64,000 nucleotides of DNA from Lota lota (Eukaryota > Chordata > Actinopteri > Gadiformes > Lotidae), in the NCBI GenBank assembly GCA_026745465.1, contig JACYXH010000826.1:6611224-6675223 (forward strand), given 5' to 3'. Made by a program: the position numbers and the translations under genes. Below the pieces are notes generated by a model. The model searched no databases. It had not been told where the DNA came from and saw nothing but the letters and a program-made list of their open reading frames with translations. Numbering within the stretch: the stretch's first letter is position 1; each line of letters opens with the position of its first letter. Of this stretch, positions 1 to 64,000 are shown one piece after another.

Positions 1-2311
1 GTAAGCTTTACTGAACACCTGTTTAATCATGTGATGTGGACCAGGAAGGGTCTCAGTAGTCCACAAGGTCCTAGTATTCCCGATGGACCTAGTAATGCTA
101 GCTCCAAATGGAGCCATTCTGAAGTTGTTTTATCTGTTGTGTAGTCCACCTATTCAACAGCTGCAAGGACATTTGTTGACATGTCCAAGCCTAGTCTGTT
201 GGTTGCTGAAATGTGTTTCCTTTTGAGAAAAGTGGTCAACTATGGTTGACATGGTAAGAAATAATAATGTAAATAGTGGAGAAATAGAGAACGTCAATGC
301 TTTCAACAGGCTATTCCAAGTTAAGGTATTATGGGATTGAGTTTTGAAAGAACTACTTGAGCAAAGCACCGTAATAAAAAAAACATTGACCTTTGAAAAC
401 ACCAACTGTTCACTTGCTCCAACAAATCCTTATTATTGTATGCAAAGTAAAGGAATTATCCCATGGTCCTATTTTGCAATCACAAAAACGTGTAATGCTT
501 TTGACGTTTCTTCCTTTCGTAGTTCATTTCCGTGAGAGATTTAAATAATGCACAGAAAACCTTTTTAATCTTCTAGGGATTAGTTTCTCGGATGATGTGC
601 TGACATCAGAATCCCAATCAGTGACCTGTATATATTCATCCTAAGAGGAATAGTATTCAGAAAAGTCTGCCAAGGTTTCTTTGAAAGTGTTTGTGATTAT
701 TAGGATTCATTTACTTTCTCTCAATTTATAGCTTTTCTTGTGACTCACCCCCGGTGGTGCTCGCTAGTTTTTGTATGGGCCCACAAGTCTGTGCTTCCTT
801 ATGACTGACAAACATCTCCCCAATTCCCATTCTCCCAGAAGACACATGGTTTGACTTTGGCTGAGAATATCACCTCCTTAGGGCTCACTTTCTGCACATT
901 GCAGTACAGTTGTGAGTATTCCTTTGATCTTCATAATGAAACAGTGGCTGCGGCCGGGAGAGAGCCAGGTTAGGCTGATGCTGCTTTGAGGGTGGTGTGT
1001 TATTTTTTTGGCCAATCCTTAGAATAGATTGCTTTGTGCTGTACATCAGAGGTTATTTATTTTATAAACAACAAACATTTTACACTGAGTTTACTTTAGG
1101 CTTCAAAGGCCTAACAGATTATCATTTCAATCACAGCTTGGTGTTAGGGTATCGATTTCTAGAGAGAGAGGGAGGGAAAGAGGAAGAGAGTAACCTCAGA
1201 TATTAATGTGAAATTGATTCACAGGACTTTTAACTCTGCAGGCCTTGGTGGATAGGCCTGCATACTTGTTTGTGTTTGGGTGTTTGGGAATATCAAAATC
1301 GAGAACGAGAAAAACAAGGGAATAGATGGGAGAGTTGACACTGCATCAATGGACACTGAAATGAAATCTTCAAATCTCCAATGTTAGTGCTCAGGCACAC
1401 ATTAGGCCTATACCATATTATCCTCTTGAGGTTAAGGAATCATTTAGGGGAGCAGAATCTGTAGGAACAACAGAAAAAGTGTTTCTGGACTGCATTGTAC
1501 ACTTCTGTCCAGCTCCAATTAAGAAGATGCTGAGGTTACACCATCTCCTCCACCCAGTTGCCCCCCCCCCCCATCCTCTGTGTTCATGTCCTAAAGTCAG
1601 CCTCATTTTAGAGGTGACCCCCTGCTCCTAGATGAAGTTATGAATCACCCTGCTAATCCTTGTTGACAAGGAGTCCAAGTGTGAGTGGTGAAGCCAACTT
1701 CTGCAGCATGTCATCCGCTAACAGATGGCATAAATCATTCTCTTAAACGCTGCATTAAGGATTAATCATTCTCAGCCCTGTCACTGTCACACCGCTTGGC
1801 GGGCCGCAGGCATGCAAAGTGTGATTAATGAAGGTGCAGTCTTAAGAAGTCACGTTCCAGTCACCACCTCTTTTTACCCAGGATCCCCGACCCGCGTCTG
1901 AAATCCGACGGGGCACCTGGACTTCCACCACATTGACCTCCGAGAAGTGATGGTAGAGGAGGCTCACTGAGGAACATCTGCTCCGGGCCTCCACCTCGGC
2001 GGTTTTCACCCTGGCGACGACGGAACGTGTTGTTTTGAGTTCTTCTGAGGGCTGATGTGATTTTTAAATGTCCGTCCAGATGTGATTTTACTCTGTCTCT
2101 CAGTGACTAATTACATCGTCGGGATTACGCAATGCCTGTGAGAATTGTAAATCACTTAAGAGAAACTCAAATCTCAAGACTTATTTAACGTGTATAAATT
2201 GAATGTGGCAAACATTTCCAGTAAATTTGCTTGGGCCCAGTCTGGGCCTTCTGCATTCCATTTGTCTTAACTCCAGGCTCCCGGCCTTCCTTTCAACCCC
2301 ACACTCGTACT

Positions 2312-2328
2312 CCCCCCCCCCCCCCCCC
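2312..2328. repeat. C17 homopolymer
   Basis: Seventeen consecutive C in intron 1. Confidence 0.95.
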
Positions 2329-2987
2329 TCACATTTTCTGCTTGGGTATCAGAGCCAGACCCCAGTCAATGTGGTTTTGGCAAACTGTAAAGGAAGTGAG
2401 ATACATGGCACGATGCTGTAGAGAGAGCAGTGCAGCGCGTTAGAATGGAAACATATCGGTTGCTGCTAGTCTCCTCACTGGGCCGCCTGGTGCCTGGAAA
2501 CAACATCAAGACCTCTGCTGTCCATGGAAATGCTGATGGAGGGTGATATGAGGAGGGGAAGACACGTCGTCTTAGCTCATCTTTCCACCAAATGGCTTCA
2601 TACAGAGATGCTGACAAGGTGGCGGTGTGCGTACGCTTGGCTCAAAATCACTAAGTTGCGGAGTGTTTTTAGATGCAAGGCTATTAAAGCAGATGGGGTC
2701 CATAACTCCTGATTCAAGACGTCTCCTCAGGGCTCCTCTCAGATTCTAGGGCACCGTTCTCAGCCCCGCTGGTCAACCCTGTGTGTCGGAGCGGAGTAAG
2801 CTATACCTACTAGGGGTTCCCAGATGAAAAAGCAAATGGCAAACCAGCGTTTATGAATACTTGTTTTTCTTACACTTTTGATTTAAGTTGTGCAGTGAGC
2901 AGCAACCACAAATGACATTTTCTACACTACTGGGAACAACATGGGGGCTAATTCATCCTGGATGTATCACTCAAAAATGCATGGTTG

Positions 2988-2988
<1 letters not shown>

Positions 2989-3074
<86 letters not shown>
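2989..3074. repeat. (CA)n microsatellite
   Basis: About 43 uninterrupted CA dinucleotides. Confidence 0.99.
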
Positions 3075-3077
<3 letters not shown>

Positions 3078-4315
3078 ATACAGATAACACTTTCACATAC
3101 AGACAATAACTACATAGAACTTTAAATGGCTGCTTCTGTTTGCATTTACAAAGATGAGTCAGAGCACACCTGTGTTCAAAGATAGGATGAAATTGCAATT
3201 TCATGGAACTCAGCAGACAACAACAGTGGCCCAATTGCAACATAATTCGATTTATAATTAGGGGTGCAATAGATCTCTCAACCAGTCCTCTCTGAACATA
3301 AGTGAGACAGATGCATGTTGCGAAGAAAATGTGAGATTGAACCTATGCCTTTATGAAGGCAAGCGTTGAAATGGGAAAAGGAGTATATTACGGAAACAAG
3401 AACAGAAAAACCGCGTCTGCATGCGCCGCTATGTGTCACCTGGTTCACCTTTCATCTTCACATTAAGACGTCCCAAGATTAAAAAGCTTAACTGTTTTCT
3501 AGCCTCGCTGTAATGAGGCAGTTAAACGGCCAGTAGAATGACTAGGAGGGCAGCAGCCCATTAGAAAGCATATTATGAAGGTGGGCTGTTCATTATAGCA
3601 ATTAAAATATACAGGCTATAGCTAATAAAACCAAAACTTTAGAGAACAGATTATTTTTTATTACAGACTAAATGTAATTTGCTCTGTTTGTTTGTATCAC
3701 AGTTGCTGCACATTAAGTTGTTTTTCAAACCTCATTAACGTCCATTCACACGTGTTTTATGTTTTAAATTAGCTTTACTCATTTCATTGAAATTGTTTTC
3801 CTGTGGTTCCAAAATGTACCACTCGTGCATGACTCCACGTATACCAATATGGACAACGTAACGTAGCAGTCCCTGATGGAGGACATTGTGTAATGAATTG
3901 CATTGGTTAGAGTAGGCTACGTAGACCTTTCTAAGGCAAACTTAATTATTGTTACGCTAAGTAAATCAGAGTGGCCAAAGCTCATTTGCTATCTCATATC
4001 ATCGCTCATGCCGAACATATCAATTTAGAAGGGATGTAGGTTTCTGGTTTTTGTATCACTGAACATAAAATAAGAAGAAATTGGAACAATTAATTGAAGA
4101 AAGTTTTACATTTCATATCTCATAGCAACATTGCAGCTGGTAATGTTTGGAAAACAAACTGACATGAATTTGAAATAATTACTATTACACTGCTTTAACA
4201 TACTAACATACTGGAATGTTAATGTTCATATAGGCTTGTATTACGAACTATGACCTATTGCCCTGCTAGGTTCTTTCTCAACCAAGAAAAAATAACAAGG
4301 AGCTCTTAATAATAT

Positions 4316-4422
4316 TAATAATATTAATAATATTAATAATAATATTAATAATATTAATAATAATTACAATAACAATAATAGTAAAACTAATAGTAATACA
4401 AATAATAATAAATATTAATAAT
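4316..4422. repeat. AT-rich (TAA/ATT) array
   Basis: Interrupted taataatatt repeats about 107 nt long, degenerate at the 3' side. Confidence 0.93.
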
Positions 4423-5536
4423 GGGTTGTTCTCCTGCTAGGGTTATTTTGAGAGTACACGTGAAGGGAAGATGTTGGGTTCTGAAGAAGGTTTCACCGAC
4501 CAGGCTGCCCTCCTGGGCCAGAGTACAGCTGCTGGAGTGGGTGGAGCTGCCAGCATGTTTTGGCCTGGTTAGTGCTGAAGATGCCACCTCATTTCATACT
4601 GTGGAGACCAGGAGGACAGAACACATCCGTCACAACCAGGTGACACGCTGATGCACATTAAGTCAACACTGGGCACATGCCAGCTACCTGATAATAACCC
4701 AAAAAACACTTTTAGCTTCAAACTAGATGATGGATTAAATGTTGATGTCTTCTTCGGCAGCTGCCAAATGGGTGCCGCTTGTTATAAATGTCTTTATGAA
4801 GAGGTATTACTGAAAAGAGCAACTGGCATCCCACTCTCATCACATCATGATGAAAGATATTAAGCTTGGCATCTTCTATATCCATCTTTCTACTCTGTGG
4901 CTAAATAAATGCAGTGTCCAATCTCAAGGTTCCTACCTTAAGACGAGCCATATTTATGTCAATGAGACGGCTAGGTTCCAAGATTAAAGAATATTTTTAT
5001 TAACAAATGTTATCTCCTTTGAAATGTCATACACAAAAGCCATCCATTCTTTTGCCGGCAGTAATATCTGGATGCTTTAAGATAAACAGAGCCACTGGAT
5101 ACGTGCCACTCTTGGTGGTAATTGTTTCTGTAATGGAAGCCATCAGAATCATTCACTTCATTTTGTTCCTGTTTAATGTTGGCAGCGGACCACTCATCCC
5201 GACTCACAGTTAAATTCACTCTCGTTTCAAAACTTCTCACATTCTTCGGAAACCAATCAAATAAAATGAAAATAAAAATAATACTGTAAATAGAGTATTG
5301 ACTGAAAAGTTATCAACTAAGAGGTAAAAACAACCCGATAAGAAAAGGGCCATTGCTAGCTTTTCCCTGTGTGACTCAGTGGAAGTTAAGCCTAAATACT
5401 TTTTCCCATATCTAAATCTAACTTAGGCATGAATGGGGGTGTTTGGGTCCATTTTTAAACCTCCACATCTCCCACCACCCGCCTATTTCTTATCTGGCTC
5501 TCTATCAACATGTCTTGGCAGACTATCTTCTCTGTA

Positions 5537-5561
5537 CCCCCCCCCCCCCCCCCCCCCCCCC
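5537..5561. repeat. C25 homopolymer
   Basis: Twenty-five consecutive C. The true length in the genome is uncertain because such runs are error-prone in sequencing. Confidence 0.95.
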
Positions 5562-6796
5562 TCGGGACCCAAGGTCCCCTGGTGATTGATCAAGTGAGCC
5601 AGAGTAGAAAGCTCCTCCTCGGTGCTTCCCATACTCCACTCTGCACCCTCTTTTTCTCTTGTTTATTCTGTTTGGATGAATTAGGACTCAGCAGCAGGGT
5701 CCCGGTAGTCTCCTACCATCAGGTTCTGGTAAGTATCGTGAATGAGTATAACTGCATTTGTGTAACATAGAAAAGAACATGGTTTCACACATACTATATC
5801 ATATTTTTTACTTCATGAAACTTCATAGTATATCCGTCAAGTCTCTGGTACACGCTCTGAGCGGTGCGTCTCTCTACCATCGGTGAACAAGGATATGAAT
5901 TATATCCATATGGTTAAGAATATTATGAAGATTATAAATTAATTCCATATGGGGACATCCCAGGAAGCTTCATGTGGACTTCAAAGGGCTAAGACTGAAG
6001 TGTGGCTAATCTCTTTAAAATAGTTTTTTTGTTCTTGTCATCTCCCGCTAACGTGACTGGAACAAGGCCCTCTCCTTGTCCTCCTTCTCAAGCTGCTGCC
6101 GTCTTGCCACTTTACTCCATCCCTCTCGCTTCACTGGAAGTCCAACAGTCCCTCAGAATCCCACTGATCAACATCCAAGAGAGCACTTGTGCTGCTTCTT
6201 CTCTGTGTCCAGAACGATACAGACATATACAGCATCAACAATACACATCTCCCGCCAGCCCCGTGGCATGGACAAACAATGTCAACTGGGTGACTGGTGG
6301 AGTGTCAGCCGTCTGTAATGGAGCAAGTCTCCTGAGTAGGAGTTGAACGTTTGACATTTCTAATTCTGTCAGCCTTAAGGGCAACTGAACTTTGGAGTGC
6401 GTCTTTCTGAATAATTTCTGTCAGAGTCTCTGGAGCACTGCGTTTCTCAGTGCAACCCTTTTGAAGTCAGGTCAGCTGACTGGAGGCTGGACCCATCAGA
6501 AGTTGCAGTAATCTAAAGCAGTGATGTCAAACTTCTCTCGGATTTAAATACACTTTAATTGCTTCTGTAGTCACTGGCAACATAGCTGCACACATCCTGC
6601 AGTTTCTTCCACTGCAGACACCATGGATGGTTTCTGGGTCCGATTTTTCCAGATAGAAGTAAATCTGCTGGTCCCAGCTGCAATGGATGCACAGTATCAA
6701 GCTGTAGACAGGTAGCAGCTGCAGTAGGAAGTTAGTCATCAGCCAACCATAGAGCAATGTCCTCATAAGGGGAGCCCTTATGCTGGGTGATCGGGA

Positions 6797-7300
6797 TTGG
6801 AGGATTAGAGGCTTGGAGGTTTAGAGGCTTGGAGGTTTAGAGGCTTGGAGGTTTAGATGTTTGGAGGTTTAGAGGCTTAGAGGTTTGGAGGGATGGAGAT
6901 TTAGAGGCTTAGAGGTTTGGAGGGATGGAGGTTTAGAGGTTTGGAGGTTTAGAGGTTTAGAAGTTTATAGGTTTAGAGGTCTGGAGGTTTAGAGGTTTGG
7001 AGGTTTAGAGGACTGTAGGTTTGGAGATCTGGAAGTTGAGAGGTCTGGAGGTTTAGAGGTCAGGAGGTTTAGAGGACTGTAGGTTTGGAGGTCTGGAAGT
7101 TGAGAGGTTTGGAGGTTAAGAGGTTTGGAGGTCTGGAGGTTTAGAGGTCTGGAGGTTTAGAGGTCTGGAGGTTTAGAGGTCTGGAGGTTAAGAGGTTTGG
7201 AGGTTTAGATGTCTGGAGGTTTGGAAGTCTGGAGGTTAAGAGGTTTGGAGGTTTAGATGTCTGGAGGTTTGGAGGTCTGGAGGTTTGGAGGTCTGGAAGG
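6797..7300. repeat. 8/16-bp purine-rich minisatellite
   Basis: About 500 nt of variants of aggtttagaggtctgg, itself two related 8-mers (aggtttag / aggtctgg). The + strand is almost free of C (only in the ggctt and gtct variants), so the strands are strongly asymmetric. Confidence 0.96.
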
Positions 7301-8161
7301 TGAATGAGGTGACCACTTTAGTTCCACTTTTGTTTTTTATTGGCTAATTACACGTCAGAAGCATTTCGTTATTTATTTCCTGACCTTTATGTGTGAAGAG
7401 TGTTCTTTTCTTTTCGCAGGTAGTGTATTTGTTATAATCCAGCATGTGGGATCATGTCCACTAACAACACGCAGATGAAAGGAAAGGAAAGGGAAGGAAG
7501 TTCTCTTCTCTCTTCCTCTTTTTTTCTTGCTGATTTCCTCGCAGACATTGTGACGAATGCAGAAGGACACATTAGATGGCTTTCGTCTCACACAATTCTC
7601 AAAGGAATAATGCAAGAATCGCAATAGGAAGAAATACATCTATTCGGCGAAATATGTTGCACAATTCTTACAATTGCATATTTTGCTGTACAAAATTGAA
7701 TTATTTTGAAATACCTTGAGTATATATAAAATCATGCCAACAATGATACTTTTCCTTCTCCACAGTGAAAAAGACACCACAGTGGTGTAAGCAACATTGT
7801 GTTTCAGGCTTTTTATTTTTGAAGTGGTACCAATGAGCACTCAAGGGGGAGCAAGCTACTGGGTAGGTGGTCTAACAAGATGGAGTCTTGTTGTGTTTCC
7901 AGTGTTGGAGGGAACTGCAGTTAAAAAGTATAGTCATATAGATGTAGCTTGACCAAACACAGGTTGTGTTGCTGTGTGCGGTGAGTGAGTTGAGCAAACA
8001 AGCACTGTTGTATCTCAACAAGCTAGCCGAGGGTCGCTCGTTTATACGAGAACCCGTCCAAGAGTTCACACGGGATCCGTATTCGTAGGTGCTCTTCACA
8101 CATTTGAGACTGTGAATCTGAATTACTCAGTAGCAATTACTCAGGAGTAATTGCTGTTAAA

Positions 8162-8162
<1 letters not shown>

Positions 8163-8252
<90 letters not shown>
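8163..8252. repeat. (CA)n microsatellite
   Basis: About 45 uninterrupted CA dinucleotides. Confidence 0.99.
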
Positions 8253-8253
<1 letters not shown>

Positions 8254-9445
8254 CCAAGCACACACCACATTAGCTGAAGGTTCTCTTTAATGTTAGCTGA
8301 ATTAGCCTTAGGACCCCATACCTAGTGGTGTTAATACCTTGCTATGTAGGAGAATTTAGAAAGGAGATTGATTATCGCTAGTGGTGTCTTTTGGCTAGTG
8401 AACCCTAAATGTGTGTTAATTACATACGCTAAGAGTGTAGGCGTGTGACGTGAAGCATCGGCAGCGTTTTTCTTTTCTTTTCATGTGTCTAAGATTTGTT
8501 TAAATCAATGTGTTCGCCGATCCGATCCCCTGTGGGTTTGAAGGAAGAACAACACGTAACGTCTCCGTCTCAAAATGGTAGCTGGATGTCAAGCTGAGGG
8601 ATGAGTTGAGGCAACGCAACTAGAGCCTCTTTAAAAAAACTAAATAAATAATAAGCCGTCCATATAAAATATAAAATGGAGGCACATGAACATGAGGAAG
8701 AGAACCTATAGTTAACGGGAGTGATCGTCACTGTCAACACAACCTCGCCTCACCCTTCCTCAACTGCCAAGAACAGAAAACACATAGATGATAAAGGATG
8801 CCTCTTCTCTTTTGTTCCTTGGAGAGAAAGTCAGTGTGTGGTCTTTTTCTCTCTCTGTCTGCGTGTCCTTGAACCCCCCCCCCCCCCTCCCGATAGAGAT
8901 GGTGCTTAAAGAAAGGAAACCATGCTGGTCACTGTTATGGAACATCTACAACTTCCGGAAGCTTTCAACATTAAGCGACCACGCGTGAAGGAAAGCCCGT
9001 ACCTTTTATAAAGCGAGCGGAACAATTATTTGCAAAAGAAACTGCCACCTGGATCTCAGTGGGTTGTATTACTTTTTTCACACCCTTGTTACCCACCCAC
9101 ATCTATGTACTAAACAAGCACCAGCCCATAACACAATCATTTATTTGACATTTTTTGTATCTATATCCTGGTTCAGATACTTTCCAGAAGAATATTAGAT
9201 TTTCTTTCATCCACTACTTTACATAGCCCCTCTGCTGGCATTATGTTCCGACGATTCGCTTTTCAATCAACTCTCTGGTCGTGCCGCGCCTCACGGAGTG
9301 ACAAGGTGCTCGCCGCCAAGGGTTGAGTTATTAACGTCTCGGGAGGAAAGAGATGATTTCATTGCATATTCAGGAGCGGGGATGGATGGCTTACAGAAAC
9401 CGCCAGGGGAGTGTGTAGAGGAGAGCCTCATGTAGAGAATAAAAC

Positions 9446-9505
9446 ATATATATATATAATAAATATATATATATAATAAATATATATATATATATAATAA
9501 ATATA
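9446..9505. repeat. AT-rich tandem array
   Basis: Repeats of atatataataaat. Confidence 0.93.
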
Positions 9506-9603
9506 CTTGTCTCCTGCCTGATGTACTGAGCCTCACCGCAGCAATGCAAATCAGCCCTCTGTTCTCTCTTAACGGCCTTCTGTACTCCTCAGTCATTCCC
9601 TCC

Positions 9604-9812
9604 TGGATGGGGCTATATGCTCCCTTTCTATCCAGACTAAGATGGAGCTATATGCTCCCTCTCTCTCCAGACTGGTTAGGGGTTATATGTTCCTTCTCTC
9701 TCCAGACTGATTAGGGGTTATATGCTCCCTCTGTCTCCAGACTGATTAGGGGTTATATGCTCCCTCTCTCTCCAGACTGATTAGGGGTTATATGCACCCT
9801 CTCTCTCCAGAC
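9604..9812. repeat. 35-bp minisatellite
   Basis: About six copies of a unit starting ggggttatatgctccctctc and ending ccagactgatta. The period is 35 nt in the central copies (starts at 9679 and 9714). The first copies are diverged. Confidence 0.94.
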
Positions 9813-10087
9813 TGAGATGGGCTGCCCGGGTAAAGTGGTTCTCAGGTATGGTGAGTGTTCCCACAGAACCCCAGCAGGAAGCTGATGCTATCAGCGCCTG
9901 CACATCCTGCTCCAGGGAGTTCATTACCACCCTGGATCCTGATAAGGAGAGCCGAGGTCACCGTGACATTCCAGTGCTGTGAAATGGAACTTGCATATTG
10001 TGCATTTTCATTATTTTCTTGTTCAAAATGATTGCAGAAAACATTATTTTTAAAACCATATCTTATTTTGGACTTTACTATGGTAAC

Positions 10088-10215
10088 AGTGTGAGTGTGG
10101 GTGTATGTGTAAAGGGTTGTGAGATGTGTGTGTGTGTGTGTGGGGGGGGGCTGTGGGTGTGTGTAAACGTGTGTGTGTGTGTGTATGTGTGTGTGTGGGG
10201 GGGTGTTGTGGGTGT
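10088..10215. repeat. GT/G-rich low complexity
   Basis: Interrupted (GT)n with G runs of seven to ten nucleotides (near 10141 and 10197). Confidence 0.9.
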
Positions 10216-10679
10216 TTTAAAGGGAGCAATTCATTGCAATTCATCTAAGTGGTAAGGTTCTTGACGTAATTTCCCTTTAAATCGGCTTAGGCTTTTGTCA
10301 CACGCATGCTTAAATGCGGGGGATAAACAGACACCCTAATGAGATAGCAGAGCACAGGAAGCACAATGCATCCCAAAGTCTAATGGGGAGAACTTCCATG
10401 ACACACATCCCAGATTAAATTAATTTATAACAAGAAGGGTACACTTTTACACAGTGCCTTGCCTTGCAGTGCCTGCCTGAGGGCTGCATGAGACAAGCTG
10501 CTTAAAAATACAACTTGTGTTCATTCATTTGTAACCAATTCACAACCAAGTTGTGGGATTATTTTCAAATTTAGTCATTTTGTTTTTGTTTTGTGACGCT
10601 GTATGTGAGTGAGCCATTGGAAGAGATTTTTTATAGATTGAATAGTATGTAAATGTTTACCTTTGACCACTGTGTTGCC

Positions 10680-10922
10680 AGTTACCAGTGTGTAATCTGA
10701 ACCTTCTACCAGTGTGTAATTTGTGACCTTTTACCAGTGTGTAAATGTGTTACCTTTTACCAGTGTGTAAATGTGTTACCTTTTACCCGTGTGTAAATGT
10801 GTAACCTTTTACCATGTGTAAATTAATTAACTTTTACCAGTGTGTAAATATTTTACCTTTTACCAGTGTATAAATATTTTACCTTTTACCAGTGTGTAAA
10901 TGTATAACCTTTTACCAGTGTG
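10680..10922. repeat. 26-bp minisatellite
   Basis: About ten variants of ttaccagtgtgtaaatgtgt plus tacctt. Confidence 0.93.
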
Positions 10923-13145
10923 CGCAACAATTTAATTGAATGTTTCTGTAGCTTTAATTGCTTGCATATTTATTCAAAATTGCTCATGCGAATTAATGAC
11001 ATAGAAAAAAGGGAGCATTATTAGATTGCAATGATTTTATACATCAATTAAGCGTAGTGTTGAAAATGAATAAATTTTACTTGATGCACTAACACAGTAA
11101 AAAATAAGAGGAGGGGATCTGTTTCAAAGTATTTTTTAAATATTTCTTTCTTTTGCTTGACTATTTTATTAAGAAATATTTTGTAATTTGCAAATGAAAG
11201 GCTTTCCACAGAACACTCAGATGCAATATCAGAGCACGGCATGCTGGGAAGTCGTTATTATTGCATTATGAAGCGGCGGCTTACGTCAACGACTTACGTA
11301 CTGACTATTTCAAAACAAAAACATGCTTGATGGATGTGTAATATATTGTTTGCTGTATATATTTATACAGCAAAAAATATAACTTATGTCCAGCAGAACG
11401 AGTGTTGAGACAACACTTTTACCGTTGCCCCTCTACATCGATATATGAAATTAAAACATAAAATAAATCTAAAATGTGCTAAAAGGAGGCTTGGCCAAGA
11501 CAGCAATGAGGAAAGGAAAGGAAAGGAAAGATATGATCTTGATTAGTTTTTTCCATAGTGCTTGTATCTCCAGGTGGGACAACCCTAGCCCACTTGAACA
11601 ACGTAACGTAGGTAAGAGTCATTCATCTGTTCCCTGCAGGCTGCTCAACATTTCACGCACGCTGCAGCGTGTGATGGCGGTCGACAAAACAGTTAATTAA
11701 CCTATTATTTATGTGGTCAACACATTTAAAATACATTGGATATTGTGTCTAGAATGTTATTATCTTGACAGCCAATGCAAAAAAAAAAAAAAAGATTGTT
11801 TATCAACCACCACACACACTTATTCCTTCTGGGCAATTCTTGTAAATTGTTGTACTGTTGAGGCAGCGGAGAAGAACCAGTGCCGAGATGAGTCTGACCT
11901 CCGTCGTGATGAAGGCTCAGTATCCATTTTGTCGGCGATGACGTTCCCCGACATACCGGGCCTCACTCCAATTCTTACCGCCGCAGGAACGATGAGACTT
12001 CGTGAGAGGAGTTCACCGCAGGTTCCATTTACAGACGCAGCGGGAGATAATATAGTGCAAGTGGTTGGATGTGTCAGGTGCTGTATCTCCCGCTCCTCTT
12101 TTAGAAATAGATCCCAGTGTGGGACAATTAACCCCTGGCCCCCGAACAGCGGATCTGGGCGACAACAGCCCCGCTCAGGGCAATACATCAAACCCCAGGA
12201 GGAGAAGCTACCCCCCCTCTCTGGGTTGGCTGGCTGCTGCTGCTATTGATGAGCTGGTCTCCTAGGATGTGAACCGGCCCTGGGTTGCTCCGGGTCTCTT
12301 GCCTCTATCACGGAGGATGGTGATGGTGATGGGGGGGGGGGGGTTGTAGTGTGCATTGGAGGTTGTTGTTTTTGCGTCTACATGAATAACTCTGCAACGT
12401 CTGGTCGGCGTGAGCAGTGGTTGACCTCTGCTCAGGTTCTCCTGGCTGGTGTTTGGAGAGCATCAAGCCCATGTCCTTCATTTCAGTCTCACTTTGATAT
12501 GTTTACCTATTTTGTTGCGATTATACTACGGACCATATATTATATTCATCACTCATATTAATATGACCTATTTTTGAATGCAATATTTACCTAATCCCGA
12601 TAATGGTCCTGAGGTTTATAATCATGTTGATGGATGATGTGTACAGGTGGTGACAGAGGAGGACAGGTGGTGACACATTTTGCTCGTCCGCATGGCATCA
12701 CAGTGACTCAATTTGTCTAATGGCAGATTAGAGGAAGAATTAACAGCAATAATAAAGTGGCGAGACACAAGGTGAGGGCCCCTTCAGGTCCAGTCTCGGA
12801 TTATCCCCGTCAGTAGATGTCTAAGCTCTCCGTCCGGATTTTTGGCTGACTAGTCTGCCGGACTTGACGATATCCGGCCCGGCAGCCCAAACTGCCCGCT
12901 GTTTTGTTGCATATTGCACACAATGCAGCTTATGTGATATATGGCAACAGATGCAGGAACAGCTGCAGAAACACTTTATTCACCGCCTCAAGGGCCGCAA
13001 AGCTACAGCCATTAGATATAGGGATCTTTTTTTTTTTATTAGTTTTTTTGGTGCCTGGAATGTTGTGCGGTTTGTGATGTATTATAATAATGACCGTGTT
13101 CCCCAGGGCTATTACTATTTGATTTGGCCCAGTGTGTATGCACAT

Positions 13146-13262
13146 TAGTTTGTGTGTTGTTGTTGTGTGTGTGTGTATGCACATTAGCTTGTGGGTTGTT
13201 TTAGTGTGTGTGTGTGTGTGTGTGTGTACTCATATTAGCTTGTGTGTTGTTGTGTGTGTGTA
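13146..13262. repeat. GT-rich imperfect repeat
   Basis: Three imperfect copies of a unit with attagcttgtgtgttgtt separated by (GT)n tracts. Confidence 0.88.
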
Positions 13263-13491
13263 TCTGCTCTAGGTTGTTTCTGTGTGCTAAGCTTTAGTGG
13301 GTGTTCGGGGTTGTTGGAGCTCGTTTGATTTGTTGTCAGGTGAAAGAACTTCCCCGTGTTTCATGTGGAGAGATTAATGGGAGTCTTCCTGAGCAGCGAG
13401 AGGAAAATGTTACAATATTTCAAGCATACATGCATTTTTCCAACCAGCCGTACCTCTTCAATAATTCAAAGTGTTTGTGTCTCGACTTTAG

Positions 13492-13623
13492 CGGCCGGCT
13501 GCACCTTTGACGAGGACTCCGACCCGAACCTGTGTGACCTGACCCAGGGGGAGGAAGATGACTTTGATTGGCAGCTCTTCAGGACCCACAATGCACCTCA
13601 CGCCAGCGCTGACCTCCTACGAG
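13492..13623 (+). CDS. ptpru: ptpru exon 2: N-terminal part of the MAM domain
   Basis: The exon follows acceptor ctttag and precedes donor gtaaaa. It starts with two bases completing a split codon (phase 1) and ends with one base of a Gly codon. Translation reads [15 protein letters not shown], then [12 protein letters not shown], then ADLLR(G). The Cys-x-Phe opening, the second Cys and the D-F-x-W motif are hallmarks of a MAM domain start, and the GCTFEEASDP-like opening matches PTPRU. The MAM domain forms cell-surface contacts in R2B phosphatases. The 132-nt length and both phases agree with exon 3. The reading also stays open upstream of the acceptor, but the pyrimidine-AG site and homology fix the border. 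Confidence 0.93.
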
Positions 13624-13944
13624 GTAAAAACACTGCTTCCCTATTCGTCTGTATTTACAAGTACATTTATGCTGTTCAAGAGGGCACACACTTTTATTTT
13701 GCAACTTTGATGTTAATTTGTTTTGCCCCTGAGATAACAAAGTTAGTTTTATGGAATAGTGTCCACACGCTCCAGACCTGTGGAGTTGTGTTCTCTAGAA
13801 TGAGTCAATAACTAAGTACATGACCCTAACTATGAGTAAAGTAAAAACGAATATGAAGAGTCTTAGTTGAGACATCAGTGGTGGGCGACTGAGCCCACAT
13901 CTGAGCGAATGAACCATGAGATTTCAGAGTTATCATTCCTCAAT

Positions 13945-14075
13945 GGTAACACTTTACAATAAGGGTAAATTAGCCATTACTTAGTAATAGCTAATGCAGC
14001 GATAAGCATTATTATAATTATTATAATAACTAACCCTAGTCCTGAAAAAAACACAAACATTAAATTAAAGGGTTA
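13945..14075. mobile_element. possible dispersed DNA-element fragment
   Basis: The sequence starts ggtaacactttacaataagg, a word I know as the start of a very common fish interspersed repeat, and continues with attacttagtaatagctaatgc. I cannot identify its other end. The classification is tentative. Confidence 0.4.
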
Positions 14076-14647
14076 CAGATAGTGGGCCAGTGCAACCAGA
14101 GCACACTTATTACTGTAAGAAGGCCATGGACAGTGGGAAACAGTCGGAATAAAATGCAGCAATGCTGTTGTCATCCTTGTGTGTTTATTCAGCAAACACA
14201 AATTAACCTAAAACATCACTGGAAAAAATCTCAACAGTCCCCCAACTCCTGAGAAACCCCCTCCAATGGTGTGTCCCCCACCCCCCCCCCCCCACCCCCA
14301 CCCACTCTTGAGATCACTTTATGCTTAGTAAACAACATTTACCCGCCATGATCCTTTTCACCTGCCAGACATGCAGATGTGGCACATTAGACGTTTCTTC
14401 CTCTCCTGTTCATTGGCAAAATCCAAGAAGACAAAGAGCATTTCATATTTTCCTCAGTGAGTGTAGCCAATGGACCCACCTCCATTGTAGCTCTGCAGGT
14501 GCAGAACTCCGTTGGGATTTAGCATTCCTGGGCGTCCGTCCGCTATAGTTGATCCATCACTTGATCAACAATGAGCATTACAGAAGGAATGAGACGACTA
14601 AGACAACGATGGAGTGCAGGGCAGGAACACAGGGGGCCTTGATTGAG

Positions 14648-14821
<174 letters not shown>

Positions 14822-17709
14822 AAGGGCTCATGTTGCATATTTTAAAATGCTCGATCACGATCATCCCTCATTGCAATTACAACACGCCTCTCAGAAAAGA
14901 AGGGCACCAAATTAGATAATAGATAGAATAGGCAATATGACAAATACACGGAAGGCACATAAGAGGATTATAATGAGGCAACCTAAAGATGACACGATGT
15001 AATAAACCGAGCAGGGGATGATATAATTACATGTCTCGTTTATGATTAAATATTAAATATTTACGGTCCCTCAAGGTGTACCTCAAGTTGAATACGGAGG
15101 GAGATTTTACAAGTGTCCACTCCCCTCACGGAAAATTATTTCCACGGCAAGTGTTGGGATTTATTGCTTTCCGATTCCCTCTTGTCTGCAGGCTCACATC
15201 CACAATAAATCCCTCACTGATAAATCTACCACCTAACTTTTATCTTAAACTGTTGGACTGCCCTCTGTTCACCTTTTGTATAATCAGCATTCAAGTCAGA
15301 ATCTCCCTGCATGCCGTGGAGCCGAATCAGGTCAGGCGACAAGATAATGAGTACCGTTCCCTGTGGGTTTAATTAAAACTCAGTGTCACAGTGGGAAGCA
15401 TTTGTGGCTATCTTGGGGAATTCAGTGAAACGGAATAGCGCAGGTTGGATTCAGTAAATGATGAGACTCTATGTAATTGCTCACTGTTGACTAACTGTAA
15501 ATAAAAAGGAGACATATAGTCAATATGATTTCCCATCACTGCATTGTTTAGTCTCAAGCGGGAGAAATCCTTCAGTTCTGCTCCATTATGACTTTCTCGC
15601 TGTGTAAAATACGCTGCGGGCGATATTACACACTTTTATTTTACCCTTGCCTAATCCCCGCTATGTTGACTTGTGCGTGTGAATCACACTGGGACGCCTA
15701 CTATCAGTCATCTGGGCCACCGAGGTGGGGATAACTTGTGTTTACGAGATAAGGCTATTTACATTGGGCCAGAATTAACTTTCTGCAGCGGAAAATTGGT
15801 ATCAGGGGAAGATTAGTAAACACAGCAGAGATAGCGGCAGCGCGGCGCTCCCAGGAGAAATTAGAGACGATGTTTCCAATGAAAAGGGAAATGTGGCTGC
15901 AGCAAGAAGACAAGAGGCATGGAACGCAGCGCTGTGCCCGCAGAACATTCTCACGCTTGACCACTTATTGTTTTCTTCAGAATTTGAATTACATATCACG
16001 AGACCCCTTTCTGTTCCTCGATGCCCCTTTTCTTCTTTAATTAGACAAGTGTTTCCCGGGATGCTGACCTTACGGAGGGAGACGTGTCTGTGTGTTGACT
16101 TCTGCCTCTCTTCATGAACGAGACGCCCGCGTATGTTTTTGTGGCGGTTTTCATAATCATCAGAGTCCATCCCCGACACACAGGCCCTTGGGAGAATAAC
16201 CCGCGAAGGCCCTTCAGACTTGCAGATCACTCAGATGAAAATGAAATTCAAAACCAATTAAAGGGAACATGTATTTATTCTCTTAATGCTAGACTGTACT
16301 GAGACCAATAATAATGATCAATATAACCTCAAACTCACCAAACTCCTACGAATAAATGAATAGTTAAGAAATACAAATACATATGTAAATAAATGAAACT
16401 GAGATCAAATGCATACACGTTCTGCCATGCGAGCAGTAAAAACATTGTATTGTTACACCAAGGTAACTTGGCTATATCTACACAAAGGGATACTGCCCTG
16501 ATACTGAGCAAAGAGCCCTTTGTTTTTTTAATTAGTGTCCTTAGTAGAAATGTCGTCGCTTCGTCTGAAGTGTCCTAGTGTCTGGAGTTTGTATAGCGTC
16601 TAAGGCCGGAAGGTGGGCATAAGATTAACCTAAAACTTAGTTTTTGACCTGTATTACCTTCCTCAAAGCCCGGAAACTAGATTAATCTGCAAGCTCATGT
16701 TTTATTTGTTCTGGCAGATGGTCTGACCCCCATCCCGTTCAGACAGATTTCCAGCCGACCTGGAACTGGTCGGGCCAATCAGAACCATTTATCTAATATG
16801 GGGTGGGTTTGATACGATGACTGAACAGAAGAGCGCCATTGAGGTATTTTGGTAACCAAGATGGCTGCCGTTGATGTGGAACGATTTGTTATATCTGCTA
16901 TTGCGACAGTATTAAATCAACTGGACCGTATATTTTCTCTAAAAGCAAACAACTACACTTAAGGGTTTTGTTGATAAGAAAGATGTGTTTACTGTTCTTC
17001 GTACAAGATTTGGTAAAAGTTAAATTTCAGCTCAGCGCTACGTCACACGTTTCGTTACTCTGATTGGTTGTAAGTCTAATCCATCAGGCATTTTGGTCTG
17101 CGCCTGTTGATAACATCCCTTGGAAATCGAAAATGAACTGAGAGGTTCCAGACTAATACGCATTAGTGAATCAGGTAGTAGAGACAAACTGCTAGAGACT
17201 AGATTGTAGGAATTTCTCTGCATCGGCTACATCAGCTGTATCCATAGAGCTGTGTTTGTAGATATTCTTCATAGTCACAACCACCCACCACTACATCTAC
17301 TTTAATTATTTATAATACAGAGCGAACAAATGACGTCAACAAGAACAGATTTCTAAAGAGGGACAATAATTACAAACAGTAGTGTCAGGTTTGATGATGT
17401 CTGGTGACAGAATCTCACCATTTACTGATCCTTGTAGTCTAGAGGCAGTAGACCGTGACTAATTCCGCTGCCTCATTTACACACGTACAGAAACATTGAT
17501 AAACTGGAAAAAGGCCAAAACTGCCACAACCCAAACACCCCGTTTGTCTGCTGTGGCTTCCTAATGTGTGTCAGTGTGAGGTCACACTTTGAGGACCTGT
17601 AAACCCACAAGGTTGTTGTTACTGATGAGGGCTGAAAACATAATTAAAGCCCAGACAGCACAAACTAAGCCCTGGTCAAGTAGACTTTCTATGAGAAGCA
17701 CACATGTGG

Positions 17710-17712
<3 letters not shown>

Positions 17713-17770
<58 letters not shown>
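17713..17770. repeat. (CA)n microsatellite
   Basis: Twenty-nine CA units just upstream of the LINE remnant. Confidence 0.99.
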
Positions 17771-17773
<3 letters not shown>

Positions 17774-17824
17774 GGGTATGCACGCAGAAACACACAAATA
17801 CTCAAACAAACTTTCTCCATTGTT

Positions 17825-18150
17825 GTAACTGCCCTCTGGAACAATCTGCCGGCTGATATCAAATCAGCTGAGTCAGTTTTTCTTTTTTTAAATAGACTAA
17901 AAACATATTTTTATTTACTTGCCTACAGCACTTGATACATTGTTTTAGTATTTGTGTATGGTCTTAATTTTCAGTTTTATTTTGTTAGCATTTTTTGTGT
18001 GTGCACTTTATTTCCTGTTTTTTCATGTCGCTAATTTTGACTGCATGTGTATTGTCTGTGTATGCACTTGCACTGCACAATATTCTGTTTCACATTTTGG
18101 TAAGAAAATAGTTGGCTTTTTATGCTTTATAAATAAACTTGAACTTGAAC
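17825..18150 (+). mobile_element. LINE 3'-terminal remnant
   Basis: The reading 17825-17935 gives VTALWNNLPADIKSAESV, then NRLKTYFYLLAYST and a stop. This matches the extreme C terminus of fish L2/Rex-type LINE reverse transcriptases (LWNxLPxDIxxAxSVxxFxxxLKTxLF). About 215 nt of 3' UTR-like sequence follows, ending in ctttataaataaacttgaacttgaac, a typical LINE tail with short terminal repeats. Everything upstream is missing, so the element is severely 5'-truncated. A (CA)n array lies just upstream. Confidence 0.82.
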
Positions 18151-18984
18151 AAACAGCCCTTCATTGGCTTGGCTGGTGAGCAGGGAGAACAGGAAAAACG
18201 TATATTATTCTCTTATGCAAGTGGATCATAAAATGGACTGTTTACTCATGAAGATGAGTATTTATATCTTCCTTCTAGTCCTAACGTTGCATCGGAAAAG
18301 TCAGATATGCGGAGAACGCTCCCACTTGCATGCTTGAGAGGACGAAGCCAACGTCATTTCTAATGCCCACATCCCAGTAAAATAACCAGAAGCTTTAACA
18401 TATAACAGTGAAGGAAGATTATGTGCATGTGGCGTTTTATGGGTTTTATTTGAATCCTCTATCTCACGGCCTCTTAACAGAGATGTCTGAGGAGGAGGAC
18501 GATGGTCGTATTAATCATGTGGACGCTGCTGCTAACCAAAGCAGCAGAATGGCTCTCGGACTGTTTTGAGATAACAATAGGCACTGTAGGCCCACAGCAT
18601 ACATAGTGGCACAGGGTCGCAGAATATAGAGACAAAATTAAACGTCTAGGGTTAAAGACGAATACAGATACACACATATGTCTCTATTCCTCCCTGTAGG
18701 ATTCTTTACCTTCGTATTTGCAGTGACGTGAACTTGAGGTTTGTCTAACTATATGTGTGGATGTAGTTACTAATCAAAAGGGGCGCACAATTACTTACCA
18801 GCAGTGGATGAGAGGATGGAATATGAAATGCTTATCGGACAAGCTCCGCGAATTGATACCATTTTCAAGTTAAGGTTTTTGGATGGTGGATACTCTTGAA
18901 ACAAGTAAATGTGTTGTCACAAACGCAGACTCTGATTGGTTGAACCTCCCGACGTGAATGAAGCCCTCAATGAATGGCTCCTCC

Positions 18985-19225
18985 TCCTCTATGATGTCAC
19001 TTCCTTAATCTCAATTAATCACTCCTCCCACTCCATGACGTCACTTCCTTAATCTCAATGAATCACTCCTCCCACTCAATGACATCACTTCCTTAATCTC
19101 AATGAATCACTCCTCCCACTCAATGACATCACTTCCTTAATCTTAATCAAAGGTTCCTCCTCCTCTAATGATGTCACTTCCTTAATCTCAGTCAATCGGT
19201 TCTCCTAGTCCATGACGTCATCCAA
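18985..19225. repeat. 44-bp minisatellite with CRE-like octamers
   Basis: Six CRE-like octamers lie in a tandem array whose units contain acttccttaatctcaatgaa and cactcctcccactc. They are TGATGTCA (18992), TGACGTCA (19036), TGACATCA (19080), TGACATCA (19124), TGATGTCA (19169) and TGACGTCA (19213), spaced 44, 44, 44, 45 and 44 nt. Two match the palindromic CRE exactly; the others differ by one base. Confidence 0.93.
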
Positions 19226-19728
19226 TTTCCGCTACTGGCCCTACCAACTGTGTACCCATGTAAGCATGTAATTTCCCTACAAAATTACAAAATCCTGAAA
19301 TTAGCTTGTTAATCAGGAACATATACAGCCATAGAGACCTGTTCATCAGGAACATACATTATTGCTTTTGGCCATGTCATTGCAACAAGAAAATCATTAC
19401 CAGTCTGAATGTCTTGAACAATAAACACATTTGATTTATTATCTACCAATATGTCAGTTCACCAAGTCCTTAAATAACTAATACGGTGTGCTCATAATGC
19501 GGTGGTATTTACAAATCTATATTGATCCCGCACATAGTCCATATTTAATCTCATGTATGCATCCAACCAAGTAGAGTTACTACAGACCATGAATCAGAAG
19601 AGTCACAGATCAAGCCAGCGTAGATCTGGTGAAGGCACAGCGGGCAGCCAGAGAAATAATCACTCCCAGGGATGGTTTTGCAATATGTGGCTACTCATAA
19701 GACCTTTTGAAGATGGATGATAATATAA

Positions 19729-19732
<4 letters not shown>

Positions 19733-19768
<36 letters not shown>
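19733..19768. repeat. (CA)n microsatellite
   Basis: Eighteen AC units. Confidence 0.98.
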
Positions 19769-19772
<4 letters not shown>

Positions 19773-21542
19773 ACAAGTCTGCTGGAGTTCGGTTTTGGTG
19801 GGAAAGATAATGAAGTAAGTTCACTGGTTCTGACCGGAGACCCAACATGAAAGGCTTGTTGGTCTGGCTTCCTGGTTCTCCTCCCTGGTAAACAAACACT
19901 TGTTATTTCCACCCAGATATGTTTGAAGATTTTACATACAGTGGAAAAGGGGCCGTGTTTGGAGGTGAGAGCACTGTGTGTTGGAGAGGAGACAGCAGGG
20001 GATAACTAGCATGCTGATATACCCCCTCTGCTTCCAGCTCAGGTCCTGTTCCCAATCCTGTCTGTTTGCTGAGTAAAAGGACTGAGTTTGTAATGAACTA
20101 CGACCAGATCTCAAACCCACACACTGCTTGGGAAGATGCCAGATAGACACTGTCCAATTATATTGGATTTTTCATGTGCTTCATTATGCAAAATCAATGC
20201 ACAATTTTGGGGTCATTTTATCAGCCGATGCAAAACACACGTCTTCTGAAGGTCGAACCTGAAAATGATTTTCAGTTTGTATATCATTGCCTTTTAAATA
20301 ACCCTGTCAACCTACATGATTGTTAATGTCAAACCAGCCTTGTATCTAAATTCATGTCTTCATTTAGTCATTCTCCAGGCCTTTTAGGTTGAACTAGATT
20401 TGTTTTGCTGCAGGGTCAAAATGGTGCATTCATTACGATCATGTTGCTGACTTGCTGTTTGAATGGCAGGACTCTCTGGTGAATACTTTAGTTTCATTGC
20501 AAGGTAGACGGTTTTGCTTGAGGGAAAGTAGAACATGGCTTCATTCTCTGCTGGGAGTTGGAGCCGTACCTCATATAAACGCACTTCAGCCCCTCTTAAG
20601 CCCTGGGCGCTCAGTCCCTCCGGAAGGAGCAGGAAACCCGAAGGTGTCCCCGGAACATGACGTTGCATAAAGAAAACAAACACTCATAAACCAGGAGATT
20701 ACCTCAAGGTAAACAATGGCGTTTACGGACTTGACTGAGGTTCAACTGGAAAGAATCGCTTTGGAATTTATTAGACAAATGTGGAAGGTTCCATGATGTC
20801 TAAATTATAGTAAATGTTGAATTGGGGATATAGAAAATACAAATTGTTAATTTTTAGTTTTTGTTTCTGGCTATGTTTTGAGTAATGTGAGGGCCTAAAA
20901 CCTCACTGACATCACGTGACAGCAGACATTTCACCCTCCCGCTGTTTCTTCTCTTTCTTTCTCTGTGTGCTCATTCACTTACCTGACTCCCAGATGTTAT
21001 CTAACTCAGGGTCATTAACATAATACCTCTCGTCGTGCACTACACATGGCCAGTAATTGATATGTAGGCCTGCTCCTGGGTGGGGCCATTTGCATTAAAT
21101 TGTGTTAACTGATATGATAATGAATGTGAAAGGCCTGATGCAAGCACAATGGCTGACTGGAGATGGATGGAGATTTGAATTATACACAATAAGTAATAAA
21201 TTATAGCAGGTCTCAACGGTCCACAACTCTCCCCCTATGGCTGCTTGTCCGTGCAGCATAGACGGCCAGATTGCCTGAATGTGGAATACTCTACATCACA
21301 TCTGGCATCTCTTTACCTTCCTGCAATAGCCTGGCTGTACTCCAGCAGAACCTTCTCCATCCATATGGCATTATCTTTCAGAAGCCGACAGAGAAGGAAA
21401 TGGGAATAGGTCGACATTTTATGAGCGATAATAAATTCTGCATAAAGGAGGGGTAAAAATGTTAGTAAGTTGATATTTAATTCATCTGATTTAAGTTGCA
21501 GTTACAAGAGGTACCATCTTCTCTGAATTCTGTTTAGTTTGC

Positions 21543-21621
21543 CCTCCTCCTCCTCCTCCTCCTCCTCCTCCTCTCCTCCTCCTCCTCCTCCTCCTCCTCC
21601 TCCTCCTCCTCCTCCTCCTCT
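21543..21621. repeat. (CCT)n microsatellite
   Basis: About 79 nt of CTC/CCT trinucleotides with one interruption; polypyrimidine on the + strand. Confidence 0.98.
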
Positions 21622-23501
21622 TAAATAGCTTCTTAAGCTCCACCAGACTGTGTTCTCTATTAGTGCATATGATAATCCTATTGATGGGGTTTCATGAAGC
21701 ACTTTGCTATAAAATGGACACTAAAGTAGTGTAAAACACAGCTAAAAGTGTGTGTAATTAGTGTTTGAGTTCATTAGGTTCCAACAGGCTCTTTTAGAGA
21801 GCAGAGCTCTGGTGTGGAAAAGGGTTTTAATGCAGATGTCACAGGCAATCTGAATAATTAGTATATGAACATTGCCTTTATAATACCAAATTCAAAGGCC
21901 AATAATTTAAGGACTTTTAGAACTAATATAATAGTTATAATACTAACATAGAAATATGTTGCAAACTTTAGATTTGGTGATAATGGATCATGCTGCTTCC
22001 CTAAATAAATGATAGATAGAGAAGTGATGATTTGAAAACAAAAAGAATAGTTTTCGCAAGGAACCATTTTCAAGGGTATTACATTACACGCTGGAGTGTA
22101 GCGTAATTTCAGCAACATCATACATTGTTTGTATTTATTGCTAATTATTTTCATACTTCAATACCATTTCTTCCACATGGCTTCAGCGCCATGTCTCAGT
22201 GCTGATCCGCGAGAGCGGAATGAAGAAGCCGTCTGCGAGTGGAGCGGTTGGAAGGAGCTTAAACAACGTCCCCACAAGTGTTGATTGCTAGGACTTTGAA
22301 TTTTTTTCCCGATAGCAATTTACCCTAATTTGATTTAATTGATGGCCATGCTCTCCGCTGATTGGCTAATGAATGTAATCCAGTGAAGCAGCCTCATTGC
22401 AGCTATGGATGTGGATCATAATATCTATCCTCAGTTATGAGTTGTGAGAAGAACCAATAAATAATACTGTTTATAAATAAACCTTTGTGGGCTCTAATGT
22501 CGACACTTTCCTTATCTCTGCTTTGTCACGGATCTTCCGATAACAGACTCTCTCTTTAATCTCCCCTCAAAAAGACAAAGAATGCGTGCCGTACGCAATG
22601 AAATACAATAAAATACAATGAATTAAAGGTGTTAAAAGCTGTTCCGAACAGACAAATTGTGCACACTCCGCATTTAACCTCCACCTCCAGAATCAACTGC
22701 GTTGCAAAACACGGACAAAAGACACATGGAGGACCGGAAAGACGCGTGTTGTGTAACCAGATCAAAGCGTGCCGGCCCCTCCCTCGCTGCTGCGCCCTAA
22801 CCGCAGTGAGGAAAGTCTCTCAGGAGCGTTCTTCGCTGTTACAACAAATGACTGCTGGGAACGCTCCTGCTTGGAGCTGTCTGCAGCCGTTTGCTCACGC
22901 ATTAATATGGGAAGGTGCGCATTAGCTCCTTCTGAAGAGCAGCGCGAGTGTGTGTGTGTTTGAATAATACCCCAATGCGCACCCGTGTCGTTGGGAATGC
23001 ATGCATGCATGGTCGCTGATGTCATTGGAAGAGTGGCGTTGCTTTTTTATAGAAGACGGGCAATAGCGCAGTGATTTTCTTTTGTTTACTTCTTGTTGGT
23101 TTATGGAGTTTGGAAGGCCTACGCCATCAAGAGTTTCCTGGAAGCCGTCCATCAGCTTTATGACGACAGTAGTGTTATGAAGTCTGCTCCCAGAGCTGCA
23201 CATCTCCTAGCTGAGGGCTAGGCGCACTACGGAGAGCAATAGAAGAAGCCATAATCGTAATTTCAACAAAACTCATATTCTTTCATAGCCCTTGCTCATA
23301 ATGTTGTTTTCTTTTCATGACAGGATGGTGTCTTTTAATCCAGCTTGAGGGTAAACATTCACGTGGATAGGATTCCTTCAGGGGGAGAAGTTGCTTTTCT
23401 CATTTGGTGATTTTGTTCTCTTTGAGGTGGCAGGGAGCAGACTTTCATTTTGCTGTTGCTACACCGCTTCAAAACCCCACCACACACACCACCTCAAAAC
23501 C

Positions 23502-23503
<2 letters not shown>

Positions 23504-23552
<49 letters not shown>
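23504..23552. repeat. (CA)n microsatellite
   Basis: About 24 CA units, preceded by CA-rich degenerate sequence. Confidence 0.98.
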
Positions 23553-23558
<6 letters not shown>

Positions 23559-24017
23559 AACGCCCCCTCTATTGCCTTGGCAACCCCCTGTGCGTAAGCG
23601 TTGTACTTTCAACTGTAAAGTGAAACTCTGATTTGACGTCCCCAGCGTATTTGTCCTCTCTTCGTGTCCTCTGTGTTTCTCTTCCTTTCTCTTCTTCTCT
23701 TCCCCCCTTTCTCCCCCGTTTTCCCCTTCCATCGCTCCCGTGTTCCCCACCTCACAGGGCTTTGGATCACCCTTTCATGGTGTGACATCCTGTTGGGACC
23801 TCCTGGTGTTTAGAATGAGTTGACATGGCACCTCTCTTCTGGCGGGGGGGTCGCTCCATAGTTAATGTGTGTACACAGACACACTCTGGGCGCTAACAGA
23901 CTATCCTGTCCAGTAGTCGTGAGACTGTGAATCCCGCTCCACCGTAAGCACAGCGGTGTGCTCCAGGGGGGCAGGCGGTTGGGTTTAGAGGCGCAGGTCT
24001 TCAGTGTGTCAACCGTG

Positions 24018-24369
24018 ACTCTCCTCATGGCTGTCCTCGTGGCTCTCCTCCATGGCTCTTCTCATGGCTCTCCTTGTGGCTCTCCTCATGGCTCTCCTCC
24101 ATGGTTCTCCTCCATGGTTCTCCTCATGGCTCTCCTCCATGGCTCTCCTCCATGGCTCTCCTTACGGCTCTCCTCCATGGCTCTTCTCATGGCTCTCCTT
24201 GTGGCTCTCCTCATGGCTCTCCTCCATGGCTCTCCTCATGGTTCTCCTCATGGCTCTCCTCCATGGCTCTCCTTATGGCTCTCCTCCATAGCTCTCCTCA
24301 TGGCTCTCCTCCATGGCTCTCCTTACGGCTCTCCTCCATGGCTCTCCTCCATGGCTCTCCTCCATGGCC
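24018..24369. repeat. 12/15-bp minisatellite
   Basis: Alternating units ctcctcatggct and ctcctccatggctct. Since both lengths are multiples of three, all + frames stay open for long stretches (Gly-Ser-Pro-His/Pro-Trp-Leu repeats). No start context, homology or splice structure supports a protein. Confidence 0.95.
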
Positions 24370-24424
24370 CTGCCCATGTGGTGGGGGTGTGGTCGCCAGC
24401 GGCTGTCATACTCTCAATCATTGT

Positions 24425-24463
24425 GAGAGTGTGTACCTACCTGGTGTGAGTGTGTACCTACCT

Positions 24464-24502
<39 letters not shown>

Positions 24503-25170
24503 CTACCTGGTGTGTGAGTGTATGTGTGTGTGTGTACCTACCTTGTGTGTGAGTTTGTACCTACCTTGTGTGTGAGTGTGTGTGTACCTACCTGGTGTGT
24601 GAGTTTGTACCTACCTGGTGTGTGATTGTGTAACGAACCGGTGTGTGAGTGTGTGTGTGTACCTACCTGGTGTGTGAATGTCTACCTAACCGATGTGTGA
24701 GTGTACCTACCTGGTGTTTGAGTGTGTACTTACCTGGTGTGTTTGAGTGTGTGTACCTATCTGGTGTGTGTGTGTGTGTGTGTACCTACTTGGTATGTGA
24801 GTGTGTGTGTGTGTGTGTGTGTGTACCTACCTGGTGTGGGAGTGTGTGTGTGTACCTACCTGGTGTGGGAGTTTGTAACTACCTGGTGTGTGTGTGTGTG
24901 TGTGTGTACCTACCTGGTGTGTGAGTGAGTGTGTACTTACCTGGTGTGTGAGTGAGTGTGTACCTACCTGGTGTGTGAGTTTGTACCTACCTGGTGTATG
25001 ATTGTGTACCTAGCCGAAGTGTGAGTGTGTGTGTACCTACCTGGTGTGTGAGTGTGTACCTAACCGGTCTGTGAGTGTGTGTGTTCACCTGGTGTGTGAG
25101 TGTACCTACCTGGTGTGTGATTGTGTACCTACCTGGTGTGTTTGAGTGTCTGTACCTACCTGGTGAGTTT
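24425..25170. repeat. GT-rich minisatellite with acctacctggt core
   Basis: About 25 to 30 copies of a variable unit of the form gtgtacctacctggtgtgtgag, with GT stretches of varied length. On the minus strand each core reads accaggtaggt, which is close to a 5' splice consensus. Confidence 0.95.
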
Positions 25171-25991
25171 GGGAGTGTCAATGTAAGATTCTTAGAAACA
25201 AAGAGAGAGGAACGGGCTGGCTTGCATTTGTTGTATTTTGAAATATCAGTTATAAGATGTGATTTTACATCACTATCGATCAGCAATGACTACAGATTAT
25301 TTTAAGGTTATGCAACGAGCTAGTTGAAATGTTACGCATTGCATCTAGAACTATAAGAGAAGCAGTCTTCTTCTTCTTATTTTTAATATAATGCGTTAAC
25401 TTACTGGCGAATACGCTTTAGGCTACTAGGCAGTAATCTAATGGCTCTGAACAATTTCCACGAATCAAACAGAACGTCCTATCTTTTTAATTGAGTTAGG
25501 ATGGAAGCAAAGTAAAGCAGATATTTGCGCGGCATTTCTCTAAACTTGATTACCGAAAGCACAGCCCGTTTAACATTCCCCAAGCTGTGTCTTGCTATCT
25601 CCTGCTTCGATGGGAGGGCCAGATAGCAGAGATGTATTAGTCAAACAGCCAGATAATTAATTAGGAAGCAGGACTAGATTAATCCTGTTTTCACTGCTAA
25701 GTGTCTCTCACCTTCGTAAAACACTGGGAGCAACAAAAGAAAAGCAATTAGACTAAGAAAGACTTAAATTAGTTCCCAACGTTTAAGTATGCATGTTGGT
25801 ATAGTGTAAGCTGTGGTTTGTTTGTGTCAATGTTATGGGTCTCTACACATGGCATGTGTGTGTGTGTGTGTGTTCTATGTTGTGGCGATAAGGCTGTTTA
25901 TAGTTGCTGGGTGATTCTTCTATACCTGACATCCTTGCAAATGCAATCCATTGCAATATTTAACTCGTTCTCTCTCACACACTCAATCACT

Positions 25992-26027
25992 CACACACAC
26001 ACAAGAACAGACACACAGACACACAGA

Positions 26028-26087
<60 letters not shown>

Positions 26088-26105
26088 CACAAACATGCAC
26101 GCACA
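25992..26105. repeat. CA-rich microsatellite
   Basis: Compound (CA)n with caga, cata and caaa interruptions. Confidence 0.97.
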
Positions 26106-26177
26106 CAGCTCCTCCTGGTGCTCTTGCTGCTGTTCCTCAGTGAGTGGAGACGGGTGGTCCGGGAGCAGACCCTGCCA

Positions 26178-26297
26178 TGGCTGCTTCTCACAGTGTCTCC
26201 CCAGACCTGCAGACCATCCAGCCTGCTCCTCACCTTGTCTCCCCAGACCTGCAGACCATCCTGGCTGCTCCTCACGGTGTCTCCCCAGACCTGAAGA
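26178..26297. repeat. 42-bp triplicated segment
   Basis: Three copies of a 42-bp unit start tgtctccccagacctgcaga at 26194, 26236 and 26278. The unit is a multiple of three, so one + frame is open as VSPDLQTIQPAPHL repeats. There is no family match, so I treat it as a minisatellite. Confidence 0.92.
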
Positions 26298-26932
26298 CTG
26301 CCAGCAGATGGTTGCTAAACTTTATTTTGGTTATTAGCAATGTGTCTATTTAAGGACTCGGGTTTATGATGAACATTCCCAAGCAGATGGGAAACGATCT
26401 GTAAGAGAAGGATAACAAGCATCAGATGAGGACAAAACATAACATATTCATTATGTTAATAGGGATCATATTTTAATAATCGAATATAGAATAATATCAT
26501 AGTGAGCAGGAGCTGTTAAATGTAAAATTAGAGATCTAGAGTCCAATACGAGTCCATAAAAACATTATTATTTGCAATGAGTTTGAAATAAATACTTTGT
26601 TTCCCCATGAGTTCTGTTAAACCTTTGATGAAAGCCCAACTCCATATTGCTTGAAAATATGAGTGGACCTACTTTGTATGAGCAGTGGTTCTGACGTCCT
26701 TGCAGACACAATGATTCAGAGTGAATGAGTTAGGTTCAGTAAATGAGACCGTCTATAGATAATGAACTCAATCTTTTTTATTACTGTTTTGTATTCAATG
26801 CAAATGATTTTTTTCCTTTACGAGCCTGTCTATAGCGCATTTAATGTTCAAAACTGCAATCTAGATCACATCTTTTGAAAAGAGAAGTGGGCCAGTGATA
26901 TATACTTTATGTGTAGCATAGTATATATATAT

Positions 26933-27653
26933 CAGTGTTTCCCCTACGTGCATCCAGCAGTGGCACAGCGCCGCCTCTGGATTAATAACGCCACTGCAAT
27001 CAACCGTGCAACCATTATTAATATTTTTTATCATAAATTATGTTTGGCACCCCAAATGCAATTGGTTTTATTTAAAAACAAATATATCATAGGTGTCCCC
27101 AATTGCACCCCCCTCAATTGTTACATTGTCATTGCTGTCATTGGATAAATATTGTGGAAATAATATTGACAGCAAAATAGTGTTCTGTTGTAGAAGAATA
27201 ATGATGATACTGTAGATGGCATTAGCTCATGATGGCTTTAGACTAAATGTAGGAAGCATAAAGAGATAAAGCAACACAGCAATTGACTAAATAAAAGAAA
27301 GTAGCCCACATATTTGAATTTGTATAACACAAGCAACAGTATTAGGAAACCCAGACGATGGGAAGGCTACAAATGGCGGACTGAAAACGGTATTTGAGCC
27401 AACACAAATGCCCAAAGATTTGGCTCACGCATTTAAACCGCACGCATGCTATTTCTTGTCATGTTCAATTCTAATACCATTGTATTAAACCATTTCGTTT
27501 TGAATGCATCCGACCCTACTGGAGTCAGTGATCATACTAAAACCTCTCTGCGCACACGCACATCAGCACCGTGCACACACACACACATGAACATAGTGCA
27601 CCTCACACACACTTCAGTACTACTGCTGGAAAAAAATCTTAGGGGAAACACTG
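26933..27653. mobile_element. non-autonomous hAT-like DNA transposon
   Basis: The left end starts cagtgtttcccct (26933-26945) and the right end is its exact reverse complement (27641-27653). Beyond the 13-bp match both ends also share ccagcagt at similar depth (about 25 nt in), so the inverted termini extend imperfectly to about 30 nt. CAGTGTTTCCC termini are typical of fish hAT-type MITEs. There is no transposase. No clean 8-bp target duplication is visible: the left flank is an AT dinucleotide run and the right flank is aatttttt. Confidence 0.78.
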
Positions 27654-27661
27654 AATTTTTT

Positions 27662-27860
27662 GTAGTGGCTAGGAGAGGCTAGTAGAGGCTATGAGTTGAT
27701 AGTAGTAGCTAGTCGAGGCTAATTGTGGCTAATAGTGGCTAGTAGAGGCTAGTTATGGCTAGGAGAGGCTAGTAGAGGCTAGAAGCAGATAGTAGTGGCT
27801 ATTCGAGGCTAGTTGTGGCTAGTAGTGGCTAGTTGTGGCTAGATGACGCTAGTAGCAGCC
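27662..27860. repeat. 10-bp minisatellite (ggctagtag)
   Basis: About 20 variants of ggctagtaga or ggctagttgt, beginning directly at the right end of the hAT-like element. Confidence 0.94.
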
Positions 27861-30499
27861 ATATCTTAGCTACTCTGCCAGACTTACCTCCCCCTCTTGA
27901 AGAACGTTAGCCTCTTCTGTGTAGGAAGATTTGTGATAAGATAATGGACTCAGGTTATCTGACTTCTTTATTGTTCACTTTGAGAAAATAGTACATTATT
28001 GTACAGGAATAGAAACAAAATCTATTGAAACGGATGTCTGTCTGTACACTCTGCACAAGGCACTTTGCCGAGATCCACTGTGGTCAAGAGTTCAGTAAAC
28101 AATCATTGGCAAAAGACACACTTTTTAAAAGGGAAACTGTACCCTCTGAATGAGATACAGCCTAAACTCTGTACGAAATAAATCCCACACAGACAGCAAA
28201 CCTACAAAACAATAACATCAAAATAAGTATTAAAGAAACAAAATGGGGACTGTGGCTCCCGGGCATGGCCCCTGGCTCCATAGGGCCGGCAGGTTGACTC
28301 CTTATCCTCTCCATCCATCTGGTCTATTGTTGGGTGCAGAGAGGCTGATGAGGACAGCCTGGGTGTGGAGGCAGTGATGGCCCCCGGGCTGGAGCTTGGC
28401 AGGGCTTTCAGGGCTGAGCAGCGGCACTCTTCGTGGCTGCCTAATGGCCATGCTTCCCCGATCTTCCCAGTTTGGCAGGAGGCTGTTTCTGATCCTTTTT
28501 AAGTAACGCTCTGACAGACAAAGAGCCAGGAGATGACGAGGAAGTAGAAGTTGATTATTGGTAGACCGAAAGGGATTTCAGAAGTGGGAGGATCGAGGAA
28601 TAAAGAGGCCGTGTGCTCGGATGTATTGATTGTGTTTAAGGTGGTTTACTGTAAACCTGAATCGAACAGAACCATTCATGTATTCAAGCTTTTATTGGCC
28701 CAAACTGTTTCCATGATGGCTTTGTGGCTGCAGATATATCGGCAATACAGTATAAAGGCAATACACCAGCGATAAGTACTTCTTATACACACTCTGCTGG
28801 GCGTTTAAGATAATGGCCTGTTTCCTTGTGTGGGTTGAGCCGGGATCTCACTTCACTCTGCATCAGACGCTGGGCCATGGACTGCTTCCTGCATGCGGTT
28901 AGCCGACACGCTAGTTTCATCATGGACCGGTAGGCCCCTAATCTGTGACCACCGTTAATACATCCCCACAAAGAATACTCAGAGAGAGAGAGAGAGAGAG
29001 AGAAATGGGGAGACAGAGAGAACATGTGTAAGCAAGCCAGAGATGATTAATTGTTGAGTGAGGAGGACGTGTAAAATACAGACGGAGTGGGCAGTAGGAA
29101 TCCTTTTGCCTCTGACTCTCTTAATTACTTTTCAATGTATTAAGGAGCAACGTCTCCGGAGCCTCAAGAGTCTCCAGAGCCTCCAGATGAAAGCCGGCCC
29201 AGAGTCTGGCGTGCGTGCCTCGGTGCACATCGGAGATTCACCTCCCTTCTTTTTCCCAGAAGCCCCACACTGTCAGGACAGGGGCGCCCAAGACGCATGC
29301 TGCAGAATGAGCCAGAAATAATTCAGTGTGCTCGCAGGCTGGAGTGCTGCAGATTGATGAGAGCTTAAACAAAAACAGAGATAGGAAAGAAAAACATCAC
29401 ACCACGTTTTGTGCAATGCTCTGGGAAACACTTCAATTGTGACAAATACTTCAACGTGTTATTCCTACGCAGCTTTTCAGTTTGATAGAAGGTCGCTTTA
29501 TTAACTAGACTATACTAACATTGAAAGTAGGGATAATATAATCAGAGGGAAGCTTACGCAATAATATACACACACAATTATACATTTATATATACATTTA
29601 TTGTATTGGGAATTAAATGACCACGGTAACCATTCCTACAGAATTTGATCCCATTTTAATATTTGACTCGTGCCTTAACATTGTAGCTCAAGTTATCTTC
29701 ATTCTTAACGTACGCCCCACTAGCTCAATGTTTTAATGACAATGGCATAACTGAATGATATAAAATATAACTGTGTCATAACCTTATTTTCAATATTGAA
29801 TCCTCACCTTGGTCTAATTGAAGTGTGAAATAGAGCGAAAAAATTAAAGAAAAAAGGTGTAGCTAATAAAGATGTGGTTTGGAGGTGTGGGTGAAGGTCA
29901 GGTCTGTGTTGTCATGTGATAGCTTCTTCTAATGAGACAGAGTGACTCACCACACACAGGCTGAGTGACAGTTAATCACACACACACACACTACACCTGC
30001 GTTGAAGCTGGTGGTGGTTGGTGGGGAGGGTTCTGGGGTAACATCTCTGACCTGCGTTTCTGTCAGTACGATGACTCCGTAGCCTGACCAGGTCTGACAT
30101 AGATTTATGTGATCCTGATGCCTCTGTCCTCGCCCTGGGTAGAGCCCCACCCCTCCCCCATCTGTCCGTGTGTCCGTCTACACGTCTGTCTGTGTAGACG
30201 TCTGACAGCAGCCCGTCTCATCCGTGTTTATTTACTGTGTTGCGTTTTATTCGACGATGACAGTGGACGCTGTTCATGCACTCAGGCACTATGCTAAACA
30301 ACATACAGCTGCTTTGTCACTGTTGACTTCACCGTAGATATGTGAACATTTAGAGCAGGAGTGTGCTTGGTGAGGTTTGGTGTTGGTGTGTATCGCTGCT
30401 CGCATGCAGACTCTTTTAAACAAGCACAATAATAACTGAAATTAATACAGAGGACCTTTTAAAGTGCATTTATAGGCGGTTTTCTGACAGATTCCTAGG

Positions 30500-30570
30500 G
30501 CTGTGTGTGTGTGTCTGAGCATGTGTGTGTGTGTGTGTGTGTGTGTGCGTCTGTGCATGAACATGTATGT

Positions 30571-30609
<39 letters not shown>

Positions 30610-30636
30610 TCCGTGCATGAACGTGTGTGTGTCTGT
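30500..30636. repeat. GT-rich compound repeat
   Basis: (GT)n tracts separated by two near-identical copies of gtctgtgcatgaacatgtgt. Confidence 0.93.
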
Positions 30637-30863
30637 TTGTTTCCGGTTAAGGAGGCAGGACAGCTGATGCGAGAAGTGTGTTGGGTTGAAAGGTTTGTTG
30701 TACTGATTTATCTATTGATTCTAATGTACTGGAATATCTGAAGCCTGAAGTCATGCAATTAAACTACTGCAACAGTGGGTTTGAATAGATCTATAGCTAG
30801 ATATAGCTATAGCTCTATAGCGACTCCAAATATCTTTCAAGTACATGGAGTGTGACAGTTAGG

Positions 30864-30894
30864 GCACTTATTCCTGTATTCGTGGAATAAGTGC
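30864..30894. repeat. 11-bp perfect inverted repeat
   Basis: gcacttattcc and ggaataagtgc flank a 9-nt spacer (tgtattcgt). The function is unknown. Confidence 0.92.
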
Positions 30895-31559
30895 ATGACA
30901 AAACCCTCATAAAGGTTATGCGTTTGGTTTCCTCATCTGAGCCCCGTATGCACTTCCTGTCAGGCGGACGACGAACCAAACAACTTCCTGTGTTATGATA
31001 TGTCTGGGCTCTCCGTCTTTAACACCAGCGACCGTCGCTCCGCTATCATCCTAATGAGCTCGGTCTTGGATAATGAGGGCCTAATGAACATCAGGACAAG
31101 ACAAGCCCAGTGGTGGATTGCCTCCACTTCACTCTGAATCTCCGACGCCTAACTGTTTTGGCTCTCTGGTGCCATATGAGGAAAAAGCATAAAGAAACCC
31201 GGGCATGAGCCGAGGAGTGTCCCTTCGCTGGCTGCCGTCCGTGCTTGTCTGCTCTTTCTTACTATGTTTTTGTTGGAGGGAGAATGTTTTATTCATACTT
31301 TATTTATACTCCTGTAGTCGCCAGCAGCCTGGACAGAACCGGATGTAGGAACGGGTCAAGGATCAGGACGTAAAATGCAGAGGCATGCCACGAAGAAATA
31401 CATACTCATACAACCATAAATATCGTATTGTTTACATCGAGGTGTGCGTTTTAGTAGTGCACTCGGGGTGCTGTGAAATGGCAGTTTGAGTTTGCGTACT
31501 GACTGGTCTCCAGGGCTGTTTAAGAGAGGTCCCTGGACAGTCTAGCCTGGAGATCAATT

Positions 31560-31972
31560 ATGTAGAGTATATAGAGTGAATATATAGAGGATATAGAGAT
31601 AGTATGTAGAGATATTATATAGAGGATATAGGGTATATATAAAGATAGTATAAAATAATATAGACAGTATAAAGAGATAGTATATCGAGTAGATATAGAG
31701 ATGGTATATAGAGTATATGGAGATAGTATATAGAGTATAGTATAGAGATAGTTTATAAAGATAATATATAGAGATAGTATATAGATAATATATAGAGTAT
31801 GGTATAGAGAGATGGTATATAGAGATAGTAAATAGAGATAATATAGAGATGATATATAGAATGTAGTGTATATATAGTATATACAGATAGTATATAGAGT
31901 ATAGTATAGAGCTATTATATAGAGTATAGTATAGAGATAGTATATAGAGATACTATATAGAGTATAGTATAG
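31560..31972. repeat. AT-rich tatagagata minisatellite
   Basis: About 410 nt of tatagagatagtatatagag variants. Confidence 0.95.
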
Positions 31973-32195
31973 AGAGCCGTAATAATGTTTCTTTATTAGC
32001 CCTCACCATCTCCTGTAGAATACGTGAGCGGACGGTTCAGTTGACCATTTTCTGCTGAGAAGCACCGATTCAAAGCACCCAGGCAGACAGAGAGCCATCG
32101 CCATACAGCCACAAAGAGATTCAATTTTATATTTTTCTTCTCTCCTGTGTCCACCCATTGCTGTCCCCCCTCCCGGGCGGGTCCTGGTGGTTCCA

Positions 32196-32220
32196 CCCCC
32201 CCCCCCCCCCCCCCCCCCCC
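32196..32220. repeat. C25 homopolymer
   Basis: Twenty-five consecutive C. Confidence 0.95.
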
Positions 32221-32726
32221 AGGAGCCCACAGGAGGCTTGGAAAGGTCAGGCTTTGGAGAAAAAGCTCTCTCTCTTTCTCTCTCTGAAGGCCCTCTCCTC
32301 TCAGCGATGAAGACCTAGAGACAGTGCAGTGAGACACCTGCCTCCGCAAAGATCCCGTGCAGGACAAAGGGATGACGTGTTGAGTTGTATGAGGGGAAAA
32401 TCTCTGGAAATGTCTTTGAGCGCCTCAAGGCGTCACATGGCCTAGTTCAATTATTTTCATTCTGCCATCTTCTGGTTGGCCATTTAAAAAAAAAAACGGT
32501 CAGAGTGTAAAGATGGCGGTGTAGAGAGTGCCTTCATGATGTGTTTGCTATTGATGGGATAAATGGTCCCACAAGGAGTAATAGTTTGTACCTCGTGACG
32601 TTCCTACCGCTGCGCCTTGGAGAGAAATGAATGTGATTTTAAATTAGTCTGTTAAATTAAAAGAAACACCAGAGCTATTCAGGTCAAACCGTTTTAATAG
32701 GAATATTCATTAATGAGCGAGAGACC

Positions 32727-32822
32727 GCGCAAGAGAGAGAGAGAGAGAGGCGGAGGGGAACAACTTGACAGGCTTGACAGAGAGAGAGAGAGCGCGAGAG
32801 AGAGAGTGAGAGAGAGAGAGAC
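32727..32822. repeat. GA-rich interrupted repeat
   Basis: GA tracts interrupted by gcggaggggaacaacttgac. Confidence 0.92.
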
Positions 32823-33475
32823 GAGGCAGAGGAGGTATTGAGGGTGTGTGAGCAGCGTAAAGATGAGATCAGGTTCCACAATTTAGGAGGAGTGTCAGCC
32901 TCCACACGTCAATCCAATGGCTGCTCCATCTGTCTCGATAACGCAGTTGTTTCCCCTCCGATTATGTCTGGAACCACGTGTGTTTTTGTGTATTTGAATG
33001 GAGTCTCCTGTGCTGCTATTGACTCTGTAGCAGCAGTGAATAGGATTAACAAAACATTAGTCATAAGGAGTGGATGTTGATTTGCTCTGAATAGTTTGTT
33101 GTCCAATATTGGGTCTCATGGTTGCATGAAGTCATTATTATTAACATATGCATGCTGTCTTTTGGCGTCTCCATTGGTACGCCCTGACTGTGTTAAAATA
33201 TAAACTAATAATAGGAATATTTCTGTAACCCAAGCTTCCATTTTCCTTCTCCTTTATTGTGTTTAAAATAGAAGCTCTAGGGAACAGCTGTCTCATTCAT
33301 GAGTTGGGAAGTAAGATGGCTCTTTATGACTTAATATAGTAAAGCCCTCACTTAGTGGCACAGTACTTTAATACAATCAAAGACATGTTCTGTTATGTCT
33401 TCTGCTGAATTATGTCATGGTTTGCATTCTTAATACTACATGTAAAAGCCAACAAAACGTGTTCATTGTGGCCAA

Positions 33476-33504
33476 CCTACCTGGAACACAATGTTCCAGG
33501 TAGG
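33476..33504. repeat. 13-bp perfect inverted repeat
   Basis: cctacctggaaca and its exact reverse complement are separated by only three bases (caa). The right arm holds caggtagg. Confidence 0.93.
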
Positions 33505-33855
33505 AACAGGGAGTGTTTCCTGTTCTCTCCCGAACCCCTGTTTACCTTGTGGACCAAACCATTCACCACCATCTGAAGTTTGTAGGGGAGACACAGCTAT
33601 GATCATGGCACAGCTACACCTTGACTTAAGACGAATTAACATTTAGCATTGTTAGCTAGCAATACTGAATGCAACCCGTGCTATTAAATGTGCAAAAAAC
33701 GTCCTGCTCCACAGTCCCCACTCTCTGACATTAACAGCTCCCCAGGGAATGTGTGTGTAAATGCCACACATTTGGAAGTTGGTCGGAAGGTGGAGGACAG
33801 GGGTGGGGGGCCTAGGCTTGCATCCTCTGCCAGGGTTGGTGGAGTCTGAGTCTTT

Positions 33856-34232
33856 ACTGTAGGGGTGGGCCTCTAGGGAGTGTATAGAGTGGGCCTTTAC
33901 AGTAGAGGGTGGGCCTCTACAGAGTGTATAGAGTGGGCCTTTACAGTAGAGGGTGGGCCTCTACAGAGTGTATAGAGTGGGCCTTTACAGTAGAGGGTGG
34001 GCCTCTACAGAGTGTATAGAGTGGGCCTTTACAGTAGAGGGTGGGCCTCTACAGAGTGTATAGAATGGGCCTTTACAGTAGAGGGTGGGTCTCTACAGAG
34101 TGTAAAGGGTGGGCCTTTACAGTAGAGGGTGGGTCTCTACAGAGTGTAGAGGGTGAGCCTTTACAGTAGAGGGTGGGCCTCTACACTCTCTAGAGGCCCA
34201 CCCTCTACAGAGTGTGGAGGGTGGGCCTCTAA
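33856..34232. repeat. 44-bp minisatellite with hairpin units
   Basis: The unit starts gagtgggcctttacagtaga (from 33887, next at 33931). Many units contain gtagagggtgggcctctac, a 7-bp inverted repeat around gtggg. At 34166-34208 one half-unit is inverted, giving an 18-bp perfect inverted repeat with a 7-nt loop. Confidence 0.95.
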
Positions 34233-34689
34233 ACTCTGCTGATAAGAGCAACATGAATGTACGTACGTAATTAATCCCAGCAGCCTTCTAATGTGATTTC
34301 TTTGTGATGTTGAGCTGTAAATGAGACAAGTGTATTTTCTAAGTAAACAATGCACTATAATCTATTGGTGTTTGTTATTTTTATGTGGAAAAGAGGACCG
34401 TTGACCATCCATCAATCTTAATAATACAATTGCAATTCTTTGTTAAGTATTTACCTAAGACGAAAGCTATTTTAAAGTTAATTAGACTATCAGTCAGTCA
34501 GATAGACTCGCTGGGGAATCTGCAACTAGGAAAAGCTAGTTGCAGAAGAGAATAGCTGAAAGGTGAAGAAAAAGCTGAAAAGGGATTCAGAGTATACAGG
34601 GTTGAACAGGGAGCAGAGTGTACCTTAAATTATATATTTAGGTATTTCTTGTGTAATTCCAAGTACAGTTGGCTAGTGGCCTTTGTTTA

Positions 34690-34775
34690 AAGAGAGAGAG
34701 AGAGGGAGAGAGAGAAAGAGAGAGAGAGAGATACACAGAGAGAGAACGAGAAACAGAGCGAGAGACAGAGAGAGA
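34690..34775. repeat. GA-rich interrupted repeat
   Basis: Imperfect gagaga array with a few interruptions. Confidence 0.92.
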
Positions 34776-35267
34776 GTGTTTATGTAAGAACACTGGGACA
34801 TTACACTACCTTAGTTGTTCAGCTTCGTCTTTTTGACCCACCACAATTTTGCTATACAGACATTGTCGATCCTTTTCAATCACTGCCTTTGATTGACAAT
34901 TTCCTTTAATGATATTCTGTGTCTCTGGTTTGTATGACCCAAAATCCTTCACCTTTATTATCTTCCAATACACACCATACATCGCTGCAATTCATTTATC
35001 TCTGGTATATAGCTGTTCCATTGTGGCTCACCCCAGAATGTGTCACCGGCAGCCTGGTACCAGGGCCCGGTCCAGCCGTGCTCTGTATGAATTATGATGT
35101 GCTGGATCATTCTTAATCTTGTTATGGATGTAACCGTGCCCTTGGGAGGGGCACTAAGGGATGAATGCGGCCTTATCAGATTTCCCAGTGCTTTGAATCA
35201 TAATTTACAAAAGGTTACGCGGAGGTGGTATATGGTATGTAATGCAGGGCATGTTTGCGTTGAGCAC

Positions 35268-35270
<3 letters not shown>

Positions 35271-35352
<82 letters not shown>
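35271..35352. repeat. (GT)n microsatellite
   Basis: Forty-one uninterrupted TG units. Confidence 0.99.
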
Positions 35353-35357
<5 letters not shown>

Positions 35358-38300
35358 GTGTCTGTGATATTTTTCTTCTTTCGTCTTTATTAGAAAGAGA
35401 GTCTTTACGGGCTGCTCTTTGTAATCTCATAAAAATCCGAGCATGAAGGAGTGACATTAAAGTGCTGTTCATGAAGTCATGTATTATACAAGGACAGGAT
35501 GAAGGTATTTTAAAAGTTAGATCTTCTGTAAAACCTTCATTCTTTACAGCCGCCTCCAGGAACTCTCCTCTTGAACTGCTGCGGAAAACTGTAGTCTTTA
35601 AAAAGGTTGGTTTGTTTTCAGTACAAATCGAATGAATATATCCAATAAAACCGGGACTATATACAGAATAAAACTGAAACAAATCAAGAGTCCCACACAC
35701 ATTTTTTCACACATCAGTTTTTTAGGCTAAGACTTGAAACAGATGTATTGTATAAAAATAGATTGTTAAAGTTAATACCAGTCTGTTCCTTCCCCTGTAC
35801 TGGCAATAATACATCGATTGTTAAAGAAATCGAAACATCCTAATTAATTTACTTAATTGATTCAACAACATCGGTTAATTTCTAGCAATACAATTAACTA
35901 CCTGATCCGTACAAAAACATACTTGACAAGCAGATCATCATTATAAGACTGCGTCTTAGGGATGTGGATGACGAGCAAAATGACATAATATCATTATCAT
36001 AAAGTGTCATTATGTGTTCCCCGCTGGCTCAGGGACAGAGTTGATACCGTTGATGCATTACCTTTGTGTGGCACAGATATAACAGATTGTGGGTTTAATT
36101 TAACTATTACATTTATTTAAATTGTATTTTCACACTGAATTATATTCAAACGGAAATGGCAGCACATTCATAAGATGTAAACTGAAAATGTTAAAAGGTG
36201 AACAATCGTAGTTATGGATAAAGAATATTATTCGTCCAACAGTAATATGATTTGTTTCGCTGTCTATAAATAAAAAGAAATGTCCCATTTTATTATCCGT
36301 TATACAAAATCATGTGACATCAAAAGACCTGCCTATAACTGTCAGGTTCAGAAACACTGGAAGGCTAACTGGTAGCTATATTAAAAGGGAAGGCTAATTT
36401 AGATAATAATATCAAGTGATAGGCTCCAGCTGAGATTTTCTTTTCATAAACCAGAGAGAGAACACGCAACAGAAAGTCCTCCCACACAAGGAGCTAACCA
36501 TGCTAGCCTTCCTCCTAGTTGTAGGCTACTGTGTGTTTCTAGTGTGTATAGGTCACCCTGCCCCAGATAACAAGCTCCTCAGCTCCTTGGCTCCTCGGCT
36601 CCTAACATCCTCAGCTCCTCAAGGTGACCCTCAGCGTGGGTCGTTTGGCTCAAGGCTAAAGCCGTCCAGGCCTCTGTTAGGCTGAAACCTCCCCTAGAGG
36701 AGGACATCTGTAGATAGGACATCAAACCCTCGTTGATCCTTTGACCTTCTAACATCTTAAATGCCCCACCTTCTTGTGGTTATTCTGCAGCTCATGCTCC
36801 TTCTTAGGCTTCTGTGAAGTGGAAACCAAGTGTGCGGTGTTGTTTCACTCCTCACTGTTCTCCAAACATGAACCACTTTCTTTTTACTCTGCAGTGGAAT
36901 GTCGCGCCCCACTGCTCTCACATTAATGCTCACAGTTGGCCCTGATTCAAATCCTCTTTTAGACTCCCTAGTATTTCACTCTTTAAATAACACTAGGTAT
37001 ACAGCTAGTAAGAGGTAACATTTTAAACACAAACACTACAGCCATGTAGAAATGAGCCTGATCCAAGGAGTATTGAGGAAACCAACTAAGACTTACCAAG
37101 AACTCTTTTTCAGAAACTGAGATTTCACGTGTTTAGCTATAGCACTTTCTATTGCTAAGTAGCATTTTTTAAGTGCTATTGCTAAATTCCGTTCATTAAG
37201 AAGACATTATAATGTCATGTGTATTATCTCAAGTGACCATACCATAGTTCTTCTTAATTAATGTCAACCACAAATGATGACAATATTTACCCATGCTTTG
37301 ACTTAAAAACATTATGTTGAAAAGTAACCCCAAAACGATACCATGGAAATATCCATGACCATTCTGCAGAAATTACATTCAACAATGTGAATATAAAGTG
37401 CACACACAACAAAACGAAAGCAAAACATTGCTTAGTTTGCGTTCAGTTTAAAACACAAATATTGAATGTTGAATTACACTTGCAGACTATTGGTCTCTCC
37501 CTGTTGATGGATGTGAATGACATCACCATATTAAACCATTCCAGCCCAGAATCTCTCAAGGTGCCTATTTCATCCGTCACAATGTTTAATTCATGGCTTT
37601 TTTCCTTTCATGGATCACATGGAGTACATTTACACACCTAGCTTTAATTTAATAACCTTATAAAGGTTAAAGTGCAGCCAGGCAGAAGTTCATGTGTCTC
37701 CACTTCACATAATATTATTATTATTAACCTGCACAGTGTACAGAAACGTGTTCCTAACGTGTCTATAAAGCTGGGAGTGATGGAGCTGGAGCCGCTGGAA
37801 ACCATATGGATTCAGACGCTTTGCCGGCCGCCATTATGTTCACGAGTCTCCTGAGGAGCGCAGAGTAAAGGAATAATGAAGAGGTGCTGAGAGATCAGAT
37901 TAAGAGAAGAGACAGGAGAAATGCATGGATGTCCAACCCACAGCCACACGCACACGCAAACACACACACATGCATGCACACACACACAGATTAGGGTGTG
38001 TTGACAGGAGTGGGATGACTCCAGACCACATTGAGGCGTCAACAAAATGGCCTTCATGTCCTTACTTTACACATATACTGTAGGTTGATAAGGATTAAGG
38101 ATTCCATATTTGTTTTTGTTAAAGATTTATTGAACTATATCGGATGTGTTTCCCATTGTCTTTCTTCTATTTGAGATACTTAATGGGTTTTCAGGAGTCA
38201 TTAGTTTAGGTCTAGCAACAGCTGCTTTGTAAATCACAAGGTGCGAATTGGAATGAAGGCTTAATAATTTATATATATACCTGCGGCAAACAGGGATCTG

Positions 38301-39323
38301 TAACCCTAACCCATATCAGCAGTAGGATGTTCCCTCTATGGGTAAAGTACCCTGGGTCATGTGATCCAATCCAATTTAGATGTGCAGACAGTGGTTTCCT
38401 TAACAGAAAGTTATATTTCCTGTCCCGAGCATCTGAACGTTGACGTGTCGATCGCACTAAGCCTACCGCCCGGGCCCCGGGCTCTAGGTCTGCCGACGCC
38501 GCCTTGTCTCTCAAAATCATTTCAGGCCAGGAACCGGAGAGAGACCTTGGGGTACAGAGACAACAGGCTGATTGTGTGGGTACGAGGGAAGGGCTCCCAG
38601 CGGGGCTGTGCTAATCACGTTAGCCGGCAGCGACTCCAGGCAGGACAGATGCGAGGCGAGGGGGTAATAGGGTTATATTATTCTGATTAGTATAGCCTGC
38701 CAGGGGCTTCGCAGATCTACTCTCCCCCCTCGGCGTCACCTTGCAGAGCGACCACAGCTACCCGGGCGTCCCTCCTTCTCTTTCTCTTTCTGTCCGTCAC
38801 GCAACTCTGTAGCCTCTGATGCGAGGCCATGGTTGGTGCTGATCTATTGTGTTTTATTTCCATGGAGTACATTACTTTTCCTATTATCTGCTGTCCACAC
38901 ACAGAGCGCCAGCGATGTGTAGAGCTGTTTCAATTGTCTCCGTGTTTAATCTCCCACCTACAAATGATTGACAACAGTTTGTTTTCTGTGTTATGGCTCT
39001 GTGCTTCTTAGAAATCTCTCATCAGCTCTGATATTAAAAAGCCTCCATCGCGCCACTATCTCCTTTTACAAAACTCTTCATGAAGGAATAATTTGATGTA
39101 TTGTATTTTCACATGCTGCACTCCATTTATTAATATGTTTCACATTTGTGTAGTGAAATAGAAGGCTTTTCATAGAATGATTCACTGATATTTACAATGG
39201 CACATGTTTATAAAGCAAACATGACATGGAAACACAACACAAGCCACATACATTGTTGTTGTTTGATTCCACCGACCCCTGGCTGACCTCTGACATCCTA
39301 TCTCTCCCTATAATTCCCTTTAG

Positions 39324-39595
39324 GATCATACATGCTGGTGAACTCCTCCCAGCATGCTGCGGGGCACCGCGCTCAGCTGCTGCTCCAGACCCTGAGCGAG
39401 AACGACACTCACTGCGTCCAGTTCAGCTACTTCCTGTACAGCCGCGACGGCCACAGCCCCGGGGCTCTGAGGGCGTATGTACGCGTCAACGGAGGGCCCC
39501 TGGGGAGCCCCGTGTGGAACACATCAGGATCCCACGGCAAGCAGTGGCACCAGGTGGAGCTGGCGGTCAGCACCTTCTGGCCCAACGAATACCAG
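39324..39595 (+). CDS. ptpru: ptpru exon 3: central MAM domain
   Basis: The 272-nt exon runs from acceptor ttccctttag to donor gtgaga. It begins in phase 1 (GA completes Gly) and ends in phase 0 after Gln. It encodes [18 protein letters not shown], then [36 protein letters not shown] and [18 protein letters not shown]. This is the core of a MAM domain with the conserved Cys, the F-x-Y-x-x-x-S-R-D segment and the V-x-V-N-G-G strand. Sequons NSS (39341), NDT (39401) and NTS (39518) predict N-glycosylation. The similarity to mammalian PTPRU here is very high. The exon's last bases and its donor seed a 35-bp tandem repeat that fills the next 380 nt of intron 3. Confidence 0.98.
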
Positions 39596-39985
39596 GTGAG
39601 ACACCTTAAGACCAGCACAATGAATACCAGGTAACACACCTGGACTCTGGCCCAACGACTACCAGGTGAGGCACCTGGACACTGGTCCAACGAATACCAG
39701 GTGAGGCACCTGGACACTGGTCCAACGAATACCAGGTAACACACCTGGACACTGGCACAATGCATACCAGGTGAGACACCTGGACACTGGCACAATGAAT
39801 ACCAGGTAACACACCTGGACACTGGCACAATGAATACCAGATAGCACACCGGGACACTGGCATAATGAATACCAGGTACCACACCGGGACACTGGCATAA
39901 TGAATACCAGGTAACACACCGGGACACTGGCACAATTAATACCAGGTGAGACACCGGCCCAGTGAATACCAGGTAAGACACCTGG
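39570..39985 (+). repeat. 35-bp minisatellite derived from the exon 3/intron 3 donor
   Basis: A 35-bp unit ending in (g)aataccag and followed by gtgag or gtaac repeats from the real exon end at 39595. Copies of taccag end at 39630, 39665, 39700, 39735, 39770, 39805, 39840, 39875, 39910, 39945 and 39972, so the spacing is exactly 35 nt except for the last (27). Several copies keep the exon word cccaacga or tccaacga upstream, showing that the unit includes exon 3 coding sequence. Ten of the eleven intronic copies keep GT after CAG; the one after 39840 has AT. Extended reading from exon 3 meets TAA at 39632. Confidence 0.95.
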
Positions 39986-40035
39986 ACAACGGCAGGCTCC
40001 AATGCAGCTGATTAAGTACTTTACTCTCCGCGTGT

Positions 40036-40054
40036 GGGGGGGGGGGGGGGGGGG
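40036..40054. repeat. G19 homopolymer
   Basis: Nineteen consecutive G, about 50 nt after the exon 3-derived minisatellite. Confidence 0.95.
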
Positions 40055-40636
40055 CGATGGCTGAGTGACTTTATCATCTCCAAGTGACTATCATTGGATT
40101 GGTTGAAGTTGGACTTTAAAAGACAGGGACAGTATTGTAGGGCAATAGTAGCAAAGTGTACGGTGTGTTAATTATTCACCCTATTAGTTAGATTCTATTT
40201 TATTTCTATATGAATAGTTGTTTTTCTAATGATGGATCTTATGTAGGCATGCTGTGATTGATATTTTATCCCTACAAATACATCTGCACGTCTCTGCCTT
40301 GAATGAATATGGTATTGTCGCTCAGAGCGATATGCAACATCTACATGTCACTGGATGTGTTTCAGGTCTACAAGTAAAGCGTAGAGGTAGGCACGCGGGA
40401 CTTTCACCTACATGTTCAATTTCATTTATGTTCTGCTAACTCTGCAGAGCTGTCAAAAGGCAATTAGGTGGAGTAGTAAACTGTCAATCTCTTACTTAAT
40501 TAATTTACATTTTGCTGGGGAGGATCTGACCTTCCCCGTGGAAATAATGTCCTGTTGTACCAACGGCAAGGTGTAATATTCAACGCCTTTTGAAAATGAA
40601 ATGTATATAAGAATGGCAGGATTAAGAACATGGGCA

Positions 40637-40700
40637 CACACACACACACAAATACACACACACACACACACACACACAAATACACACACACACACACACT
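40637..40700. repeat. CA-rich microsatellite
   Basis: (CA)n with two aaataca interruptions. Confidence 0.97.
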
Positions 40701-42785
40701 CCATAGAACTGTGTGAAAATAATTCACACACTTATATCTATATACAGTACATCATTTATAATGTGGGCAAAGGTTAATCATTTAATTACACACAGACTAA
40801 TCAATGCTTTTGCCAATCACACACCAGCTCCCCAGCATTGCTCATTCTGAGTTGGCCAGCTATTTCTCACTTATCAATGGCTCTGTTCAGAAACTCAAAA
40901 CTGCTAAAACTCCTAAAACTAATAATGAGGTCTGGACAGTTTTATGGCCAACTTGTTTGGTAGGCAGCACACTTGTATGACTATGTTAGATCAGTAATGA
41001 CATCTCATTTTTACTGCCTATCATTCCATTACTGTTTGACATTTGCACAGTATGGGACCTTTAAGTTAAGACCATTTAATGAGGACTCTGCTCGTGTGAT
41101 TTGGTGTCTGAATGAAGAGAACTGAAAAGGACATTGGGCGACCGATGGACATTATCGGTATTGCAAAGGATCACGCTTCCACACTATCCATTATAATTGG
41201 AATGCAACTGTGTGAACACATTGCCCAAAAATACTACAGTGCAAACCCCATTTTGTCCCTCCGTCTTTCTCCACTATACGGGGCGAAATGAGTTGGCCGT
41301 TTTTTGCTATTTTCGGTGCACTTTGGCTGTCCTCCTTCTGCCTCGCCGTGTGGAGATGCATATATCTCCTCGTTACTCCATTCAAGACAAATACAAACGG
41401 CTCCTTGGTGAGTCAGCATTGCAACAATGCTGCCAGAAAGATGCTTCATGGGGGAGAATGAAGGTATTATGGGCTATGAGAGGGAGTTGATGACTCCACA
41501 AAATGGTGGAGGAGTACAACAAAAACGGTGTCTTTTAACTGTTTAAACCATTGATGTTAACTGCTTATATTTAATTTGTTAGAAGAGATACAGCTCTAAA
41601 ATATATTGGATTAAATGAGCTTCCGAGATCATGGGGATTTTGTCACGATGTACTATAATTTCCTCTTCCCCGTTTTCCTCCCACGGATAACCATAAAACC
41701 GCACCATGTTGATTTTTCATTCTCGTCTCTTTCTCTCGTTCCACCTTTCAGCATCACTTCAGCTGACCCCATGCTAATGCACTCCTACTCGCCAGTCAGA
41801 GACAAGGCAATTGGTCCGGTCAATCTCATAACACATTTTTCATTACCATTCCGTTAGTAGCTGTTAACAATCTCCCATGATTGGAGATCTAGTGCAGGCC
41901 TTGCCCTATAGAGTGGCAACAGCCCATGTCACCAAGACAGTAAGTGGTAGGAAGTGTCAGGTATGTGTCAAGAGGGCAGCGTCCGAAAGGGCTAGGCTGC
42001 CTCTGCGGTCGTATAAGCACCGATATGGATGGAAACGCATGCATAAACCATAGAGTGTAGGAACAATGCTGGAGAGGGGTGGATAGCGAGTCTTATAGAT
42101 GTTTTAAGCCTGGGATGAATGTCTCGGTTATCTCTGTGTTCACCAGGGACTTAAAACTTTCAGGCATGTTGGCAGCAACCTCTGTAACTGTAAAATATTA
42201 ACGTTGTGTTGGTTAAACTAGCCCTAGAACAAGCTTTATCAAATCTCTTTATATCTGTACTGATAGACTGTGCAGAATTAGGCTGTCACCATCAGACATG
42301 CATCAGTATTCCTTTGAAGCAGTGAGAGATTACTTTAACCTCTCATTCTAGTCATCTTATGATGTCTTTGGTGCATAGATTGCTTTAGTTTTAATTCATA
42401 ACCCTCTAGTTGACTGGGTTTTTCAAATCTATCACCCAATAGATTCTGGAAAAGTGTTGATTTTCGGAAGGGTTTGTTGAATCCGATTGTTCTGTTAGGT
42501 TAGCTGATATATGGATACCTTGCCAGTTATCTTGAATCTTACCATCTATAGGTGTAGGAAAAAAACGTAGGAAAAAATGGAGGTAGTGAGATCAGCTTGA
42601 GATGTTTCCAGCAGAACATTTCTTGTTTGTTTGCTACTGCCATATTTCTCTACCATTTATTGGTCAAAACATCTGTGATACCTGGGACACCTTGCTATCA
42701 AATATTCAATATTTTATCAGGTCCTCGAAGACTGCAAACTAGAGTTGGAAATGTGGCACTTCGTCTGTTTCTCTGTCTCACTCTC

Positions 42786-42852
42786 TGCCACTCTCTCTTT
42801 CTCTTTCTCTCTCTCTCTCTGTCTCTCTCTCTCTTTCTCTCTGTCTGTCTCT
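42786..42852. repeat. TC-rich low complexity
   Basis: Interrupted CT repeats with ctgt and cttt variants. Confidence 0.93.
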
Positions 42853-43900
42853 ACATCCACCATCTCTAGCTTGCTCTCCTCTCTCACACGTTGGATTTCT
42901 CTTGCCTTTCTGTATACATTGTTCTTCTGTTCTATTCCTGCACCAAATACTATTTATCCTGGATACTTCTAAGTATAATACACAAAGCTGATATGTACGT
43001 ATATATATAGCTGAAACATGCAGTGTGTCTAAACTCTGCTTAGCCTCCCAAATTAGGCCAACGGTTCTCCTGCACCCAAGGAATTAAGTATTATGGTATC
43101 AGTATTTCTGTACCGCAGTCTCTTCCTTTGAAGAGCAGCAAGTTAAGGAACGAAAGATACATCAAAGGCATGGAAAATAAAATACTCATTAGAATACTTA
43201 TGTTTTAGCTTTGTCTGATAATCTCTCTTATTCCTCCCACCCCCTGCTGAGACCTCCAGGCAGGGGCCTGTGGCGATGGAAAATAGAAAAATGTTTTACG
43301 AGGCCGGGAATCGTTTGAGATTCCTGGCACGGTGTCCTAAGTATCCTCGGACAGCGGCTCTCGTGCTGTGGCATTTTCTACCTGGGTAGATGTACCTCAG
43401 CATTCAACCTTTTGTCTGTGAGCGTGTCAGATGGCATTCTCTCCCTCTGATGGGTGTAATGATGAGTGCAAGGCCTTGCCGCCTCATGGCATTGCCGGCC
43501 TCGTGTGAAATCAGTGGATGCTGGAGGTTTTCTATAGCAACATAAATTATTTTTTGATTTGACGACTTTCCCCTTCAACATTAACCGGTGATTAAATCAA
43601 ATCTAGCATTATATGTTTTATTAAAGCCGTGAATCATTTCTGTTTTTTTTATGTAACTTTTGTCGGCGGATGATTGAAATGTATTGGTGGACCATGGACA
43701 AATTAATTTAGGGTACCAATAAAATGTGAGCAGGTTGTTTATTAAAGTAAATCCTCACTATACGTTCCTTCAAATAACCTCCTGTATCATAGTGAAGACA
43801 ATTATGGATTAACCTGCAATCAATTTCAAACTGAGCGCCTTTGCTCTGTTGAAATTAATGGCTTCTTCAATTAGTCTTCAAGGTACTTTGTGTTGCATGG

Positions 43901-44187
43901 GTCTCACAGTAGGACAGACAGTGTGTCTGAGTCTCACGATAAGACAAGCAGAGTGTCTGTGTCTCGCAGTAATACAAGCAAAGTGTCTGTGTCTGACAGT
44001 AAGACAAGCAGTGTGTCTGTGTCTCACAGTAAGACAAGCAGTGTGTCTGTGTCTCGCAGTAAGAGAAGCAGTTTGTCTGTGTCTCGCAGTAAGAGAAGCA
44101 GTTTGTCTGTGTCTCGCAGTAAGACAAGCAGTGTGTCTGTGTCTCATAGTAAGACAAGCAGTTTGTTTGAATATCGCAGTAAGACCT
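43901..44187. repeat. 30-bp minisatellite
   Basis: Nine full copies and one partial copy of gtctcacagtaagacaagca plus gtgtgtctgt, in exact 30-nt register (43901, 43931, 43961 and so on). Because 30 is a multiple of three, frames on both strands stay open (for example SVSVSRSKTS per unit); not coding. Confidence 0.96.
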
Positions 44188-44596
44188 CTTAGAACTCTTA
44201 CATTAATACTACGGGTGATCAGTGCAAGTTGTAGAATATTTATGAATTGCTTTCGCACATACAGGCAGGCAGGCAGCCACTCACACAGCACACACACAAA
44301 AAATAAAATTAAAATAAACTTTATAAAAGAATGAAGAAAGAAGTGAAGGAAGAATGAAAAGAGACACATGATGTCATCAAATTCAATTCAACGTTTCAAA
44401 GAAGAAATGAGAATGGCACTATATTCTTCCCTTTCCCTGTCTCTTCACACACCTTGCAGACTCCACCGTCCTCTCCGACATGCAGAAGCTCAGCCTTGGC
44501 GTTACACCCCCAGCCAGACAACCAGCCGGCTGTAGACTCACCAGGGTCGCTCTAGCACTCAATCAGGCCCCACTCCGTCCTTAGCCCTCAACCCCT

Positions 44597-44614
44597 CCCC
44601 CCCCCCCCCCCCCC
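44597..44614. repeat. C18 homopolymer
   Basis: Eighteen consecutive C. Confidence 0.94.
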
Positions 44615-44967
44615 TCCCCTACTGCTTTCACCGCTACAAGCTTAATTTAGCTTTGCTTTGACTGCATTACACACTGAGCTGTCTCATTCTCAGCCCAGGC
44701 CTCTCAGCTAACCCCAATTTCTTCACATCCCATCGAGGTCCGGCGGCACCGGTACAGCCCAGGGAGGGGTCATTGTCCGGTCAGGGTTGTGAGGTCGATT
44801 GTTGCTGTAACACAGCCTCTGAGTTCCGGAGGGGTGGGCTATTTCTGTCCTGCCCACTAAGAAAAGACTGGAATGGTGGCAGAGGTCCTGAGTGGGTCTT
44901 TGTGTCTGTAAAGTGTAGTGCGCAAAACCAACAAGATAACCTACACAGTGTTCTTTTACAAAATACA

Positions 44968-45560
44968 TATTACATTACGTTACATTTATTAAGCTGACGC
45001 TTTTGTCAAAGTGAATTACAATAAGTGCATTCAACAATGAAGATATAACCCGAAAAGTGCAAGAATAATTTCAGTACATAACAAGTGCTACAATATAGAA
45101 ACAAGAGATAGAATAGTTAATTTTATCTTTATTTATTGACTTTTTTTATGGGCCAAAATGGAGTCTGAGCTGAAGGGTTTTCAGCCTGCAGTGGAAGATG
45201 GGTATGGTTTTAGCTGTCCTCATGTTAGTAGCAAGCCATTAAGCATGGAGCGTAGTGGACGGGCTGGGGTGTATGGTCTGACCATGTCCTGGATGTAGGA
45301 TGGGCCGGAGCCATTTGCAGCATGGTAGGCAAGTACCAATGATTTGAATCTGATTCGAGCAGCCATCGGTAACCAGTGCAAGTTGCGGAGGAACGGTGTA
45401 GTGTGGGAGAACTTGGGTAGGTTGAAGACCAGCCGGGCTGCCGCATTGTGGATGAGCTGCAGAGGACGAAAGGCACATGAAGGCATAAGGGAGTTGCAGT
45501 TTTCTAGACGCAAGATGACAAGAGCCTGGACCAAAACATGTTATTGGCCATTTATGTCAA
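44968..45560 (-). mobile_element. LINE (L2-like) 3' end, antisense to ptpru
   Basis: On the minus strand from about 45534 to 45220 the reading includes RPLQLIHNAAARLVFNLPKF, then FLRNLHWLPMAARIRFKSLV, then RPYTPARPLRS. This is the C-terminal signature of fish L2-type non-LTR reverse transcriptases. The reading then shifts frame into a segment resembling PIFHCRLKTLQLRL. Further 3' are a word like ctttgacaaaagcgtcagct and then TTACA-type repeats (near 44970-44985), the usual 3' tail. The element is 5'-truncated and frameshifted, so it is inactive. Confidence 0.87.
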
Positions 45561-46364
45561 ACTAATTGAGAGGTATTGTTGACATCCACCTGTTTCACTT
45601 ACCTTTTCTGTGACCATAATCGTTTGTTTTTCATAAGGCCCATTATGAATGAGGGCAGTTCTCTATAGCAGCAGTTTATAAACATTTAAATTGGCCAAAC
45701 GTACATGAAATGCATATCCATGGTAATTTAAGGCACTTTGCATCTAACAACTTCAGAAAAAATCTAAGCCTTTTGACGAGAACTCTTTGGTAACCCGGCG
45801 TTGAAGCCATTATGAAGAGTGATGACTCAGAGCTGTCCTGACACCGGCCAATGCAGAAGCGTCCTTGGTGTGGTAATGCAAGCCTCAACCCCTAGTGTCT
45901 CGTAACTCCCTCACAATTCTTGGGGATGGTGATTTGATATTGATTAGGTTTCATGGGAGGGACAGTCCACCTTATTGTTTCACAGGGCTGGTATGGAGCC
46001 ATGTCCCACATCCCTGGAGTCGCATGACCCTGTGCTGGCGGTATTATCTGCTCTTATGGCTTCACAGCGGCCTGTGTCCAGAATGCTCAATAGGGCCTAT
46101 GACTCATAAAATACATTGCGCTTCCTGGTGAAGCCATTATTTCTGAGGGCCCCAAGGACAGTAGCCAGATGTATCCATCTCTTCAGTCCTCTGCTTTAAT
46201 GGCCCCCCTCGCTTATCTCACTGCATCGCAGCTTGCTTGTGTGTTTCTGGCATGACAAAAGTACCAAGAGACCTGACATTCTCAAAGTGTCTTAAGGAAA
46301 TGTTCCTGTGCTTATTTCACTGATGGCACAAATTACGATTGACATTTATGTGTTTTCATTTCAG

Positions 46365-46446
46365 GTCCTGATTGAGGCGATGGTATCTAGGGATGGGCGG
46401 GGCTACATCGCCATCGACGACATCATGCTGCTCAACTATCCCTGCT
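46365..46446 (+). CDS. ptpru: ptpru exon 4: end of the MAM domain
   Basis: The 82-nt exon lies between acceptor ttttcatttcag and donor gtaagt. It starts in phase 0 and ends with one base of a split codon. It encodes [19 protein letters not shown], then IMLLNYPC. The G-Y-x-A-x-D-D motif followed by a final Cys is the conserved closing strand of MAM domains, and the Cys should pair with an earlier MAM cysteine. The 82-nt length is the size I recall for this exon across R2B genes. In human PTPRU the segment is similar but has GLDDILLL in place of AIDDIMLL. The split codon T/AT with exon 5 gives Tyr. Confidence 0.98.
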
Positions 46447-48512
46447 GTAAGTGGTTCTCTTCTGCTGCACTTCATAAATACCAGCTTCACAAGGTACAGA
46501 CAGAGGCAAGGCTGGTTCAATGTTACTACACTCTCATGAATACACAAAGTTGTTTTGCGAGCCATGGGTGCTACCTCAGAAGCAGAGACTTATTAGGGAA
46601 CAGTTTCAAGATAAAGTTAAAGTGCACTTTCCCAAATTCACTGGCTCTACTAAAAGCATTGTTTTCCTTTTGACCTCGAACTAGGTTAGAGTTGCATTTT
46701 AGTTAGTTCACGTAGTGGAGTTTTTCCATCACACAAACCGAAAGAGTAAAGATTCATTAACCAGTGTTTTCCTTTGTGACCTTGTGGTGCCGTTCAGACT
46801 TTTCTGTTTTACGCTGTGGCGATCTTTAAAGGACAGAAGATTGACATGTGCACAGTCCTTGAGTGACTAATTATTGTGTTTAATACCAGAACAGGGCCAG
46901 TCTCACCACCACTTACAAACTACCCAACCAACCCAACCAACGGATTGTCTTAACACTAATGGTCCACACTGCTTCAAGGTCCCTCATTGACCATTAACTC
47001 CTTAACGTTTCCTTGTTCGTGTTTTGGAAAACAACTAAATTCTTAGAATTGCTTCCGCATATTGCAAATGTGTAATCTGAGACCTTGGCTCTTAAGAGTG
47101 GAACCACCAGCAGCTATGTCATTTAAATGAGAAACAATAGCAAGGAAATTGATTCCCTCACTCCCCCCCCCATGTACCACCCAGAGATTTTGTGTTTTTC
47201 TCTGTGAGACAGCAGATGGTATATTCTACATGCTCCCACTGTGACCATTAAATAATGAAGAGTCTCATCAAGACCTGGGCCTGCTGTCTCATGTGGCACA
47301 TGGCCAGGACGAGGAGAGGGAGGGGAGTCAAGGAAATAACTAAAAATCAAAGTCAATTGTTTTCAAAGTAGAAAAAAAAACACTCCTGCTGAACGAGCTC
47401 CTCCTCGTGCATTGTGGGTAAACTGCTGAGCAGAGCTGACATTTCTGTTGCCCCCTCCTGAGCCTGAGTCTTTGACTCCGAAACCAGTGTTGCAGTCAAA
47501 TAAAATATTGATGGCGCTAAAGGGTCCTGGGGATGAGATCTGACACATTTAGCTGTATAACGCGGCACTCCTCGCCAAGCGAACAGCCTGTTCCCTTCCC
47601 TCCCCTTCCCCCCCCATTCACGCTTGTTTGCTTATGTTTGGCTCTCCGACATGAATTATGAATTAACCTTATGAGGACGAGTCACTTGAAGGCAACATGG
47701 CCACCTGTGGGTACACATTCATGCAGATCTCCCCTCCTACTTACACAAACACCATCAATAGGATGTCACCCTCCCTTTGCCAGAAAACAACACAATGTAG
47801 CATGCAACTAAACAATCATTGGCTCCACAATGGAGAGCCACAACATCTGCTCCTCCCTCACACCCTCTCTTCCCCGCTGCTCTGCCATCTTCAGCTGTCC
47901 ATCATCTAGATTGACAGGTCAGATTGTCCTTCCACATGGTTTTTTTCTGTAATGGCAGGCGATGTTGAATCCTTCCTCGCCGGTTTGGCTCAGCAGGGGT
48001 TGAGCTCTCTGTGCTCTTTTGTTAATCATAGAGTCTGCTCCTACACTCAGTGACTCAGCAGTGAAAGGCATTCTGGGACATCATTAGCAAAATTGTGGAG
48101 GACTGATCCGTCGCCCCTCCCTCAGTGGGATGGTCGTCTGTAGATACTGTGCTTGGCTAGTTTCATTCTAGTGACTATTGAATGGCCGCTGATAAAAGAA
48201 GACAGGAACATAGCGCCGTTTCAAAATTTTCCAACTAAGTAAATACATAAATACGTTAGGCCACTGATTGAAGGAATGACATCTGGATAATAACAGAAAA
48301 GCATAATTAAAAAAAAGCTGTTGTCTAAATCTGTCATCCAGGAATGTGACAATCTGCTGCCTGCCAAACACGTTCCCATTTATGTTTTTGATGAACAAAA
48401 CACCTTGATGAAATTGTTATTTGTGCTGCCGTCTGGCTGATATTTGAAAGGTATTTTATGAGCTCTCTTTTTTCTCTGTTCTACCATGTGTTTCTACTTC
48501 CTGTCTTTGTAG
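46447..48512 (+). other. ptpru: intron 4
   Basis: This 2.07-kb intron has donor gtaagt and acceptor ctgtctttgtag. It has little tandem repeat apart from a short C run at about 47163-47171. I see no gene, transposon or structured element in it. It is the least repetitive intron of comparable size in the window. Confidence 0.85.
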
Positions 48513-48628
48513 ATAAGGCACCGCACTTCTCCAGGCTGGGCGATGAGGAGATCAACGCTGGACAGAATGCCACCTTCCAGTGTGTGGCTGCCGGCCGCGC
48601 GGCAGAAGCTGAAAAGTTTCTGCTGGAG
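48513..48628 (+). CDS. ptpru: ptpru exon 5: first half of the Ig domain
   Basis: The 116-nt exon lies between acceptor ctttgtag and donor gtcagt. It begins with two bases completing Tyr and ends in phase 0 after Glu. It encodes [19 protein letters not shown], then [19 protein letters not shown]. The KAPHF linker joins MAM to Ig in all R2B proteins, and F-Q-C carries the first Ig disulphide cysteine. The G-R-A-A-E-A-E segment is PTPRU-like and unlike PTPRM/K/T. One N-glycosylation sequon (NAT) is present. The donor gtcagt is non-optimal at +3 but acceptable, and the next exon continues in frame with Arg-Gln-Ser-Gly. Confidence 0.97.
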
Positions 48629-49720
48629 GTCAGTTGAGTAATGATGAGACTATTCTCTCTTCACTCCTGTCGATTCTTTCCCCTTCACGGTGTGCAGCCA
48701 ATACAAACAATGACACTTTTTAATACTACCTTTTTCATATAATGATATTTTGTGTATTTTAGTTTAGGTTTATGTCTGAGCCATCAAGCCTTTTCTGTGT
48801 TATTGTTGCAAAAACTAATTGTTGTAATTGTGTAAAAGGAGTATTTTGAAAGATCCACCCAGAATGAATCCTTGAAGATGGGAGTGTGTGTGAGGAAGCC
48901 CCCAAGGGCCCCACTGCTCATAAGCCCATCGGGTGGCGCGTGCCTTCATTCAATTCAAGTGGAAGCTCTGTGTTGGATATCTACCTCTTCATCTGATATG
49001 GGGATATCTCCCTCTTCATCTGCCAGCGGGCACACTGTCAGGCCGCACAGCTTGGCTGGCACTCCGTCCGTCAGTCCAATTCTGGTGGGAGCAACTGTCT
49101 CTACGGTCTGAAGGAGAGTTCAAAGCGATAAAAGGTGCAAGCTTTATTTTATGCTGCAAGGCCGGATTCTCCTTTGTCTCTTGTTGAAAGAACCAGAGCA
49201 GGCGCAAAACGCATGGTTCACACCAGGTTCTGTCACATGATGACATACCTGTTTGATTGAGAAGGACCTCAGACCCGTTCTCTATGTTGTGTAGAACAGA
49301 TGTTTGATGAAAACGCCCATTTCTCAGCCATCTTAACGGTCTTAAAATCACCTGGTTAAGAGGGAGAGGGATGCTCTTCCAACTACTGTTGTCACAGCAG
49401 ATGGTAATGAAGGTGACACCTCTGGGATTTACCTGGCAAACTGAAACAGTACTGTGGTCTCCCAATCCCCACTCCTTTCTTATGTTGCCTCTGCCATCAT
49501 CTTCCACCCCCACGTGCCCGTTGTTTGGTTTGTTCTGCAGCTGCAGCCCATCTGACTCACGCCAGATTAACGGATCATTCTGTCATTTCCTCACCAATTA
49601 GCTGCCGCCAGATTGTTTATGTTTAACATCAGGCGCACACTCAACACACACACTCGCTTAATTGATTGAGTCTGATTTCCCCAATCTGTGCTCTACAGTC
49701 GACGTGCTGGATGAAAACAG

Positions 49721-50775
49721 GAGATGTTAAGAGATATGGAGAGATACAGAGAGATAGTTAGGAGATATGAAGAGATAAGGAGAGATAGTTAAGATATGAG
49801 GAAAGATAATAAAGATATGTGGAGAGATAGTTAAAAGACACAAAGAGATAGTTAAGATATGAGGAGAGATGGAGAGATAGTTAAGATATGAGGAGAGATA
49901 GTTATGAGATATGGAGAGATAGTTAAGAAAATAGGAGAAATATGGAGAGATAGTTTAGATATGATGAGAGATAGTTATGAGATATGGAAAGATAGTTAGG
50001 AAAAGAGGAGAGATATGGAGAGATAGTTAAGACATGAGGAGAGATAGTTAAGAGATATGGAGAGATAGTTAAATATGAGGAGAGATATGGAGAGATAGTT
50101 AAGATATGTGGAGAGATAATTACGAAATGGGGGCAGATAGTTAAAAGATAAGGAGAGATAGTTATGAGATGAGGAGAGATAGTTATGATATATGTAGAGA
50201 TAGTTAAGGGATATGGAGAGTTAGTTAAGATATGAAGAAGGATAGTTAAGATATTTGGACTGATAGTTACGAGATGAGGACAAATAGTTATGAGATATGT
50301 AGAGATAGTTATGGAGAGCTAGTTATGATATGAAGGATAGTTAAGATATGAGGAGAGATAGTTAATATATGAGGAGAGATAGTTAAGAAATAAGAGAGAT
50401 ATTTAAGATATGAGGAGAGATAGGAAAGAGGTATGGAGAGATTGTGATGAAATAAGGAGAGCTAGTTAAGATATGAGGAGGGATAGTTAAGATATATGGA
50501 CCGATAGTTATGAGATGAGGAGATAGTTAAGAGATAAGGAGAGATAGTTATGAGATATGAAGAGATAGTTAAGATAAAGGGTGAGTTAGTTAAGATATGA
50601 GGAGAGATAGTTATGAGATATGAAGATAGTTAAGATATGAGGAGAGATATTTAAGAGATGAGGAGAGATAGTTAAGAGCTAAGGAGAGATAGTTAAGAGA
50701 TATGAAGAGATAGCTAAGAGATAAGGAGAGATAGTTAAGATATGAGGTGAGATAGTTAAGAGATATGGAAAGGAG
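49721..50775. repeat. 1-kb purine-rich minisatellite (gagatagtta)
   Basis: Over 1 kb of variants of agatatgaggagagatagtt with much unit-length variation. The word agatag recurs in most units. Pyrimidines other than T are nearly absent from the + strand. Confidence 0.96.
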
Positions 50776-50850
50776 ATGCTGCTGGACAGGTGTTGGTTGT
50801 CGTGTTTCGTGTGTTCATCAGATTTCGGGGCCTGCACTTCTCTCATCAGT

Positions 50851-50851
<1 letters not shown>

Positions 50852-50898
<47 letters not shown>
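50852..50898. repeat. (GT)n microsatellite
   Basis: About 23 GT units, close downstream of the 1-kb minisatellite. Confidence 0.98.
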
Positions 50899-50899
<1 letters not shown>

Positions 50900-51077
50900 A
50901 TATAAACAGGGGGCCTGTGGTTGCTGTGGTCTGTGGCTGTTTCGGGGCTCATAAACACAATTCCAGCGCATTCAGGGGGTTGCTATAGCATAAACCACAC
51001 GACTCCCAATGGAGCCCTGGGGCACTGGAGCAGCTCGTTAAACCGGGCGGAGCACGGATGCCATGCTATACCCTTAA

Positions 51078-51080
<3 letters not shown>

Positions 51081-51175
<95 letters not shown>

Positions 51176-51188
51176 GACAGAGAGAGAC

Positions 51189-51225
<37 letters not shown>
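51081..51225. repeat. (GA)n microsatellite
   Basis: Pure to 51167, then gagagacaga variants. Confidence 0.98.
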
Positions 51226-52003
51226 CCATTGTCAGCTTGTAGTGGAAGTTGTCGAGGCTGCAGACTGGAGATGCCAGCATCCGTGAAGAGTGAGAAACCA
51301 AGTGAGAAATTGCTCCAAGGCTTCCACACTGCGCTCCGATACAGCTTTCTCTCTCTTTCTCTCTTCCCTGCTTATCTCTTGATCTCTCTCTCCATCGCTC
51401 TCTCTAGCTTTCTCTCTTTTCTTTCCTTGTCATTCCATCTCTTGCACTGTATGTCTCCCTCTCTCTTTGTTTAAACTTGTTGTTGTTGTTGTTCCCGGGC
51501 TCTGCTGTTGTACCCGGGTCCTGGGTCCTCATGAGACCCGGCGCTGTGAGGGGAGCCTCATGTTCTTAGTCTCCTTTGTCTGTTGTTCTGTTCCCTCAGA
51601 AAACACAAAAACAACACACACAAGAACACACAGTGCCATTTTATCTGCAGGACTGCATATTGAACCACATGGGCACTCGTTTAAACTTGAATTCATCGTC
51701 ATCATTACGGCTTGGTTCTGAACATTAAATGTGTCTTTAATTTGAGGGGGAAACATGCGTGCTTGAGCTCCCCTAATCCTCCATTTAGGGATGAAATATT
51801 AATATTAATATCTGGTATTAACGTGCGGTTCATTCTCATTTGTTCCATGATTAAATTGGTTAGATGGTTGTTCCATTATAACAAAATGACACACAATTGT
51901 CCTCTTTAATCACTTCATTCCACTAACAATGTCCCGCGATGGCAATCACTTAAATGCATCATGGTATGTTACTGTTATTATTAAGCCTCACGAGGGTTCT
52001 GGA

Positions 52004-52010
52004 GTGTGTG

Positions 52011-52060
<50 letters not shown>

Positions 52061-52068
52061 TGTGTGTG
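52004..52068. repeat. (GT)n/(AT)n compound microsatellite
   Basis: gtgtgtatatatatatat followed by (GT)n. Confidence 0.97.
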
Positions 52069-52138
52069 TGCATGCGTGCATGTTGATGTGGAGGAGGGGA
52101 GGGTTATGTGTTTTATTTATTTGTTCCTGACCCTGTTT

Positions 52139-52270
52139 ATCTGTCTGTCTATCTGTGTGTCCGTCAATCTGTCTGTCCATCTATCTAAACTATCGGTCTG
52201 TCCGTCTCCCTGCCTATCTGCCTGTCTATCTGTCCATCTCTTTGTCCATCTCTCTGACTGTCTGTATGTG
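52139..52270. repeat. CTGT/CTAT tetranucleotide-like array
   Basis: Degenerate ctgtctgtctatctgtccgt repeats ending about 35 nt before exon 6. Confidence 0.92.
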
Positions 52271-52304
52271 TGTGTGCGTGTGCGTGCGTGTGTGTGTTCC
52301 CCAG

Positions 52305-52479
52305 AGGCAGAGCGGTGAGGTGGCGTCTGTGGCGTCCGTGAGGCACCTGAGTCACCGGCGCTTCGTGGCGTCCTTCCAGCTGGACGGGGTGCAGCGTTCC
52401 TACCAGGACCTCTACCGCTGCGTCACCCAGTCGCCTCGGGGCTCCGGGGTCTCCAACTACGCTGAGCTTGTCGTTAAAG
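52305..52479 (+). CDS. ptpru: ptpru exon 6: second half of the Ig domain
   Basis: The 175-nt exon lies between acceptor gtgttccccag and donor gtgaag. It starts in phase 0 and ends with one base of a Val codon. It encodes [19 protein letters not shown], then [20 protein letters not shown], then [22 protein letters not shown] supplies the second Ig disulphide cysteine, and [13 protein letters not shown] is the conserved Ig-to-FN3 junction of R2B phosphatases. R-H-L-S-H-R-R-F is PTPRU-like. The open frame continues on both sides through low-complexity intron sequence, but homology and splice sites define the exon clearly. Confidence 0.98.
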
Positions 52480-52504
52480 GTGAAGTCGGACTCTCTGTTC
52501 TTTC

Positions 52505-52589
52505 TTATCCTTTCTCTCTGTCACGCTACATCGCTCGCTCTCGCTCTCTATATCTCTCTCTCTCGCTCTCGTTCTCGCTGATGCTCTCG

Positions 52590-52628
<39 letters not shown>

Positions 52629-52945
52629 ACTCTCACTCTCTATCTCTCTCTCTCGCTGTTGCTCTTGCTCTCTCGCTCTCTCTCTCCCGCTGTTGCTGTT
52701 TCGCTCTCTCCTAGTCGCTCTCTCTCTCTCTCCCGCTGTTGCTGTTGCTCTCTCGCTCTCTTGCTCCCGCTGTCGCTGTTGCTCTCTCACTCTCGAAGTC
52801 GCTCTCTCTCTCTCCCGCTGTCACTGTCGCTCTCTCTCTCTCTCGCTGTTGCTGTCGCTCTCTCGCTCTCTGTTGCTCTCGCTTTCTCTCTCTCTCTTTT
52901 TCCTCCGCTCTTCACTATTCTTTCTCTCTCTTTCTTTCCCTATTC
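52505..52945. repeat. TC-rich low complexity after exon 6
   Basis: About 440 nt of ctctcgctctct with recurring cccgctgttgctgttgctct segments, starting about 25 nt after the exon 6 donor. Confidence 0.95.
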
Positions 52946-53288
52946 TCATCTTCTGCTCTGTTGGTCTCCATCATGCCTGCTTTGAACGCTGACAGACAGG
53001 CAGACAGGCAGACACACAGTATGGTGGACCAGCAGGCAGCTAGGTTTAAGTAAAAGAGTTTGAAACTGAAGATGATCAGGAACCAGGGTCATCAATCATT
53101 TTCTAATTTGGCTTTACATTTTAAATTTGGCAGGAGATTATTTGGGTCGGAAACAACAACAACAAAAAACCCTCACTTTTTAAACCAATAGATTCTTTCA
53201 AGCTCCTCATTTACACATATCACCAGAGGCAGAACAACATAAGCAGCTCAACAGATAAAACCAGGAGAGGTGTGGCGTGAAGTTGGAC

Positions 53289-53974
53289 AGGAGCTCTTAC
53301 TGAGGACTAATTGAGGATCTCTCTGTGAGGAGCTCTAAGTGAGGAGCACTAAGTGAGGAACTCTCTATTAGCAGCTCTAAGTGAGGAGCTCTCTGTGAGG
53401 AGCTTTAAGTGAGGAGCACTAAGTGAGGAACTCTCTGTGAGGAGCTCTAAGTGAGGAGCTCTCTGTGAGGAGCTCTAAGTGAGGAGCACTAAGTGAGGAA
53501 CTCTCTATTAGCAGCTCTAAGTGAGGAGCTCTCTGTGAGGAGCTCTCTGTTAGGAGCTCTCTGTGAGGAGCTCTAAGTGAGGAGCTCTCTGTGAGGAGCT
53601 CTAAGTGAGGAGCTCTAAGTGAGGAGCTCTCTGTGAGGAGCTCTAAGTGAGGAGCTCTCTGTGAGGAGCTCTAAGTGAGGAGCTCTCTGTGATGAGCTCT
53701 ATGTGAGGAGCTCTCTGTGAGGAGCTCTAAGTGAAGAGCTCTCTGTGATGAGCTCTATGTGAGGAGCTCTCTGTGAGGAGATCGAAGTGAGGAGCTCTCT
53801 GTAAGGAGCTCTAGTGAGGAGCTCTAAGTGAGGATCTCTCTGTGAGGAGCTCTAAGTGAGGATCTCTCTGTGAGGAGCTCTAAGTGAGGAGCTCTCTGTG
53901 AGGAGCTCTAAGTGAGGATCTCTCTGTGAGGAGCTCTAAGTGAGGAGCTCCCTGTTAGGAGCTCTCTGTGAGGT
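53289..53974. repeat. 14-bp minisatellite with GAGCTC cores
   Basis: Nearly 50 copies of gaggagctctaagt or gaggagctctctgt, usually alternating. Almost every unit holds the palindrome GAGCTC. Confidence 0.97.
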
Positions 53975-54097
53975 CTGGCTGTCTAAGCAGCGTTCCACTC
54001 GACTCTCACTCTCTCTGTTCTATCAATCCAACCTCTCCACTGTCCGTTCGTCCATCCTCATCTCCTACCAATTGCGGGAGGGAACGAGATGAGAGAC

Positions 54098-54114
54098 AGT
54101 ACAAACACACACAC

Positions 54115-54150
<36 letters not shown>
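54098..54150. repeat. (CA)n microsatellite
   Basis: CA array with one cg interruption. Confidence 0.97.
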
Positions 54151-54151
<1 letters not shown>

Positions 54152-54228
54152 ATGCATACTGAGTATGAGAGGGAAAGAAAGAGAGAAAGAAAGAAAGGGA
54201 GAGACAGAGAGAGGGAAAGAGAACGAGT

Positions 54229-54230
<2 letters not shown>

Positions 54231-54304
<74 letters not shown>
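54231..54304. repeat. (GA)n microsatellite
   Basis: Pure GA array preceded by GA-rich degenerate sequence from about 54167. Confidence 0.98.
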
Positions 54305-54309
<5 letters not shown>

Positions 54310-54509
54310 TTGAGGGGTGAGTTAATCCCGGTAGTAGATTGGGAGGCAGGGATTATGTGGGTTGTGGTGATACTTTAGTGTACAACAGAGCGTCCTCTTT
54401 GTGTAGGTGTTACAAAACCCCGCCTGCAGCTGTCTGTAAATCCGGCCTTCGGTGATGGAAGCTGTGACATCTCCTGGTGCTCCTGCAGACGGAGGAGTTA
54501 CTGTCCCCC

Positions 54510-54711
54510 TCCTATCACCTCCTTTCTACTCACTTAAAGCAACACACACCTCCTATCACCTCCTTTCTACTCACTTAAAGCAACACACACCACCTATCAC
54601 ATCCCTTCTACTCACTTAAAGCGACACACACCTCCTATCACCTCCATTCTACTCACTTAAAGCGACACACCTCCTATCACCTCCCTTCTCTTCATTTATA
54701 GCGACACAAAC
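54510..54711. repeat. 41-bp minisatellite
   Basis: Five copies starting tcctatcacctcctttctac at 54510, 54551, 54592, 54633 and 54672. Confidence 0.93.
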
Positions 54712-55527
54712 AACTTAGTAAAGCAAAGTTAAATATGTAAAGAGGAGGTGAAGAGGCGGTCAAAACTTAAATCCACTCAAACTGCCCCCGCCAGGCTATA
54801 ATTTATCTTCTGATTAATTTCACACCCACCAAATGAGAGACTTACGTCCCTTGAAGAGCTCACATCACTCAGTTTAATCGCCAATGCTCCCGAACCTGAC
54901 ATGTGCTTGATTCCAGCGTGCATGTGCGCAGTGTGCATCGTGTTGAAGAAGTGAAATGCTTGTGTCCTTGGTTGGAGGAAAAAACACTCATCAGTGATTG
55001 TACTGAATTAAACATCATAACCATTTACCCTAACATACTTTCTTGAGCACTCCCTTTTGAAAGAAAAGCGAGCGAGAACCGAGGTAAGGGTTGAAAATTC
55101 TAAAAGCAGAATGTTTACAAATGATCTCTACGAAGAATGAGGTGACAAAACCATGAGTACATGCCAACTAAAGGTATGACTAATAGAACGAAAAAACATG
55201 AATATTACGTTGAGGGAATAAACTGAATATTTACGTCAACTCCTGGCCCTGGACTGTCAGAGAGGAGTGGGAGGGTTGTTTACTGGAGGACTCGCTCGCT
55301 GGCTACCTGCTGAATTCCTACAATTGGAACTTTAGTCATTTGAAGCCCACAGAAGAGCCTGAGTCGTAGGCAGAGAGAGACAGGGAGGCAGGGGTGAGGT
55401 GGAGGTAACGTTGGAATCCCTCATAGAGGAGGACGGCCATAATAGACACGGCGCCTCTGAAGGAATGAGGGCTTAGTCACGGCCTCAGATCTTAGCCTGA
55501 TCTTTGTCCTCATTTTCTTCTACAGTA

Positions 55528-55629
55528 CCCCCCCCCCCCCCCCACCACACACACACACACACACACGCATGCACACTCACACACACACACACGCAGGCGT
55601 GCACACATTTACACACACACACACACACA

Positions 55630-55670
<41 letters not shown>

Positions 55671-55683
55671 GCACACACACACA
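55528..55683. repeat. C16 run plus CA-rich array
   Basis: C16 at 55528-55543 followed by compound (CA)n with gcatgcac and gcaggcgtgc interruptions. Confidence 0.96.
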
Positions 55684-56264
55684 TGGTTGTCTGTGTAATT
55701 GCTTAGTGGCTGGGGTCTGCCACTCGCTGACATTTAACCGGTAACTCTGAAATGAATACTTGCTTGCTTGGCAATCTTTACTTACACCGGTGCGTGGTGC
55801 TTTCACTGTTGCTTTCATCGTTGTCGACTTGTAGAAGAAAAAGGCAGTGCTTGCTGGGATGAAGATTCACAGATACAGCGTAAAATTCCTGGTTAAAGGG
55901 ACAGGGCTCACACACATTCCTTAAACTGTTCACAGCTGCTGTTTCACTTGCTCCTTTTGCTGAGATTTATTCCATGTCTCTGTGTCTCATTAATCGCTAG
56001 GACCAAGCTGCTGTTTGAACACACTGACCTTTGACCTTACCACATTTGGCTGCCTCAAGGGGTCATTAAAAGTCTCACTTGGCGCTGACATAGCTGGAGA
56101 TGAGGCTTTTATTTTCCCCTGGTGTACATCATTTAACCATCCATTTTCTATTTACCTCCTCAGCAACAAACCTGTTCCACTCTTTTAGAACAGCTCCTGG
56201 CGTTCCCAGCGAGGCCATAAAACAATCCAATTAAACACCTTTTTCTTGTTGGTGTCGCCGACAG

Positions 56265-56558
56265 TTCCCCCGTCGCCCATCGCCCCGCCCCAGCTGCTGC
56301 GGGGCGGCTCCACCTACCTGATCATCCAGCTCAACACCAACTCCATCCTGGGCGACGGCCCAATCATCAGGAAGGAGATAGAGTACCGCGCCAGCCAGTC
56401 GCCCTGGTCCGAGATCCACGGGGTCAACATGGTCACCTACAAGCTGTGGCACCTTGACCCGGACACGGAGTACCACATCAGCGTCCTGCTGACCCGGCCC
56501 GGCGAGGGGGGAACGGGCCCCCCCGGCCCCCCCCTCGTTAGCAGGACCAAGTGTGCAG
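56265..56558 (+). CDS. ptpru: ptpru exon 7: fibronectin type III domain 1
   Basis: The 294-nt exon lies between acceptor gccgacag and donor gtgagt, in phase 1 on both sides, so it is a self-contained symmetric domain exon. It encodes [16 protein letters not shown], then [40 protein letters not shown] and [19 protein letters not shown], ending [23 protein letters not shown] and R-P-G-E-G-G-T-G are invariant FN3-1 motifs of R2B phosphatases. The first residue is Val where mammals have Glu (KEPPTPIAPP), because the exon starts TT after the split G. The end of the exon is very C-rich. Confidence 0.98.
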
Positions 56559-56696
56559 GTGAGTTGCGAGCTACCGCTAGGTTCAAGGAGAGGCGGGAGG
56601 GAGTTGTGCTCCTACAGCATTCTCCCGTGATGTGTTGTCATGTGGGGTGGATTTTGAGTGGAACTGTTATAAATACTGTTAGTAATTGTTAACAGT

Positions 56697-56882
56697 TGTG
56701 TGTAGTGTCTAGGGTGTTTGACGCCTGGCCAGAGGGTTCTGGGTTCCATTCCAACAAGTAGGATGTCCGCATGCTACTTGTTGGCGTAGTTGAGCATGAT
56801 GCCCTAACCTTCACCGGCTCCTTAATGACTTATATTTGAATTCACTCGGTCACGTTGGATAAAAAGCATCTGCTGAGTAACT
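56697..56882 (+). mobile_element. tRNA-derived SINE
   Basis: A pol III A-box-like word (tagtgtctaggg, 56702) and a B box (ggttccattcc, 56742-56752) are spaced as in a tRNA. The 3' end ttggataaaaagcatctgctgagtaac (56855-56881) is the conserved tail of many fish SINEs. The tail resembles the 3' end of the LINE at 44968-45560, as expected if SINE and LINE share a reverse transcriptase. The copy lies about 140 nt after exon 7, in sense orientation. It is diverged from the consensus I remember, so probably old. Confidence 0.85.
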
Positions 56883-57427
56883 AGATCAAATTCAAATAGT
56901 CATCGAGAATAGTTAATTGTGCTGAAGATTGTTTCTTTTAGATACACTTTCTGTTTGTGCTTCTAATGTCGTATCTGAAGCAGCAGAGATGTCCAACAGC
57001 AGGACCCTGAGAGAAAGTCTTATATAACGATTGGTCTGCATCTCTGCTGATGATCTGCTGCTGCTGAGCCTGAGTGGAACTGATGCATGGTTCTGTGTAG
57101 GCTCTTATAGTGCGGTATACACACTTATCTTCACAAGAAAAGTCCACATTCACTTCAAAATCTCCAAACTCTGGAGCTGAAGTGACAAAGTGGAGATTAA
57201 AAGAATTATTCTGTGGGAAAACATTTGGCAAAAAAAGAGAAAAACGGTTTGATGCGTTTTTTTGCAGATAACAGCTTCGGCTCCGGCTCTCATGTTTCCA
57301 CTGAGAGAGCTGAAGCTACAGTGGTATCATCATGATGTCAAAAGAAATAACATTACAGAGAATGTGTTTAAGCTCCAAAGCACGCTACATCTATAGGTAT
57401 ATAGGCTACTAGAGTGGGAGTGTATAT

Positions 57428-57428
<1 letters not shown>

Positions 57429-57500
<72 letters not shown>
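57429..57500. repeat. (CA)n microsatellite
   Basis: Thirty-six CA units, then three copies of tgcacaga. Confidence 0.99.
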
Positions 57501-57502
<2 letters not shown>

Positions 57503-58029
57503 CACAGATGCACAGATGCACAGATGAGGGGAGTAAGTTCAAAGTGTAGCAGGTCTCGTATTGACTTCTGAAAGCAAACCTTTCACGATTTGTTTTCATG
57601 TCATGGAGAAGGAGCGTGTATGTAACTGATGTTCTCCTCAGATGCTAAACAGGACGTTGGGATTCAACCAACGAAGCGCGAGTGCATGTCATATGTTGCC
57701 TGCATGTCCCCCCTTGAAGCTATGAGAATACTGAGTGACTGATCACAGAATGTAACAAGTTTTCCTCATCGCTGCTCCATCTGTCATTCGACACCCAAAA
57801 AAGCAAACAGCAAGCATTTTTCCCATTGTTTCTTTTCTGTGGTAGAAACGTCACTAGTTATCAGCGTTTATGTGCTCTCATTCACTAAAGTTCTACGGCA
57901 CATAAAAGGACCTTTGAAAAAATAAAAATAGGACTCTCCTTCCTAGCGCGTCTCACCTTCCTCGACCTCCAGGAGAACCAGCGTCCCGGAGGTCCGGCCC
58001 GAACCATCTGGTCTCCGGTCCCCTGCTGA

Positions 58030-58053
58030 CCCCCCCCCCCCCCCCCCCCCCCC
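58030..58053. repeat. C24 homopolymer
   Basis: Twenty-four consecutive C. Confidence 0.95.
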
Positions 58054-58651
58054 ACCCGTTCCTAGCCCTCGCCGGGCTGGGGGCTGATTCAGTTAAAGCA
58101 CGAGCGGAGTGGGTGGGGTTGCCGAAGCCATCTCCGCTCGCTGGTAATTAGCGCGGCAAACAGAAGGGCTGCTAGAGCCTCTCGCTAGCTGGGGGAGGAG
58201 AAAAAACAGAAAGGTAGATTTTCTCTCCCAGAAGTGGATTCATGCCACGATGACAGACTGGATCTTCCCTGCCCACTCCATTAGGTCACACACACACGCA
58301 CACACACACACACACACGCACACACCACTTGTGAGTATGGCAGGGCCTCTACCCTCGCGTGGGAGCTGTTAAACTAATGGCCGTAAACGTGAACACGGTC
58401 TCCGCCCGCCCAGCGGCCACGCAGGTGTGTTTGATGAGCCGACGCTGTGATTAGCAGCCTGATGCCTCGTTCGCTCGCCTCGCTCGCCCGCCTCACGCGA
58501 CGTCACGGAGGAGGGGAGAACAGTTGTAGTGTGGTTGGTCCCCAAACTCCATTAGAGGAGCCCCACCTGCTGCCGGGTCACTGGGCCGGCCGCGAGATGC
58601 TGCTGGCTCTGGGGGAGGGGAGGGAACATTAACATGAACACACTCTGGGGA

Positions 58652-58847
<196 letters not shown>

Positions 58848-58954
58848 GATACGGTTTACATGAACACACTCTCCTCCTGTTGAGGTAGAAAACCTCGGAG
58901 CATCTGACTTCCCTCGCTGAGTGTAGCTGTCGTGTGTGATGCATACGAAGGAAT

Positions 58955-59273
58955 GGGTGATATGAATGAATGAGTGATATGAGGGGATATGAATGTTTGT
59001 ATGAGGGCATATGAATGTATATATGAGGGGATATGAATGTATATATGAGGGGATATGAATGGAAATATGAGGGGATATGAATGTATATGAGGGGATATGA
59101 ATGTATATATGAGGGGATATGAATGTATATGAGGGGATATGAATGTATATATTAGGGGATATGAATGTATATGAGGGGATATGAATGTATATACAAGGGT
59201 ACATGAATGTAATACCCAGCGATATTTGAATGTATATGAGGTCATATGAATAAATATATACGGGGATATGAAT
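58955..59273. repeat. 18-20-bp AT-rich minisatellite
   Basis: About 16 copies of ggggatatgaatgtatatga, with or without an extra ta. Confidence 0.95.
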
Positions 59274-60730
59274 GCACCTAAAAGTGAAAGGTGTTTTGGG
59301 ACATTGGGGTTGATCTAGCAGCGCGGACAAGCTACAATCTAGCTGAACGTGGCGCTTCACTTTCTCTCGCTTCATATTTATTCTGACCGATCATGTAGCT
59401 GGAGGCGGGGATCAGTGAGTGTGTAATTGGCTAACAACGAACACAGACTCGGCCAGCAGTACTAAACATTTCCCGGGGGGAAGACCAGCTAAACAATCCT
59501 TTCCGGACACATTGGTGTCCGGACAGGATAAAGTGTATGTGAAGGATTCAAATCAACACTGTGTAGACTGGCCACTCTAGAAATACAAATACAGTTTTCT
59601 TCGGTAGAATCTGTCGAAAAAACGAAAGCGATAGCCGCGTTAGCAGAGCTGGTAATACAGAGCCTGGTCCGTTAGCCTAGCTTCCCCTGCACCCCATGCA
59701 GGCTGGCCCCCCTCCAACACACAAGGGGGGCTGCAGCTTCACCCTTCAGGGTGCCAGCGAGTGGGCTGCGGGGGGGACTCGTGGCATTAGTCCAGATCGG
59801 GTCGACATGGCGAGGCCGAAACTACACAAACGTCCATTTTTAGAAGACCCACAAAGATGACACTGTTGCCTCTGTGGCGCCGCCTTCATTAATTCAGAGT
59901 CTAAATGCCTCTCTTTATATAGCCTCAGACCACACAGACTATCAATTGCGCCATTAAGACAATCACGGAACACATTCAGAGAATTGTTCAGATCGCGTCC
60001 TGCTGGGTCCGAGCGTCTGGATGAAGCTTATCTATCAACGCTGTGGTCACTCTCAATAAACCTCCAAACAGCGTATGAGGAAGTGTCATTGGGTGGCTAT
60101 AGAAAGCTGTAAGGCAGAATAGACCTGGCGTGGGTCATGCTGGAGAAAACCGAGAGCTTTCATTGGTTGTATTTGCAAAGAGGACAATAACAAAGTGACT
60201 TTGTTAGTGAGTGTGCATTGTTGTTGCAAACAATGACAGGATATCCCAAAAAGAAGAGCACCATTTTAGAAAATAAGCCAATAAGTTCTGTGTGTCTGTG
60301 GTGTGAATATTCCTGAGCACAAATCCATTTGTCTCTTGCACCTTTCAAATCCCTTTTTTGTATTTTCCTGTGCTCACTCTCTGGGCTGCGCGGTGCGGCG
60401 CTCCTCATTGATGCATTAGCGGCTTATTTTACTTCAAATCTGCAGTGTAGTCAGAACCCCTTTGAGCGTGCAAGTTGGAGCAAAACGGCAAAGACCTTGG
60501 CACATCACCTCCAACCGTGCCGAGCTCTCCTTGTACTCCACATCTACGCTGTCGGTCCCGGCCGGCCCGGCCCATTACTCAGCATACACCGTAGGCCACG
60601 ACAAAGCAATATGATACATTATGAAGAAAATTGCATGGGAAAATAAATTTAAAAAGCCCCAATCGATTGAGTGAATAATGGCTGTTGACAAACGCCTTCA
60701 TTGATATTGGGCCGGGCCGTCCTTGACTTA

Positions 60731-60752
60731 CCCCCCCCCCCCCCCCCCCCCC
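60731..60752. repeat. C22 homopolymer
   Basis: Twenty-two consecutive C. Confidence 0.95.
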
Positions 60753-61018
60753 ATAGTGTTTTCCTGTCCGACGTCCGTCCAGAACAGTGGCCGGCCTGTG
60801 CCTTGGGGGACAGAGGGTCTCTGTACCGCTAACCGGTGGGAGGAGGAAACAGACTGAGCTGTTGTTTCATCTGTGGATCTGAGAGACACAAGGGATGGGT
60901 GGGAGTAGCCCAGCAGTGACCAGAACTTATTTAGCAGCTACTAAAAATATGTGAGCTGACCATCGCGTTGACCCAGCAGTAAAACTAACCAGAGGATTTA
61001 GATGCCCTTGTGTTGGCG

Positions 61019-61019
<1 letters not shown>

Positions 61020-61061
<42 letters not shown>
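61020..61061. repeat. (GT)n microsatellite
   Basis: About 21 GT units. Confidence 0.98.
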
Positions 61062-61062
<1 letters not shown>

Positions 61063-61359
61063 AGCTTGTAGTTCAGCCCCAAGGCAGAGAAGCATAACTA
61101 CTGGAGAGTCGAGTGGCTCGCTGGCTCTGAGGCAGGGCGGGTGGGACTGTGGCAGATACCCACAGCCTGTCCGATTAATTAGCCTAATTGGGATGAGTTC
61201 CTGTGTTGCCACAGGGACCTGGGTGTGTCGTGCTGACGGTGAACCACGACCCCCTCCTCATGTCCAAGCAGGACAACACGCGTCATCTAGCTGCAGCCGA
61301 CAGCTGCAGAGATCGTTCTGGAAAGACCTATCAATTCTGGGGATTAATGTGACTTTCTA

Positions 61360-61499
61360 TCTCCCCCTCCCTCCCTCTCCTCTCCTCTCCTCTCCTCCTC
61401 TCCTCTCCTCTCCTCTCCTCTCCTCTCCTCTCCTCTCCTCTCCTCTCCTCTCCTCTCCTCTCCCCTCCCTCTCTTCTCCCCTCCTCTCCTCCCCCCCTC
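61360..61499 (+). repeat. 140-nt pyrimidine tract with (TCTCC)n, exon 8 acceptor
   Basis: Every base from 61360 to 61499 is C or T, with a central run of about 16 tctcc pentamers. The tract continues directly into the AG (61500-61501) of the exon 8 acceptor, so it forms a greatly extended polypyrimidine tract. Confidence 0.97.
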
Positions 61500-61501
61500 A
61501 G

Positions 61502-61819
61502 AACCCATGCGCGCCCTGCGGGGTCTGACTGCCACGGACCTTCAGGCCAGGCAGCTGTCTCTGCAGTGGGAGAGCCTGGCGTTCAACCTGACGCGCTGTC
61601 ACACCTACTCGGTGTCCCTGTGCTACCGCTACGCCACGGCAGGCGGAGGCGGCGGTCACAACACCACCGTGCGTGAGTGCCTGGCGGTGGAGCACAACGC
61701 GTCTCGCTTCACGCTCCGCGACCTGCCGCCCTACCACGCCGTCCACGTCCGTCTGGCCCTGTCCAACCCAGAGGGGAAGAGAGAGGGCAGGGAGGTCGCC
61801 TTCCAGACCGAGGAAGACA
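61502..61819 (+). CDS. ptpru: ptpru exon 8: fibronectin type III domain 2
   Basis: The 318-nt exon lies between acceptor ccccccctcag and donor gtaagt, in phase 1 on both sides. It encodes [20 protein letters not shown], then [60 protein letters not shown] and [19 protein letters not shown]-x-L-Q-W, T-R-C-H-T-Y and S-N-P-E-G are FN3-2 motifs of PTPRU. A five-glycine run (61642-61656) sits in the loop where the mammalian protein has a shorter Gly/Ser stretch, making the exon slightly longer than I recall. Sequons NLT, NTT and NAS are present. Confidence 0.98.
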
Positions 61820-63353
61820 GTAAGTCATGAGGGGGGAGCTGACACACAGAAGGGGGGATGACACACAGAAGCGGGGACTTGGCTATGATTCAAACGATGC
61901 TGCATAAACCGCTGCTATGTCATATCCTGAATTTAATCCTACTCAAAACGCACAGAGTCAGGACAGGTGAAGGACTCCGAATTTAACCGTGGCTTACAGT
62001 GAGCGGTATCCGAAGCAAACAATGCTGCAACTATGCTTATAGCAGTGTTGTCGTGCTGAGACATACCAGCAGAAGCAGCCGGTCTTTGTCACAGACGCGC
62101 ATGTTAAGCCAAAGTTCAGCATGTGTTTTCCTTCACTTCAGTGCTGTGTCTACTGTGTGCCGCTGTTATACGTCTATTGTGGGTTCTAACGGTGCATTCT
62201 AGACCTGCTCACCGGCTTCGGATGATCGTTGTCTCACACATCACTCCTACATTTAGCTGCACAACAGCCCACACATCACTTTGAATCCCCGCTCTGGAAA
62301 CACCTCCGATTGTTCAGGTATCATCAGTCAAGCTAACAGCATCTTTGAAGGATGAACAAGTGCTGAAAATTTATTGACTTTTATTCTAGTCTTTTTTCAT
62401 ATTCTGGTAGGGGTAGTTATCCATTGACTAAAAGGCTTTATTTTTATTTTTATAATAATAAGAGTAACATTCAAGAAAAACGATCTTTTCATTTCATGTT
62501 TTGTCCTGTGTCTGCGTTGCAGAGCATGTTTGAGGGTGAAATCAATTCTTCCGTGAAAAAAGTAATAACAAATTCTGAGTTATATTTTCAGAAAACCCAC
62601 AGAAAAATAAAGTTATTGAGATAGATACATTGATAGGGAGATTTCTGGATTTATAAAGAATACCTTATGTTTGCAAACACTTTTATAAATATAATAGTCT
62701 CAGAATAGTGCTGTCAGCTATCAGTTATTTGATTATATTATTTTATCATAGTCATATAGAACTAGTCTCCACAGGTGTTGCCATGACAGAGAGAGGATCC
62801 CATAACAAACATACATCTACACTTAAAGTAACATGGTATGGTGCGAGAGAGCAGGGCTATTCTTGTGTTCTTCACATTGTGTTTGTATAAAATAATGAAG
62901 GTTGATGGATTTACTCCTTAGTCCTGGTGTCCCGCCTGTCTGTCTGGTGTTTTCTGTCTTGACGATGCATGAGCATGCACTTAACTATACTATACTGTAC
63001 TATGCTCTACGGTACATTGCTGTAGAATACTATACTATAAAATACTACACTGTACTATACTATATTGTACTATGCTATACTACAATGCACTTTACTATAC
63101 TATGCTGTACTATGCTGTACTGTAGCATAGTACACTGTACTGTACTATACTATACTGTACTATGCTATAATGTACTGTGGTGTACTGTAGCATACTAAAC
63201 TAAACTGAACTGTACTGTACTGTACTATATCCTCTAGGCCGTGGGCTTCACTGCTTCTGATGCCTGGTGATATTAACAGAAGATGCTCATCAAATAATTA
63301 GCATCAGCTTCCATTTCCCTGAGCATATGTTTGTTCTGCCCTCCCTGCCCTAG
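61820..63353 (+). other. ptpru: intron 8
   Basis: This 1.5-kb intron has donor gtaagt and acceptor ctccctgccctag. It is AT-rich, with a pentamer-like TACTA/TACTG array at 62983-63232. The rest shows no recognisable gene or transposon. Confidence 0.86.
62983..63232. repeat. TACTA/TACTG pentamer-like array
   Basis: About 250 nt of degenerate actatactgtactatgctgt repeats in intron 8, ending about 120 nt before exon 9. Confidence 0.93.
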
Positions 63354-63463
63354 TTCCCGGGGGCATCGCGCCAGAGTCCCTCACCTTCTCCCCCCTCGAC
63401 GACATGATCTTCCTCAAGTGGGAGGAGCCTGTGGAGCCCAACGGCCTAATCACCCAATATGAG
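63354..63463 (+). CDS. ptpru: ptpru exon 9: first part of fibronectin type III domain 3
   Basis: The 110-nt exon lies between acceptor cctgccctag and donor gtgagg. It starts with two bases completing Ile and ends in phase 0 after Glu. It encodes [20 protein letters not shown], then [16 protein letters not shown]. The G-I-A-x-E-S-L-T-F motif, the [11 protein letters not shown] strand and the [10 protein letters not shown] turn are almost identical to mammalian PTPRU at the start of FN3-3. The 110-nt length matches the family. The domain continues in exon 10 beyond the window. Confidence 0.98.
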
Positions 63464-64000
63464 GTGAGGACAGGAAACATTTGACACCCTTTAGAGACCT
63501 GCAGCCACAATGAGTTCAAATGGATGTGTTACAGTAGTGGGTGAAACATGGTTTGGAGGAATACATTCATATTTGTCAGCCTCTGTGTGTAAATCAGTTC
63601 ATTGAATGAGTTTCCCCTAGTGCTGTTCTTATTGGGTCCCTGTAATCAAACACTGCAAGGAAACAGAATTGAACTTGCGTATGGGTGTTTGAGCTATGCA
63701 AAACGAAAACCCAGTTCAGAGAAAATGTTTTCCTTCCCCTAACAAGGCACAGATCTTGTTCTACATTGTTATTGCATCCCCACCAATAAATCAAACAACC
63801 AACCGCCAGCATGTGCATTACCCACCCCACCACCACCTACACCCTACCACCACAACCACCACCACCACCACAACCACCACCACCACCACAACCACCACCA
63901 CCACATCCACAACCTCCACCTGACCACCACCACCCCCTCCACCCCATCACCACCACCTCTATCCTACCACCACTACCACAACCTCCACCACCACCTCCAC
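63464..64000 (+). other. ptpru: intron 9 (partial)
   Basis: The intron begins gtgagg and runs off the window. Its last 180 nt are an ACC-rich trinucleotide array. No coding sequence is seen. Confidence 0.85.
63820..64000. repeat. ACC/CAC trinucleotide array
   Basis: Imperfect (ACC)n with cctc and catc interruptions, running to the end of the window. Confidence 0.96.

Follow-up and report, generated by a model that had tools for sequence, protein, structure and literature searches.

The 5' splice site of intron 3 in a fish ptprub (PTPRU) gene lies inside a 35-nt minisatellite, the twelve copies of which extend from the end of exon 3 into the start of the intron (39577 to 39988 on the plus strand of the window, i.e. 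the whole 64,000-nt stretch of Lota lota DNA analysed here). In our opinion this is probably a junction-derived minisatellite that arose by chance, with the first donor carrying out nearly all splicing and with the leakage to later copies being removed by decay.

The host gene on the plus strand is a MAM-Ig-FN3 receptor phosphatase of the PTPRU type, a class assignment made from the MAM and FN3 domains together with the protein match; the phosphatase part lies outside the window. Pfam matches MAM and FN3 domains in the ptprub exons (a second FN3 exon remains below the cut-off), and a hit of the protein search, P0003, bears the name protein tyrosine phosphatase receptor type Ub (Neolamprologus brichardi; 97% over 88%). 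Exon 3 (39324 to 39595, 272 nt), which keeps the number given to it by an earlier, sequence-only reading of this DNA, encodes the greater part of the MAM domain (Pfam E 1.2e-18 over 39326-39595); exons 1 and 2 were not found in the window. Its match to PTPRK and PTPRM structures reaches the last residue (best E 9.5e-34), and it ends in FWPNEYQ with CAG/GTGAGA, so that the true donor GT of intron 3 is placed at 39596-39597 by frame, homology and the open spliced model. Exon 4 (46365 to 46446, 82 nt) contains the end of the MAM domain (Pfam E 0.00089 over 46365-46448, below the curated cut-off) and accepts intron 3, 6769 nt in length, at TTTCAG/GTCCTG with an open joined frame. Seven exons joined from 39324 to 63463 yield one stop-free frame of 427 codons, a partial model of the gene.

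An open frame at 36500-36685, which starts with MLAFLLVVGYCVFLVCIGHPAPDNKLL, resembles a signal peptide and has no Pfam match. Low-complexity arrays (52133-52296 and 52534-52909) closely flank the exon at 52305-52479, and roughly 126 nt of (CCTCT)n repeat (61366-61501) stand directly before the FN3 exon acceptor at 61502 and form its pyrimidine tract, so that ptprub has a repeat at one of its 3' splice sites as well.

TRF reports a single array at 39577-39988 (period 35, 12.0 copies, score 481), arranged head to tail and with a unit within the 10-100 bp of minisatellites. Its lag-35 identity is 0.825, compared to a mean of 0.27 and a maximum of 0.36 in 2000 base shuffles. The array starts within the last coding bases of exon 3 and hence covers the true donor. 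The sequence-only reading had described an exon border followed by eleven further copies of the TACCAG/GT junction, spaced by 35 nt with a last spacing of 27, ten of which keep the GT. Both TRF and the motif positions confirm this description: TACCAG at 39590 in the exon recurs at eleven sites, from 39625 to 39940 at exact 35-nt steps and then, after a step of 27, at 39967. The first intron-side bases of these decoy junctions (39631 to 39974), as located by the TACCAG positions and donor scoring, are 39631, 39666, 39701, 39736, 39771, 39806, 39841, 39876, 39911, 39946 and 39973, and the copy at 39841, which reads AT, is the sole exception to the GT. Tandem arrays are error-prone in assemblies, and either the copy number or the whole array could be a misassembly. 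However, the differences among the copies (pairwise, 24-34 of 35 positions are identical) are orderly and unlike the traces of collapse or of a duplication error, and we give such an artefact hardly any credence.

The exon end provides the key to the direction of copying. FWPNEYQ or a close variant (FWP[NSGD][..]YQ) occurs at this position in 84 of 89 database relatives, PTPRK- and PTPRM-like proteins included, and the coding copy is therefore taken to be ancestral and the exon to be the source of the array. This conservation supports a derivation of the array from the exon 3/intron 3 junction, with copying from exon to intron, and agrees with the earlier proposal that the array grew from the junction itself. 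The accompanying claim that early copies retain exon coding words is correct for copies 2-4, which are nearest to the exon (19, 18 and 18 of 21 exon-like bases), but not for the first decoy, which has the lowest value of the eleven (15 of 21) and is closest to the copy at 39806 (32 of 35). A simple outward growth, copy by copy, is not compatible with a first decoy that is the least exon-like, and exchange within the array may have moved units about. As for the mutational steps, we infer that the last approximately 20 coding bases of exon 3 and the first approximately 15 bases of the intron were duplicated in tandem, by strand slippage or unequal exchange. The duplicate would then have spread to a twelve-copy minisatellite in a stretch rich in such arrays, where coding and splicing constraint would keep the exonic copy and the intronic copies would drift.

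The age of the array was approached through the relatives, examined as protein tails past the junction (89 hits, 84 of them with the junction motif and 68 with at least 12 residues after it). No second EYQ or YQV was found in the tails of the 84 relatives with the motif, including the 68 longer ones. With all frames of the array taken into account, six of the 84 tails have a 4-mer in common with it (an average of 2.8 after shuffling of the tails, with 5% of shuffles reaching 6), and one has a 5-mer in common, as do 17% of the shuffles. These tails are weak evidence against a shared array, given that the window's own tail likewise lacks EYQ, that at least three tails (P0029, P0082 and P0084) look spliced, and that tails from gene models may not be intronic. 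In P0075 the reading past the junction, VRHMNTRYVLK, has MNTRY in common with the array, which may reflect either a small duplication of independent origin or coincidence. P0001 probably represents a close relative, judging from a reading upstream of its exon (FDATDPWLTSDVLSLSLVPL) that resembles the end of the window's intron 2 (14 of 20 by eye). Its tail, VRNLQNS, fits the first and the last copies equally, and P0001 consequently gives no date for the array. Pattern scans returned 39 stretches in genome contigs and three in viral contigs, none of them from a relative.

How unusual is a minisatellite at an exon border in such a genomic environment? The window contains 17 minisatellites with a total of 6392 bases, approximately 10% of its length, after five arrays dominated by 1-6 bp units had been dropped from the count. 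One of 14 exon borders falls inside a minisatellite compared to 1.4 expected, and 68% of 20000 circular shifts give at least one such border; the calculation was run twice, with rough exon borders and then with two borders one base off, and the means agree (1.40 and 1.395). With one hit against 1.4 expected, the mere presence of a junction-bearing minisatellite is no sign of function here. Tandem repeats of all periods occupy approximately 16% of the window (1-64000). A minisatellite on the minus strand (24422-25165), for which no splice role is known, served as a comparison array: it carries 20 equally good donor-like sites (CAGGTAGGT and similar). Before it on the minus strand, one of three frames is open for 43 codons.

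Nor do the copied donor columns show constraint. Over the eleven decoys, the nine donor columns show changes in 14 of 99 cells and the other 26 columns in 26 of 286, and random sets of nine columns reach at least 14 changes in 19% of permutations. On the other hand, the eight columns of the core TACCAG/GT form the least variable stretch of the unit, with a single change in 88 cells (P = 0.06), and this quiet core counts against a purely fortuitous array.

The strength of the copies was assessed with a weight matrix and, as a second measure, with the U1 duplex energy. The true donor has a matrix score of 10.87 and a duplex energy of -11.1 kcal/mol. Five of the eleven decoys (39666, 39701, 39771, 39946 and 39973) score at least as high in the matrix, and they are the only ones to do so among 413 GTs scanned in intron 3. 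In the U1 duplex, four decoys equal or exceed the true donor and a fifth follows at -11.0 kcal/mol; four have -8.0, one has -7.1, and the copy without GT has -1.6 kcal/mol. The earlier statement that several decoys match the consensus as well as the real site is therefore correct for five copies by matrix and for four by U1 energy (the fifth being 0.1 kcal/mol weaker), but the other six are weaker by both measures.

Most copies can also form a hairpin around the donor, CCAGGTG/CACCTGG, for which the local RNA fold at 39661-39682 is an example. In such local folds eight of the eleven decoy hairpins, including those of all five strong decoys, exceed the hairpin of the true donor (-4.4 kcal/mol) in stability, and three fall short of it. 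The folding z-scores of the 35-nt copies are modest (-0.70 to -2.76; true site -1.97). Compensatory pairing in the stem was considered as well and found no support, as the CACCGG copies break it.

The presence of strong donors in stable hairpins might suggest a selected U1 decoy or splicing buffer, in which U1 would be held near exon 3 and ptprub tuned via decay, or premature polyadenylation blocked in the long intron. Five copies with a predicted U1 affinity close to that of the true donor, a property unique among the GTs of the intron, would suit such a role; the hairpins could keep U1 bound but unspliced, and AATAAA does occur in intron 3 (43176, 43718, 44302 and 44313). However, the nearest AATAAA lies 3.2 kb past the array, in the whole-region fold accessibility falls below that of the true donor (0.42) in only three of the five strong decoys (0.28, 0.28 and 0.32; the other two have 0.45 and 0.47), and the minus-strand array with its 20 equal sites indicates that such arrays arise here anyway. 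The suggestion of the sequence-only reading that the decoys compete for U1 or act as a splicing buffer thus finds no support: the donor columns are at least as variable as the remaining ones, six copies are clearly weaker, one lacks the GT, and the overlap with an exon border is expected by chance. We consider selection for such a function improbable. A related possibility, to which we attach equally little probability, is a self-masked decoy array, in which the strong copies in their stabler hairpins would capture U1 or hold up splicing while themselves remaining unused, and the copy number would set the ptprub output of individuals via stop-bearing transcripts.

Alternatively, the array might act as DNA. 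CAGGTG and CACCTG, which we take to be E2-box motifs bound by ZEB, SNAIL and E-proteins, occur five and seven times in the array versus zero and one times in the remaining intron, as would be expected of a homotypic transcription-factor cluster. Nevertheless, the motif is nothing but the donor and its partial inverted repeat, which are carried along with the unit, and CACCTG is lost in four of the eleven copies (CACCGG). A cluster of this kind is very unlikely.

Splicing at any of the eleven decoys leads to a premature stop in the spliced gene model. The first decoy adds 35 nt and shifts the frame, so that translation would end in exon 4 at a stop 75 nt ahead of the following junction. The ten later decoys all include a TAA in the frame of exon 3 (39632-39634), beyond which the window holds five or six further junctions. 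The consequences predicted earlier for the first decoy and for longer extensions thus hold for every copy. A stop well upstream of later junctions is expected to trigger decay under the exon-junction rule, and since each decoy places a stop ahead of downstream junctions, decoy-spliced ptprub RNA is expected to share this fate. Skipping of exon 4 likewise shifts the frame of the model, which would then end at residue 140 instead of running through its 427 codons.

Under the chance origin that we favour, exon definition by the spliceosome would direct nearly all transcripts to the first donor. Occasional use of a later copy would add 35 nt or more and lead to a stop no more than about a dozen codons further on; such RNA would be cleared by nonsense-mediated decay. 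In a study on competing donors, the upstream of two equal donors was the only one used in each of five minigenes, under exon definition (PMC9225289). The same source provides a counterpoint: among natural events with exons >250 nt, preference for the upstream site was limited to 44% (PMC9225289 Table 1). Exon 3 with its 272 nt falls in this class, which counts against nearly all splicing being done by the first donor.

Among the literature matches listed, which cover open-licence papers only, none describes an array in ptpru. Several systems are nonetheless comparable in their arrangement. Human IFI6 (6-16, G1P3), a second precedent beside ABCA7, is reported to possess a minisatellite that offers several splice donors (Turri et al. 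1995) and so shares with ptprub, whose donors are predicted, a tandem repeat of donor units at one exon. In IFI6 two downstream units are reportedly used and give isoforms, whereas all eleven alternatives in ptprub give a stop. Intron gain by tandem duplication of AGGT-containing segments (the Rogers model; ATP2A1 and a 24-bp case in fission yeast, PMC4974935) likewise involves tandem AG/GT junction copies beside an exon. That model, however, needs copies as acceptors, whereas ptprub has multiplied an existing donor and gained no new intron. From the sequence only, we rejected this mechanism for ptprub: 6-8 pyrimidines precede each AG within 15 nt, and a 35-nt unit is too short for an intron. 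In MIR137HG, a VNTR in exon 3 goes together with novel 5' splice sites of that exon (PMC6692358), an association of a VNTR with the 5' splice sites of one exon that recurs in ptprub. The host transcript of MIR137HG is non-coding, in contrast to ptprub.

The human Alzheimer's risk gene ABCA7 offers the closest parallel. The donor of exon 18 lies within its intron 18 VNTR (De Roeck et al. 2018, PMC5954066), and both genes have a minisatellite at an exon border that includes the true donor, GT-bearing donor-like units, and a one-unit retention that is out of frame and exposed to decay. The ptprub array spans the true donor, ten of its eleven decoys keep GT and five are matrix-strong, and in the gene model retention of 35 nt shifts the frame. 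The ptprub array is thereby less exceptional than it might seem, since the ABCA7 VNTR has nearly the same arrangement. The likeness is one of arrangement and not a sequence comparison, and there are differences: the 25-bp ABCA7 unit is described as starting at the GT, i.e. as intronic, whereas the 35-nt ptprub unit includes about 20 exon bases; ABCA7 alleles range from about 12 to 427 units with measured splicing, whereas ptprub is represented by one allele of 12 known from DNA alone. Retention of one ABCA7 unit amounts to 2 +/- 1%, shifts the frame and is raised by cycloheximide, whereas skipping of exon 19 reaches 12-45% depending on the tissue, rises with VNTR size (p = 3.24e-13) and is 4.1-fold higher from an expanded allele (PMC5954066). 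The alternative transcripts, mainly those with exon 19 skipped, jointly exceed the canonical one in 90% of BA10 samples (PMC5954066), which implies that donor-bearing arrays need not be silent.

We expect little use of the decoys in ptprub, because the upstream donor wins in minigenes and the one-unit retention in ABCA7 is only about 2%, and exon 4 skipping would be the outcome to watch for. Length variation is common among tandem arrays of such a size. It is conceivable, though rather unlikely, that an array of chance origin has real effects as a length-dependent modifier of splicing, which would hamper the donor of exon 3 in pairing with the acceptor of exon 4; longer alleles would then skip exon 4 and yield less ptprub protein. 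The anatomy shared with ABCA7 and the stop that follows exon 4 skipping speak for such a modifier. Against it, the array of 412 nt is near the shortest ABCA7 allele (298 bp), at which skipping is lowest. The ptprub array would represent a fish case of a donor-including VNTR whose unit contains the exon end, so that the direction of copying can be read. It also provides a natural series of twelve near-identical donors in one intron, on which the cell's choice of the first could be studied, and it might underlie differences in splicing among individuals. If exon 4 skipping does depend on array length, the mechanism observed in ABCA7 would be a general one.
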